From IMG/VR virus record IMGVR_UViG_3300042691_026214, positions 1 through 48,648 of that record: a DNA stretch of 48,648 bases; one strand, written 5' to 3'. Each line of letters begins with the position of its first letter. The stretch's first letter is position 1. Below, piece by piece: positions 1-48,648 of the stretch. Below the pieces are notes generated by a model. It was given only the letters and a program-made list of their open reading frames with translations. It searched no databases and was not told where the DNA came from. The translations under genes were made by a program, and so were the position numbers. This stretch comes from a virus.

Positions 1-104
1 CGGCTGGCGAGTGTTTGGCGCGTCATGCCGACATAACGGATACACGGCTCGTCAGTCGCGGCTAGACCATAGACGGTGAAAGTGCCATTTCTTGAGACAG
101 CCAC
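1..104 (-). CDS. GIY-YIG homing-type endonuclease, N-terminal part (cut by window edge)
   Basis: Reading leftwards from a GTG at 104-102, behind the ribosome binding site GGAAGGG with a 6-base spacer, the frame gives an N-terminus with the spaced pair VYGL...RYVGMT, followed by LAS-R. This is the GIY...YIG signature of the GIY-YIG nuclease family, in which the two Tyr-containing strands and a following Arg form the catalytic core. The frame runs off the left edge. The natural continuation is the open frame that enters at the right edge (48648-48023), which has the C-terminal half of such a protein. Joining the edges directly puts the halves in different frames, so a few bases or a short stretch seem to be missing at the join. 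Confidence 0.7.
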   Translation of the reverse strand, partial: MAVSRNGTFTVYGLAATDEPCIRYVGMTRQTLAS

Positions 105-182
105 TTCGAACCCTTCCGTTCGTTTTGGTTAGGGCCTGGGGATGGTGTTGACGCACCACCCCGGCCCGATCAGTTCCCCATC

Positions 183-434
183 CTAGAACGAAATGACGAC
201 GTGTTCACCCTTTGAGTGGCACGCCGCGCAGATCAGTTGCTTCTGCCCCGACACCGGCTTGCCGTTGCTCCAGAACATGCCGATGCGGATTTGCAGCATC
301 GCGTTGCCCGAGCATCGGGGACAGCGGACCAGCTCAGTCGGCAGCGATGCCCGCAAGCGCCGTCTCGTCCGCTCCAGCGGCGTGTCGGGCGCTTGCGAGC
401 CCTCAATCACCGTGAAGGGCGTCTTCTTGGGCAC
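183..434 (-). CDS. Small Cys-pair (zinc-ribbon-like) protein between MuF and GIY-YIG nuclease
   Basis: An 83-residue protein whose C-terminal half carries two Cys pairs, CPRC (about residue 38) and CAAC (about residue 70), separated by about 28 residues. This spacing suits a zinc ribbon. The N-terminal third is basic (RTRRRLRASL). It starts 3 bases after the MuF-like head gene stops, so it is probably read in the same late transcript. A role in head assembly or DNA binding is possible, but nothing in the sequence decides this. A second Cys-pair protein lies on the other side of the MuF gene (1453-1668). Confidence 0.7.
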   Translation of the reverse strand: MPKKTPFTVIEGSQAPDTPLERTRRRLRASLPTELVRCPRCSGNAMLQIRIGMFWSNGKPVSGQKQLICAACHSKGEHVVISF

Positions 435-437
435 CCG

Positions 438-1451
438 CTATTCTAGGCCGGCCTTTCGGAAGGCGTCTAGGTCACGCTTGCGCAGCGCCTCGATGGTCAG
501 CGTCTGGCCTTTGCTGTCCACGAACCTGTCGACATCCAGCCCGCCACGCCTGAACAGCGCGCCGCGCGTCGGGCCTAGCAGATCGTCCTGCACTTCGGCG
601 TCCTGGCCCTTCAGCCACTCGCTGTAGCTCTTGGGCGTGAAGGGGGCCACGCCGGGGATAGCCGCCACCTTTGGTCGCATCACCGAGCGACAATTTGGAT
701 GCGCCGGCGGGCGCGGCCCGCTGTTGATCGGGTAGACCTTCTCCGAGCGCGCCTGGCACACCGAGGAGGTGCGCAGGTCGAGTGTCGACGTCCAGATGAC
801 GCCCAGAACGATATCGGCGTTGGCCTCGAACATCTGCTGTTGAGCGACGTTCGCCACATGCGTGACGGCTGTTCTCACAAGCGTCTCAGCGCGGCGTCGC
901 GTCGTTTCGAGAAGCCCGTCGCGGTACTGCATTGCCCGCGTGCCACGAAGCGCCCGCGTCATTTGGTCGATGGTTTGTCCCTCGACGATCCCCTGCTTGA
1001 TGACCTCTCGAACCCGCGCAACCGTTGCCCTCTCGGCGTCGATAAACCAGTCAGCCAACACTCGACCGGAGAAGGGTCGGGCGTTCGCAGCCGCGATCAC
1101 CTGTTCGAGCGTCGGCGCTCCGCTGAACACCCCCACCTGAACGACGGGCACACCGAGAAGGCGTTGCGCAAACTCGACCTCGTTTGCGGCGAGTTCGGCA
1201 AAGTCGGTAGTCAGCCGCCGCCTGATCTCTGCCCAGCCCGCGACCTGGATCGTCCTGACCTCGGCGAGAAGCTGTTCATCCCGCAGTCGCTGGAAAGCCG
1301 TCAGACCCGCATCGGCGAGGCGCGCGAGAACTGCCTTTTCCGTCCGGTTGATGACCGCCAGCGTGCGGCGCACGACCGCCGTGCTGTACCGGCTCAGGCC
1401 GATGCGGTGCGAGACCGCCAGATCGTGAACCTGCTCGGGCGTGAGGGCCAT
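438..1451 (-). CDS. Minor head protein, Mu gpF / SPP1 gp7-like (MuF domain)
   Basis: A 337-residue head morphogenesis protein. The C-terminal half has the MuF-type stretch: an Arg/Thr-rich helix (RTAVTHVAN), then a WTSTLDLRTSSVC segment, a gap, and the closing PPAHPNCRS motif at about residues 245-255. In the family a few copies of this protein sit inside the procapsid, bound to the portal, and are needed for head assembly or DNA delivery. The position just downstream of terminase and portal is the usual one. The start ATG at 1451 lies 1 base after the stop of the small gene upstream, which suggests coupled translation. Confidence 0.85.
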   Translation of the reverse strand: MALTPEQVHDLAVSHRIGLSRYSTAVVRRTLAVINRTEKAVLARLADAGLTAFQRLRDEQLLAEVRTIQVAGWAEIRRRLTTDFAELAANEVEFAQRLLGVPVVQVGVFSGAPTLEQVIAAANARPFSGRVLADWFIDAERATVARVREVIKQGIVEGQTIDQMTRALRGTRAMQYRDGLLETTRRRAETLVRTAVTHVANVAQQQMFEANADIVLGVIWTSTLDLRTSSVCQARSEKVYPINSGPRPPAHPNCRSVMRPKVAAIPGVAPFTPKSYSEWLKGQDAEVQDDLLGPTRGALFRRGGLDVDRFVDSKGQTLTIEALRKRDLDAFRKAGLE

Positions 1452-1452
1452 G

Positions 1453-1668
1453 TCAGGCCTCGTTACGCGCCGGGTCGTCGTCGTGAGCCCAACCCATGCG
1501 GCCCATGTGCTGACCGCACGCCGCGCACCGCATCAGCGGGAAGTCACCGGGACGGTCTTCGGTCAGCGTGTAGGTCTTGTTGTGGCAGACCCCGCAGGCA
1601 AGGAACGCCATCGTGTCCTCGGTCGCGTGCGGGCTCTTGAACGCCAGGTGGATGACGTTGTCGGTCAC
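1453..1668 (-). CDS. Small Cys-rich protein between portal and MuF
   Basis: A 71-residue protein with CGVC at about residues 25-28 and CAAC at about residues 48-51, then GQHM and a His near the C-terminus. Two CxxC pairs about 20 residues apart suggest a zinc-bound fold. The start overlaps the portal stop by 4 bases, and the MuF gene starts 1 base after this stop, so it is a fully embedded member of the packaging operon. Function unknown. Confidence 0.75.
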   Translation of the reverse strand: MTDNVIHLAFKSPHATEDTMAFLACGVCHNKTYTLTEDRPGDFPLMRCAACGQHMGRMGWAHDDDPARNEA

Positions 1669-3140
1669 GCTTCGGCCGCCTCGGGTTCGTCGACCTGCTC
1701 GGCCTCGTCCTCGGCCTCGCCCATTGTCCCCAGCCCGCCGCCCTCGGCCTCAAGCTGCTCGACGTGATCGGCGTAGGACTTCGTCGCCTCGATGACCTCG
1801 CCGCGCTGCAGGGCCTTGAACAGATCCTCAAGCGTGATGCCGCCCGCCTGCCATGCGGCGAGCAGCGCGGTCAGCTCTTGCGCCGACAGGCCCGCAGGGT
1901 TGATGTCCGGGTTCAGCCAGTACTCCAGCGGCGTCGCCTGCCCGTTGGCGTCCGCAACGGTTGTGCCGATGCCCGCCCACTCGGCGAGGAAGGTTAGGGC
2001 CCGCGTCAGGCAGTCGGACAGCGCGTTCGCCATGCCGACGACCACGGACGTCTCGCCAGCGCGCTGGATGCGGGCGGTCTCGGCGGCGACGGCGGCCTTG
2101 CTGTCTTCAAGCAACAGCCGGGCGCCCATCAGGGCCGCGTCCTTGCGCTTGGCGTCCAAGGCGAGGCGGATCTCCGACAGGCCCGCGCCCTTGAACTCCA
2201 TGAACTCCGCGCCGCCGTCGACGCTGACCTGCAGGCCCTCGGAGGAGCCCAGCTTGACCGTGCCGCCCGGCTCGATTTGCAGGCCCTTGAAAATCGGCGT
2301 CGGGTTGGCGGTCCAGAGCAGCGCCCATTGCAAGGCGGCGCTGTCGTTGAGGTGCGCGATGTTGATGTCGGCGATGTCGCGCAGCGGCGGGATGCCCGGG
2401 CGGGGCTCACCGTCACGCGGCGTCGAGAAGAAGATCGGCAGGCGCGACAGCCGGGCGCCGTTCATCCGGGGCTCGATGTCTTCGCCGTGCTGTTCCCAAG
2501 CGGCCGAGTCGACGGCCTTGGACTTTCGATAAATGCGCTGGCGGTACAGGCCCGCCTCGTCCAGATCGAGGACACGCACCTGCTCGACGGACACCAGCTT
2601 CCATTCGTCGACCGGATCCGGCTCCTCGACGCTTTCCAGCAGGCGGACGTGGGCCAGGTAGCGGCCATCGCCCTCGCCGTTGAACCTGGCCGCAAGGATG
2701 TGGTCGCCGCCGTACATGGTCAGGAACGGGCGGATGCCGCGATCCTCGGCCACGAGCTTGGTCATGCCGGTCGGCGTCTCAGGGTAGTCGACCAGCACCG
2801 CGACATTGTGCGTCTGGAGGATGGCGTCGAAGGCCTGCTCGGCGAAGCGGTCGACGTCCTGACCCGTGCGGGTGATGTCCTTGCAGATCGGGTCCAGCGC
2901 CGCCGGCAGGTTCCGGGTCGGCGTCTTGGCGAACACCAGGCCGCCCATGCCCTCGGACGTGCGGGCGACCAGGGGCAGGAAGTAGGCGCCTTGGCGATAG
3001 GCGACCGTCTTGGCTTCGTCAAAGCCCGGCAGGACCCGGATGTACGGCAGCGCCTTCTCGCGCCCCCGCATCAGGCTCACGACCTTTGCGCGGTCCTCGG
3101 CGTACTCCTGCCACGCGGCGTCGGCGTCGCGAACGCTCAT
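1665..3140 (-). CDS. Portal protein (DUF4055-type)
   Basis: A 491-residue portal: the dodecameric ring at the unique head vertex through which DNA enters and leaves and to which terminase and tail dock. The N-terminus (a long helix, then the RVLPGFDEAKT and GMGGLVFAKTP segments) matches my memory of the DUF4055 portal family found in phages with P22-like coats. The C-terminus is acidic and rich in Glu and Ala. It lies 15 bases downstream of the large terminase gene and upstream of MuF, the canonical order. The start ATG at 3140 has the ribosome binding site AAGGAG 7 bases upstream. Confidence 0.85.
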   Translation of the reverse strand: MSVRDADAAWQEYAEDRAKVVSLMRGREKALPYIRVLPGFDEAKTVAYRQGAYFLPLVARTSEGMGGLVFAKTPTRNLPAALDPICKDITRTGQDVDRFAEQAFDAILQTHNVAVLVDYPETPTGMTKLVAEDRGIRPFLTMYGGDHILAARFNGEGDGRYLAHVRLLESVEEPDPVDEWKLVSVEQVRVLDLDEAGLYRQRIYRKSKAVDSAAWEQHGEDIEPRMNGARLSRLPIFFSTPRDGEPRPGIPPLRDIADINIAHLNDSAALQWALLWTANPTPIFKGLQIEPGGTVKLGSSEGLQVSVDGGAEFMEFKGAGLSEIRLALDAKRKDAALMGARLLLEDSKAAVAAETARIQRAGETSVVVGMANALSDCLTRALTFLAEWAGIGTTVADANGQATPLEYWLNPDINPAGLSAQELTALLAAWQAGGITLEDLFKALQRGEVIEATKSYADHVEQLEAEGGGLGTMGEAEDEAEQVDEPEAAEA

Positions 3141-3155
3141 GTGCGACTCCTTGGG

Positions 3156-4502
3156 TTAGCCGAAGGCGATTTTCACGCGCTGGGCGGGTGCGGGCCCGAG
3201 CGAGAGTTCAGTCAGGGCCCAAACGAGGGCGTCGGCGCGGTCGGGCGATCCTTCGCCGAGATAGCCGTCAGCCGTCATGGCGCAGAGCTGGTCTTCGAGG
3301 TCGGTCATGCCGGCGACGTGCTTGACCCGGCCCTGCTCGTAGAGGGCGGCGATGGGCTCGGCTCGGATCACCTTGCCGCGAGAGGCGGTGACTTCCTTGT
3401 AGGCGACGCGCTGATCGACCGTGCGGATGACGTGCTCAACCATGGCGCCGCCGAAGTTGCGCTCGGCGACGATGCGGTCGGCCTTGAACTCGCGATAGGC
3501 CTCGACCGCGCGCCGGCCCCAGCCATCAGGCGAGAGCTTGCACGTCCGGTCGGCGAGAATGTAGCCGACGCCGTCCACGCCTTGGCCTGCAACCACGATG
3601 CCGACGCTGTCCCCGTCGTCGGACTGGCCACGCGTGCCGCTGGGGTCGACGGCTACGACCACGCGGCGCATGTCCGGCAGCGTCACGCCCGCTTTTGCGG
3701 CGTCGATCATGTCGCGGGTCCAGAGCGCGCCCGGAACGTCGTCCAGCATCTCGCCGAGCAGTTCCTGCCGGCCGAGGCGCGTGCCCTCGTAGCGGGTGAC
3801 GATCTTGTCAAGGAACGAGGCGGCAAGGTTGGCCCGGTTGGCGTAGGTAGATCCGCGCGTGATGACCGTGTTCGGGCTGGCCATGATCTGGCGCAGCAAC
3901 GGGATAGGGCGGGGCGTAGTCGTGACCATGACCTGCGGCGCCGTGCCGAGGCGAAGGCCGAACATGGCCATGTCCCACGCCTCTTGGGCATAGTTCCAGG
4001 CGCCGACCTCATCGGTCCACGCAGCGTCATGCTGCGGGCCGCGAAGGCGCTCGGGCTCGTCGGCGCTGTACGTGGTCGCCACCGCCCCGTTCGCCCAAGT
4101 CAGGCGGCGCTTCGAGGGCTCGTAGATCGGGCGGCCGGTCGGGTTTCCCTTGTGGTCCTTGTCCCTGGCCCAGCAGACCGACAGGACGCCGCTGTCGCCC
4201 TCGACCATGACGTCGCGAGCATCGCCGGCGGTCGGGGCGATCAGGGCGATGCGACTGCATCCGGCCTTGACCTTCTCCCGAACCCACTCGGCCCCGGAGC
4301 GTGTCTTTCCGGCGCCGCGACCCGCAATATAGGCCCAGACCTGCCAATCGCCATCGGGGGCGACCTGTTCTGGTCGGGCGGTAAAGCGCCAGTCGTAGAG
4401 AAGCTGTTCGGCCTCAGCCTCAGTGAGGCTTGCCAGCGCCTTCGTCAGCAGCGCGGGCGGGAGCGTGGCCAGCGACGATACGTGCAAGCCGCTCGCGGGC
4501 AT
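3156..4502 (-). CDS. terL: Terminase large subunit (packaging ATPase and nuclease)
   Basis: A 448-residue motor protein that pumps DNA into the procapsid and cuts concatemers. Walker A is GRGAGKTRSG at about residues 61-70. The Walker B-like segment is AAWTDEVGAW. The C-terminal RNase H-type nuclease shows VVVAVDPSGT (first catalytic Asp) and a closing DRADALVWALTEL (last Asp). The length is normal for the family. Its start ATG at 4502 has GAGGT about 8 bases upstream and lies inside the small-subunit gene, an 83-base out-of-frame overlap that probably couples their synthesis. Confidence 0.95.
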   Translation of the reverse strand: MPASGLHVSSLATLPPALLTKALASLTEAEAEQLLYDWRFTARPEQVAPDGDWQVWAYIAGRGAGKTRSGAEWVREKVKAGCSRIALIAPTAGDARDVMVEGDSGVLSVCWARDKDHKGNPTGRPIYEPSKRRLTWANGAVATTYSADEPERLRGPQHDAAWTDEVGAWNYAQEAWDMAMFGLRLGTAPQVMVTTTPRPIPLLRQIMASPNTVITRGSTYANRANLAASFLDKIVTRYEGTRLGRQELLGEMLDDVPGALWTRDMIDAAKAGVTLPDMRRVVVAVDPSGTRGQSDDGDSVGIVVAGQGVDGVGYILADRTCKLSPDGWGRRAVEAYREFKADRIVAERNFGGAMVEHVIRTVDQRVAYKEVTASRGKVIRAEPIAALYEQGRVKHVAGMTDLEDQLCAMTADGYLGEGSPDRADALVWALTELSLGPAPAQRVKIAFG

Positions 4503-4857
4503 CTGTTACCTCGACCTCTGACCTCACTTCCGCTTTGTCGACCACCAAGCCGAGCAGCTTGGCCTTGCCCATGGTCGCGGCAACCGCCGAACCTGACTGC
4601 GGTGTCGCTGCGGTGAGAGCCGCCTGTCTGGCCTCTTCCAGCTCGTCGATAATGTCGGCGAGGGTCAATTCAGCCCGGACGGCGCCGCGCTCTTGGATTG
4701 CGGCCAGCCGCGCACAAATGTTTACATCGGCAGCCAGGCGGGCGGCTGCGCTGCGGCTCGGCTTGTATCCGGCTGCGACGTAAGCCTCTGACTGACTGAG
4801 ACCCTTCGCAAGCTCTTGGGCAAACCGTTCGTGCTTGGCGTTCTTCAGCGCCGCCAT
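4420..4857 (-). CDS. terS: Terminase small subunit
   Basis: A 145-residue protein with the hallmark N-terminus of phage small terminases: a helix ERFAQELAKGLSQSEAYVAAGY that forms a helix-turn-helix, followed by a coiled region and a C-terminal segment (DKAEVRSEVEV) typical of the terminase_2/XtmA type. The subunit recognises the packaging start (pac or cos) and stimulates the large-subunit ATPase. It directly precedes and overlaps terL. The recognition site often lies in or next to this gene; the 124-base gap upstream, with the inverted repeat GTTAG/CTAAC at about 4871-4887, is a candidate. Confidence 0.85.
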   Translation of the reverse strand: MAALKNAKHERFAQELAKGLSQSEAYVAAGYKPSRSAAARLAADVNICARLAAIQERGAVRAELTLADIIDELEEARQAALTAATPQSGSAVAATMGKAKLLGLVVDKAEVRSEVEVTDARERLARIVAGHAPARAADEGAGKPH

Positions 4858-4981
4858 CGTGCCCTCGTGGTTAGCCCCGGACTAACGCCCTTTTCCCGCC
4901 GGCATGACCCCGCGCACGGGTGGCAGGGGGTCGGGTGACGGCCTGGTCCGGGGTTGGCAGGCCGAGGGAACGCGCGGGGTG

Positions 4982-5173
4982 TCAGGCAGCCGTGGCTTCG
5001 GCTTCGATGTCGTCGATGATGAACCGCGCCTCAGTCGCCCCGAGGTCGGCGACGACGAAACGCAGGATGTCGGCGTGCGTATGGGCGTCGGTTATGACGT
5101 GAGCGCCCCCGTCGCCAGCTGTGAAGGTCTGGCCCTCCGCCAGCTTGACCAGCGGCGTCTTGATTTCGCCCAT
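4982..5173 (-). CDS. Small acidic hypothetical protein upstream of terminase
   Basis: A 63-residue acidic protein (motifs KLAEGQTFTAG, ITDAHTHADIL, ATEARFIIDDIEAEATAA). The strands-and-turns pattern suggests a small beta-rich domain. I do not recognise the family. It stands alone between the T5orf172-type gene and the terminase genes, 124 bases upstream of terS, at the border of early and late genes. The ATG at 5173 has AGATCCCTC upstream, a weak ribosome binding site. Confidence 0.6.
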   Translation of the reverse strand: MGEIKTPLVKLAEGQTFTAGDGGAHVITDAHTHADILRFVVADLGATEARFIIDDIEAEATAA

Positions 5174-5266
5174 GAGGGATCTCGATGTTGTGGGTGTGCC
5201 GCCCCGCTAAACCCCAGCCAGCCATTGCCGCAGCGCCGCGCATGGAGGGGTTTCAGAAACGACGAA

Positions 5267-5291
5267 GCCCCGCGCGGTGGTCCGCCGGGGC
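5267..5291 (-). terminator. Possible terminator hairpin between early and packaging genes
   Basis: GCCCCG at 5267-5272 pairs with CGGGGC at 5286-5291 around a GC-rich loop that can pair further. Flanking bases give only short T runs (CTTCGTCGTTT leftwards, CCTTTG rightwards). It lies in the 173-base gap between 5173 and 5347, where early transcription from the right may stop or be subject to antitermination before terminase. Weak as a classical terminator. Confidence 0.4.
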
Positions 5292-5346
5292 CTTTGAGGC
5301 GCAGAACGCCGATGTGGCGATCTGTACGATCAGTTTTCTGGAAAAG

Positions 5347-6003
5347 TCAAGCCTGCCATCTCGGCTCCTCGATCAGCGCGTCGGCCCCGGCAATGACCGG
5401 CCTCCCGTTTCTGGCATACAGCGCGGCCATTTCATTGATCGCGGCGACCAGGATCTTCTCGATCCGAGACGGCGGCACCCCCGCCTTGGCGGCGACGCTT
5501 TCGATCGATGCGCGCTCCATGACGACCCGGTGGAAAAGCGCGAAGGCGCCGTATCCGCCGCCGGCCTCCAGTGCGCGCTCGTAGGGCGCCCGGTGGGAAC
5601 TGGACGTGGGCGAAGACCTGATCGACCGATAGAAGTTCACCGCCGAGTCGGCCCACGGGTGCAGCGAGTGCATGGTCGCCAGTCTGAGAACGACCTTGGA
5701 GGGTTGCTTCAGCGCCTCCATGCGCTCACTCACCGTCAGCCTCAGCGCCGCAAGAACCGCCTCGGCCGCCGCCTCATGGTGCACGTTGAACCACTCACCG
5801 CGCCGATGATGCTCGGCCAGCAGCAGGTGAGCGCGCGCCTCAATCGTTGGCGCCAGGCTGAACTCGGATCGGTAGACCCTGTGAACCGTCAGCGGGTCGG
5901 GGCATCCGGTCTGCAAAGACGAGAGGCGCTTGGCCATGTTGTCGGCGATGCCGATCTTCACCGGGTTATCGCCAACGCCAACGATGTAAATCAGTCGATC
6001 CAT
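5347..6003 (-). CDS. T5orf172/GIY-YIG-fold domain protein
   Basis: A 218-residue protein. Residues 1-90 hold a T5orf172-type GIY-YIG domain: LIYIVGVGDNPVKIGIAD, then KRLSSLQTGCPDPL, a conserved Glu (TIEARAH) and the closing RRGEWFNVH. These match the YI..G...PVKIG / RL..LQ..P / E...H / GEWF pattern of that family. The remaining 120 residues are helical and include an HTH-like stretch (SIESVAAKAGVPPSRIEKI). The N-terminal half suggests a nuclease or DNA-binding role. It follows the gene at 6006-6806 with a 2-base gap. Confidence 0.75.
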   Translation of the reverse strand: MDRLIYIVGVGDNPVKIGIADNMAKRLSSLQTGCPDPLTVHRVYRSEFSLAPTIEARAHLLLAEHHRRGEWFNVHHEAAAEAVLAALRLTVSERMEALKQPSKVVLRLATMHSLHPWADSAVNFYRSIRSSPTSSSHRAPYERALEAGGGYGAFALFHRVVMERASIESVAAKAGVPPSRIEKILVAAINEMAALYARNGRPVIAGADALIEEPRWQA

Positions 6004-6005
6004 TC

Positions 6006-6806
6006 TCAGAGAATACCATAGTATTCAACGAGAAGGTCCAGAGCGACGATCAGGACCGCCTCGTTTTTAGCTGCCTGTGCTTCATCGTTGCTGATTTGTC
6101 GGATGCGCTTTCCATCTCCGACGACGACGTCGCACAGAGCGATCATGCCGACGTGGCCTCGCAGCCCCTTCGCGCGGGCGCTCGTCAGGCGGCGCTGCGC
6201 CTCAGACCGCCTGATGTGCGCGCCGTCGCCGCCCCCTGCCCCGCCGCCAGCGACCGCGTCCCGGAAGCCGCCCGGCAGCGAGACCTCGCTGGCCACGGAA
6301 TAGTCGGTCGCATACCGCTCCGCTGCCTGGTGCTGATAGCTGTCGAGCTTGTTCTTGAGCAACAGCCAGTCGACCCCTGACACCCGGCGCGCGGGCGATC
6401 TGGATGGACCGACGCGCGGCGCAATCTCAACGATCTCGCCGCGCAAGGCGGCCAGCTTCGCCGTCTCCACGGTGGCGTTGTCCGCCCATGCCGCGTCGAC
6501 TCTCGCCTTTTGTGCGGAAGCGGCCTGACGCTCTAGCGCCGCCGCCTCTCGGCGCAGGGCGGCCACCTCGCGCCGATTCCTGCGGTGCGACACCCGCTCC
6601 AGAAGGTTTGCCTTCTCCCGAGCCTTGCGGGCCTTGGCGAACATCCGCCCCGCGATCACGCCGAGGGGTGGGCTTTCGTCGGCCGGCGCGTGCGGAAGCA
6701 GGCTGGTTACGATGTGCTCGAAGATCTCGCTCCCCAGCATCCTCGCAATCGCGACCAGTCCGGCCGCCGCGTCGTCAGCCCTGCTCCTGGTGTTCAGGTC
6801 GTTCAT
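6006..6806 (-). CDS. Helical protein, possibly DUF6456-like
   Basis: The start is taken as ATG 6806, which forms an ATGA overlap with the stop of the DUF1376 gene; the open frame extends further upstream but only inside that gene. The 266-residue product has a long basic coiled segment (about residues 60-115, rich in Arg, Ala and Glu) and a C-terminal domain with QAAERYATDY, a GGG-rich linker, RRLTSARAKGLRGHVGMIALCDVVV and a hydrophobic end. The C-terminal part resembles, from memory, DUF6456 proteins of alphaproteobacteria and their phages. A regulatory or late-switch role is only a guess from its place at the end of the early operon. Confidence 0.65.
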   Translation of the reverse strand: MNDLNTRSRADDAAAGLVAIARMLGSEIFEHIVTSLLPHAPADESPPLGVIAGRMFAKARKAREKANLLERVSHRRNRREVAALRREAAALERQAASAQKARVDAAWADNATVETAKLAALRGEIVEIAPRVGPSRSPARRVSGVDWLLLKNKLDSYQHQAAERYATDYSVASEVSLPGGFRDAVAGGGAGGGDGAHIRRSEAQRRLTSARAKGLRGHVGMIALCDVVVGDGKRIRQISNDEAQAAKNEAVLIVALDLLVEYYGIL

Positions 6807-7801
6807 GCCGCCACTCCCTCGCTCACCACGATCTTGACCTTCAGCCGGTCGAGCACCGGGCCGACCTCCTGCCGCAGCTTCCCGGCCATGAAGCTGTTGC
6901 GGACCACCAGCGCCCGGTCCTCGGCTCGCCAGACCGACGGGTCGACGTAGCCCCGGGCCACGTCCTCGCCGGCCGCGTCGACAACGGCGGCGCGCAGCTG
7001 CCAGGGGCCGGACCATGCGGCGGGCGGCAGGGCGCGCTTCGGCTCCTCGATGAACGTCTGCCAGCGATCGGCCTCGATCAGCCGGTGGACCCCCTTGGCC
7101 ATGTCGCCGGAGTAGGTCGCCGAGGCGTAGGCCGCCGCCAGACCGGCCAGAACCGCCGACGGGTCATGGCCACGCCGCATCGCCGCCACCAGCGCCCGCT
7201 CCAGGTCCTTCCGGCTGGATCGCTCCCGGCCCAGCTTCGGTGTGATTTCCCAGATCGCGTCCAGCTCGGCCTTGGTCGGGGTGAACCTGGGCTTGGCGGG
7301 GCTCGGTCCTTCATCGGCGATCAGCTCGGGCTGCGTCGGCATCGGCTTGGCCGATCCGACAAAGGTAGCGATAGCTACCTCCTCACTATGGTTCTGGTTC
7401 TGGTTCTGGTTGGTTGGATTTTCGTTGAACCGTTTTTCAACGTCCGTTGGAGCTTGTCCGTTGTTTTTATTCGCCCTTTTCGCGGCACTCGCTTTTCCCG
7501 CCGATTTTGACCCCTTCACGACGCCTTGATACTTGGCGATCTCCTTCGAGGCTCGTTTCTGCGTGATCGAGCCCCCGCTGACCTTGAAGAACTCCATCAC
7601 CACGGGGGCGATACCCTCCCATTCAGCGGCGGTGCACTTGGTGATCCTGGCCAGCTTTGCGGGGTCTCGCGGCAACTTCCCGCCGGCGCGCCACAGGGCC
7701 ATCAGCAGCAACAGATAGGCGCCGTGCTCGTCCCGGGTCAGGTGCGTCGTGTCCGCCAGATAGTCGGCGATGTAGAGCTTCATGTACGGGGGGGCGCTCA
7801 T
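6803..7801 (-). CDS. DUF1376 (YdaU-like) replication-region protein
   Basis: A 332-residue protein. Residues 1-95 match the DUF1376 pattern: PYMKLYIADYLADTTHLTRDEHGAYLLLLMALWRAGG followed by a winged-helix-like core. A low-complexity Asn/Gln linker (about residues 125-142, NPTNQNQNQN) separates it from a basic helical C-terminal domain. Phage DUF1376 proteins usually sit beside a replicative helicase and are thought to act as replication initiators or loaders. Here DnaB lies two genes upstream, which supports that reading. The start overlaps the PAPS-reductase-like gene by 4 bases. Confidence 0.75.
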   Translation of the reverse strand: MSAPPYMKLYIADYLADTTHLTRDEHGAYLLLLMALWRAGGKLPRDPAKLARITKCTAAEWEGIAPVVMEFFKVSGGSITQKRASKEIAKYQGVVKGSKSAGKASAAKRANKNNGQAPTDVEKRFNENPTNQNQNQNHSEEVAIATFVGSAKPMPTQPELIADEGPSPAKPRFTPTKAELDAIWEITPKLGRERSSRKDLERALVAAMRRGHDPSAVLAGLAAAYASATYSGDMAKGVHRLIEADRWQTFIEEPKRALPPAAWSGPWQLRAAVVDAAGEDVARGYVDPSVWRAEDRALVVRNSFMAGKLRQEVGPVLDRLKVKIVVSEGVAA

Positions 7802-8715
7802 GCTGCTTCACCTGCGCAAACGGTGTTGCACTCGCCGATCTCGGGAAGCTCGCGCCAGTCCAGCGGGATAAGCAGCGGCGATTGAGCGTGCGCCTTGATC
7901 TGGCGGTAGCTGTATTCGGTGACGAAGCGCGCGCCGGCGGGCCTCGCGCCCAATTCCGTCACGATGTCCTCCATCTCGATCCAGTCATCAAGGTAGCCGG
8001 GCATCTCGCGCTCTTGGTGAGCGAGGACTTCAAAGCCCTTCAACATGCAGGCGTCGCAGTTGCCCTCGTAGTCGCGGAGGCCCAGGTCGAAGCCTTGCGG
8101 CAACGGGTGAGTGAGGTGGCGCGGGTCCACGTTCTCGCCCAGCCAAAAGGGCATGACGTGGCCGCGCTTCGTCACCTTTGCCTTGTCGAGCGGCATGTAG
8201 GAGCGCCACCGCTCCTTGCCCGCCGCGTTGCGCGCATACTGCTTCAGCAGCCGGTGGCCCTCGTCATGGCGAAGGCCGACCACGTTCGTCCACCGCCCAT
8301 AGTCCTGGGCGATCATGAACTGCTTCATCGTGTCGATCTTCGCTTCCGCCGTGCAGAAACGAGTGACCGCGTTGGGGAGATAGCGCTTGCGGCGGATGAG
8401 CGCCTTCAGGGGCTCACCCTTGCGGCTAGCGCTATTGAATCCGACCTCGACGAAGCGATCCGCCGCCGGGACCTGACGGCCTACGCGATCGGTCCATTCC
8501 ACCCAGCGGATGCGAACACCCCAACGCGAGCCGCATTCGTGAACGAAGCGCAGGGTCTCCTCGCGCTCCTTGCCGGTGTTGGCGAACACGACATGGACGT
8601 CGTCAGGCAGTGTTCCGCTGTGCGCCTGGAGGATGCGCCAGAGCATGTAGGCCGAAGTCCGACCGCCGGAGAAGCTGATCAAAGCCGGGCCGGTGATGAA
8701 GAACGGGTCGCTCAT
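7798..8715 (-). CDS. Phosphoadenosine phosphosulfate reductase family protein
   Basis: A 305-residue protein of the adenine nucleotide alpha-hydrolase (PP-loop) fold. The ATP-pyrophosphatase loop is SFSGGRTSAY at about residues 14-23, followed by VVFANTGKEREETL, a typical second element. Cys residues occur in FCTAEAK and NCDACMLKG, the latter possibly metal-binding or redox-active. True PAPS reductases supply sulfite for cysteine synthesis; many phage relatives lie in replication operons and their substrate is not known. ATGA overlap with dnaB indicates coupled expression with the replisome genes. Confidence 0.8.
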   Translation of the reverse strand: MSDPFFITGPALISFSGGRTSAYMLWRILQAHSGTLPDDVHVVFANTGKEREETLRFVHECGSRWGVRIRWVEWTDRVGRQVPAADRFVEVGFNSASRKGEPLKALIRRKRYLPNAVTRFCTAEAKIDTMKQFMIAQDYGRWTNVVGLRHDEGHRLLKQYARNAAGKERWRSYMPLDKAKVTKRGHVMPFWLGENVDPRHLTHPLPQGFDLGLRDYEGNCDACMLKGFEVLAHQEREMPGYLDDWIEMEDIVTELGARPAGARFVTEYSYRQIKAHAQSPLLIPLDWRELPEIGECNTVCAGEAA

Positions 8716-10210
8716 TGATCACCATAGGGAAGGCGGTGGGATGCTGGCCCGTCGTCGAACCGGCCCTCGCGGGCGAGGTTGCCGAAGCGGGTGAAGTCCT
8801 CGCTGAAGGCCATGCGAACGGTGCCGATGGGCCCGTGCCGCTGCTTGCCGATGATGACCTCGGCGAGCCCTTGAACCTTGGACATTTCCTCGGTCCAGTT
8901 CTGATGCTCGACGGTGCCAGCGCGCGGCTCGGTGCGGCCCAGGTAGTAGGCTTCGCGGTAGACGAACATGACGGCGTCGGCGTCCTGCTCGATGGACCCG
9001 GACTCGCGAAGGTCGGCCAGCTGGGGCCGCTTGTCGTCGCGGTTCTCGACCTGGCGGGACAGTTGCGAGAGGGCGATGACCGGGACGTTCAGATCCTTGG
9101 CCAACGCCTTGAGGCCTCCGGTGATGGCGCCGATTTCCTCGGTGCGGTTGCCGCCGCGGCTGCGCTCGGTGGTGATCAGCTGCAGGTAGTCGATGACGAT
9201 CAGGTCGAGGCCGTGCTTGCGCTTGAGGCGGCGGGCCCGGGCGGTCAGCTTGGCCAGCGACAGCCCGCCGGTCGCGTCGATGTGCAGGGGCACGCTGCGG
9301 ACCTCGTCCAGCGCGTCGCGGAAGCGGCCGAACTCGGAGGCGTCGATCTGGCCCTTGCGGATCCTGTCGCCGCTGATGCCGCTGATGTCGCAGCCGATGC
9401 GGGTGGCCAGTTGGGCCTCGTCCATTTCCAGCGAGAAGAACCCGACCACGCCGCCGTCGGCAGCCGTGCGCACGCCGTCGACGTCGGGGCCGCGCACGTA
9501 GCGCCGGGCGATGTTGAAGGCGATGTTCGTGGCCAGTGACGTCTTCCCCATCGAGGGGCGCCCGGCAAGAATGATCAGATCGGACGGATGCAGGCCGCCC
9601 AGCTTGGCGTCCAGATCGATGAAGCCGGTGGACAGGCCGCCGATGCCGCCGTCCCGCGCATAGGCCTTGGCGGCGGTGTCGAGCGCGGTGTCGATGGCGT
9701 CCGTGAAGGGCTTGAACCCGCCCTGGTCGGCCTTGTGCTCGGCAATGGCGAACAGGTTGCGCTCGGCGGTTTCGAGGATGGCTGCGGCCTCGACCTCGGC
9801 ATTCCGGGCCGCGACACCCATCTCCTCGGAGTAGGCGATCATTTCGCGCCGCAGGGCCCGGTCAATGATGACCTTGGCGTGGTCGCGCATGTTGGCTGAC
9901 GGTGGCGCGCGCTCAAACAGTTCGGCCAGGTAGACGATGCCGCCAAGCTCGTTGAACGCTACGTCGTTCTGGCCCAGCTTGGCAGCGACCGTGACCGGGT
10001 CAGCCTGCGTTCCGGCGGCGACCATAGACAGGATCGCGGCCCATACGCGCTGGTGCGCCGGCTCGTAGAAATGCTCCGGCAGCAGGCCGTCGGCGCGGTC
10101 GACGTTGTCGTTGATGTATAGCGCCATGCCCAGCACGCCCATTTCGGCGTCCAGGTCGCACGGCAGCTGCTTGGCGGCGTAGCCGGGGGAGCGAAAGTCG
10201 AGGGCTTGGG

Positions 10211-10214
<4 letters not shown>
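8712..10214 (-). CDS. dnaB: Replicative DNA helicase, DnaB family
   Basis: A 500-residue helicase of normal family length. The N-terminal domain (about residues 15-120) has PCDLDAEMGVLGM and the HQRVW motif. The RecA-like C-terminal domain has Walker A AGRPSMGKTS at 217-226, GFFSLEMDEAQLATR (H1a region), LDLIVIDYLQL (Walker B) and LSQLSRQVE with the DLRESGSIEQDAD signature. It unwinds the phage replication fork as a hexamer. No separate loader is obvious; the DUF1376 protein downstream may serve. The start ATG 10214 overlaps the methyltransferase stop as ATGA. Confidence 0.95.
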
Positions 10215-11646
<1,432 letters not shown>

Positions 11647-11650
<4 letters not shown>

Positions 11651-11931
11651 CACACCCGCCCTCCCCGCGTCTTCGGCAGGCGTTCCACCCGGCCGGACGC
11701 GGCGCTGAACTGGACGTTGGCCGATGCGGCGCCGGCTGTTGCCGTCATCCCGACGGCGACGACACGGCCAAGGGCGGACCACGCGGCGGCCTGATGCTCG
11801 GGGAGCTCAAACCGCGCAACGAAGGCGTGGCAGTATCTGACGGCCTCGGCGTCCAGCTTGCCGCGCTCGGCGGCCCGGGCGGTGTCGCGGTCGATCTTCT
11901 CGACGACGAAGTTCTCGCGCGCGTTGGTCAT
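11647..11931 (-). CDS. Small hypothetical protein between GcrA-like gene and methyltransferase
   Basis: The start is ATG 11931, which makes an ATGA overlap with the stop of the GcrA-like gene. The 94-residue protein has a charged helical N-terminal half (NFVVEKIDRDTARAAERGKLDAEAVRYC) and a more hydrophobic C-terminal half (WSALGRVVAVGMTATAGAASANVQFSAA). No family recognised. The stop is embedded in the GTGA start of the methyltransferase. Confidence 0.7.
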
Positions 11932-12626
11932 CCGAACCGCCTCTCGCCGTAGCGGTAGCCTTGGCCGCCGCCAAGCGGGGGCGGGTTCCTCTTGCGCTTG
12001 GGCTGGGTCGCGCTGCGGGCCAGCGCAAGGTGCGTGGGGCAATAGCGCGGCTCGTCGTCGGCCCTGGCGCCGTTGCAGAACAGCTGCTCGTCAGCGTATC
12101 CGGCGGGCGGTGTCCCGATGGGCCATTTGCAGCCGCGTCGGGTGAAGTGGTCGTCACAGATCCGCGCGGGGACGCCGGTCGGGCCGACATTGCGCAGGCG
12201 GGGCAACCCGACGGGCGGGGACTTTTCGAACAGCGCCCCGTTGCCGGCGACCCCGAGGCCGGCCGTCGGCTTCTCCTGCCGCTTGCTCTTGGCGCTTCGG
12301 CTGTTCTGAACGGCCACCTCGCATGGGCGCGTCCAGCCGGAGCGATGAACCAGACCGCAGACGGCCGCCCGGGACATCCCGAACTTCTCGCCGATCTTCA
12401 GCGCGGTCTCGCCTTCAAGCCATAGCGCCTTGATCGCCTCGTTGACCTCCGGCGTCCGGCCTCTGCGGCCCTTCAACGCGCCGCTCGGGTCAAGCCCCAT
12501 CTGGCGCAAGCGGTGGCTCACGGTCTTGTCGCTGCAGCCGTAGGCGGCGGCGATCTGAATGCAGCTTTGCCCGGCCTCAAGGCGGGCGCGCAGGTCGGGT
12601 TCGGCGTCGGCCGTAAGCTTGACCAT
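11928..12626 (-). CDS. GcrA-like cell-cycle regulator with an extra N-terminal HTH
   Basis: The start ATG 12626 shares one base with the stop of the upstream winged-helix gene (TGATG). Of the 232 residues, about 1-50 form an HTH (IQIAAAYGCSDKTVSHRLRQMGL). About 60-105 match the N-terminal HTH of GcrA (IKALWLEGETALKIGEKFGMSRAAVCGLVHRSGW). The C-terminal part matches the GcrA zinc-binding-like core: GCKWPIGTPP, FCNGARAD, RYCPTHLALA. In Caulobacter, GcrA binds sigma70-RNA polymerase and stimulates promoters carrying GANTC sites methylated by CcrM. Here it lies two genes upstream of a DNA methyltransferase. It probably steers phage or host promoters; the extra HTH is unusual for the family. Confidence 0.85.
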   Translation of the reverse strand: MVKLTADAEPDLRARLEAGQSCIQIAAAYGCSDKTVSHRLRQMGLDPSGALKGRRGRTPEVNEAIKALWLEGETALKIGEKFGMSRAAVCGLVHRSGWTRPCEVAVQNSRSAKSKRQEKPTAGLGVAGNGALFEKSPPVGLPRLRNVGPTGVPARICDDHFTRRGCKWPIGTPPAGYADEQLFCNGARADDEPRYCPTHLALARSATQPKRKRNPPPLGGGQGYRYGERRFG

Positions 12627-13018
12627 CAGGCGCTCCTTTTGTGTTGAGTGTTCAGGGCGGCGTCGACGCGGGCAGCGCCCTGCGGCGATATGCGAAAGCC
12701 CCTGCCCCAGATCGTCTGGATGGCGTCGGACCCGAGCGCCTTGCGGGCGTGGCAGGCCCACACGGTCAGCACCTTCAGCTGTCGCTCTCCGTCAGGCCCG
12801 CGAGTCTGCGGAAGCGCCTCGTCGAGTTGTTGATAGGTCAGGCCGCGCTGGCCGGCGGCTCGCAGGGCCAGCACGAGCCGCGCCGCAGATCGGGGCATCG
12901 GATACGCCTGGCGGAGCGCGGCGACATCATCGTCATCGCGCATCAGGCCAAGCTCGCTGCGCAGGTAGGCGACTTCGTCTTCGAGCTCGTCACGCTCCAT
13001 GTCTTCCGGGAGCTTCAC
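12626..13018 (-). CDS. Winged-helix DNA-binding protein, OmpR/CtrA effector-domain type
   Basis: Starts at GTG 13018 in a GTGA overlap with the upstream stop; an in-frame ATG at codon 7 is an alternative. The 130-residue protein has an acidic N-terminal helix (DELEDEVAYLRSELGL), then a domain with TYQQLDEAL, LKVLTVWACHARKALG and IQTIWGRGFRIS. The last two elements match the recognition helix and the wing of OmpR/PhoB-type regulators, including the GRGY/F wing of CtrA (V..RKLG / I.TVWGRGY). No receiver domain is present, so it would not be switched by phosphorylation. It adjoins the GcrA-like gene. Confidence 0.75.
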   Translation of the reverse strand: MKLPEDMERDELEDEVAYLRSELGLMRDDDDVAALRQAYPMPRSAARLVLALRAAGQRGLTYQQLDEALPQTRGPDGERQLKVLTVWACHARKALGSDAIQTIWGRGFRISPQGAARVDAALNTQHKRSA

Positions 13019-13356
13019 GACATCGCCCCCGTCACCCGGCGCTCAAGCGACCACGGCACATACGGGCCGGTCAGGCGCGGCTCGCCGTTCTGGCCGCGCG
13101 TTTCGAGGTAGCGGCCGAACCCGCCCTCGGCCTCAACCGCCGCGACGTATTGCCGGTCGTCGGCAAAGTCGCCCTGCTGCCCGGGCGCGTACTCCGCCTG
13201 GTAGTGGCTCTCGATCTTCTGGCGGATCGTCTTGGACATGCCGAGCAGTTCGGCGGCCTCAACCGATGTGCGGCCGGCGCGGCGCATGGTCATGTATTGC
13301 TGGTCGCGGGCCTCGATCTCAGGCAGGCGGCGGACGTAGTGGCGGGTCTCGGCCAT
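13015..13356 (-). CDS. Small HTH-containing hypothetical protein
   Basis: A 113-residue protein with a likely HTH in the N-terminal half (GRTSVEAAELLGMSKTIRQKIESHY). The C-terminal half contains Tyr and Gly (GGFGRYLETRGQNGEP). Family not recognised. The start shares a base with the RusA stop (TGATG) and the stop overlaps the next gene's GTG start, so it is a tightly packed early-operon member and probably a DNA-binding regulator. Confidence 0.65.
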   Translation of the reverse strand: MAETRHYVRRLPEIEARDQQYMTMRRAGRTSVEAAELLGMSKTIRQKIESHYQAEYAPGQQGDFADDRQYVAAVEAEGGFGRYLETRGQNGEPRLTGPYVPWSLERRVTGAMS

Positions 13357-13715
13357 CAGGCGGCTTCCTCAAGCTGAACAGTGATCGCGCCGCCCTTGAC
13401 GACCGTGTCGGTCCATTCGAGGAAAATCGACTTGGCGGCGTGGTCGTCGCCGATCACCCCGGACTGCACGAGGGCGTCTGAAAGCGCCTTGGACAGGTTG
13501 TCGATGTCCCGGTGGCGGCGGTCGGGCGCGCTGGCGGCGACGCGCAGGTGATAGCGCCCGGCGATGCCGCGCGGACGCTGGGCGCGGATCGTCAGAACGG
13601 CCTCAGCCATCCACTGGCGATAAGCCTGCGACTTGATGTTCCGCCCCTTCACCGCGCGCCAGAGCCGGTTGGCCGACGGGGGGTAAGGGATGGACAGGGT
13701 GACGGGCTCGATCAC
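13356..13715 (-). CDS. rusA: RusA-family Holliday junction resolvase
   Basis: A 119-residue protein, the usual RusA length. Features: the N-terminal strand SIPYPPSANRLWR, the central DRRHRDIDNLSKALSDAL (catalytic Asp residues and the conserved Lys), then GVIGDDHAAKSIFLEW (further acidic residues). RusA cuts four-way junctions symmetrically, clearing branches before packaging; it may also work with the RecT/RecE system encoded on the other strand. It starts with GTG 13715, overlapping the upstream stop as GTGA. Confidence 0.9.
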   Translation of the reverse strand: MIEPVTLSIPYPPSANRLWRAVKGRNIKSQAYRQWMAEAVLTIRAQRPRGIAGRYHLRVAASAPDRRHRDIDNLSKALSDALVQSGVIGDDHAAKSIFLEWTDTVVKGGAITVQLEEAA

Positions 13716-13885
13716 GCGCGCCGCTCCGTCTCGATGACCAGCATACGGCGGACGGCGGCGGCCAGCTTGCGGCGGGCCTCGGGATTGCCGACTTGAACCC
13801 GACGCAGCCGAAGGGCTTCCTCCACCAGAGCGTCATGCTCCCGGCGGTTGGCCAGCGCGACAAGATCAGCCGTGGCAGGCGCCAT
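13712..13885 (-). CDS. Small basic hypothetical protein upstream of rusA
   Basis: A 57-residue helical protein, beginning MAPATADLVALANRREHD and ending RRMLVIETERRA, from ATG 13885 with a good ribosome binding site (GGGGAGGG, 4-5 bases upstream) to a TGA overlapping the rusA GTG. Its length, ribosome site and exact coupling support it as a real gene. The composition is Arg/Ala-rich and it is probably a nucleic-acid-associated or accessory protein. Function unknown. Confidence 0.65.
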   Translation of the reverse strand: MAPATADLVALANRREHDALVEEALRLRRVQVGNPEARRKLAAAVRRMLVIETERRA

Positions 13886-13942
13886 TGCGCCCTCCCCTTC
13901 ATCAACGGCGGCTCATGACGGGGCCGCCGATCCCGTGTTCAG

Positions 13943-14341
13943 TCAGGCGTCCTCGGCCAGCGCGGCGGGAACGTCGTCGAGTTCGGATCGGACGGCGGCG
14001 ACGGCGGCGAGAATGTCGCGGCGCGAGGCTCCGTTAACGGTGAGCTCCATCAGCCGGGCCGACGCGGTGACAACCTCGGCCGACTCCTTGGCCGGGTCGG
14101 CGCCGTTGCCTTCGCCCCTGACCAGCTTGGCCAGCGCGGCGGTGACGATGGGCTGGTTGGCGAACGCCTCAAGGGCGACGACCTGCATCAGCGTCGGCAT
14201 GTCGGCCGACTGCAGGCTGGTCAGTTGCGAGATGCGCTGATGCGAGACGCCCAGCGCCTCGGCGGCGGCCTCAACCCCGCCGGCCAGCTTCACCAGCGAC
14301 AGGAAGAGGGCCTTCACATAGGGCGCCTGGGTCATGGTCAT
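13943..14341 (-). CDS. HTH regulatory protein, second gene of the lytic operon
   Basis: A 132-residue protein. Residues 18-40 form an HTH (LAGGVEAAAEALGVSHQRISQLTS) resembling phage Cro/CII-type regulators; the rest is helical with a linker rich in Gly, Asp and Ala. It is the second gene after the Cro-like gene in the leftward operon, a position held by CII- or replication-type regulators in lambdoid phages. Two ATGs (14341 and 14335) are possible starts. It is followed by a 57-base gap before the small gene at 13885. Confidence 0.7.
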   Translation of the reverse strand: MTMTQAPYVKALFLSLVKLAGGVEAAAEALGVSHQRISQLTSLQSADMPTLMQVVALEAFANQPIVTAALAKLVRGEGNGADPAKESAEVVTASARLMELTVNGASRRDILAAVAAVRSELDDVPAALAEDA

Positions 14342-14418
14342 TGCGCGATGGCCTTGTCTTGCAAGGTGATCCCGCCGCCGCGCTGCCCCATTGTGGGTTG
14401 CGTCTGGAGGGACGAGCG

Positions 14419-14613
14419 ATGGGGAACGATGGGGGCGGCGCGGCCCCGGCGGTGGTGCGCGCCATAACGGCGGCGGTCATCGCCGGAGGCCTGCGTCTGC
14501 ACGCGAGAGCGGCGCACAGGCCGGAGGACTTCCGGGCCCTGACGCTTGCCGCAGCCGAACGCAGCCGGGCGGCCCGCGAGGCCTTGGCCGACTTCGTGCG
14601 CGAGGTCCTGTAG
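14419..14613 (+). CDS. Possible small plus-strand gene opposite the lytic transcript
   Basis: A 64-residue reading frame starting at ATG 14419 with GGAGGG 6 bases upstream, and followed within 20 bases by a strong rightward terminator. The product (GNDGGGAAPAVVRAITAAVIAGGL, then a helical HRPEDFRALTLAAAERSRAAREALADF) looks protein-like. It lies in the 421-base gap between the Cro-like and HTH genes, antisense to their transcript. Good start and stop signals support it; lack of a known family and the GC-rich context, which opens many frames, argue for caution. Confidence 0.45.
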   Translation: MGNDGGGAAPAVVRAITAAVIAGGLRLHARAAHRPEDFRALTLAAAERSRAAREALADFVREVL

Positions 14614-14630
14614 TTGCCCGCCGAAAAGAC

Positions 14631-14661
14631 GGCCCCGCGCGGCGAAAGGGTGCGCGGGGCC
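14631..14661 (+). terminator. Rho-independent terminator, rightward
   Basis: Perfect 10-bp stem: GGCCCCGCGC at 14631-14640 with GCGCGGGGCC at 14652-14661, 11-base loop, then AGTTTGTTT. Placed 17 bases after the small plus-strand frame. It would stop rightward transcripts before the cro/repressor region. On the minus strand it lacks a clear T run. Confidence 0.75.
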
Positions 14662-14762
14662 AGTTTGTTTCGGGAGGAAACGCCCAGGAAGGGCAGCGGA
14701 CACGGGGGCCGGGGCCCCCGCGAATTGGGGGTGGCCGGCGGGGATGCTGGCCGGGAGGGGCA

Positions 14763-14975
14763 TCAGGCGGCTGCGTCCTGCTTGTCCGCCTCGAGCATGG
14801 CGTCGGCGGCGGCCGACAGCTTCTCGATGGTGGCGATGGCGCGCGTCCGCCAACCCTTCCCGCGCAGCTCTGCGGCGGTCGAGTACGGAACGTCGGCGGC
14901 CTTGGCCAGTGCGGGAAGCCCGCCACTCTTTGCTGCGGCCTCGATGCGGTTCAGGGCGTCGGAAACGTCGGTCAT
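14763..14975 (-). CDS. Cro-like small HTH protein, first gene of the leftward (lytic) operon
   Basis: A 70-residue protein from ATG 14975; an upstream in-frame ATG would start inside the promoter region. The core (IEAAAKSGGLPALAKAADVPYSTAAELRGKGW) is a compact HTH with the spacing of Cro- or Cox-type proteins, followed by a helical tail. It is transcribed divergently from the S24-type repressor, separated by about 93 bases with operators. This is the arrangement of a lambdoid immunity region, so its likely role is to shut off the repressor promoter and commit to lysis. Confidence 0.75.
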   Translation of the reverse strand: MTDVSDALNRIEAAAKSGGLPALAKAADVPYSTAAELRGKGWRTRAIATIEKLSAAADAMLEADKQDAAA

Positions 14976-14985
14976 GTCCGGATGA

Positions 14986-15000
14986 TTACGGAATGCCGGA
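14986..15000. promoter_or_regulatory. Weaker operator copy next to the cro-like start
   Basis: TTACGGAATGCCGGA at 14986-15000 keeps the CGGAA..CCGGA spacing of the strong operator at 15018-15034 but with mismatches. It lies between the leftward promoter and the Cro-like start codon at 14975, where a bound repressor would also block transcription. Confidence 0.45.
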
Positions 15001-15010
15001 CGCATTGGCA

Positions 15011-15039
15011 AGATAATTTCCGGAACTCCGGAATGTTAA
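15011..15039 (-). promoter_or_regulatory. Leftward lytic promoter with operator inside the spacer
   Basis: On the minus strand TTAACA (15039-15034) and TTATCT (15016-15011) are separated by 17 bases. The spacer is the near-palindromic sequence TTCCGGAGTTCCGGAA. The same operator (plus-strand 15018-15034) recurs at 16432-16448, again exactly between hexamers. It would drive the Cro-like gene and the whole leftward early operon and be blocked by the S24-type repressor. Confidence 0.7.
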
Positions 15040-15068
15040 CCGGACGTCCGATGGGGGACAAATGCGGG

Positions 15069-15731
15069 ATGTCAGAGAATGACCGCCGCGAGTCCTTTCG
15101 CGCATGGATGCGCGCCAATGATCAGACGGTCGCCAAGGTCGCCAAGCGCAGCCGCGTGCCCGGAACCACGCTCTATGATTTTCTGAAAGGCGACACCCAA
15201 GGCCTACGCGTCGAAACGGAAATGAAGGTCGCCCGCGCCTTTGGTGTCGACCCGGCCGCGATCTTCGGCGGCGGTGCGGCGCACATCGGCAACACACCCG
15301 ACCTGCCGGCTGTCGACTCGGCGATCGACTACGTCTCAGTCGAGGTGCTGCCGACGTTCGCCGGCATGGGCGGCGGCGGGACTGGCGACGGGGATCTGGA
15401 AACCGCCCTCGTATCGCGGCGCCTGGTCGCCGACGAACTACGCGCCAAGCCGGCCGATCTGCTTCTGATCAACGTCCGCGGCAACAGCATGGAGCCGCTG
15501 TTCCGCCATGGCGACCAGCTGCTCGTCGACCGCCGCGACCGCAGTCCGACGCAGCCCGGGCCGTTTGCCCTGCTCTATGACGACGGCTATGTGGTCAAGA
15601 ACGTAGAGTGGATAGAGCGCCGCACGCTGCTGCGCGTTTCGTCCGCCAATCCTGAGTTTGCGCCCGAGACACTAGCGCCGGACGACATCACAATTCTTGG
15701 GAGGCCGGTATGGTTCGCACGGCGTTTGTAG
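15069..15731 (+). CDS. CI/LexA-like phage repressor, S24 self-cleaving type
   Basis: A 220-residue lysogeny repressor. The N-terminal HTH is at about residues 17-45 (QTVAKVAKRSRVPGTTLYDFL). The C-terminal S24 peptidase domain has the nucleophile in RGNSMEPLFRHGDQLLVD and the general-base Lys in DDGYVVKNVEW; an Ala-Gly pair (FAGMGGGG) precedes it and may be the cleavage site. RecA-stimulated self-cleavage would induce the prophage. ATG 15069 is chosen; ATG 15051 in the same frame is an alternative. The long open frame upstream is not coding for this protein. Confidence 0.9.
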   Translation: MSENDRRESFRAWMRANDQTVAKVAKRSRVPGTTLYDFLKGDTQGLRVETEMKVARAFGVDPAAIFGGGAAHIGNTPDLPAVDSAIDYVSVEVLPTFAGMGGGGTGDGDLETALVSRRLVADELRAKPADLLLINVRGNSMEPLFRHGDQLLVDRRDRSPTQPGPFALLYDDGYVVKNVEWIERRTLLRVSSANPEFAPETLAPDDITILGRPVWFARRL

Positions 15732-16387
15732 TTTTTGCGCTTCTACTGGCCTCCTCCGCGCCTGTGCTGGCGGCCCCGCCTGTAGAGGCGTTGGTCTCAA
15801 TTCCGCCCGTTGGCGAAGAGGCCGAAGCCGAGGTAGGCATGACAATGGTGTCGGCGGTGCGGGTTCAGCAGATCCCCGCTATTCGCACCGTCGCCTCTTA
15901 CGAGGCCAAGGGCGTGTTCGTCCCTGCTGGGCCGCTGAGCTACTCAGGGCACGACGCGAACGGGACTTACTATTTGGCGCCCGGCCGCCGAAAAATGGGC
16001 GGTTTTCTGGGCGGGTTCCAAGTTTCGACTGGCATTTATGTTTATGACGATGGTCGCCCGAGTGAAGTGTTTTGGTATGACAGCTTCGGTTCGCCCGTTC
16101 GCTACAAGGCGGCGGGAATTGCTTTTTCAAAGCTGCCGCCGAAGCCGGCGCCAAGCGCCGCCAGCTTTAAGCGCGAGCTGGTTTACTCGGGCGTTTCGGG
16201 CGGTGTGGTTCGCATCGCTTACCGAGAGTTCTCCCGCGATATGGCACGACCGGCGTTTACTCAGGAACTGACATACGATCTCGCTGACGGCGACGAAATC
16301 GGCTTCCGTGGCGCACGGTTTCGCGTGCTTAAGGCCACAAACGTCTCAATCCGCTACGTCGTCATCAAACCGCTGGCCGGAGAATAA
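15710..16387 (+). CDS. Secreted protein co-expressed with the repressor (probable lysogenic conversion gene)
   Basis: A 225-residue protein with a clear signal peptide: MVRT, hydrophobic FVVFALLLASSAPVLA, predicted cut after ALA at about residue 21. The mature part is beta-rich (GTYYLAPGRRKMGGFLGG, IYVYDDGRPSEVFWYDSF, RYVVIKPLAGE) without a family I know. Its ATG at 15710 lies 22 bases inside the repressor gene, with GGGAGG upstream, so it should be made in the lysogen whenever the repressor is. It probably acts in the periplasm, for example in superinfection exclusion. The codon context is less GC-biased than in its neighbours. Confidence 0.75.
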   Translation: MVRTAFVVFALLLASSAPVLAAPPVEALVSIPPVGEEAEAEVGMTMVSAVRVQQIPAIRTVASYEAKGVFVPAGPLSYSGHDANGTYYLAPGRRKMGGFLGGFQVSTGIYVYDDGRPSEVFWYDSFGSPVRYKAAGIAFSKLPPKPAPSAASFKRELVYSGVSGGVVRIAYREFSRDMARPAFTQELTYDLADGDEIGFRGARFRVLKATNVSIRYVVIKPLAGE

Positions 16388-16390
16388 CCA

Positions 16391-16407
16391 CTCCGGAATA
16401 AATCCGG
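16391..16407. promoter_or_regulatory. Possible additional operator half-sites
   Basis: CTCCGGAATAAATCCGG has two CCGG(A) elements like the operator at 16432-16448 but a different internal spacing. It lies 25 bases upstream of that operator in the 89-base gap and could be an auxiliary repressor or Cro site. Confidence 0.35.
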
Positions 16408-16424
16408 GTTTCCGTATTTTTTTG

Positions 16425-16453
16425 TTGATCGTTCCGGAACTCCGGAATAGTGT
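16425..16453 (+). promoter_or_regulatory. Rightward early promoter with operator inside the spacer
   Basis: TTGATC (16425-16430) and TAGTGT (16448-16453) lie 17 bases apart. The spacer holds the 17-mer TTCCGGAACTCCGGAAT (16432-16448), identical to 15018-15034. It would drive the long rightward operon that begins at 16477 and be repressed by the same protein as the leftward promoter. Confidence 0.65.
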
Positions 16454-16476
16454 CTCTCCATACCCCGGAGAGACCG

Positions 16477-16776
16477 ATGCCCACCGCCGCCCCAATCCAA
16501 GTCCAGACCGGCCCGTGGGGCACGGTCATCACCACGGATCTTTCGCCGGAGTCCGGCCGGCGCATCCACGCTGCTCTGACCATGATGGGTACGGCGGGCG
16601 TTGAGCTTCGCCAGGCCGAGGCCGGCCTCAGCTGGGCGTGGACCGTCTACCGCCGCAATCAGGGCCTCATCCGCAAGGGGTGGAACTACGGCGGACAAAC
16701 CATGGCCGGCGGACGGTCGTTCGTCCGCAAGGCGCTCGCTCGCCTGCGCGCCGCCCGCCTGCAGGTGGCCGCCTGA
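16477..16776 (+). CDS. Hypothetical protein, first gene of the rightward operon
   Basis: A 99-residue protein starting at ATG 16477 with GGAGAG 4 bases upstream; a GTG 27 bases upstream is less likely because it lies at the promoter. It has an aromatic central part (GLSWAWTVYRRNQGLIRKGWNYGG) and a basic C-terminal helix (SFVRKALARLRAARLQVAA). No family recognised. As the first gene behind a repressed promoter it may act early, for example on host functions. Confidence 0.7.
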   Translation: MPTAAPIQVQTGPWGTVITTDLSPESGRRIHAALTMMGTAGVELRQAEAGLSWAWTVYRRNQGLIRKGWNYGGQTMAGGRSFVRKALARLRAARLQVAA

Positions 16777-17330
16777 TGGACGGCGAGGCCCCCTCCTTCT
16801 TCCACGTCGCCTGCGCGATTGTAGGCGCCAAGACCCCTCGCCTCGCCGGTAGCACCGGCGATGCCCCCCCTGTGGCGAGGCCGACCACCGCTGACCAGGC
16901 TCGTCCGGGGCCGTCGGCGGTGGTCGGGAAGGGGGACGCTTTCCCCGCCGAACTGGTCGCGCTGGCCGCTGACCACGTTGCGACGGCCCGGCTGCTACCT
17001 GCCTTCGACGGCCTGCTCGACCTGATCGAGCGTGTCGAGGACGAGGCCCAGCGCAAGGGCGGCGCCTACAGCGATCTGGCCGGGCACATGCTCGACGGTC
17101 TGGTGGCCCTGCGGATCGAGACCGAGGGCCGAATCCAGCGCGCCGCCGAGAAGGCTGCGGAGGCCGAAGCGACCGAGCTCGCCGAGACCCTGGCCGGGAT
17201 GGACCTCGCCGAGATGCAGGCCGCGTTCGCCGCGCTCGATGCGGCGCAACGCTCGGCGGTCATCTGGGCTCAGGCCCGCGCGCTGGCCGGGCGCATGTCG
17301 CTGACGGCGGCGATTGGGGAGCAAGGCTGA
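16776..17330 (+). CDS. Hypothetical helical protein
   Basis: A 184-residue protein; ATG 16776 shares its A with the upstream stop (TGATG). The N-terminal 60 residues are of low complexity (Pro, Ala, Thr), followed by long Ala/Glu-rich helices (LLPAFDGLLDLIERVEDEAQRKGG, ETEGRIQRAAEKAAEAEATELAETL), probably coiled-coil. Family not recognised. The stop shares its last base with the start of the next gene. Confidence 0.65.
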   Translation: MDGEAPSFFHVACAIVGAKTPRLAGSTGDAPPVARPTTADQARPGPSAVVGKGDAFPAELVALAADHVATARLLPAFDGLLDLIERVEDEAQRKGGAYSDLAGHMLDGLVALRIETEGRIQRAAEKAAEAEATELAETLAGMDLAEMQAAFAALDAAQRSAVIWAQARALAGRMSLTAAIGEQG

Positions 17331-17446
17331 TGCAGCGCCTCGCCCGCGAAGCCCTCTCCCTGATCGTCGTCGCCGCCTTCTGCTGGGCCGTGATCGCCCT
17401 GGCCGTCGTCGCCGAGCCCTTTGCCATGTCCGGAGTCCAGCCATGA
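17330..17446 (+). CDS. Very small membrane protein
   Basis: A 38-residue frame with a single hydrophobic segment (LSLIVVAAFCWAVIALAVVA) preceded by basic residues, typical of an N-in single-span peptide. TGATG overlap at its start and ATGA at its end argue that it is translated. Function unknown. Confidence 0.6.
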   Translation: MQRLAREALSLIVVAAFCWAVIALAVVAEPFAMSGVQP

Positions 17447-17712
17447 GCCGCACCCTGTTCCGCACAGACAAGACCGAGACCCACTACGCCGTCGTCATCG
17501 TCCGCACGGGCGTCGCGGTTTTCACGGCCAACACGCTTGACCTGGCCAAGGCGCGTCTACGCTCCGTCGCCCGCGACTTCGGCGAGCTGGAGGTCCGCGA
17601 GGTCGTCACCACGACGGCCAGCCGCCGGGCATACCGTCCCACGCCGAAGCCCGCGCCCGCCGCGCCCGCCTGCCGGGAGGATCGCGATCTGGCGATCCCG
17701 GTGCACGCTTGA
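17443..17712 (+). CDS. Hypothetical protein
   Basis: An 89-residue protein with a folded-looking N-terminal part (THYAVVIVRTGVAVFTANTLDLAKARLRSVARDFGELEVREV) and a Pro-rich basic linker before the C-terminus. No family recognised. It overlaps the SciP-like gene's TTG start by 4 bases (TTGA), so the two are co-translated. Confidence 0.65.
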   Translation: MSRTLFRTDKTETHYAVVIVRTGVAVFTANTLDLAKARLRSVARDFGELEVREVVTTTASRRAYRPTPKPAPAAPACREDRDLAIPVHA

Positions 17713-17954
17713 CCACCGCCACCCTTCTCGGCCCCCGGGCCCGGCTCGCCGTCGGCGTCAGCCCAATCACCCACTGGAATCCGCATCGCAAGCTGAAGGT
17801 GCTGAAGGCACTCGACGCGGCCGACGCCGACGAGCGCGCCGCCCTCATGACCGAACACGGGCTGACCGATGACGAGGTCACGCACTGGCGCACGGCTTTC
17901 GCGCGGGCCGGGATCGCGGGGCTCTACACGCGGCGGCAGGAGAACAGGCGGTGA
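17709..17954 (+). CDS. SciP-like (DUF1153-type) regulator, possible CtrA antagonist
   Basis: An 81-residue protein starting at TTG 17709. From about residue 20 it follows the SciP pattern as I remember it: an HRKLKVLKAL helix (like RRKAEVVAAV), HGLTDDEVTHW (like YTLTVEEFLSW) and AGIAGLYTRRQENRR (like HGLAGLRTTRIQQYR). SciP is a small HTH protein of alphaproteobacteria that binds CtrA and blocks its recruitment of RNA polymerase in Caulobacter. A phage copy could shift host cell-cycle transcription or regulate phage promoters. It overlaps its neighbours on both sides (TTGA, GTGA). The length is close to that of host SciP. Confidence 0.7.
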   Translation: MTTATLLGPRARLAVGVSPITHWNPHRKLKVLKALDAADADERAALMTEHGLTDDEVTHWRTAFARAGIAGLYTRRQENRR

Positions 17955-18502
17955 GCATGAACGGCGAAAGATGGCTACCTGTCGTCGGCTTCGAGGGGCG
18001 CTACGAGGTCAGCGACCACGGCCGGGTGCGCAGCGTGGATCGGATCGCTCAGACGGCGACCGGCGCGCGCCGGTATCGCGGCGTCATGCTGCGGCCAGGA
18101 ACCGTGGAAAGCGGCCATCAACTGGTCGTGCTGGGCAAAGGCAACAGCCGGCTCATTCACGCCCTTGTCCTTGCAGCGTTCGTCGGCCCCCGCCCCGCCG
18201 GCCACGACAGCCTGCACCACGATGGCAACCCGGCGAACAACCGACTGGAAAACCTCCGGTGGGGCACTCGCTCTGAAAACGTCAGGGACGCGCAGCGCCA
18301 TGGCACCTACCGCGGCGGGCAGCCGCCTGGCCGCAACCCCCGCGCGGTTCTGCGGGATGAGCACATTCCGACGATCCGCAAGATGCTCCGCGACGGCGTG
18401 TCCTACATCGAGATCGGCCGGAAGTTCGGTGTTGGCCGCTCCGCGATCTACCTCGTCAAGGTCGGTCGCAACTGGAGCCACATTCAAGAGGTGGCGCCGT
18501 GA
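17951..18502 (+). CDS. HNH homing-type endonuclease with NUMOD4
   Basis: A 183-residue protein starting at GTG 17951 in a GTGA overlap (ATG 17957 is an alternative). NUMOD4 at the N-terminus is ERWLPVVGFEGRYEVSDHGRVRSVDR. The HNH domain follows (IHALVLAAFVGPRP, LHHDGNPANNRLENLRWGTRSEN), then a DNA-binding tail with an HTH (YIEIGRKFGVGRSAIYLVK). Such enzymes cut DNA and spread their own gene or act in phage competition. Unlike many free-standing homing genes it overlaps both neighbours, so it looks domesticated into the operon. Confidence 0.85.
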   Translation: MSMNGERWLPVVGFEGRYEVSDHGRVRSVDRIAQTATGARRYRGVMLRPGTVESGHQLVVLGKGNSRLIHALVLAAFVGPRPAGHDSLHHDGNPANNRLENLRWGTRSENVRDAQRHGTYRGGQPPGRNPRAVLRDEHIPTIRKMLRDGVSYIEIGRKFGVGRSAIYLVKVGRNWSHIQEVAP

Positions 18503-19449
18503 ACATAACGCATTGGTCAGGTCACCCGCTCACCGAGCCGGGAATCTACAGGGGCGTTCCGCTCGCCCGTTACCACACTGACTGGACAGCAGAGCCTTCG
18601 ATCAGCTCATCGGGGCTGCGCACGATCTGGAGCGCTTCGCCGGCGCACTACTGGGATCAGTCGTTCTATAACCCGGACCGCGAGGATAGGCCCGACACCG
18701 AGGCCATGATCCTCGGACGCGCAGCGCACCACCTGCTTCTCGGCGAGGCCGACTTCCGCCGCGAGTATGCGATCCGCCCGACGACCTACCCGGATGACAA
18801 GGGTGCCGAGAAGCCGTGGTCAGGTAACTCCAACTGGTGCAAAGCGTGGCTTGCCGCGCGGGCCGCCGAAGGCCTGACGGTCGTGACCGAGGCCCAGGTC
18901 GAGAAGATCAAGCGCATGGCCGCCGCGTTGGCGACGCATCCGATGGTGCGAGCCGGCGCCCTCAACGGACATATCGAACACAGCTTCCTATGGCGCGACC
19001 ACGAGACCGGCGTGCTGTTGCGCGCCCGCCCCGATGCACTGCCGATCGACTGCCTCGACTTTGGCGACCTAAAATGCACCGCCGACGTCAGCGACGAGGG
19101 CATCGAGCGGGCCATTGGCGGCTTCGGCTATCATATGCAGGCCGCCCTCACCCGCCAGGCGTGCCGCGCCCTGCTGGGCCGCGACCTTACCTCCTTCACC
19201 CTGATCTGCGTCGAAACCACGCGCCCGCATTGCGTTCGCGCCAAGACGATCAGGCCGTCCGACATGGACCTGGCCGACCGTCAAATCCGGGTCGCCCTTC
19301 GGTCCTTCGCCAAGGGCATCCGCACCGGCCGGTGGCCCGGCCCCGGCGGCGAACAGACTGACGCCGAATACGCCAGCATCACCCCGTGGGACGAGCGGAA
19401 GATCAACGACCGCCTCGCTCTCGCTGAACAAGAAACGGAAGCTGCATGA
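18499..19449 (+). CDS. RecE/exodeoxyribonuclease VIII-like PD-(D/E)XK nuclease
   Basis: A 316-residue protein from GTG 18499 (GTGA overlap). N-terminal ISSSGLRTIWSASPAHYW and ILGRAAHHLLLGE match the DUF3799/RecE C-domain family; the catalytic part is RARPDALP...FGDLKCTADVS (Asp...Asp-x-Lys), followed by YHMQAAL with the conserved Gln. The enzyme chews 5' strands to make single-stranded 3' ends for RecT, which is encoded immediately downstream. Together they give single-strand annealing recombination, used for phage replication or circularisation. Confidence 0.85.
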   Translation: MNITHWSGHPLTEPGIYRGVPLARYHTDWTAEPSISSSGLRTIWSASPAHYWDQSFYNPDREDRPDTEAMILGRAAHHLLLGEADFRREYAIRPTTYPDDKGAEKPWSGNSNWCKAWLAARAAEGLTVVTEAQVEKIKRMAAALATHPMVRAGALNGHIEHSFLWRDHETGVLLRARPDALPIDCLDFGDLKCTADVSDEGIERAIGGFGYHMQAALTRQACRALLGRDLTSFTLICVETTRPHCVRAKTIRPSDMDLADRQIRVALRSFAKGIRTGRWPGPGGEQTDAEYASITPWDERKINDRLALAEQETEAA

Positions 19450-20471
19450 CCGCCAACACCCTCCCCGCCGCCCGCGAACCGAAGGCGCACCTCGTCGCAG
19501 GCGGCCCCGTCGCCGCCCTTGTCCCGCAATCGCTTGAAGAAGCGTTTCGGGTCGCCGGAGCCATCGCGGCGTCAGGCCTCGCGCCGGCTGGGCTCAAGAC
19601 CCAGGAGCAGATCATGGTCGCGATCATGGCGGGCGCTGAACTCGGCCTAGCGCCGTTCCAGGCCCTGCAATCCTTCGCCGTGGTCAACAATAGGCCGACC
19701 CTCTGGGGAGACGGCCTGATGGCCGTTGCGCGAGCGCAGGGGGTGAAGGTCTTCGAGACGCTGTCCGGCGACGGCGACGACATGATCGCGACCTGCACCG
19801 TCACGCGACCGGACACGGGCGAGGAGATCACCCGCACGTTCTCGGTCGTCGATGCGAAGAAGGCCGCCCTCTGGGGCAAGGCTGGTCCGTGGCAGTCCTA
19901 TCCCAAGCGGATGCTGGCGATGCGCGCTCGCGCGTGGGCACTGCGCGACGGGTGCGCAGACTTTCTGCGCGGCTTTCAGGTGCGAGAGGAGGTCGAGGAC
20001 TTTCAGCCCGTTCGCGATGTAACGCCGCGTGAGACGGGCATCCGCGCCCGGCTGGAGGCACGCGCCGCCAACGCCGACGCCGGGCCGGGCTTCTCGGCTG
20101 ACGCGGTTGAAAACGGCCTCGCCGAAACGCCGGCCCACGACCCCGAGACCGGCGAGATCCACGACGCCCAGGTCGAACCCATCGACCCGCCCGCAGACGA
20201 TGGCCTCCCCATCCGCGAAGACGCCGCCGACGACTTCCCGGGCGACACGCCGTCGCAGCCCGCCAAGCCCTCGCTGGCCGAGCGCATCGCCGCGTTCAAG
20301 ACCCGCTGCGAGGCCGCGACTGGCACCGTCAAGCTGCAGTCCTACTGGGCCGCGTCGTCGGAGCTTCGCAGCGATCTGGACGCCTCTGACCCGGACGCGC
20401 TGGTCGAGCTCACCGGCTGGTGGCAGGCGCGGTTCGATGCGGTCGAAGCCGAAGAGAAGGCGGGCCTGTGA
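19446..20471 (+). CDS. recT: RecT-family single-strand annealing protein
   Basis: A 341-residue protein; ATGA overlap with the RecE-like gene. The RecT core (about residues 35-190) has LKTQEQIMVAIMAGAELGLAPFQALQSFAVVNNRPTLWGDGL and YPKRMLAMRARAWALRDGCADFL, characteristic of the family. The C-terminal 150 residues are acidic and of lower complexity, ending in a helical domain (WAASSELRSDLDASDPDALVELTGWWQARF). It binds ssDNA, made by the upstream nuclease, and anneals complementary strands. Confidence 0.9.
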   Translation: MTANTLPAAREPKAHLVAGGPVAALVPQSLEEAFRVAGAIAASGLAPAGLKTQEQIMVAIMAGAELGLAPFQALQSFAVVNNRPTLWGDGLMAVARAQGVKVFETLSGDGDDMIATCTVTRPDTGEEITRTFSVVDAKKAALWGKAGPWQSYPKRMLAMRARAWALRDGCADFLRGFQVREEVEDFQPVRDVTPRETGIRARLEARAANADAGPGFSADAVENGLAETPAHDPETGEIHDAQVEPIDPPADDGLPIREDAADDFPGDTPSQPAKPSLAERIAAFKTRCEAATGTVKLQSYWAASSELRSDLDASDPDALVELTGWWQARFDAVEAEEKAGL

Positions 20472-20671
20472 TGGCCCTCGCCGTCCCCCTCATCGCAGCC
20501 TGGATGCTCGGCGTCGCGGTTATCTGCGTGGCCGAGCGCCGGAACATCGCGGACAACCCGGACCTGTGGGTCGGATCGAAGGAGTTTCCGCTCCTCGTGC
20601 TCGGGTGGCCCGTCAGCCTGGTGATTTTCCTCGTCATCGCCCTGTCCGCTGATCGGGACGAAGACCGATGA
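20471..20671 (+). CDS. Small two-span membrane protein
   Basis: A 66-residue protein with hydrophobic segments ALAVPLIAAWMLGVAVICVA (N-terminus) and LLVLGWPVSLVIFLVIALSA (C-terminus), joined by a short polar loop and ending in charged DRDEDR. It starts at ATG 20471 in TGATG with recT. It may be an early membrane protein such as an exclusion factor; no family recognised. Confidence 0.6.
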   Translation: MALAVPLIAAWMLGVAVICVAERRNIADNPDLWVGSKEFPLLVLGWPVSLVIFLVIALSADRDEDR

Positions 20672-20940
20672 TCCGCAAAGGCCTTCTAGGCGCCACCCTC
20701 GCCGCTGTCGCCATGAGCGCGATGCACATGGCCGCCGACGACGACCCTTGGGCCGAACTCGACGCCCGCAAGCGTAAGGCAGAGCGCGAGCCCGAGCCTG
20801 AGCCGCGTTCGTCGGTAGTCGCCAGCGCCAGGCCCGCGTTCACGGTCACCGCCGCCGATCGCGCCCGCATCCGCGACGCCGAGGCCAAGCGCCGGCGCCA
20901 AGCCGCGCGCCAGGCGAAGGGGATGACGGGAGATCGATGA
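20668..20940 (+). CDS. Small charged hypothetical protein
   Basis: A 90-residue protein with a weakly hydrophobic N-terminus (KGLLGATLAAVAMSAMHMA) that could be a signal or anchor, then a highly charged helix (RKRKAEREPEPEPRS; RARIRDAEAKRRRQAARQAKG). ATGA overlaps on both sides. No family recognised. Confidence 0.6.
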   Translation: MIRKGLLGATLAAVAMSAMHMAADDDPWAELDARKRKAEREPEPEPRSSVVASARPAFTVTAADRARIRDAEAKRRRQAARQAKGMTGDR

Positions 20941-22235
20941 CCGATGTGGCTATACGTCCCCTCAACTGCATCAGCCTCTGCACCGGCGGAGGTGGCCTCG
21001 ATCTCGCCGTCGAGCTGGCAATCCCGGCTGCTCGAACAGTCTGCATGGTGGAGAGGGAAGCCTTCGCCGTCAGCCTCCTGGTCGAAGCGATGCGAACGGG
21101 CGCCCTGGCTGAGGCGGCTGTGTGGAGCGATGCCGGAACCTTCGCTGGCCGGCCATGGCGCGGCCTTGTGGATGGCGTCTTTGGCGGCATCCCGTGCCAG
21201 CCTCACAGCCTCGCCGGAAAGCGGCTCGGCGCCGATGACGAGCGCGACCTGTGGAGCGTCGCCCGGCGGATTTTCGTCCAGTCCGGGGCGTGGTGGATCC
21301 TCATCAAGAACGTCGGCGGGATGCTCTCCAGCGGCGGCGCCGAGCGCGTATGGCGAGACCTTCGCCGACTGGGCTGCTCGGTTGAGGGCGGACTCTTCCG
21401 CGCGTCGGAAGTCGGCGCTCCGCATGAGCGCGAGCGGCTGTTCATCCTCGGGGTCCACGACGGACGCCTCGGTGTCGGCCTGGCCGACACCGAGGACGAT
21501 CACGGGCGGCGCGGAGAGCGCGGAGAGGAAGCAGGAACTGGGGCGCCTGGAGAGCGGCGGCGGGGACCTGCAGGCGGCGGCCCTGAACTGGCCAACCCCG
21601 ACCTCGCTTTCGTTCGCCGACAGCCACCAGCCGGGCAACTGCTACAGCCACAACAAGATGATGGATCTGGCGGCGACGATCTGGTCGACGCCCCGAGCTT
21701 CGGACGGCGAGAAGGGCAGCCCGAACCAGGCATTCGGAGCGGGCGGCGTGCCGTTGGCGGCGCAGACGCTGCAATGGTCGACACCCTCGGTCGCGGACGT
21801 GACGGGCGGCCGGACGAGCCGGAGCGGGGATCGCAAGGGCGAGTTGTTGCTGAACAGCCAGGCCAAGGCCGTGGCCAGCTGGCCGACGCCGGCGCTGACG
21901 GACAGCAACGGAGCCCGGAACCGGACGTCGGGACGGTCGAACCCGGACAGCAGGCACCACGACGGGGTGACGCTGAACGACGCGATCATCCTCTATTCCC
22001 TCCCGGCCCTGGAGACCGCGCCGGATGGGCCGACGTCCTCGCCAGAACGCCGGAGTTTGAACCCGCTGTTCGTCGAGTGGCTGATGGGCTGGCCGACCGG
22101 GTGGACCGCCTCCGAATGCTCGGCAACGGCGTCGTGCCGCTTCAGGGCGCACATGCGCTCCGCTCTCTCGCTGCTGCCATGGCCGACCGCGGCAGCGCCG
22201 GCGCAGCTCAGCTTGTTCGGATGATGGCCCGATGA
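20937..22235 (+). CDS. C5-cytosine DNA methyltransferase with altered motif VI
   Basis: A 432-residue C5-methyltransferase. Motif I is ISLCTGGGGLDLAVE. Motif IV is GIPCQPHSLAGKR with the nucleophilic Cys. Motif VIII is HERERLFILG, and the C-terminal motif X region is RVDRLRMLGNGVVPLQGAHAL. Motif VI, normally ENV, reads IKNVGG here (codon AAG at 21306-21308), so the Glu that activates the cytosine ring is replaced by Lys and activity may be lost or reduced. The variable region (about residues 175-370) is overlapped by a second protein-like reading frame. It follows recT and two small genes in the rightward operon. Confidence 0.85.
   Translation: MTDVAIRPLNCISLCTGGGGLDLAVELAIPAARTVCMVEREAFAVSLLVEAMRTGALAEAAVWSDAGTFAGRPWRGLVDGVFGGIPCQPHSLAGKRLGADDERDLWSVARRIFVQSGAWWILIKNVGGMLSSGGAERVWRDLRRLGCSVEGGLFRASEVGAPHERERLFILGVHDGRLGVGLADTEDDHGRRGERGEEAGTGAPGERRRGPAGGGPELANPDLAFVRRQPPAGQLLQPQQDDGSGGDDLVDAPSFGRREGQPEPGIRSGRRAVGGADAAMVDTLGRGRDGRPDEPERGSQGRVVAEQPGQGRGQLADAGADGQQRSPEPDVGTVEPGQQAPRRGDAERRDHPLFPPGPGDRAGWADVLARTPEFEPAVRRVADGLADRVDRLRMLGNGVVPLQGAHALRSLAAAMADRGSAGAAQLVRMMAR
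21424..22224 (+). CDS. Overlapping second-frame gene inside the C5-methyltransferase
   Basis: In the +1 frame relative to the methyltransferase an open frame runs to 22224; ATG 21424, right at motif VIII, is a plausible start (266 residues). The product has repeated W(P/S)TP modules (SAWPTPRTI, NWPTPTSL, IWSTPRASDG, QWSTPSVADV, SWPTPALTDS) and ends LNPLFVEWLMGWPTGWTASECSAT. From memory this matches a protein type that accompanies phage C5-methyltransferases. Since the methyltransferase frame also keeps its own motif X in the same stretch, both frames look coding. The ribosome site is weak and the exact start is uncertain. Function unknown. Confidence 0.5.
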   Translation: MSASGCSSSGSTTDASVSAWPTPRTITGGAESAERKQELGRLESGGGDLQAAALNWPTPTSLSFADSHQPGNCYSHNKMMDLAATIWSTPRASDGEKGSPNQAFGAGGVPLAAQTLQWSTPSVADVTGGRTSRSGDRKGELLLNSQAKAVASWPTPALTDSNGARNRTSGRSNPDSRHHDGVTLNDAIILYSLPALETAPDGPTSSPERRSLNPLFVEWLMGWPTGWTASECSATASCRFRAHMRSALSLLPWPTAAAPAQLSLFG

Positions 22236-22408
22236 CCCAACCCGATCTGGTCGCCTTCGAGACTTTCATCGCCACGACCTACCGCCGCGAAGCGAAGAAG
22301 CGCCGCCGCAATCCGAAGCTGGCCGCCCGGCTGAACGAACTGGCCGACGCCAGCGCTGCGCGGGCCGAGGAGTTTCGCAGCGGGCCGCTTTTCAGGGGGA
22401 AAGAATGA
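22232..22408 (+). CDS. Small basic hypothetical protein
   Basis: A 58-residue protein from ATG 22232 (ATGA with the methyltransferase stop) to TGA 22408. N-terminal DLVAFETFIATTYRREAKKRRRNPKLAARL is helical and basic; the end (FRSGPLFRGKE) is short and polar. Too short to assign; coupling on both sides supports it. Confidence 0.6.
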   Translation: MTQPDLVAFETFIATTYRREAKKRRRNPKLAARLNELADASAARAEEFRSGPLFRGKE

Positions 22409-22521
22409 CCGTCGCCGCCATCATCCTCGCCGCGCTCGCCGTCGGCGGGATCCTCTTCGCCGCCATCATCGCCCTGATCGACGCGGCGATGGGCGCTCAC
22501 GACGACATCCACGGAGATTGA
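22405..22521 (+). CDS. Very small membrane peptide
   Basis: A 38-residue frame, ATGA overlap with the preceding gene, with one hydrophobic span (TVAAIILAALAVGGILFAAIIALI) and a polar acidic tail (HDDIHGD). Second tiny single-span protein of this operon (see 17330-17446). Function unknown. Confidence 0.55.
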   Translation: MTVAAIILAALAVGGILFAAIIALIDAAMGAHDDIHGD

Positions 22522-22524
22522 ACG

Positions 22525-23217
22525 ATGCGGGCCAGACCTATCCTATTCTCGTCGCCCATGATCCGCGCCCTGCTGGCGGGGACGAAGACGCAGACGCGGC
22601 GGGCGATCAAGGGCGTCCCGTCGTGGGATCACTACGGCCGCGACATCATGGACTGGGGCCTGTCGGGCATCCATCAGGAGACCTACGACCCGAGCGACCC
22701 GATCGAGGGTACTGATCGCTGGCATCTGGACGTGCAGACGGACGTGGACGATCACAGCCGCCGCGTCATCCGCTGCCCCTACGGCCAGCCCGGCGACCTG
22801 CTGTACGTCCGCGAAACCTGGGCATCCGACGGGCAGGGCGGTGTGCGCTACTACGCCACCGACGACGTGCATGATCTTCGTCGAAAGCGCGTCAGCATCC
22901 ACATGCCCCGCTGGGCCAGCCGCCTGACGCTGGAGATCACCGATGTCCGGGTGGAGCGGTTGCAGGACATCAGCGAGGCTGACGCGGAGGCCGAGGGTGT
23001 ACGTGAACCCAGCTTGGGCGATGGGCTGACGGTCTTTGCCCAGAACGGCGGCGGCTTCATCCCGCGAGCCGACGCCCCGCCGCTATTGCTCTGGGAGGCC
23101 CTCTGGCGCCGGATCAACGGGGACGAGTCGTGGTCCGCCAACCCGTGGTGTTGGGCCCTCTCGTTTAAGGTCCACCGGGCAAACGTCGACCAGGTGCTGG
23201 CCGAGCGCGCCGCATGA
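22525..23217 (+). CDS. Phage hypothetical protein, ASCH-like N-terminus
   Basis: A 230-residue protein with the opening PILFSSPMIRALLAGTKTQTRR, a segment I recognise from many phage proteins sometimes labelled morphogenetic or ASCH-like. Other features: CPYGQPGDLLYVRETWA, MPRWASRLTLEITDVRVERLQDI and a closing SWSANPWCWALSFKVH. The ASCH/PUA-like fold usually binds RNA or modified nucleotides. ATG 22525 lies 3 bases after the previous stop with GGAG upstream. The true role is unknown. Confidence 0.7.
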   Translation: MRARPILFSSPMIRALLAGTKTQTRRAIKGVPSWDHYGRDIMDWGLSGIHQETYDPSDPIEGTDRWHLDVQTDVDDHSRRVIRCPYGQPGDLLYVRETWASDGQGGVRYYATDDVHDLRRKRVSIHMPRWASRLTLEITDVRVERLQDISEADAEAEGVREPSLGDGLTVFAQNGGGFIPRADAPPLLLWEALWRRINGDESWSANPWCWALSFKVHRANVDQVLAERAA

Positions 23218-23396
23218 GCCCGTCAGAGCGAGCCAAGTTTACAGCCGCTGTCCATCGCCGTGAGGCGGAGGTTCGCCGGGCGTCTGAATACGCTCACCAG
23301 CGGGCGTTCGCCGATGTCTTGGACCAATGGGCCAGCAACGCCGAACACCGCGCCACAGAGGCCGAGAGAGGCCAGCAGGGGGAGTTGTTTGCATGA
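23214..23396 (+). CDS. Small helical hypothetical protein
   Basis: A 60-residue charged helical protein (SPSERAKFTAAVHRREAEV, FADVLDQWASNAEHRATEAERG, ending QQGELFA). ATGA overlap with both neighbours. No family recognised. Confidence 0.6.
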   Translation: MSPSERAKFTAAVHRREAEVRRASEYAHQRAFADVLDQWASNAEHRATEAERGQQGELFA

Positions 23397-23719
23397 GCAA
23401 GGAAGACACCATGACCAAGGAACTAAAGGAAGCGCGGGCGAGGCTCGAAGACGCCATCGACTGCTCCGGAGCGGCTCGCGAGGATGACGAGATCGTTGCC
23501 GTCGAAGTTGCCGACCTCCGCCTTCTTCTCTCCGCCCCTAAGGTGGAGGTGGACCCCTGCGGCTACGCGGTCGAGTACGACGACGGCGCGAGCGCGTTTG
23601 TTCGGTTCGACCCGACTACCCCCGAAGGCTGGCCGCTCCGCGCGATCTTCCCGCCGACGTGCAAGGGCTACAAGATCACCACCGTTTATACGCGCGACGC
23701 ATACGGGAGGCGGGGATGA
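23393..23719 (+). CDS. Hypothetical protein
   Basis: A 108-residue protein from ATG 23393 (ATGA); ATG at codon 7 is an alternative. The N-terminal helix (TKELKEARARLEDAID) is followed by a strand-rich part (DPCGYAVEYDDGASAFVRFD, KGYKITTVYTRDA), a layout seen in small phage accessory proteins. Coupled to the next gene by ATGA. Function unknown. Confidence 0.6.
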   Translation: MSKEDTMTKELKEARARLEDAIDCSGAAREDDEIVAVEVADLRLLLSAPKVEVDPCGYAVEYDDGASAFVRFDPTTPEGWPLRAIFPPTCKGYKITTVYTRDAYGRRG

Positions 23720-24015
23720 GTGACGCGCCGTCCTTGCGTGAGTCACCGCGCGCGAGGGCATGGGCCACCCGCCGGAAAAAGTACGGCGAGCACGGCCACG
23801 CCGGGGGATACCGCCGCCCCGTCGATCCGGTCGGCCGCAAGGCGCTGGCGCTGGTCGTCTCGCTTCACCTGCAAGAGACGCTTTCCGAAGGCCAGTGCTG
23901 CGCCGCGCTGAACCTCGACCGCGTGTCGTTTCGCGAGATCGTCGATGACTACCTCTCGGCGCTGGACGACTCACGCAAGGACGGCTCGTCACCTCAAAAG
24001 GAACCCACACAATGA
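23716..24015 (+). CDS. Hypothetical protein with basic N-terminus
   Basis: A 99-residue protein. The N-terminus is basic (RESPRARAWATRRKKYGEHGHAGG). The C-terminal half is helical with an HTH-like segment (TLSEGQCCAALNLDRVSFREIVDDY). A DNA-binding role is possible. ATGA overlaps on both sides. Confidence 0.6.
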   Translation: MSDAPSLRESPRARAWATRRKKYGEHGHAGGYRRPVDPVGRKALALVVSLHLQETLSEGQCCAALNLDRVSFREIVDDYLSALDDSRKDGSSPQKEPTQ

Positions 24016-24716
24016 CAGAGACAGAGAAGCTGAAGCCGTGTCCGTTCTGCGGAGGCAAAGCCCGTCTCATCCGCAAAACCGGCGTCCACGGGACCGCTTG
24101 CAAGTCGCGTTGGCTGCGAGAGTACGTCGCCTGTCAGACGAAGAAATGCGGTTCGGCGACAGCGGCGTTCAAACGCCCCGGCCAAGCCCTCACCGCCTGG
24201 AACACCCGCCCGGATGAAGGGGCGCCTGCGGCGCACCGTCGCCGGTCGAAAAACCTGAGGTGGGAATACCGCGACGACGGGTCAACATCCGTTGCGGTGA
24301 CCGACTGGCTACCCCTCTACACCCGCCCGGCCCCGGCTCTGGATAGGGAGGGGGAAGTGAAGCAGGCGCTTAACTGGCTGCAATACGCGCTCATGAATGA
24401 ATGGACGCCGGACAGTCATGCGCTAGCAGAACACTCGTGGGACCGGGCAACACAAGCCATCCTCGCTATGGTCGGGGGCGGGGGGAGTGCTGGGTGGCGC
24501 TCCGTCGAAACGCTCGCGGCGTATGAAGGCGAGTTTTTCATCGCTTTTCTCGAAGACTATCCCGAGGTCTGGGCGACCTCGCTTTATCACGAAGCGATGG
24601 GCCGTCGTCCGTCCCGCATGGCCCCCGGCGCGCGAAAGGCAATGGCCGATAACGCCAGCCTGATCGTCGCATGGATGCCCCTGCCCGACGCCCCAGCCTC
24701 TACGGTGGAGGGGTAG
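24012..24716 (+). CDS. Lar-like restriction alleviation protein with C-terminal DUF551-like part
   Basis: A 234-residue protein. Residues 7-67 match the Lar family: LKPCPFCGGKARL with a CPFCG knuckle, then a second Cys pair region (VACQTKKCGS) and AWNTRP. Lar of prophage Rac modulates host type I restriction to protect unmodified phage DNA. The C-terminal half has the GWRSVETLAAYEGEFFI and IVAWMPLP pattern of DUF551 proteins, common in the same phage regions. Several small neighbours also look like accessory or anti-host factors. Confidence 0.7.
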   Translation: MTETEKLKPCPFCGGKARLIRKTGVHGTACKSRWLREYVACQTKKCGSATAAFKRPGQALTAWNTRPDEGAPAAHRRRSKNLRWEYRDDGSTSVAVTDWLPLYTRPAPALDREGEVKQALNWLQYALMNEWTPDSHALAEHSWDRATQAILAMVGGGGSAGWRSVETLAAYEGEFFIAFLEDYPEVWATSLYHEAMGRRPSRMAPGARKAMADNASLIVAWMPLPDAPASTVEG

Positions 24717-24938
24717 ATGGAAGATCAGAAGGCATCCCAGACTATCCCAGCGGGCGCGGAAACGATTGTTGCGGCGGAGCCGATCTTCGACCGTCGCCAC
24801 GCCTCAGCGCCGCTCCGCATGGTTGGGTGGAAGCTGACAGAACCGCTGCCGTTGGTTTGCTCTACCCCTCACCTTGGCGCCCATGAAGCGCCACACGCAG
24901 GCAACTCCGGGCGAGCCCAAAAGGAAACCGACCAATGA
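24717..24938 (+). CDS. Small hypothetical protein
   Basis: A 73-residue protein starting directly after the preceding stop (TAG then ATG) with GAGGGG just upstream. Segments ASQTIPAGAETIVAAEPIF and LRMVGWKLTEPLPLVC are not of a family I know. ATGA overlap with the following gene. Confidence 0.5.
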   Translation: MEDQKASQTIPAGAETIVAAEPIFDRRHASAPLRMVGWKLTEPLPLVCSTPHLGAHEAPHAGNSGRAQKETDQ

Positions 24939-25264
24939 CCAAGACACTGGTTGAGAGACTGGTCCGTGAGCGACACACCCGCGAGGACTGGCACGAGCCT
25001 TACGGCACGATCAGCCTCCCTTGCGACGCGGACGACTACGGCGCCGAGGCGCACCTGATCAACCCGGATGGCCCGGAAGCCGCAGCCGAGATCACCCGCC
25101 TCGCCTCTCGCATAGAGGAACTAGAGAGGGCGCTGGGAGCGTGCCGGACGGAGCTTCACTACTGCGCCCAGCAACTCGCTCACCGGGGCCTTAAGGGGCA
25201 TCCCGGCGATAGCGTGTCGCGCGCCCTTGAAGCCGCTACCCAAGCCCTTTCAGACAAGGGGTAG
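24935..25264 (+). CDS. Hypothetical protein, ead/Ea22-like C-terminal helix
   Basis: A 109-residue protein. The N-terminal part is polar (TLVERLVRERHTREDWHEPYG, then CDADDYGAEAHLINPDGPEAAAEITRL). It continues into a helix (SRIEELERALGACRTELHYCAQQLAHRG). The pattern IxPDGPEAA-helix is like the accessory Ea22/DUF551-region proteins of phages. Function unknown. Confidence 0.55.
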   Translation: MTKTLVERLVRERHTREDWHEPYGTISLPCDADDYGAEAHLINPDGPEAAAEITRLASRIEELERALGACRTELHYCAQQLAHRGLKGHPGDSVSRALEAATQALSDKG

Positions 25265-25266
25265 TG

Positions 25267-25488
25267 ATGAGCGCGCCAACCGCGTTTGAAGTCGGTCGCA
25301 CCCTATGGGAAGCTCGCGTCCGCGAGGCCTGGGGCTCATACGCCGACACCATCATGGCCCGCAACCCGTGGCCGCCGCACGAGACGCATCCCGACCGAAC
25401 CGCCCAGCATGATCTGGCGATAGCGGAGGCACGGTCCGTCTTGCGGGCTTACCGGGTCGAGACTGCCAACCCGAAGGACAAGGGGTAG
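25267..25488 (+). CDS. Small hypothetical protein
   Basis: A 73-residue protein from ATG 25267 (GTG 25264 directly before it is also possible). Contains TAFEVGRTLWEARVREAWGSYAD and ARSVLRAYRVETANPKDKG. It ends KDKG-stop, like the end (SDKG-stop) of its upstream neighbour, and both stops are followed by TGATG; this suggests duplicated ends. No family recognised. Confidence 0.55.
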   Translation: MSAPTAFEVGRTLWEARVREAWGSYADTIMARNPWPPHETHPDRTAQHDLAIAEARSVLRAYRVETANPKDKG

Positions 25489-25490
25489 TG

Positions 25491-25682
25491 ATGAGCAGGG
25501 CCGCACGCTTTACCCAGGCTGAGGTCCGCACCCTGATTAGGGCTGTGGAAAACGAGGGTAAGTCCATCGCAGCTGTGAGGATTGGCGAGAACGGCCGCCC
25601 CGAGGTCTTGCTTGGCGAGCCGATGAAGGCGCCTGTTCTCGACAGCGGCGACGATTGGTCCGAGGAGATCGCCGCGCTGTGA
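25491..25682 (+). CDS. Small hypothetical protein upstream of the integrase
   Basis: A 63-residue protein (ATG 25491, with GTG 25488 possible). SRAARFTQAEVRTLIRAVENEGKSIAAVRIGENGRPEVLLGEP has the helix-strand layout seen in small phage proteins next to integrases, where an excisionase would be expected, but no Xis motif is clear. Its stop is overlapped by the integrase GTG start. Confidence 0.55.
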   Translation: MSRAARFTQAEVRTLIRAVENEGKSIAAVRIGENGRPEVLLGEPMKAPVLDSGDDWSEEIAAL

Positions 25683-26755
25683 GCGATGTGGCGACCATAG
25701 ACCTGAAGTACATCCAGCGGTTCAAGGACCGTCACGGGAAGCTGCGGCACTACGCCCGCGCGCCCGGGTGCAAGCGCGTGGCCCTGCCCGGCCTGCCCGG
25801 GTCGCGCGAGTTCATGGAGGCCTATGCCGAAGCCATCCGCACGCCGCGGTCATTCGGCACGGCGCCGCAACGGGGGTCTTTCTCTGCCGTGCTGGCGGCC
25901 CTCTATCTGTCTTCGGAGTGGGCGGCGTTGAACCCGGCAACCCAGAAGACCTATCGCAACCTGCTCGAGCGCGTCAGATCGCAGCTGGGCGACAAGCCGG
26001 CCGCCGCCTTCGACGAGGCTCGGGTTCGCGCGATCCTGGACCGCTTCGCCGATCGGCCCGGCGCCGGCCACAACATGCGCAAGGCGCTGCGCAAGGCGTT
26101 TGCCTTCGCGGTCGACCGGAAACTGATGCGCCGCGACCCGACCGACAGCGTGAAAAGCGCCCGGCCGAAGACCGAAGGCTTCCAGGCTTGGTCGGACACC
26201 GACATCGCCAAGTTCGAAGCGCACTGGCCGAGCGGGTCTCGACAGCGGCTGGCGATGGCCCTGCTGCTCTACACCGGCCAGCGGCGGTCGGACGTCGTGC
26301 GCTTTGGGCGTGGGATGCTCTGGAACGGCGTGCTGCGCTTCCAGCAGGTCAAACAGGGCGTCGGCGCCCCGGTCATGTCGATACCGCTGCACCCGGCGCT
26401 CAGGGCCGAACTGGCGCACTGGCCGGATGGCGAGACGTTCCTGAGCACAGAGCCTGGCCACGCATTCACGGCGGCGGGCTTCACCAACTGGTTCCGCGAT
26501 CAGGTCGACGCCGCCAAGCTGCCCAAGGCGCTGTCCGCCCACGGGCTGCGCAAGGCCGCCGCGCGACGGCTGGCCGAGGCCGGATGCACCGCACACGAGA
26601 TCATGGCGATCACCGGACATTCGAGCCTGAAAGAGCTGGAGCGGTACACGCGCACGGTCAGCCAGGCGAGGACGGCAGAGGCCGCCATGGGGAAGATCAC
26701 GAACGGGGAGAGTCAAACCCGCGAGTCAAACCCGCCGCAACCCGTTGCCGAATAA
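25679..26755 (+). CDS. int: Tyrosine recombinase (phage integrase)
   Basis: Start taken as GTG 25679 in a GTGA overlap; 358 residues. The N-terminal SAM-like arm (about 70-150) is followed by the catalytic domain: first Arg in LYTGQRRSDVVRF, then SAHGLRKAAARRLAEAG (HxxR), GHSSLKELERYTR with the His/Trp-position His and the nucleophilic Tyr. It joins attP to the host attB and, with a helper, excises the prophage. It is the last gene of the rightward operon. Two copies of a 10-base repeat lie in its last codons and two more downstream, which suits arm-type binding sites. Confidence 0.95.
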   Translation: MSDVATIDLKYIQRFKDRHGKLRHYARAPGCKRVALPGLPGSREFMEAYAEAIRTPRSFGTAPQRGSFSAVLAALYLSSEWAALNPATQKTYRNLLERVRSQLGDKPAAAFDEARVRAILDRFADRPGAGHNMRKALRKAFAFAVDRKLMRRDPTDSVKSARPKTEGFQAWSDTDIAKFEAHWPSGSRQRLAMALLLYTGQRRSDVVRFGRGMLWNGVLRFQQVKQGVGAPVMSIPLHPALRAELAHWPDGETFLSTEPGHAFTAAGFTNWFRDQVDAAKLPKALSAHGLRKAAARRLAEAGCTAHEIMAITGHSSLKELERYTRTVSQARTAEAAMGKITNGESQTRESNPPQPVAE

Positions 26756-26884
26756 GGCCGCGAGGAAGGCGGTGGTAGGCCCGGAGGGAGTGGGGATCGC
26801 TTGGGAAATCAAGACGGTTCGCGGTCAAACCCGGTGAACTGACCCGTTACGGCACAAGGCGTCCCGAGCCTAGTGTCAAACCCG
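26712..26884. repeat. Four GTCAAACCCG direct repeats, probable attP arm sites
   Basis: GTCAAACCCG occurs at 26712-26721, 26725-26734, 26824-26833 and 26875-26884, all in the same orientation, at and just after the 3' end of the integrase gene. Tyrosine integrases bind such short direct repeats with their N-terminal domain on either side of the crossover site. The core is probably inside 26735-26940, but without the host site it cannot be located. Confidence 0.6.
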
Positions 26885-26907
26885 TCGCGCCATCGCCAAC
26901 GAAAAAA
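26756..26907. other. Non-coding attachment region between integrase and spanin genes
   Basis: 152 bases without a supported gene between the converging integrase and lysis genes. It holds two of the four direct repeats and ends at the bidirectional-looking hairpin. No tRNA 3' end was recognised within it. Confidence 0.55.
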
Positions 26908-26933
26908 GGCCCCCACGCCGAAGCGCGGGGGCC
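26902..26933 (-). terminator. Terminator of the leftward late operon
   Basis: GGCCCCC (26908) pairs with GGGGGCC (to 26933) around ACGCCGAAGCGC, which can add a GC pair. Leftwards the stem is followed by six T (plus-strand A run 26902-26907), 25 bases past the o-spanin stop at 26958. It would end late transcription before the integrase gene. Confidence 0.8.
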
Positions 26934-26957
26934 AACCTGTAACGGTCGCAGATAGGT

Positions 26958-27308
26958 TCAGAACGGCCACCAGCCCCGCTTCGGCGCGACCGCTTCCATG
27001 ACCTCCGCCTGGCGCTTGTCGCAGGCCTCTGTGATGGCGATCACGTCTGCCGTCCGACCATTGGCCTGATCGAGCGCGGCGGTCTGGCCGTCGAGGGCGC
27101 CGAACAGATCCCCGGCCGTCGCGTCAGGGGGTGGAAGGTCCGCCGGCGGGACCGGCTTGCGGTAGCTCTGCGGAATCAGCGGGCCGCACTTCAGCGCAGC
27201 GAGCATGATCGGTGTACGCACGGTACCGACACAACCCGCGAGTGCCGGCGCTGACAAGGCCAGGATCGAGACGAACGCCAGAGCCCGGCGCGGCGAGGAT
27301 GGCGGCAC
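26958..27308 (-). CDS. Outer-membrane spanin lipoprotein (Rz1-like), overlapping Rz
   Basis: A 116-residue frame starting at GTG 27308 with GGGAGG 6 bases upstream. The N-terminal signal ends in the lipobox LAGC at about residues 24-27 (SILALSAPALAGC), then a Pro-rich stretch (RKPVPPADLPPPDAT), both typical of o-spanins. It starts inside the Rz-like gene in another frame and extends beyond it (overlap 27124-27308). After processing it sits in the outer membrane, meets the inner-membrane spanin and fuses the two membranes at the end of lysis. Confidence 0.75.
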   Translation of the reverse strand: MPPSSPRRALAFVSILALSAPALAGCVGTVRTPIMLAALKCGPLIPQSYRKPVPPADLPPPDATAGDLFGALDGQTAALDQANGRTADVIAITEACDKRQAEVMEAVAPKRGWWPF

Positions 27309-27600
27309 GGTTGGCCTCCCGAATGATGATGGTCTGGGTGTCGCGGCCGGCGCCGGCTTGGCTGATGTCGGCGGCGTCCTGCGTCGCGGCGGCCTGGCCC
27401 TCGGCAATGGCTGTTTCGGCCGTCGCCTGGGCCGCGTCAGCGATAGCCTGATCCGTCCGGGCCTTCTGCCAGCCGAACGGGTCGGCAATCGCGCTGGCGA
27501 GGCTCAGGACGCCCAAGACGCCGACGAGCGCCACGACGAGCCACAGGGCGACGCGCCCGGCTGTACGGGCCTGCGCTACGCCGGGAATGACGTCGGTCAT
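27124..27600 (-). CDS. Inner-membrane spanin (Rz-like)
   Basis: A 158-residue protein with one N-terminal membrane span (VALWLVVALVGVLGVLSLASA), then a periplasmic Gln/Ala-rich helical domain (RTDQAIADAAQATAETAIAEGQAAATQDAAD) suitable for a coiled coil. It follows the endolysin gene with an ATGA-type overlap (start 27600, endolysin stop 27597) and contains the start of the Rz1-like gene: the classical endolysin-Rz-Rz1 order. It links to the o-spanin to disrupt the outer membrane. Confidence 0.75.
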   Translation of the reverse strand: MTDVIPGVAQARTAGRVALWLVVALVGVLGVLSLASAIADPFGWQKARTDQAIADAAQATAETAIAEGQAAATQDAADISQAGAGRDTQTIIIREANRAAILAAPGSGVRLDPGLVSAGTRGLCRYRAYTDHARCAEVRPADSAELPQAGPAGGPSTP

Positions 27601-28211
27601 CCCCAGGCGCCGGCCGTCAGCGCCGCGAGGTAGTGCCCCGCCTCCGCAGCGATCTCGCGGGCGTGGTCGGTGCCGTTGATGATCCGCCGGGCGTTCACGA
27701 AGTCGGCCCTGTCGGCGGTGATGTAGTCGGACAGCTTCTTGCCGGTAAACCAGCCCTCGGCCATGCCGCGCACCATGATCGCGGCGGCGATGTCGGGGCG
27801 CATGGCAAGGTCAGGATTGCCGACAAGCGGATAACCCAGCGCCTCGCCCGCCTTCGCGTAGTTGGCCTTCCACGTCAGCTGGACATAACCCCGACCGCAG
27901 TAGCGCACGCCGTCGCCGGGGATCGTGTTGCCCATCTTTCGGGCGCGCACCGGATCGCGTCCACTGACGTCATACATGCGCGTGAAATAGGACGGCCCGC
28001 CCCATTCCTTGATCGGCTGCATGGTCCCGCCGGTTTCCCGGTCAGCCGTGGCCAGCGCGTAGGCGGTCCACTTTGGCCCCCATCCCGCCGCGCCGCACGC
28101 CGCCAAGATCGCGTTGACGCCATCGACCTCGGATTGGTCAAGAGACGAGCCGAGTAGGTTCGCGGCCTTGACGGAGGCGAAAAACGCCGCGCCGTTGCCC
28201 AGCTTGGTCAT
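27597..28211 (-). CDS. Endolysin, glycoside hydrolase family 19-like
   Basis: A 204-residue muralytic enzyme. It carries the chitinase-19/lysozyme-like core: YALATADRETGGTMQPIKEWGG with the catalytic Glu, GDGVRYCGRGYVQLTWKANYAKAGEALG, and NARRIINGTDHA near the C-terminus. It hydrolyses peptidoglycan at the end of infection. No signal peptide or anchor is visible, so it needs a holin for release. It is followed by the spanin pair and preceded by a poorly coding gap of 383 bases. Confidence 0.9.
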   Translation of the reverse strand: MTKLGNGAAFFASVKAANLLGSSLDQSEVDGVNAILAACGAAGWGPKWTAYALATADRETGGTMQPIKEWGGPSYFTRMYDVSGRDPVRARKMGNTIPGDGVRYCGRGYVQLTWKANYAKAGEALGYPLVGNPDLAMRPDIAAAIMVRGMAEGWFTGKKLSDYITADRADFVNARRIINGTDHAREIAAEAGHYLAALTAGAWG

Positions 28212-28594
28212 GTTGCGTTTCCTCGTGATGTGGGGGATTCTTAGGGGCTGCGGCGGCGCTGAAAGCAGAAGCGCTGACCAACGGGGTAAGGCCCAGATTG
28301 CTGATCGCTTGCGTGACGCATTCCAGCCCCGGCAACGGCTGAAGACGCGCTCGCTGCTCCCGGCTTGACCGGGAGGCGGGCGAAGAGGCCCGAGAAAACA
28401 ACGGGACCAGCGGGAGTAGCGCCCCGCCCGCAGCGACTACCTCACCGCCCGTCTGAGCAGCCATCGCGCCGCGAACCACGCCGCCGCGACAACAGAGCCG
28501 ACACCCAGCGCAAAGCCGCCTGCAAACGCCAGCAGAGCCATGAGACCCCCACCCCGATGATGATGCCTTCAGCGACGTGAGCGAGGGGCCACAT
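28212..28594 (-). other. Gap of 383 bases upstream of the endolysin
   Basis: Only weak coding candidates here. A 34-residue membrane peptide fits at 28437-28541. A longer minus-strand frame (28464-28138, starting MAAQTGGEVVAAGGALL) would overlap the endolysin and has no clear ribosome site. A 7-bp hairpin (28357-28375) has no T run and is probably not a terminator. Confidence 0.5.
28437..28541 (-). CDS. Possible 34-residue membrane peptide
   Basis: ATG 28541 with a G-rich ribosome site (GGGGTGGGGG) upstream; the product is ALLAFAGGFALGVGSVVAAAWF followed by basic ARWLLRRAVR. One membrane span with a positive tail, the profile of small lysis-region peptides. Situated upstream of the endolysin. 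Short, so uncertain. Confidence 0.45.
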   Translation of the reverse strand: MALLAFAGGFALGVGSVVAAAWFAARWLLRRAVR

Positions 28595-28759
28595 TCAGCC
28601 AGGCTCAGGCTCAATGGCTATTGCAGCGGGGGCTGGGTGCTTGCCCTTGCCCAGACGCTTCAGCTTCACTCGGAAGCCCGCGTCTTCCATCGCCTTCACC
28701 CACTCGGCGCGCTTGGCGTACCATTCGTCGTGGCGGCGCTTGGCTTCCTCGGGGGTCAT
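28595..28759 (-). CDS. Small basic hypothetical protein
   Basis: A 54-residue protein from ATG 28759, in ATGA overlap with the metallophosphoesterase stop. TPEEAKRRHDEWYAKRAEWVKAMEDAGFRVKLKRLGKGKHP is a charged helix, ending IAIEPEPG. No family recognised; coupling supports it. Confidence 0.6.
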   Translation of the reverse strand: MTPEEAKRRHDEWYAKRAEWVKAMEDAGFRVKLKRLGKGKHPAPAAIAIEPEPG

Positions 28760-29904
28760 GCGGCGGCGCTCTTGCCGGCGTCCCACTTTGTGCGGCGCCA
28801 GGTCAGGTACTCGGCCGCCTCCTCAAGAGAGAAAAACGGCTTGATGTAGCGCACCGGATCTTCGGCATAGTCAGGGTCAATCACAGCGGCCATTGACCGC
28901 GCCCAGTTGGACTCCTTGAAGCCCTTTTCCTTGGCGTAGTGGTCGAAGTCCTTGTACGTCCCGACGCGGAAGCCATGGCAGAGCCGGGCCGGGTCGTTGT
29001 GCCAGATCGGGATGTAGCCGCTCGTGTGCCGGTGACCGCAGGCCAGGATATGGTCGCGGTGGTCGAACAGGGTCTGGCGGACCAGCGCGTGCGCGGGGTT
29101 GAACTGCGAACCGCCGGGGAAGTCGTGGCGGACGTTCATCGTGAACTCCGCGCCGCCGGGCAGGCACACCCGCATCCGGGCGCCGACGTTTTCGTAGAGG
29201 CCCGGCAGCTTCTTCAGCCGGTGGATCACCTCCGAGACGTCGCCCTTCTGCGTGTTCCAGGTGTCGTGATTGCCGCCGACCGTCACCAGCCACGGGATTT
29301 CCGTCAGCACCCACTCGATCAGGGTCAGGGCCTGCCGGCTCGTGACCTCCTGATTGGCGTACAGCCCCATGAGCCGCCCAACCCAGTTGTTCGTGGTGTC
29401 GCCGATGTTGACCGCCATCATGCCCGGCGTGTCGCGGCAGGTGGCAATGTCGCGCTCGAGGTCGGACCACGCGCATCCGGGGTCGTCGATGTGAGGATCG
29501 CCGAAGAAGGCCACGGCAATGGGGCCGGGCATGGAGACGCGAAGGGTCTGGAGCTTGGCGGCGTCGTCAAACGCCTTGCGCTTCAGGTGGCGGACCTTCA
29601 GCTGGTTGATCAGTTCCCGCGCATTCGGCTCGCCGTCATCGGGCAGGCCGTCAACCTCGAAGATCGGGGCGTTCTGACGAGGCCTGAACCGCTCGGGGTC
29701 GGGCTCCAGTCCATACTTGGACTTGGCGGACTTGAGCCGGTCATAGACGCCGTTGCGGTTGATGCCGAGCCGGTCGGCGGCCTCTCGGATCGCGCTGCCG
29801 TCGAACGACCCGCGCCCCGGATCAAGGGGGAAGCCCTCCTCCAGGCACTCGTTGATCGTCTCACACAGATGCTCAAGCCGTTCCCGGCTCCAAACCGTCG
29901 TCAT
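28756..29904 (-). CDS. Calcineurin-like metallophosphoesterase with N-terminal HTH
   Basis: A 382-residue protein. About residues 35-65 look like an HTH (AIREAADRLGINRNGVYDRLKSAKSKYG). The phosphoesterase core has GDPHIDD at 135-141, GDTTNN at 168-173, GGNHDTW at 210-216 and ACGHRHT near residue 297, the metal-binding motifs of the calcineurin fold. Substrate could be DNA, nucleotides or a cyclic-nucleotide defence signal; it is not decided by sequence. Placed between tail and lysis genes, downstream of the two membrane proteins. Confidence 0.8.
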   Translation of the reverse strand: MTTVWSRERLEHLCETINECLEEGFPLDPGRGSFDGSAIREAADRLGINRNGVYDRLKSAKSKYGLEPDPERFRPRQNAPIFEVDGLPDDGEPNARELINQLKVRHLKRKAFDDAAKLQTLRVSMPGPIAVAFFGDPHIDDPGCAWSDLERDIATCRDTPGMMAVNIGDTTNNWVGRLMGLYANQEVTSRQALTLIEWVLTEIPWLVTVGGNHDTWNTQKGDVSEVIHRLKKLPGLYENVGARMRVCLPGGAEFTMNVRHDFPGGSQFNPAHALVRQTLFDHRDHILACGHRHTSGYIPIWHNDPARLCHGFRVGTYKDFDHYAKEKGFKESNWARSMAAVIDPDYAEDPVRYIKPFFSLEEAAEYLTWRRTKWDAGKSAAA

Positions 29905-29967
29905 GGGCTATCACCTGTAGAAAGATCAGCCCGGCCCTTGGGCCAGTGGCCGAAGGCGGAAGGTTGT

Positions 29968-30285
29968 CTAGGGGCGTTTGATCCTGTCGAAGGATATGCG
30001 GCCATCCGCAGCGCCGTCGGCCGCGTCGGCCCTCTGCCAGATGGCCGGGCCGTATGTGGAGACGAGGTAGACCGCCACTCCGCTCAGCATCAGCACGTCG
30101 AACAGCCCGACGGGTCGTTGCAGCGCCCGGTCGGCGGCGGCGCCAACCAGCCCGGCGGCCAGCCAGATCAGTCCCCAACGCTGAAACCGGGTCATTCGGC
30201 CCCAGCCCATCACGGCGGCCAGACAGATCACGCCGACGGTAACGGCGCCTGCCAGACCTGCCGCGATGACGTAGAGGGCCGTCAC
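29968..30285 (-). CDS. Membrane protein, holin candidate
   Basis: A 105-residue protein with three likely membrane segments (LYVIAAGLAGAVTVGVICLAAVMG, GLIWLAAGLVGAAA, LFDVLMLSGVAVYLVSTYG) and a charged C-terminal tail (DGRISFDRIKRP). The size, three spans and position upstream of the endolysin suit a class I holin, but the region between is occupied by the phosphoesterase. It overlaps its upstream neighbour by 4 bases. Confidence 0.6.
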   Translation of the reverse strand: MTALYVIAAGLAGAVTVGVICLAAVMGWGRMTRFQRWGLIWLAAGLVGAAADRALQRPVGLFDVLMLSGVAVYLVSTYGPAIWQRADAADGAADGRISFDRIKRP

Positions 30286-30674
30286 GGGTTGACCTCGCCG
30301 GCGCCGGTTTCGCCGATCTCCACCGGGCCGAGCTTTACCCGGACCCAGGCCATCGGGTTCTTGCTGTAGCGGGCCGCCGCCTGAACCAGACCGCTAACCA
30401 CGGCCATGCCGAGCAGGCCGCAGACAAAGCCGATCAGGTTGACAATGGCGGTCGGAAGCTCGCCCCACGGCCAGGTCGCGGCGGCGACAATGGTCAGGGC
30501 AGGCGCGACCAACAGCACGCACGCCAGCCCGGCGAAGGCGGACACAAGCACGCCGCGCCATGTCAGATTTTGGGCCAGCATGAGCGCCAGCACGGTTCCG
30601 GCCGCGCCGGGGCCGAATGAGGCCAGCAGCTTGACCGCCGCCATGACGTGCGGCTCGGGAGGCTGATCGGCCAT
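30282..30674 (-). CDS. Membrane protein, second holin or antiholin candidate
   Basis: A 130-residue protein with three or four membrane segments (LASFGPGAAGTVLALMLAQ, GVLVSAFAGLACVLLVAPALTIVAAA, AIVNLIGFVCGLLGMAVVSG) and a polar tail ending GEVNP. Paired with the next membrane protein by a 4-base overlap, it could form a holin/antiholin pair. It follows the tail-fibre gene. Confidence 0.6.
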   Translation of the reverse strand: MADQPPEPHVMAAVKLLASFGPGAAGTVLALMLAQNLTWRGVLVSAFAGLACVLLVAPALTIVAAATWPWGELPTAIVNLIGFVCGLLGMAVVSGLVQAAARYSKNPMAWVRVKLGPVEIGETGAGEVNP

Positions 30675-30676
30675 TG

Positions 30677-32047
30677 TCAGTACCCCCAGGACAGATAGGT
30701 GACGGTCGAGCCGCTGGTCACGACCGAGCCTTGCGCGATCTGGATGGTCGTGGTCGTCCGCGCGCCGACGTAGGCGCTCATGGACGTGCCCGCGCCCGGC
30801 GCCGTAGTCGAGTTGACCACCGCCAGCGCCCCAAGGTGCGCGGTTTCATAGGCGATGGGCAGGGTGAACGTCGACTGCGTGTCGTCCGACAGCGAAACGG
30901 TGTTCCACTGGACGATGAGCGAGCCCGTCGGGCCGAAGCGGATGTAACCGGCCGTGGCGAGCGAGACCGTGATGGCGCCGGCGAGGATCGCCTCCATTGC
31001 CGCCGTCGTCAGCCCGCCGAGGCTCGTGATGTCCGTGTTTGCCCCGGACGCCGCGGCGCCCAGCGTGGTCCGCATCGCCCCGGCGTTGGCGTCGTCCACC
31101 AGCGTGCGAGCGAACGCGGAAAAGTCCGTCAGCGCCAGCGCGCCAGATCCGGTCGCGTAGGGCAGCTTGTCCGCCGCCAGAGTAAGCCCGGCCAGCGCGC
31201 CGAGGTTGGCGTTGTACGCCTGCACGTTGGTCCCGATCACGAGGCCCAGCGTCGTTCGTTGCGCGGCGGCGTCGGCGTCGTCGACGAGCGCGCGGCCGGC
31301 CGCCGTGAAGGTCGCCAGAGCAGCCGTCCCGGACCCCGTGAAGTATGGCACGCGATCAGCCGCCGAGGTCAGCCCGGCGATGGCCGCCAGATCGGCGTCA
31401 TAGGCTTGAACATGGGTCCCGATGGTCAGGCCCAGATTGCTGCGCGCCGTAGTGTAGTCGGCCAGCCCCGACAGATTGCCGCTGGGCGTCAGCGCATCGG
31501 CCCAGCTGGCCGATGTTGCGTTCGTGGTCAGGAACTTGCCGGCGTTTCCCGTCTGGCTGGGCAGGGTCGAGGAGACCAGTGCGCCGAGCGAGATCGTCCA
31601 GGCGCTCAGCGTGCCCGAGCCCAGCGTCTGCTGGACGTCGACGACAAGGGCCCCGTTGCCGCTGTTGTAGGAGGTGATGATCCCGGTCATCTGGTTGCCG
31701 GGCGAGGCGGTTGAGGCGATGACCACGACCTGGCCGACCGAGTAGGCCTTGCCGGTCTGGATCGTCAGCGACTTGGAACCGGTGCCGACGGCCAGCGAGG
31801 TAATCGAGGTGGCGTTTGTGCCCGGGGCGCCGAGCGCCGAAGCCGCCGAGGCCGCCGCCGCGCTGGCCGACGTTGCCGCGTTGCCCGCCGTGGTGACGGT
31901 GAACCCGGCGACGGCGACCACCTGGGCGAGCGCCGGGACGAACCGGCTCACATAGCCGCGCCCGTCAAGCCCGGTTGTCGCGTTGGCGTCGTCCGTGACC
32001 GTCGAGCCATCGCCGCCAACTGCCGGGTCAAAGTACACGCTCGCCAT
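30677..32047 (-). CDS. Tail fibre protein with repeated modules
   Basis: Start taken as ATG 32047, sharing a base with the upstream stop (TAATG); 456 residues. At least two repeats of about 60 residues: [18 protein letters not shown]...[36 protein letters not shown] and a second copy beginning [18 protein letters not shown]. Such QAYD/N-type modules are typical of trimeric tail fibres. The C-terminus (beta-rich, [18 protein letters not shown] and TYLSWGY) probably forms the receptor-binding tip. Confidence 0.8.
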
Positions 32048-32904
32048 TACAGCAGCTCCTTGGCTTCCCACGGCGCCGACCAGCGGTCAGGCCCGGGGTT
32101 GGTGATCGGGGAGACGCCGCGAAGGCGGCAGAGGAACTGGCGACGCAGCGCGTGCGTGGTGTCGTCCGGGTCCCAGACGAAAAACATCTCGCCGGCCGTG
32201 CCCATCGCCCGTTGAAGGTCGAAGGCGTTGGACATGGCCTCGCTCTCGGACATGGCCGGGAGGTCGAAGCGGGCGACGCGCGGCATCCGCTGAATGTCGA
32301 AATACTCGGCGCCGGAGCGGGCCTCCTGAACGCCCGTGCGGTCCAGCCAGCCGACCGAGGCGCCGTAGACCATGTTGCGCGTCGGCTGCCACCCGTCGCC
32401 CGCAAACACCCGGGCTATCTGGACGTAGCCCGCCGGGTTGTCCTCGTCGCTGATCTCCACGCGCACGTAACGGGCATTGGTCGACTGGCTGAAGACATGG
32501 ACCGCCGAGGCGTTGTAGCCGGCGATGTCCTCAGCCGAGTAGCGGCCAGACCAGAAGTTCGGCGAGCCCCAGCTTACCGTCCCGAACGGGTAGACCTCGG
32601 GCCAGACGTTGACCCATCCGGTGTCCAGTACGACGGTCGAGAAGTCGGCGACCGCCGAAAAGCGGAAGCGGCGCGTGGCGCTGGTCGAGAAGTTGTGCCC
32701 GCAAAGGGCGAACACCCGCAGCAGGCGCGTGCTGCCTAGGTCGATGTCGAAAGTGGTCGACGCCGGCAGGTCGTTGCTCGAGCGGGCCAGCTTGCCGAGG
32801 CGCCGGTCCTTGAGGTTGGTCAGCGGCAGCGTCGAAACCCACGACCCGCCCGACAGAGTCGCGTTGTCGATCTGGTTTCCGTAGGCGAGGATCGCGTTGG
32901 CCAT
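32047..32904 (-). CDS. Tail protein (possible distal tail component)
   Basis: A 285-residue protein with a central beta-sandwich-like region ([59 protein letters not shown]). Such a domain, resembling galactose-binding/distal tail domains, occurs in tail-tip proteins. It ends [11 protein letters not shown]... and WEAKELL. It lies between the hub-like protein and a fibre. The exact role is inferred only from position. Confidence 0.65.
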
Positions 32905-32907
32905 CGG

Positions 32908-34437
32908 TCAGCCCCAGAGCGTGAGAGTGTAGCGGCGCCTGGCCAAATCCGGCCGGATGCCGATGAGCCGGAATTGCCGGCCAGCCGAGAGGCCAAAGCG
33001 CGGGTGCGTCAGCGTGACCGCGTTCATCAACCAGACCGACGTCGAGCCGATGCTGTCGACCGGAACGCCGACCTCGAACAAATCGCGGTGGACGCCATAC
33101 AGGGCCTGTCGGCGCGAGGCCTCGTCGGCTGCGTCGGCGGCTGTGGTGAACAGCGTGTCAAAGCTGGTTTCGGCCGCGAGCAGGAACTGCAGCTTGACCG
33201 CCGCGTTTTGCGCTCGCTGTGAGCGCCACTCCTGCCCAATGAACGCGCGGCGGGCCTGCGACACCGCACCGGCCAGATCGCCCGTTTGCACCGTGCCGAC
33301 GCGGGTATGCCTGATCGTGACGGCCCATGTCGGCAGGTCGCCGTCGCGCGCGGGCCGCCGCTCAAACGGCTCCAGAACGTCGAACTCAGCCAGGTCGAGA
33401 ACCGATGTCCCGCCGGGCGCGGTGAGGCGGCCCATGCGCAGGATGCCGGTCGGGTCGAACGCATAGTAGGCCCCGACCGTCCCGGCGATCTGATCCATGA
33501 CGCGGGCGTAGGTGTCGGTCTGGCCGTTGATCCAGATCCCGAGCGTGGCCTGGTTGTCCGCGGCAAGGGCCGCGACGTCCGCGCTGTTGATGTCGCCCGC
33601 GTCGACTCCGGCGGCCAGCGCCAGGGTCAGGAGCATGGCGGAGGCGGTGCGGTCGACGGCGGCGGCGCCCTGCACCGCGTCGCAGGTGATCTCGCCGGAT
33701 GCTGCCGAGCCCAGACGGAACAGCCCCTCGGCCAGACAGGTATCGTACTGGCCGGCGCTCACCGTGGCCGCCAAGAGGGCGGCGGACGTGCCGTGGTTGG
33801 TTCCGAACGTCAGTCCCGCGCCCCGGTCATAGACCGCGCCGATGGACGCCAGCGCGCCAGTGGTGATCTGGTAAACGAGCTTTGAGGTGTTGACGCAGGG
33901 CGGCGCGATGTTGGACGCCGAGCCGAGCAGCCGGGGCTTGGCCTTTCCGGCCAGATCGTTGGCCGTTCCGTCGATGCCGTTCGGCAGGACGTTGGTCCCG
34001 CCGTATTGCTCTGTCAGCACCGCGCGGTCAAAGATCAGCTGCTTGTCGCGCAGCCGGATGACGACCTCCCGGCGGTTGATAGTCAGCGCCTCGATGGTCC
34101 CGGTGAAGACCGCCGTCCACGCCGAGGGATAGGCCGCGCTGGCCTCGCCGCTGCGAATGATGACCGGGCGCCCGTCAAAGCCGTAGGTGAGCCAGCCGTC
34201 GTATTGACCGTCGCTGTTCGCGAGCCTGATCTCGCCGAGCGACAGTCGCGTACCGCCGCTGGTCCGCCCGTCGCCGAACGCCGTGACCGAGATGCTGCCC
34301 GGGTCCATGAGGCTCTGGTCGAACGCGACGTTTGCCGGCGTGTCCGTGGGCGATGTGACGAGCAGGCCGTCGGCCAGGTAGAAGGTCGTCAGCGTCCCGA
34401 CGGCGTCGATGGCCGCCGTGATCTCGATGGCGAACAT
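32908..34437 (-). CDS. Tail hub-like protein
   Basis: A 509-residue protein, beta-rich throughout. It contains DGQYDGWLTYGFDGRPVIIRSG, RDKQLIFDRAVLTEQYGG and a long C-terminal part (EFDVLEPFERRPARDGDLPTWAVTIRHTR, closing FRLIGIRPDLARRRYTLTLWG). The size and place between the tape measure/fibre cluster and the distal protein suit a tail hub or baseplate protein, in a family that I know only as hypothetical phage tail proteins of alphaproteobacteria. Confidence 0.65.
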   Translation of the reverse strand: MFAIEITAAIDAVGTLTTFYLADGLLVTSPTDTPANVAFDQSLMDPGSISVTAFGDGRTSGGTRLSLGEIRLANSDGQYDGWLTYGFDGRPVIIRSGEASAAYPSAWTAVFTGTIEALTINRREVVIRLRDKQLIFDRAVLTEQYGGTNVLPNGIDGTANDLAGKAKPRLLGSASNIAPPCVNTSKLVYQITTGALASIGAVYDRGAGLTFGTNHGTSAALLAATVSAGQYDTCLAEGLFRLGSAASGEITCDAVQGAAAVDRTASAMLLTLALAAGVDAGDINSADVAALAADNQATLGIWINGQTDTYARVMDQIAGTVGAYYAFDPTGILRMGRLTAPGGTSVLDLAEFDVLEPFERRPARDGDLPTWAVTIRHTRVGTVQTGDLAGAVSQARRAFIGQEWRSQRAQNAAVKLQFLLAAETSFDTLFTTAADAADEASRRQALYGVHRDLFEVGVPVDSIGSTSVWLMNAVTLTHPRFGLSAGRQFRLIGIRPDLARRRYTLTLWG

Positions 34438-34448
34438 CGCGGACTAGA

Positions 34449-35468
34449 CTAGCGGTACTGGACGATAACGACGAACCCGGCGCCGCCCGCGCCGCCCGCG
34501 CCAGCCGCGCCGCCGTTGGCGACCGATCCGCCGCCACCGCCGCCCGCGCCCTTGCCACCCGCGCCGCCCGCAGCGCCAGAGCCGCCACCGCCGCCCGCCG
34601 GTTGGACATTGCCCAGCGGAACGTTAGCCGCCGTGCCTGCCGTACCGGCGACAGTGGAGGCCCCGCCGGCGGAAAACGGCGCGAAGATGGTTCCGCCGCC
34701 GTTGCCGCCAGCCGTCCCGCTGCCGTTGAAGGCTCCGCCAGAGCCGCCGCCCGCGCCGCCGGAATACTGCGTCGAAAGGCTGCCGTTGATCGTGCTGAAC
34801 GCAGCCGAGGTGCTGCCACCCGCGCCGCCACCGCCACCCAGGAACGCGCTGTTGGCGTTCGCGCCAGACGCGCCGGCGCCGCCGATCACGGTGCCAGTGC
34901 CGCCCGTGCCGCCGCCCGTGCCGGCCGTGGTCCCCGTGGAGTTGCCGCCAGCCCCTTGCATGGACCCGCCGCCGCCGCCGCCCGACGACGCTGCAATCTG
35001 CCCGCCCGCGCCGCCGCCGCCGCCGAATGCCGTGAACAGCGAGCCGAACGTCGTGTTTCCGCCTGCCCCGCCGTTGCCGCCCGCCGTGCCGTCACTGCCC
35101 GCCGCTGTTCCGGCCGTTCCGCCGGCTCCCACGGTGACCGCGACGCTGGACCCGATCTGAGCCGCCGTGAACATGCCCTCGAAGAAGGCGCCGCCGCCAC
35201 CGCCACCGCCACCGGAAGCGGTCGTGCCTGTCCGAGCGCCGCCTCCACCACCGCCGCCACCGCCCGAAGCGTAGACGCGGCAGAACACCATCCCCGACGC
35301 CGGGGTGAACGTGGACGAACCGGGCGCGTAGACGGTCACAATGGGAGCGCGAACGTCAGCGATACCTGCCGCCGTAGACCGAGCGCTTCCGCCGGACTGC
35401 ACCACATAAACCTGTTCGTCCCCGGTCAGGGTCGAAGCGGCGGCAAGGTTTGAGAGCTTGTCGGCCAT
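34449..35468 (-). CDS. Glycine-rich tail adhesin-like protein
   Basis: A 339-residue protein. After about 70 residues (start LSNLAAASTLTGDEQVYVV, then TVYAPGSSTFTPASG) it becomes extremely Gly-rich: many GGGG runs with Ala, Ser and Thr (ASGGGGGGGGGARTG, GGGGAGGSTS), ending GFVVIVQYR. Poly-glycine type II helix sandwiches with such composition form the adhesins of T-even-like phages (S16 gp38). I infer a similar receptor-binding tip. The composition gives a Pro-rich shadow frame on the other strand, which I do not call. Confidence 0.75.
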   Translation of the reverse strand: MADKLSNLAAASTLTGDEQVYVVQSGGSARSTAAGIADVRAPIVTVYAPGSSTFTPASGMVFCRVYASGGGGGGGGGARTGTTASGGGGGGGGAFFEGMFTAAQIGSSVAVTVGAGGTAGTAAGSDGTAGGNGGAGGNTTFGSLFTAFGGGGGAGGQIAASSGGGGGGSMQGAGGNSTGTTAGTGGGTGGTGTVIGGAGASGANANSAFLGGGGGAGGSTSAAFSTINGSLSTQYSGGAGGGSGGAFNGSGTAGGNGGGTIFAPFSAGGASTVAGTAGTAANVPLGNVQPAGGGGGSGAAGGAGGKGAGGGGGGSVANGGAAGAGGAGGAGFVVIVQYR

Positions 35469-35471
35469 TGG

Positions 35472-37448
35472 TTATGTCTCCAAGAGAAGTTGGCCGCCAT
35501 TGGCCTCAAGAAGTAAGGCGCCGCCGGTTTCGGTCAGCAGCAGCGGGGAAAGGTTGGCGAGGGCGTTGATCGCGCCAGCGACCGAAGTCGCCATCAGGCC
35601 GTAAGGGTTTTCGGTGAACGGCAGTTCGTCCGACGCCAGCGGGACCGCGAAGGATGACAGCGAAACAGCCGAGATCAGGGCATTCCGCGCCGTGGTGATG
35701 TCGGTGCCGGGAACGCCGGGATGCAGGCCGTCGTTCGTGTAGAGCGGCGCCTTCCACTTTTGACTGTCAGGCGCGCTTTCGACTGCCCAGGCGCTTTCGA
35801 TGTAGCCGGCCAGAGGTTCGGGAGCGGTCCGGATGTAGGTGTTGACCGTGACGATGGCCGCCGAGTTTGCGTGCGGCGTCTGGTTGCCGACCGTCGCCCA
35901 GCTATCGGTTGAGGTAGTGTAGGGCAGAATGGTTGCGGCCAGCGGCTTGACGCCGATACCGGCCCAACCGCCCCACATAGCGCGCAGGCTGTTGATCAGC
36001 TGCGTTGAGGTCTGGCTGGAGCTGATGTCGCCGATCCCGAGCGTGACGACCACATGCGTCGCGCCGGCCGCCACCGCCAAGGCGTGATCGAGCCAGGCGC
36101 TCCCCTTCGCGGTCATGGCCCGCCGGCCGCTGCTGCTCAGATTGACCACGCCAAACGCGTTTCCAACCGCGTGGCCGAACCAACCCCGATTGTTGTAGGC
36201 GTCGGGCCCGGCCCATGCGCCCGCATTCTGGCTGTCACCGTCGATCACGACGCAAGGCACAGTTGGCAGCACTTCGGCCAGAATGGCGGACGGGCCGTAG
36301 AGGGCCGTTCCGTCGTTGGTGATGGTGGACATTGCGGCGGTCTTGTCGGTCGCCGACGAAGAAGTTTCCGAGGCTTCGCCAAGCGTCGTATTGACCCGCG
36401 AGTTGACGATGGGCGAGCCTTCCGAACAGGTGAACTGCGGAACCCTGGTCCCGGTCTCGGGAACGGCAAACGTGCCGATGAAAACCTTGGCGCCCGCCGG
36501 AACGGTTGTGCTCAGGCTCACGTCCAGCGACTTCACGTCGCCTTTCGGAATTGTCGCCGTCACCGTGCCGATGACGTCATCCTTGCCGGGGTAGGCGACC
36601 GTTGCGGTGACAGTCAGCAGGCCCATCCCAGACGTGCTGTTGCCGCCATCGGTCTGGTAGGAATAGCCGTTGACGTAGACCAGCCGAACGCGCGAGCAGG
36701 CCTGCGTCAGATAGTGGACGCGGCAGCTCATCTTCTTGTCGTTGACCGACCCCTGAACGCTCGTCGGAATGGTCGCGCCCGTGGCGATGTTGCGCCACAC
36801 CCGCTCCGACGCGTTGACCCATTCCGTGTCCGACGCTGTTGCGGTGTTCCAACGCAGGATTTGACCGTCGCTTCCGCCGCTTGCCACGCCAGTTCCAGTG
36901 TCGCCCTTGGGGCCGGTTGAGCCCGTGGCGCCAGTTGCGCCGGTCGCCCCCGTGGCCCCGGTCGGTCCCGTTGCGCCGGTCGCGCCCATGTAGTTGACCG
37001 TCACGATGTTGGTGTCGGTGCGCAGGGTGTAGAGCGTGATGCCCGACGTTCCCGAGCCGGGCGAGCCTTCGGACTGCGCCGCGCTGGCGCCGAGCGCGAT
37101 CTCGAACTGTCCGGCGCAGATCACGACGCGGCCCGTGGCGGTGTATTCGACGAACTCCCAGCCGCGCAGGCCCGGCGTCAGGCTCGTGGTGTCGGCGGCG
37201 GCGAGCGAGCAGGAGATGTACGCGCCGTCGGCGTGGCTGGTCACTGACCCGTTGACGTTGACCGCCGTGGTCCCGCCGTCGCTGTAGACGCGCAGGGCGA
37301 ACTCGCGGCCCGTGTAGCTCTGGACGTCATAGCCGCCCGAGCCGTTCGACTGCTGGAGGCGAAAGCCGACCGTCACCGCCTCGCCGGCGTAGACGATGGC
37401 GTGACCCTCCTCGCCGAAGGGAGGCCGGTTGCGCGAAACGATGCTCAA
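35472..37448 (-). CDS. Tail fibre with collagen-like repeats and SGNH hydrolase domain
   Basis: A 658-residue protein. The N-terminal 150 residues form a beta-rich tail-attachment domain. At about 155-185 there is a Gly-X-Y collagen-like stretch (GATGPTGATGATGATG, GSTGPKGDTGTG). The C-terminal half looks like an SGNH/GDSL hydrolase: VIDGDSQNAG (nucleophile Ser), TLGIGDISS and YTNDGLHPGVPG (Asp-x-x-His). This could remove acetyl or other ester groups from host surface polysaccharide on attachment. The collagen-like stalk probably trimerises the fibre. Confidence 0.8.
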   Translation of the reverse strand: MSIVSRNRPPFGEEGHAIVYAGEAVTVGFRLQQSNGSGGYDVQSYTGREFALRVYSDGGTTAVNVNGSVTSHADGAYISCSLAAADTTSLTPGLRGWEFVEYTATGRVVICAGQFEIALGASAAQSEGSPGSGTSGITLYTLRTDTNIVTVNYMGATGATGPTGATGATGATGATGSTGPKGDTGTGVASGGSDGQILRWNTATASDTEWVNASERVWRNIATGATIPTSVQGSVNDKKMSCRVHYLTQACSRVRLVYVNGYSYQTDGGNSTSGMGLLTVTATVAYPGKDDVIGTVTATIPKGDVKSLDVSLSTTVPAGAKVFIGTFAVPETGTRVPQFTCSEGSPIVNSRVNTTLGEASETSSSATDKTAAMSTITNDGTALYGPSAILAEVLPTVPCVVIDGDSQNAGAWAGPDAYNNRGWFGHAVGNAFGVVNLSSSGRRAMTAKGSAWLDHALAVAAGATHVVVTLGIGDISSSQTSTQLINSLRAMWGGWAGIGVKPLAATILPYTTSTDSWATVGNQTPHANSAAIVTVNTYIRTAPEPLAGYIESAWAVESAPDSQKWKAPLYTNDGLHPGVPGTDITTARNALISAVSLSSFAVPLASDELPFTENPYGLMATSVAGAINALANLSPLLLTETGGALLLEANGGQLLLET

Positions 37449-37477
37449 GGCAGGCGCTCCTGATGGGGATGATGGGC

Positions 37478-40400
37478 CTAGACGGCCTGGGTCTCGCGAA
37501 GGGCGCGGGCTTGCAGTTCGGTCTGCTCGGTCATCAGGCCGAGGCTTTCGACCGCGATGGCGCCGCGCTGTTCGTTGGCCGCTTGCAGTTCCGCCCGGAC
37601 GCTGGCCATCTCAGCGCGAAGCGACTGAAGCTCCGCGACCACTGCGCTGTTGTCGTTGGCGACCGGCGAAAGAGCGGACGCCTGCGCCGCCGGGGCGGAC
37701 GGAACGCCGAGCGCCGTGTTGAGCGCGACAATCGCCTCGGCGACCGTGATCATGCTCTCGTCCATGCTGATCAGCGGCGAGACCAGATCCTTCAGCGCCT
37801 GAAGCTGCTGCTCGGCGACGCCGATCTGCGCCGTAGCGGAGGCCTCGGCGGCGGTCACGACGTCGCGAACGAGAGCCAGGTCGGCAAAGTAGCCAGAGCT
37901 GCTCGCGTAGTAGGTTTTCGAGGCGTCGAGATAGGCCTGACTGACGTTCTGCAGGTTGCCGAGCGCCTGCTCATTGCCCGCCGTCGCCAGACCCGCCACG
38001 CGCTCGAACTCGGTCTTGCTGGCGAGGTATTGCGCCTCGGGCGACAGAGCGGCGGCCGGGCCTGTGGTCAGGCTGTCGCGGAACTTGCGCAGGTCGGCGG
38101 CGTAGGTGCGGAAGGTGTCGAGCGTGCCGTTCAGGGCCTCGCTCTCGCGGCCATACGCACCCGACAGGGCCTCGCGCGCGTCGGCGACGGCCTGCGTTTC
38201 CTCCGTCACCTTGGCGAAAGCGGGCGCCAGGGCCATCAGAGCGGCAAACAGCTGCGACCCGGCGGCGGTCGAGACGTCGAGCCCCTGCACCACGCCCTTG
38301 AACTGGTCGCGGGTCTTAACGCCGGCCAGACCGAGGCGCGCCAGTTCGGCAGTCACCGCGTTCTGCACCGGGGCCAGTCGCTCGGCCTCGGTCAGGTAGG
38401 TGTCGGCGTAGAAGCTGACCTGCTCCGTGAAATCGTCGAGCGAGCCGAACAGGTCAATCAGACGCTCGCGGGCCATCAGCGAGGAAACGCCGACCGCGCC
38501 GAACGTCTTGCCGATGCTCGAAAGGGTGACGTCGATGACTTGCGACTGCCGAGCCACGCGGGTCAGGGTCTCGAACAGCCCCTCGCCGACCTTCTGGAGG
38601 TCCGTCAGGCCCGGCAGCACGGCCCCGGCCATGTCGTCAGCCAGCTTGCCGAAGACGCCCTCCAGCGCGGCCTGTATCTCCGTGCCGGACATGTCCTTGA
38701 ACGAGAGCTTGCCGAGGTTGACCGTGAACGCCGCCAGCGTCGCCGCCGCGCCTTCGAGGCCCAGCGTTCCCGCCGCCGACAGCACGCCGTCGCGCAGGGA
38801 GCCGATCAGGAGTTCGGTCTGCCGCAAGAAGTCGCCGTCGAGCCCCGTGGTCGAGGTCGAGGTTGAGGTCTTGTCGCTGTAGGTGAGGCCGAAGAACTTC
38901 TTCTTCGTGTTGGTCGCGACCTGCTGATACGCCGAGCCGGTCAGGCCGCCGCTGAGGATGGCGTCAAGCGATCCGCTGCCGAACTGCACGCCCTGATCCT
39001 GGAGCGTGCGCGTCGTGCTGGTGCCGAACAGGCCGGGCAGCAGCGCGGTCAAGGGGCTGAACAGCTTCATCAGCCCGCCCGGGCCGCTTGCCGTCGTGCC
39101 GAGGCCCAGGTTGGACGCGTCCAGCATCCCGCCGGCGCCGAACGACCGGGCCAGAGCCGCCGCGACGGTGCCGATCTGGCTGTCGATGGACCGCAGAGCC
39201 CGCAGCATCCCGTTGCTGTATTCCAGATCGCGGTTGGTGTTCGCCGCGACGATGTTCATCGCGTTGGCAAGGCTTTCCGACTTGGCGTTTGCGTCGCCGA
39301 GGACCGAGCCCGCGCCCTGCATCCGTTGGCGGTCGGCCATGTCGTTGCCGCCCGGAACGCTGCCGGCGCTCGCCCCGCCGCCGCTGATCGCGACACCCAC
39401 GGCGCCGAGCGCGGCCAGCACCGTCGCCCCGGCGGCGAGGTTGAACGGGAACGGCAGGCTTGACAGCGTGTTGGCGAAGGCCGTGATCCCGTAGGCGGTC
39501 GACTTTGTGCCCTCAGCGGCGACGACAGCGGCGACCTCGCCACCCTTCTGCGCCATGGCGGAGATGCTCATCAGCGTCTCGACCGTGCGGAAGGCAATCA
39601 TGGCCACCTGCATGACCTTGTAACCGTCGCTGCCCTCCTTGAAGAACTGCGAACCGGCCTCGGCCATGTCGCCGTACGACTGGACGCGGATGCGGGCGGA
39701 CTCGCGGGCGCTGTCGGCCTCAATCCTCGCGAGATCGGCGACGCTGAGGCCAACGACCTGAAGGTCTCGAGCGCGCTTGGCGTCGACGTCTTTCTGGCGG
39801 GCCTGGAGGCTGCCGTAAGACGTGATCAGCCCGGCAATCCCGCGCCCGACCCCGCTCATGCTGCGCGACACGCCGTCGAACGCCGCCGCAAGGCCGCCGA
39901 CCGCCTCACGGGCGTTGGACGCCATGCGGCCCCATGCATCCGCCGCAGCGTCCGCGGCCTCGACCATGCCGCGCCCGATGAAGTCGCGGGCGCTGTCGCT
40001 CAGGGTGGTCAGCTTCTCAAGCTCTACGCGGACGGCCACCAGCTTTTCGACGGTCTGGTCGGCCTTGTCCGAGCCGTTGTCGTTGGCGAAGTCGCGGTCC
40101 TTGGGCCGGTCGGCGATCAGCGCGGCGGCGTTTCGGTCGTTGCGGTCTCGGTTGGCCTTCCGGATGGCGTCGCCGAACCCGCCGAGAAAGCCGTCGAACC
40201 CCGCGCCGTAGGCGTTGAACCCGCGCTCGAAGCCCTCACGGCCAGCCTTGCCCGCGCCCTCCATGGCGCCGGCAAAGTCGTTTTGGAAACCGCCGAGGTT
40301 CATCTCCTCCAGCGTCGGCAGCTTGAACGTCAGGCCCAGCGCTCCGGCCGCTGCGTTGGCAAAGCCGATCACGACGTTGATGGCGCCGATGGCCTTGTTG

Positions 40401-41440
40401 ATCATGGCCTCGATGGTGCTTACGACGAGGTTGGCCGCGCTGATCGTCGCGTCGCCCAGCACCGCCGGCAGCATCCGCCAAGTGGCGCCGATGGCGTAAA
40501 AGCTGCCGACGAACACGCCGCCGACAAGCTTGGACGCGCCAACGACAATCCGGGCGACCTGATCGAACGTCCACTGAAACGCGCCGCCGAGCCATTTGAG
40601 GGCCGGGCCGAACGCCTCCATGATGCTGTCGCCCGCGTGCTTCATGCTGCCGCTGACGACATCGCCCATGGTGATGGACGTGTTGCCCATCTTCTTCATT
40701 TCGGCGTCGGTAAGGCCGAGGCGCTTTTGCAGTTCGGCCGCGCTCTCGCCGCCCTTGTTCAGCTGGTTCGCCGCAAGGGCCACGCCACCCGCCACGACGG
40801 CCGCCGCCGCGCCTACGGCCACCAGGATCGGCAGCAGCGGCCCGGCAGCGGCGACCATGCCGCGAAGGGCGCCGGAGAAGCCCACGCCGCGCGCACTGGC
40901 TTGGCCGAAGATGTCGGCGACCTGCGGGCCCTGCTGGATCATGACCATCAGCGGGTTCATGCCCATAGCCAGCGAGACGCCGACGTCGGCCATCTGGCGT
41001 GACAAGTTCAGGCTTTCGGTCGCCGTCAGGCCGATGGCCTTTGCGCCCCGGGCCTGCGCGGCGTTCATCAGGTTCTGCGCCGTGACCGCCGAAGACAGCC
41101 GGGCCTCCAGCACGTCGACATATCGCGCGTACTCAGCCGCCCCGATGGCCCCGACCTTGTACAGCGCGTCGGCCTCGCGCATCTCGGTGTTGGCCCGCTT
41201 CATGGCCACGGCCAGCGGGTCGACAGAGGCGCGCAGGGCGTCGGCCCGGGCGTCGATGGCCTGTAGGGACGCCGGGATGGCCGAAAGCCCGCCCAGCGAC
41301 GCCTTGGAGGCGCTGCCAAGGCTGGTAACCGACGCTTCCGCCCGTCCGCCCGCCGTCGTCAGCTTGTCGAGGGACGCAGCGCCGGTGTCGGCTTGGCTGG
41401 CGTCGATCTTGATCATCAGGGAGGCGATGTCGGGCGTCAC
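37478..41440 (-). CDS. Tail tape measure protein
   Basis: A 1320-residue protein, the largest gene here; its length sets the tail length. Starts at GTG 41440 in GTGA with the end of the chaperone extension. Features: an N-terminal helical region with the LKKLT/EASVTSLGSASK repeats, a central hydrophobic part (GPLLPILVAVGAAAAVVAGGVALAA), coiled-coil stretches and Ala-rich helices. The C-terminal part is coiled-coil and includes MGNTSITMG-like and LSPEAQYLASKTEFERVAGL segments. Located between tail chaperones and fibres, the normal site. Confidence 0.9.
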   Translation of the reverse strand: MTPDIASLMIKIDASQADTGAASLDKLTTAGGRAEASVTSLGSASKASLGGLSAIPASLQAIDARADALRASVDPLAVAMKRANTEMREADALYKVGAIGAAEYARYVDVLEARLSSAVTAQNLMNAAQARGAKAIGLTATESLNLSRQMADVGVSLAMGMNPLMVMIQQGPQVADIFGQASARGVGFSGALRGMVAAAGPLLPILVAVGAAAAVVAGGVALAANQLNKGGESAAELQKRLGLTDAEMKKMGNTSITMGDVVSGSMKHAGDSIMEAFGPALKWLGGAFQWTFDQVARIVVGASKLVGGVFVGSFYAIGATWRMLPAVLGDATISAANLVVSTIEAMINKAIGAINVVIGFANAAAGALGLTFKLPTLEEMNLGGFQNDFAGAMEGAGKAGREGFERGFNAYGAGFDGFLGGFGDAIRKANRDRNDRNAAALIADRPKDRDFANDNGSDKADQTVEKLVAVRVELEKLTTLSDSARDFIGRGMVEAADAAADAWGRMASNAREAVGGLAAAFDGVSRSMSGVGRGIAGLITSYGSLQARQKDVDAKRARDLQVVGLSVADLARIEADSARESARIRVQSYGDMAEAGSQFFKEGSDGYKVMQVAMIAFRTVETLMSISAMAQKGGEVAAVVAAEGTKSTAYGITAFANTLSSLPFPFNLAAGATVLAALGAVGVAISGGGASAGSVPGGNDMADRQRMQGAGSVLGDANAKSESLANAMNIVAANTNRDLEYSNGMLRALRSIDSQIGTVAAALARSFGAGGMLDASNLGLGTTASGPGGLMKLFSPLTALLPGLFGTSTTRTLQDQGVQFGSGSLDAILSGGLTGSAYQQVATNTKKKFFGLTYSDKTSTSTSTTGLDGDFLRQTELLIGSLRDGVLSAAGTLGLEGAAATLAAFTVNLGKLSFKDMSGTEIQAALEGVFGKLADDMAGAVLPGLTDLQKVGEGLFETLTRVARQSQVIDVTLSSIGKTFGAVGVSSLMARERLIDLFGSLDDFTEQVSFYADTYLTEAERLAPVQNAVTAELARLGLAGVKTRDQFKGVVQGLDVSTAAGSQLFAALMALAPAFAKVTEETQAVADAREALSGAYGRESEALNGTLDTFRTYAADLRKFRDSLTTGPAAALSPEAQYLASKTEFERVAGLATAGNEQALGNLQNVSQAYLDASKTYYASSSGYFADLALVRDVVTAAEASATAQIGVAEQQLQALKDLVSPLISMDESMITVAEAIVALNTALGVPSAPAAQASALSPVANDNSAVVAELQSLRAEMASVRAELQAANEQRGAIAVESLGLMTEQTELQARALRETQAV

Positions 41441-41823
41441 TTCGTCTCCTTTTCAGATTGTTGGACCGACGCCAGCCACAGGGCGTCCAGCTTCAGGATG
41501 GTCGCGCGCTCCCACCCGTTGAGGCGGTGGAAGGTGTCGGCCTCCCACGCGTGAAGGTCATGGCGGGTCAGGGGGTTGGGGCCGAAGCCGGAGCTTGTCC
41601 GGGTCGAGGCCAGATCAACCCACCAGGACCACAGGTACGCGGCCAGCGGCGGGATAGGCGGGATGTTGGCGAGGATGGCCTCGGCTTCGAAATCGCCTTG
41701 CCGGGCCAGCGCCTCAAGCTGGACCCGGTAGGCGCATTTGCCCCCCGCGCCGTCGTCGACCTGCCGGGCTAGTTCAAAGGTGGACTCGGCGTAGGCGATC
41801 AGGCCTTCGGCGAGTCCGGCGTA
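41437..41823 (-). CDS. Tail assembly chaperone extension made by -1 frameshift (GT-type)
   Basis: After the chaperone at 41799-42242, the -1 frame stays open to TGA 41437 and reads as a protein (LAEGLIAYAESTFELARQ, FEAEAILANIPPIPPLAAYLWSWWVDLAS, FGPNPLTRHDLHAWEADTF, ending VQQSEKETK). I saw no in-frame ATG, GTG or TTG in it, so it cannot start by itself. A TTTT at 41826-41823 lets Phe-tRNA slip back one base just before the upstream stop, giving a fusion of about 268 residues. This is the lambda G/GT arrangement, in which the long form binds the tape measure. Confidence 0.75.
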   Translation of the reverse strand, partial: YAGLAEGLIAYAESTFELARQVDDGAGGKCAYRVQLEALARQGDFEAEAILANIPPIPPLAAYLWSWWVDLASTRTSSGFGPNPLTRHDLHAWEADTFHRLNGWERATILKLDALWLASVQQSEKETK

Positions 41824-42242
41824 AAACGGGCGGCCTCGGCGGTCTTCGCGAGGATCTGGTTTCCAAGCCCGTCCCAGTAGCGCAGGAGCGCCATCACGTT
41901 GGCTTCGGTAAACTCGTCCGGCATGTTCCAGCCGGCGACGCGCACGGCGATCAGCTTGCGGCCGAAGTTGCTCATGTCCTCGACGGTCGAGATCGGCGCC
42001 TCACCGGGCCGGGCCTTTTCGGCTTGCGCGGCCATCAGCTGCTGCTTGCGGGCGTTGGCGTCGATCAGGTCCTTCAGCCGCGCGTCAACGCTCGGGGCCA
42101 GATCGCTCTTGAGCTTCAGGACGATGCCGGACGGCTCAAGGCTCGGCAGCAGCGGCTCGAAGTCGAACGTGTCCTCGTTGGCGACCTGGGCCTTGATGTC
42201 GGCGAGCGAAAACGGCTTGGCGGCCTTGGGGGTCTCGGTCAT
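41799..42242 (-). CDS. Tail assembly chaperone (G-type)
   Basis: A 147-residue protein, helical and charged (PFSLADIKAQVANEDTFDFEPLLPSLEPSG, ATVEDMSNFGRKLIAVRVAGWNMPDEFTEANVMALLRYW). Position directly after the major tail protein and before the tape measure fits the short tail chaperone. The stop is preceded by a TTTT slip site leading into the extension at 41437-41823. It is made in excess of the long form and helps form the tail around the tape measure. Confidence 0.75.
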   Translation of the reverse strand: MTETPKAAKPFSLADIKAQVANEDTFDFEPLLPSLEPSGIVLKLKSDLAPSVDARLKDLIDANARKQQLMAAQAEKARPGEAPISTVEDMSNFGRKLIAVRVAGWNMPDEFTEANVMALLRYWDGLGNQILAKTAEAARFTPDSPKA

Positions 42243-42302
42243 CTGTCCTCGGGGGGGTGTGGGCTCTATGGCCCTGCGGACACGGGGACCATCCCCGCGC
42301 CG

Positions 42303-42336
42303 AAAAAGCGGGGCCGGCGCATTGGCCAGCCCCGCT
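42303..42336 (-). terminator. Terminator after the major tail protein gene
   Basis: AGCGGGGC (42307-42314) pairs with GCCCCGCT (42329-42336), 14-base loop; leftwards it is followed by four or five T. In the gap between the major tail protein and chaperone. A leaky terminator here would raise tail-tube mRNA over the chaperone and tape measure. Confidence 0.7.
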
Positions 42337-42352
42337 CGGGTGGTTAGGTTGA

Positions 42353-43570
42353 TCAGGCGGCGAGGCTGTCTTGCGTCGAGAAGATGGTCTGGTGACTGGC
42401 CAGCGCCGCCCCGCCCGAGCCGTTGTACTCGGCCATGAAGTTGTAGGTCCGGACGATGGCCTTCTCGGCGTCGTCGCGGGTGTCGCTGGAGATCTTCACG
42501 CGCGGCATGACGAAGGTCACAAACTCCGAGCCCGCCGTGCTGTCGACCGCAGCCGTCAGGACCAGCACGACCGGCGTTTGCTCGTCGTACAGGGTCTGCA
42601 GGCTGATGCCGGTGAACTTGGCCGTGAACGAACCCGACACCATCACGCGGCCCTCGTCGGTGTCGGTGATTGCGTTGGAGCCCACCTCCGCCTCGCCCGG
42701 CTTCTCGCCGCCCATCAGCGTGATCTGCGCGCCCGTGATCGGCACGACGACGCCGTTGACGATCAGCTTGCCGTTGACGGCCTGATTGACGCTGGCCGTC
42801 GACGAGGCGGTCGGGGAGGTCAGGACCTGCGAGGAGCCGAGCGTGCGGTTGAGGCCGATGAAGTCGAAGTCATTCGTGACGTTGCCGCTGGCCGGAAGAC
42901 CAATGGCCACCTGCGTCGGCTTCACGTCGGTCCAGGTTTCCGAGCGCGACACGTCCGAGAACCACTCCTCGAAGGTATAATAGTCGTCGGTGTGCGAGGA
43001 CGTCGCGGCCCAGCACTTCTTGCCGGGGACGGCGATGGTGCAGGACGAAATCGGACCCTCGGCGACCAGTGCCGAGCTGTTGAGCGTGGTCACCGTCAGG
43101 ACGGTGGCCGTCACGCCGATCACCAGCAGGTTCTTGTTCAGGTTGGAGGCGTTGACCGAGCCGGCGGTGATGCGCACGACGTCGCCGATCTTGATGCCGC
43201 CGGTGAGGAAGTCGCCGGAGCCACGGGTGACGGTGTAGTTGGAGCCCGAGGTGGCGATGGTCAGCGACAGGCTGGTGATGCTGGTGGTCGAGGCCCAGGT
43301 CTTCTTGAGCAGGGTCGAATAGAACGCCTGATAGGACCCGCCCGAGAGCAGCGCCATCAGCTTGCCGGTGACGCGGCGGATGCCGGCGGTCTGGCCGGTG
43401 GACTGGCGGTGCTCGACGATCTCGTCGTTCTCGTAGGTGTCCCGGGCGAGGGTGAAGAGACTGCCGGGACGACGGCGCAGCAGCTGGCCGCCGGAGCCGG
43501 AGGCGGCGGTGCCGAGGGCGGATTGGGCCTTATAGGCCAGCGTCATTGCAACGCCGTTAGCGTTGGGCAT
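42353..43570 (-). CDS. Major tail (tube) protein
   Basis: A 405-residue protein that should form the tail tube. N-terminal ANGVAMTLAYKAQSALGTAASG and RRRPGSLFTLARDTYENDEIVEHRQSTG resemble the phage tail-tube family of this phage group; the body is beta-rich (TVTRGSGDFLTGGIKIGDVVRITAG) with an Ig-like look and the C-terminal EYNGSGGAALASHQT. Strong ribosome binding site GGAGA before ATG 43570. It lies after the tail terminator and before the chaperones, with a terminator downstream that suits high expression. Confidence 0.8.
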   Translation of the reverse strand: MPNANGVAMTLAYKAQSALGTAASGSGGQLLRRRPGSLFTLARDTYENDEIVEHRQSTGQTAGIRRVTGKLMALLSGGSYQAFYSTLLKKTWASTTSITSLSLTIATSGSNYTVTRGSGDFLTGGIKIGDVVRITAGSVNASNLNKNLLVIGVTATVLTVTTLNSSALVAEGPISSCTIAVPGKKCWAATSSHTDDYYTFEEWFSDVSRSETWTDVKPTQVAIGLPASGNVTNDFDFIGLNRTLGSSQVLTSPTASSTASVNQAVNGKLIVNGVVVPITGAQITLMGGEKPGEAEVGSNAITDTDEGRVMVSGSFTAKFTGISLQTLYDEQTPVVLVLTAAVDSTAGSEFVTFVMPRVKISSDTRDDAEKAIVRTYNFMAEYNGSGGAALASHQTIFSTQDSLAA

Positions 43571-43629
43571 GGTGTTCTCCGATCATGGTGGGGGCAGACA
43601 GACCGGAGGGCCGGTCGTTGGGTTGGCCG

Positions 43630-44040
43630 TCAGGCCGGGTAGACTTCGGCGTAGAAGCGGATGCGCACCGGCACCGCCCATCGGTTTTTGTCGACGAACC
43701 CCGGCATGATTTCGGGCGTCTGTTCGATGATGGTCCGAACGCCGGAAGCGGTGAACGTCGCGCCACGGTAGAAGGTGGCGCGCAGGGCCTCAGCGCGGGC
43801 GGTAGCCGCCGCCGAGCCTTTTGTGAGGGGGTAGCGCAGCGTGACCTGCATAAAGCCGCTCTCGACGTAGGCGCGCCCGATCTCTTGATTTACGGGACGG
43901 GCCGTGAGCAGGTTGACCGCCTGATAGGGGACGGTGTCGGCCGGCGGCGTGAACTCGTCGTTTTCCCAGGCAGTGGCGATGTTGGTCGTCATCCCGTTGA
44001 GCGCGGTTTCCAGTGCGACGCGGACGGCAACGAGGCTCAT
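43630..44040 (-). CDS. Tail terminator / tail completion protein
   Basis: A 136-residue protein (SLVAVRVALETALNGMTTNIATAWENDEFTPPADTVPYQAVNLLTARPVN, and a strand-rich C-terminus). The layout matches the DUF4128-type tail terminator that caps the tube and joins it to the head. It overlaps the previous gene's stop by 4 bases (ATGA-type) and lies just upstream of the major tail protein. Confidence 0.7.
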   Translation of the reverse strand: MSLVAVRVALETALNGMTTNIATAWENDEFTPPADTVPYQAVNLLTARPVNQEIGRAYVESGFMQVTLRYPLTKGSAAATARAEALRATFYRGATFTASGVRTIIEQTPEIMPGFVDKNRWAVPVRIRFYAEVYPA

Positions 44041-44456
44041 CGTTCAACCCCTGCGCTGGCGGCGGCGGCGGCGTCGTTCACGATGGGCGCGAACTCCATG
44101 ACGGTGAGGGCGACGAGGCCCTGCGGCGCCTGGGTCGAGTGGCCTCGCTCCAGCGCCATCGCGTAGGGCAGATTGTTGGTCAGGAAGTGCACGCGGCCCA
44201 TGCCCTCGCCCGGGACCAGCGCGGGAGCGTCGGGCGGCGGCGCCGGGCTTTCCGACGTGCCGCCGGTCTCGACCGTACCCTCGGCAGGCTGGCCGACGCT
44301 GTAGCGCCAGTTGCCCCGAAAGCGGCCGGTGTCGACCGGTGAGCGCAGGATCAGCCGCGACTGGACCTCAAGCACGATTCCGCGAACCGCGGCGTCGGCG
44401 TTCGCCTCGGCCTTGGCCGCGAACTGTTGCAGCGCCAGAGTGAAGGCCCCGCTCAT
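44037..44456 (-). CDS. HK97 gp10-like head-tail completion protein
   Basis: Start taken as ATG 44456, sharing a base with the upstream stop (TGATG); 139 residues. FAAKAEANADAAVRGIVLEVQSRLILRSPVDTGRFRGNWRYSVGQP is the recognisable core: helix, then SPVDTGRFRGNW, as in gp10-type neck proteins. The C-terminal part has NNLPYAMALERGHSTQAPQG. It joins the head portal to the tail. Confidence 0.8.
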   Translation of the reverse strand: MSGAFTLALQQFAAKAEANADAAVRGIVLEVQSRLILRSPVDTGRFRGNWRYSVGQPAEGTVETGGTSESPAPPPDAPALVPGEGMGRVHFLTNNLPYAMALERGHSTQAPQGLVALTVMEFAPIVNDAAAAASAGVER

Positions 44457-44854
44457 CAGGACCGCCGAAGGTGCAGCATGGTGTAGACGAGCGTCCCGGC
44501 CGGCGCGAACGGCTCGGCGCCCTTGACGCGCCACTTCCGGCCGTCCGGGTATTCGAGCAGCGCATCGACGACGGCTGTGGCGATCACGGCGCCGTCGGTG
44601 GCCAGCGGCGACAGCATGAACCGAACATCGCCGACCATGATCAGCGAGCCGTCGATCTGGCTGGCGCGGAAATACTCCTCGATGCCCGAGCCGGTCTGGC
44701 GGGTGATCGAGCCGGTGCCGGTCGCGCCGGTAGCCGGGTCGTATGCGCCCTGATTGGTCACCTCAAGCGTGACCTGCTGCCCCTTGCCGCCGGCCGACTT
44801 GATCGCAAGGACCCGGGCCGCCATCGCTTGGGCGCGTTCGTCGTAGCTGGCCAT
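44456..44854 (-). CDS. Head-tail joining (neck) protein
   Basis: A 132-residue, beta-rich protein (QQVTLEVTNQGAYDPATGATGTG, GSLIMVGDVRFMLSPLATDGA, KWRVKGAEPFAPAGTLVYTML). From its content and place between the adaptor and gp10-like genes it is probably a connector stopper. The stop shares a base with the following start. Confidence 0.65.
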   Translation of the reverse strand: MASYDERAQAMAARVLAIKSAGGKGQQVTLEVTNQGAYDPATGATGTGSITRQTGSGIEEYFRASQIDGSLIMVGDVRFMLSPLATDGAVIATAVVDALLEYPDGRKWRVKGAEPFAPAGTLVYTMLHLRRS

Positions 44855-44855
44855 G

Positions 44856-45353
44856 TCAGGCGCGCGAGAGCCGCAGCCCGCTGCCGCTGGCGAGGTAGGG
44901 GTTCATCAGGGCGTCGATCACGGGATAGGACGGCCGGCCGTTGGTGTAGTCCTGATACTCGGTCTCGATCTGGCCGACCTTTTCGCGCTTGACCGCCTGC
45001 GTCTGGTCGGGGGCCAGGTCGTCCGATGCCGCGCGAATGGCCGCCTCGATGCAGGCCTTGACCACGCCTGCCGGAACCTCGTCGCTGTCGTAGTAGGCCC
45101 AGCCCCCCAGGTCGCGGCGCGGCATCTCGTAGCGCGGGAAGTCCAGCGCCTGCGTGGTTCGGACCCGGAAGCCGGACAGCAGTTGGCCGTACCGCTGGCC
45201 GAGGTAGTCGGTTGCCTTGCGCAGCAGGGCCTCGATAGCCGCGTCCGTGCCGTAGGTGATGGCCCGGGCGTCGCAGTAGGCCTTGAACGCCGCGACCGTC
45301 ACGAAGCTTTCGGCGTCGGCCTTGCCGGTCCCGTCCTCGACCACAAGCGCCAT
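44856..45353 (-). CDS. Head-tail adaptor (DnaT-like/gp6-type)
   Basis: A 165-residue helical protein: ALVVEDGTGKADAESFVTVAAFKAYCDARA, LLRKATDYLGQRYGQLLSGFRV, then VVKACIEAAIRAASDDL and PYLASGSGLRLSRA at the end. Such proteins are often labelled DnaT-like ssDNA-binding but in this position are the head-tail adaptor that sits under the portal. Only 1-2 bases separate it from the following gene. Confidence 0.75.
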   Translation of the reverse strand: MALVVEDGTGKADAESFVTVAAFKAYCDARAITYGTDAAIEALLRKATDYLGQRYGQLLSGFRVRTTQALDFPRYEMPRRDLGGWAYYDSDEVPAGVVKACIEAAIRAASDDLAPDQTQAVKREKVGQIETEYQDYTNGRPSYPVIDALMNPYLASGSGLRLSRA

Positions 45354-45356
45354 GGG

Positions 45357-45683
45357 TTAGACCGCGCCCTTCACGGCGTCGCGTTCGGCGCGCAGGTCCG
45401 CCACGTCGGCCGCCGGGTCAAAGTCAGCACCGGCAGCGGTCAGATCGGCCTCGATTTCGCGGCGGGACAGCGGCGGATCGCCGGCCTCCTCGTCCGGCGA
45501 CGGCTTGGCCTTGGCGCGCTTGGAGCCGCCCTTCTTCCCGTCGCCGTCATGGTCGAGGGGGTCGGCCAGGCGCCAGCCAAGCGCCTCAAACTCCGCTATG
45601 GAGGCAGCGGGAACGTTGGCTTCGTGGCTGTCCGGGTGCGCGTTGGCATCCCGGACCATGCGAACAACCGTTTTCGGTTCCAT
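45357..45683 (-). CDS. Small acidic hypothetical protein after the coat gene
   Basis: Start taken as ATG 45683, which has a strong AGGAG site (GCAGGAGAAGCTC); a more upstream ATG (45728) lacks one. 108 residues: TVVRMVRDANAHPDSHEANVPAASIAEFEALGWRLADPL, then a Lys-rich acidic linker (DGDGKKGGSKRAKAKPSPDEE) and C-terminal LSRREIEADLTAAGADF. Family not recognised; it may be a head decoration or completion protein. Confidence 0.65.
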   Translation of the reverse strand: MEPKTVVRMVRDANAHPDSHEANVPAASIAEFEALGWRLADPLDHDGDGKKGGSKRAKAKPSPDEEAGDPPLSRREIEADLTAAGADFDPAADVADLRAERDAVKGAV

Positions 45684-45733
45684 GAGCTTCTCCTGCTTTC
45701 CAATAGCCGTCGTCAGGTCGGCGACCATGAGAA

Positions 45734-45757
45734 AACAGGGAGGGGTTCGCCCCTCCC
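45734..45757 (-). terminator. Terminator after the major capsid gene
   Basis: GGGAGGGG (45738-45745) and CCCCTCCC (45750-45757) pair perfectly around TTCG; on the minus strand the loop is CGAA and the stem is followed by TGTTTTC. It lies 18 bases after the coat stop. Partial termination would favour coat mRNA over the neck genes. Confidence 0.75.
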
Positions 45758-45774
45758 CGCTCCCGTTTTGTGGG

Positions 45775-46944
45775 CTAGCCCAGCAGCGTCGTGACGTGTT
45801 CCGGCTTGATGCCGGCCACGCCCCACGCCAGACCGACCTCGATCTTGACGCGGCGATACTGGCGGTACATCGCGACCTGGAACGTCAGGCCGGAGACCGG
45901 ATCGGTGATCAGCATGACGTCGTCGGCATCGTCTCCGCCCTCCGGCATGGCCGGGACGCGAGCGGCGAGCACCAGCGCGTTCGCGGAGAAGGCGATGTTC
46001 GGCGTATAGCTGTTGCCGATGGTGACGGCGTCGTTGTCAGCCGCGGCGACCAGAAGGCCGGGATTGCCGATCACGATGTTGCCCGACGTCGCCACCAGAC
46101 CCGTGTTGACCACGTACTTGTTGGTCGAGTCCGACGCGTGGGTGACGATGTCGCCCGCTTTGATGCCGGTGGTGTTCACCGTGATCGTGTCGAGCGTCAG
46201 CGTGGTCTGACCAACGGCCTCGGTCGAGGCGTTGTTGATCAGGGCGCCGGTGGCCGCACCCTTGACGTGCTGGGTCAAGCCCGCCGAGTAGCCCATGGTG
46301 AAGCCCTGCAGCTGGCGCATCTGCCGCTGACGCAGCATGGCGCCGGCATCGCCGGACTCGTTGACCTTGAACAGTTCAGAGTGCTTGCCTTCCAGCTTGG
46401 CGCGAGCAGCCGAGTTCAGGACCAGAACGCGACCCGTCGAGGGGGCGCCGTTGTCGTCGAGAATGCGGTTGATCTCGGCCATATCGGTGAGGTCAGCGGC
46501 GGTGCCGAACGGGGTGGTGCCGGCGGTGCCATAGGCGCGCGAGGAACTGGTCTTGGCGATGGTCGCCAGATCCACCTCGACGGCGTTGGTCAGCGCGCGA
46601 AAGGCCTGCGCGAACTGATCAGCCAGAATGCGGTTGTACTGGCCGAACTGCGAGACCGAAAGCTGCTCCTCGCCGGTCCAGCGAACCGGGGCAGCCCTGC
46701 TCTTGGTGATCGTCACATCGGCGTAACCGATGGTCGCATCGCCGCTGTCAGCAGGGGTGGCTCCGGGAGTGATGTCTTCCAGGGCGATGGCCGGAGCGAT
46801 GGCGCTGCGGACGGTCTGGCCGACCGCGCCGCTCTCGGCGGTGGCGTCGCGCTGGACGTTCGGGATGAAGCCGATCAGCTCGCGCGAAACGACGTCGAGA
46901 CCGGTGTAGATGGTCGGGATGAGACCCGTGAGAGTGTTGGCCAC
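45775..46944 (-). CDS. Major capsid protein, P22 coat-like
   Basis: A 389-residue coat protein. The N-terminus (ANTLTGLIPTIYTGLDVVSRELIGFIPNVQRDATAES) and AVGQTVRSAIAP match the P22 gp5 family, which has the HK97 fold with an inserted domain. Further features are TKSRAAPVRWTGEEQLSV and FQVAMYRQYRRVKIEVGLAWGVAGIKPEHVTTLLG. It starts with GTG 46944 behind a perfect AAAGGAGG site (46957-46950), as expected for the most abundant structural protein. A scaffold gene precedes it and a terminator follows. Confidence 0.9.
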   Translation of the reverse strand: MANTLTGLIPTIYTGLDVVSRELIGFIPNVQRDATAESGAVGQTVRSAIAPAIALEDITPGATPADSGDATIGYADVTITKSRAAPVRWTGEEQLSVSQFGQYNRILADQFAQAFRALTNAVEVDLATIAKTSSSRAYGTAGTTPFGTAADLTDMAEINRILDDNGAPSTGRVLVLNSAARAKLEGKHSELFKVNESGDAGAMLRQRQMRQLQGFTMGYSAGLTQHVKGAATGALINNASTEAVGQTTLTLDTITVNTTGIKAGDIVTHASDSTNKYVVNTGLVATSGNIVIGNPGLLVAAADNDAVTIGNSYTPNIAFSANALVLAARVPAMPEGGDDADDVMLITDPVSGLTFQVAMYRQYRRVKIEVGLAWGVAGIKPEHVTTLLG

Positions 46945-47056
46945 GATGGGCCTCCTTTCGGTGCTTCAGGGAGGGAGACAAGGCGGATGGCCCGCCGGGG
47001 TAGTTCGTTGGGCCGTGCCGCCCGGGCGCCCGCCCCAAACCGGGGAGGGCTCGTCG

Positions 47057-47830
47057 TCAGTCGACGATCTGGAGTTCCCGAGAGGCCTTCATCTGCTCAG
47101 CGGGGCCGAGCTTCATGAAGTCCGCGCGGGTGATGGTCTTGGCGCCAGAGGCTCGCCCCTGCCCGCCCTTGGCGTCGCCGCCGGAGTTGTTGATGCGGAC
47201 GAAGGCCTTGCCCTGTTCGCTTTCGGCCCAGAGCTTGACGTACTCTGCCAAGGGCACGCCGCCGCGATAGGCCACGGGGTTGCCTTCGTCGTCGTCCTTG
47301 ATCTCGACACCCTGCCGCAGCAGCGCCGAGACCGCCGGCTGGAACTCGGGGCCGACGCCCGCCGCTGCGATGGCCTGCGACAGCCCGGCGTCGATGACCA
47401 GCTTCTCGACCTGGGTCCGGTACTTGCCGATGGCCTCGTCGCGCTTGGTGACCTCTTTGCTGTAGCGGTCCTCGAGCTGCTTCTTGACGGTGTCGAAGTC
47501 GCCGGCCTCACGGGCCTTGGCCTCCTCGGCCTCTGCCTGTTTGGCCTCGATCTCGGCCTTCCAGTCGTTCAGCGCCTTGAGCGCGGCGCGGTCGGCGGCG
47601 GAGTCCTTCTTCAGCCGTTCGTGAGCCGCCGCGAGGCCCTGGTACTTGGCCGGGTCGATGGTCTCGGCGGCCTTGTCGGCAGCCTTGTCATCGGCGGCCT
47701 TTTCGCCCTCGGCGCCACCCTCGTTGTCGGCCGCGAAGGCGACGGCAGGGCCGCGCATCATCGTCGGGAGGCCCGGGCGGGCGTTGAACATGGCGGACGA
47801 GCCCATCAGGGCCGTGCGAGTGGTCTTCAT
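47057..47830 (-). CDS. Scaffolding protein
   Basis: A 257-residue protein, largely helical and charged: an acidic AEGEKAADDKAADKAAETID stretch, a long coiled coil (ALNDWKAEIEAKQAEAEEAKAREAGDFDTVKKQLEDRY), and a C-terminal basic/Gly-rich part (GGDAKGGQGRASGAKTITRADFMKLGP). Position directly before the coat gene and composition fit the internal scaffold that shapes the procapsid and leaves it before DNA enters. Confidence 0.8.
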   Translation of the reverse strand: MKTTRTALMGSSAMFNARPGLPTMMRGPAVAFAADNEGGAEGEKAADDKAADKAAETIDPAKYQGLAAAHERLKKDSAADRAALKALNDWKAEIEAKQAEAEEAKAREAGDFDTVKKQLEDRYSKEVTKRDEAIGKYRTQVEKLVIDAGLSQAIAAAGVGPEFQPAVSALLRQGVEIKDDDEGNPVAYRGGVPLAEYVKLWAESEQGKAFVRINNSGGDAKGGQGRASGAKTITRADFMKLGPAEQMKASRELQIVD

Positions 47831-47917
47831 GGGGTGGTTCTCCTGCCGCTCAGCGGACGCAGGGGGCGCGGCTCTGCACGACGCCCGATGGGTGTGCCCG
47901 GCTCTGCACGGGACACG

Positions 47918-47948
47918 AAAAACCCGCCGAGGCGTGAACCTGGGCGGG
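47918..47948 (-). terminator. Terminator between GIY-YIG gene and scaffold
   Basis: CCCGCC (47923-47928) pairs with GGCGGG (47943-47948), 14-base loop; leftwards it is followed by five T (47922-47918). It lies between the nuclease stop (48023) and the scaffold start (47830). It may insulate structural genes from the invading nuclease gene. Confidence 0.7.
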
Positions 47949-48022
47949 CGCAGCCGGCGTCATGCCGGGCTGTTACTGGCGGGCGGCGCGCGCCCTAGAA
48001 GTCGACGGGAGCAATCCAGCCG

Positions 48023-48648
48023 CTAGTCTACGTTTGGCCATAGCTCGCGACGGTGGATCGCGCCAATGAGCGACCGCGAGACGCCAAAGTCTGCGGCCAC
48101 CACAGCGTGGCGCTCTCTGTTCGCGCACCTCGCCCGAATTGAGCGGACATTCTCTTCGCTCAATCGAGCGCGCGGATTGCTCTCGCCCTGCACCCGGAGG
48201 AACGGATGGTCGCCTGCGAGCTTTCGGCCCCGACACGCCTCCGAGAGGCTTTCGCGCTCGCCAGGCCGAGTCCATCGAGCATGTGCGGCGGCGGTCAGTT
48301 TTGCCCTGACCTCCGGCCGCGCCATTATGGCTGTTCGCATCTCAGACATTCGCGACTTGACTTCGGGCTTCGCAAACGTGGTGCGATTTGACGCCCTGTT
48401 TCGCTCAATGCGCTCAGGCAATCTCTGAAGCACGCTTTGGGCCTCGGCCATGCGCGCCCTAGCCCCATCAGAAAGGCAAAACCCCGATTCGCCGCCACTT
48501 CTGGCGTTGAGAAGGTCTGCTCCCTTGCGCGCAAGCGCGTTGATCCAATAATCTTCGGCGTCGGGCTCGGCATTTCTTTGCAACGCGACCGCTAGGATAT
48601 CTGCTCCGCGAGACAGGACGCTGCGTACCCAGTCGGCCTTTGGCGATG
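48023..48648 (-). CDS. GIY-YIG homing-type endonuclease, C-terminal part (cut by window edge)
   Basis: The minus-strand frame is open from the right edge: SPKADWVRSVLSRGADILAV, then DAEDYWINALARKGADLLNARSGG. This matches the second half of a GIY-YIG domain, including the conserved Glu region and LLN..GG. Next come NUMOD3-like repeats (SRMSEMRTAIMARPEVRAKL, HARWTRPGERESLSEA) and a C-terminal HTH (RARLSEENVRSIRARC, VVAADFGVSRSLIGAIHRREL). The only local start is TTG 48583 with no good ribosome site, so this is not a complete gene; the N-terminal piece is at 1-104. Confidence 0.75.
   Translation of the reverse strand, partial: SPKADWVRSVLSRGADILAVALQRNAEPDAEDYWINALARKGADLLNARSGGESGFCLSDGARARMAEAQSVLQRLPERIERNRASNRTTFAKPEVKSRMSEMRTAIMARPEVRAKLTAAAHARWTRPGERESLSEACRGRKLAGDHPFLRVQGESNPRARLSEENVRSIRARCANRERHAVVAADFGVSRSLIGAIHRRELWPNVD

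Follow-up and report, generated by a model that had tools for sequence, protein, structure and literature searches.

A candidate programmed −1 frameshift of the lambda G/GT type at a tetramer-type slip site in a phage tail assembly chaperone gene

Organization of the late-gene locus

The window analyzed here is a 48,648-nt stretch of DNA (positions 1 to 48,648 of the IMG/VR virus record IMGVR_UViG_3300042691_026214), in which the late genes are carried on the minus strand: the major capsid protein gene comes first, followed by those for the tail terminator, tail tube, chaperone, extension, and tape measure protein. Gene order and protein family matches agree in placing the chaperone gene after that for the tail tube and before that for the tape measure protein. 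The features of the locus are as follows:

43630..44040, minus strand: tail terminator (PF13554, E = 1.7e-23)
42353..43570, minus strand: tail tube protein, encoded upstream of gpG (PF18906 Phage_tube_2, E = 3.7e-17)
41799..42242, minus strand: gpG, short tail assembly chaperone, 147 a.a. (PF08748 Phage_TAC_4, E = 8.8e-5, cut-off passed)
41820..41829, minus strand: putative slip site C_CGU_UUU_ACG with the essential core U_UUU at 41826-41823 (from the sequence and from a codon common to the −1 relatives)
41782..41817, minus strand: predicted stem-loop (−21.5 kcal/mol), with the gpG stop codon in the loop
41440..41823, minus strand: 128-codon T extension in the −1 frame (PF23812 Phage_TAC_18, E = 3.3e-12; AlphaFold pLDDT 89.8)
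37478..41440, minus strand: tape measure protein (PF06791, E = 1.4e-16; phrog_7740 tape measure, E = 3.7e-54)

The gpG gene starts with ATG at 42242, preceded by GAGGA at 42250-42246, ends with a stop codon at 41801-41799, and its product also matches the phrog_313 tail assembly chaperone (E = 1.7e-6). At the other end of the extension, the GTG start codon of the tape measure gene overlaps the T stop codon (GTGA), and an AGGAG (41450-41446) falls within the T codons; translation of the tape measure protein may be coupled to that of the rare gpGT or may start independently (window 41437-41450, minus strand). We also noted a 658-a.a. open reading frame with a TTG start at 35472-37448 (minus strand) with, by eye, a short collagen-like Gly-X-Y stretch and an apparent GDS-type hydrolase motif, which is possibly a tail fiber or tip protein.

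The start-less T extension

No stop interrupts the −1 frame between 42000 and the TGA at 41439-41437, and a scan of its 187 codons, 128 of which follow the proposed slip, found no ATG, GTG, or TTG, bearing out the original prediction of a 128-codon extension without a start codon. The probability of finding no start in 128 codons is 0.0013 under late-gene codon usage and 0.19 given the residues of T itself (no Met, 4 Val, and 16 Leu); because of the latter value, the absence of a start codon is by itself weak evidence. The T frame is nonetheless real coding sequence, as was surmised from its protein-like appearance. Codon usage scored +0.37 per codon in this frame, which has no internal stop codon; the two alternative forward frames scored −0.81 and −0.84 and contain 3 and 5 stop codons, respectively. 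The Phage_TAC_18 match agrees. In the extension-only part, comparison with L009 (an independent contig ~10% diverged from the window at the DNA level) gave 8, 6, and 26 changes at T-frame codon positions 1, 2, and 3, corresponding to 22 synonymous and 10 nonsynonymous codons.

With the Pfam threshold relaxed to E = 1, the two parts had no hits other than TAC_4 and TAC_18, the lambda gpG/gpT families not being among them, and PDB sequence searches and a PDB fold search gave no convincing match. When the T-domain model (pLDDT 89.8) was compared against BFVD, it matched the 268-a.a. tape measure chaperone of Escherichia phage Seurat (E = 8.8e-5) and, more weakly, the tail chaperones of the K1H, Loki, and CcrColossus phages.

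The slip site

In the zero frame, the chaperone gene ends in GCC CGT TTT ACG CCG GAC TCG CCG AAG GCC TGA. The TTTT at 41826-41823 would join the chaperone to the −1 frame, as originally proposed, with TTT being the ninth codon from the end when the stop is included; a slip of one base backward at this codon would have UUU re-read, followed by UAC. This phage is G+C-rich, and NNT TTT is a rare combination: ten late genes contain 115 xxx-Phe codon pairs, of which only the slip site itself is NNT TTT in the zero-frame register.

The site (C_CGU_UUU) does not conform to the canonical two-tRNA heptamer X_XXY_YYZ, which is present in relatives such as L015, L018, L024, and L046-L048. It had been correctly described as lacking the classical heptamer, yet it is not anomalous, given CGT TTT provides U_UUU, a Z_ZZN tetramer that allows cognate A-site re-pairing and belongs to a class of shift motifs tested in E. 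coli (PMC4066793). In that host, a Z_ZZN tetramer is enough for a −1 shift when accompanied by a downstream structure, with tetramers ranking A_AAG >> U_UUC > U_UUU and well under the best heptamers (PMC4066793). The tool PRFect includes a ‘twoonefour’ motif among tail-chaperone sites which, going by its name, would cover CCGTTTT (PMC10885494). After the slip, the Phe tRNA would re-pair perfectly and the Arg tRNA would not; because CGU, the P-site codon, allows no proper re-pairing with CCG, efficiency may be low.

A Shine-Dalgarno-like upstream stimulator (GAGG before CGT), checked by eye, was not common to relatives. We also considered a substitution-free 70-nt block around the site in comparison to L009, but dropped the initial value (P = 0.0002), as that test took in unaligned sequence; on the aligned 3 kb, one longer run exists, leaving the block in second place (P = 0.12), and we do not use it as evidence.

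Conservation of the junction among relatives

To collect relatives, we used phage records and IMG/VR contigs together with bacterial assemblies, most of them Caulobacterales. The T-domain is −1 relative to the chaperone preceding it in 59 of 89 distinct homologous sequences, and nearly all of these 59 are joined at the same Phe codon. In one aligned set, all 16 loci have a codon ending in T before the Phe codon, TTT or TTC as the Phe codon itself, and the chaperone stop at +22. The junctions are distributed as follows:

CGT TTT: window, L013, L016
GGT TTT: L015, L022
AAT TTT: L003, L018, L023, L024, L046-L048
AAT TTC: L001, L049
GCT TTT: L017, L019
Distant relatives: GAT TTT (L005 group); T runs U_UUU_UUC (Pamexvirus-like); G_GGA_AAG (L004)

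A slippery site thus sits at the junction in the window (U_UUU, 41826-41823) and at the same codon in relatives, with near relatives carrying a full heptamer at this place (G_GGU_UUU and A_AAU_UUU). A script sorted the 59 distinct −1 sites into 30 with the U_UUY tetramer only (5 of which, L002, L149, L150, L152, and L154, allow an alternative reading as the heptamer U_UUU_UUG at the next codon), 25 with a canonical heptamer, and 4 others at the Phe codon (in 3 of which, L035, L103, and L004, G_GGA_AAR/Y adjoins the Phe codon). In a separate assignment of frames, the label ‘inframe’ for L047 was wrong, the actual junction being −1 at A_AAU_UUU.

Comparison with related phages, which the original prediction had called for, thus favored it: besides the 59 of 89 T-domains in the −1 frame, the Seurat and DMU1 homologues are deposited as joined frameshift products, and together these support a programmed −1 frameshift parallel to lambda G/GT. 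A start codon in homologues, which would have spoken for a separate gene, appears only as scattered internal ATG, GTG, or TTG codons that share no position and lie downstream of conserved junction-adjacent residues. In the majority of the remaining deposited relatives that were examined, either two separate proteins are annotated or the gap is left without a gene. In the GenBank phage records L035, L036, L037, L039, L040, and L006, the T frame is unannotated, and others use a false internal start. A single-protein scan of genome contigs gave no match, and a broad alignment held no stretch conserved enough to serve as a search query. Separately, we noted that in Pseudomonas phage PaMx28 (L027, ~980-1000) the slip run is one T shorter (CTTTTTTCG, compared to CTTTTTTTC in phiH1; cf. 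L028), which puts the extension in the +1 frame and is either a sequencing slip or a real difference.

A predicted downstream hairpin

A hairpin missing from the original prediction is predicted to start 5 nt after TTTT. Its stability stands out in short windows (z = −3.9 at 50 nt and −4.6 at 40 nt) but is not outstanding at 80–100 nt. When the T codons past the chaperone stop, which form the 3′ arm, were synonymously recoded, the fold became less stable in 96% of trials (P = 0.036 for the window). Fisher’s combination of this test gave P = 0.0005 for 13 loci and P = 0.005 for five near loci, noting that the combined loci are mutually related, that the codon usage of the window was applied to all, and that L005, in which the hairpin is absent (P = 0.99), lies outside the combination. 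Across 16 loci, 65% of the pair cells of the window hairpin are retained and 5 pairs have changed on both sides, modestly above shuffles, while RNAalifold found no consensus structure in the wider family and the hairpin is absent from certain relatives, L005 and L003 among them. These comparisons lend moderate support to selection on the hairpin, which is probably common to close relatives and rebuilt or lost elsewhere.

Interpretation and alternative explanations

Judged from sequence comparison, the region is very probably a programmed −1 frameshifted tail assembly chaperone of the lambda G/GT type with a tetramer-type slip site. Many annotators give the extension its own gene, and a separate protein might arise by re-initiation at a non-standard start such as CTG, one of which lies at 41802-41800 and shares bases with the chaperone stop (CTGA). 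However, the corresponding codon is no start in relatives (GTA in L015 and L001, ATA in L018), initiation at CTG would lose conserved residues ahead of it (Y1 and L4), and no internal start is shared across relatives; we regard such a protein as improbable.

Two further explanations would dispense with ribosomal slippage, and we consider both still less probable. Slippage of RNA polymerase on the T run, which would yield mRNAs with an altered base count and hence a fusion, is conceivable as T runs are slippery for this enzyme too and some relatives carry 6–7 T, but the four T seen here fall far below the lengths cited for polymerase slippage (Tn, n > 8; PMC3711429), and relatives with A_AAU_UUC or G_GGA_AAG have no long run, making it very improbable. 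The most improbable of all is that a sequencing error or frameshift mutation split one continuous gene: while one base added at the junction would join both frames, isolates, metagenomes, and bacterial assemblies together provide 59 distinct sequences with the −1 layout, the site is identical in the independent, ~10% diverged contig L009, and none of the loci checked showed the two parts fused in one frame.

Under the programmed frameshift, most ribosomes would complete gpG (147 a.a.). In a minority, probably slowed by the hairpin, the tRNA-Phe on UUU (41825-41823) would slip one base back onto the overlapping UUU, and reading would continue in the −1 frame to give a minor product, gpGT, of 268 a.a. 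This would comprise 140 gpG residues ending in EAARF, then YAGLAEG and the remainder of T; the predicted tryptic peptide across the fusion is FYAGLAEGLIAYAESTFELAR. If the lambda model applies here, the tape measure protein would be coated by gpG, and tail tube subunits would be brought in by the T part of the scarce gpGT.

Direction of the shift

The most interesting by-product of the analysis is a related clade of 30 distinct sequences, in which a +1 join links this T-domain to the chaperone at the same Phe codon (AAY_UUU_CGN, or TGC). Its members are Limnohabitans phage DC31 (L006, locus ~1470-1500) and most of the loci L051-L090 (IMG/VR contigs). Its nearest sisters have a −1 join at A_AAU_UUU instead, L083 and L086 at ACA AAT TTT ACG and L091 at TCA AAT TTT ATT, and are placed with good support among or beside the +1 clade; the tree needs two direction changes. 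By eye, the fusions are collinear at the junction (NF|DPSEIEEAVAF compared to NF|YAEDLEELIEY). In bacteria, UUU_Ynn is known to be +1-prone, and the influenza A cassette reads UCC_UUU_CGU (PMC5009743). On balance, we favor the view that the conserved site is a single Phe UUU codon rather than a heptamer, with its surroundings setting the direction (U_UUU, mostly then A, giving −1; UUU_CGN or UUU_UGC giving +1), and that at least two flips have occurred within the T-domain family while the fused protein stayed collinear.

Comparison with known systems

The slip site of lambda G/GT is the heptamer G_GGA_AAG. The window differs in its site (C_CGU_UUU) and in its Pfam families (TAC_4 and TAC_18, not those of lambda). 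Both share a gene located between those of the tail tube and tape measure and a short chaperone with a minor −1 extended form (predicted in the window), an arrangement that is widely conserved (PMC5009743).

Closer parallels are found in two annotated phages. In Seurat phage, the 268-a.a. product is a two-piece join and the short form beside it is noted with ‘ribosomal slippage’, although the shift there lies at a heptamer-type U_UUU_UUC and sequence similarity to the window is low. Acinetobacter phage DMU1, reached via the homologue L037, carries a gpG/gpGT pair with a ‘frameshift product gpGT’. The phiCbK and CcrColossus phages, the latter a weak fold match, have a −1 extended tape measure chaperone and infect Caulobacter, the nearest bacterial-genome relatives of the window being Caulobacterales, but their sites are the heptamers AAAAAAC and GGGAAAC (PMC3556154).

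The tail chaperones of Vandenendeviridae and Andersonviridae are likened to the window by description rather than homology: a T-run site has been proposed for the −1 shift, and the extension is mis-annotated as a hypothetical protein, as in relatives of the window, whereas these phages are myoviruses and their motif is GTTTTT (PMC12846349). The U_UUU tetramer class has a zero-frame U_UUU like that of the window, together with a downstream structure, for which the window offers a predicted hairpin; the measurements on this class used IS3 signals in E. coli rather than the phage of the window or its host (PMC4066793).

The locus in the window therefore adds to an already known kind, homologues in Seurat and DMU1 phages being already annotated as frameshift products. 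The start-less open reading frame thereby becomes a tail chaperone gene, which explains why the interval between the chaperone and tape measure genes is left empty in many deposited relatives or is filled by a ‘hypothetical protein’ whose internal start is false. The family forms a natural series of slip sites (heptamer, tetramer, and +1) that share one homologous codon, and it offers a means to study how the direction and strength of frameshifting are determined in bacteria.
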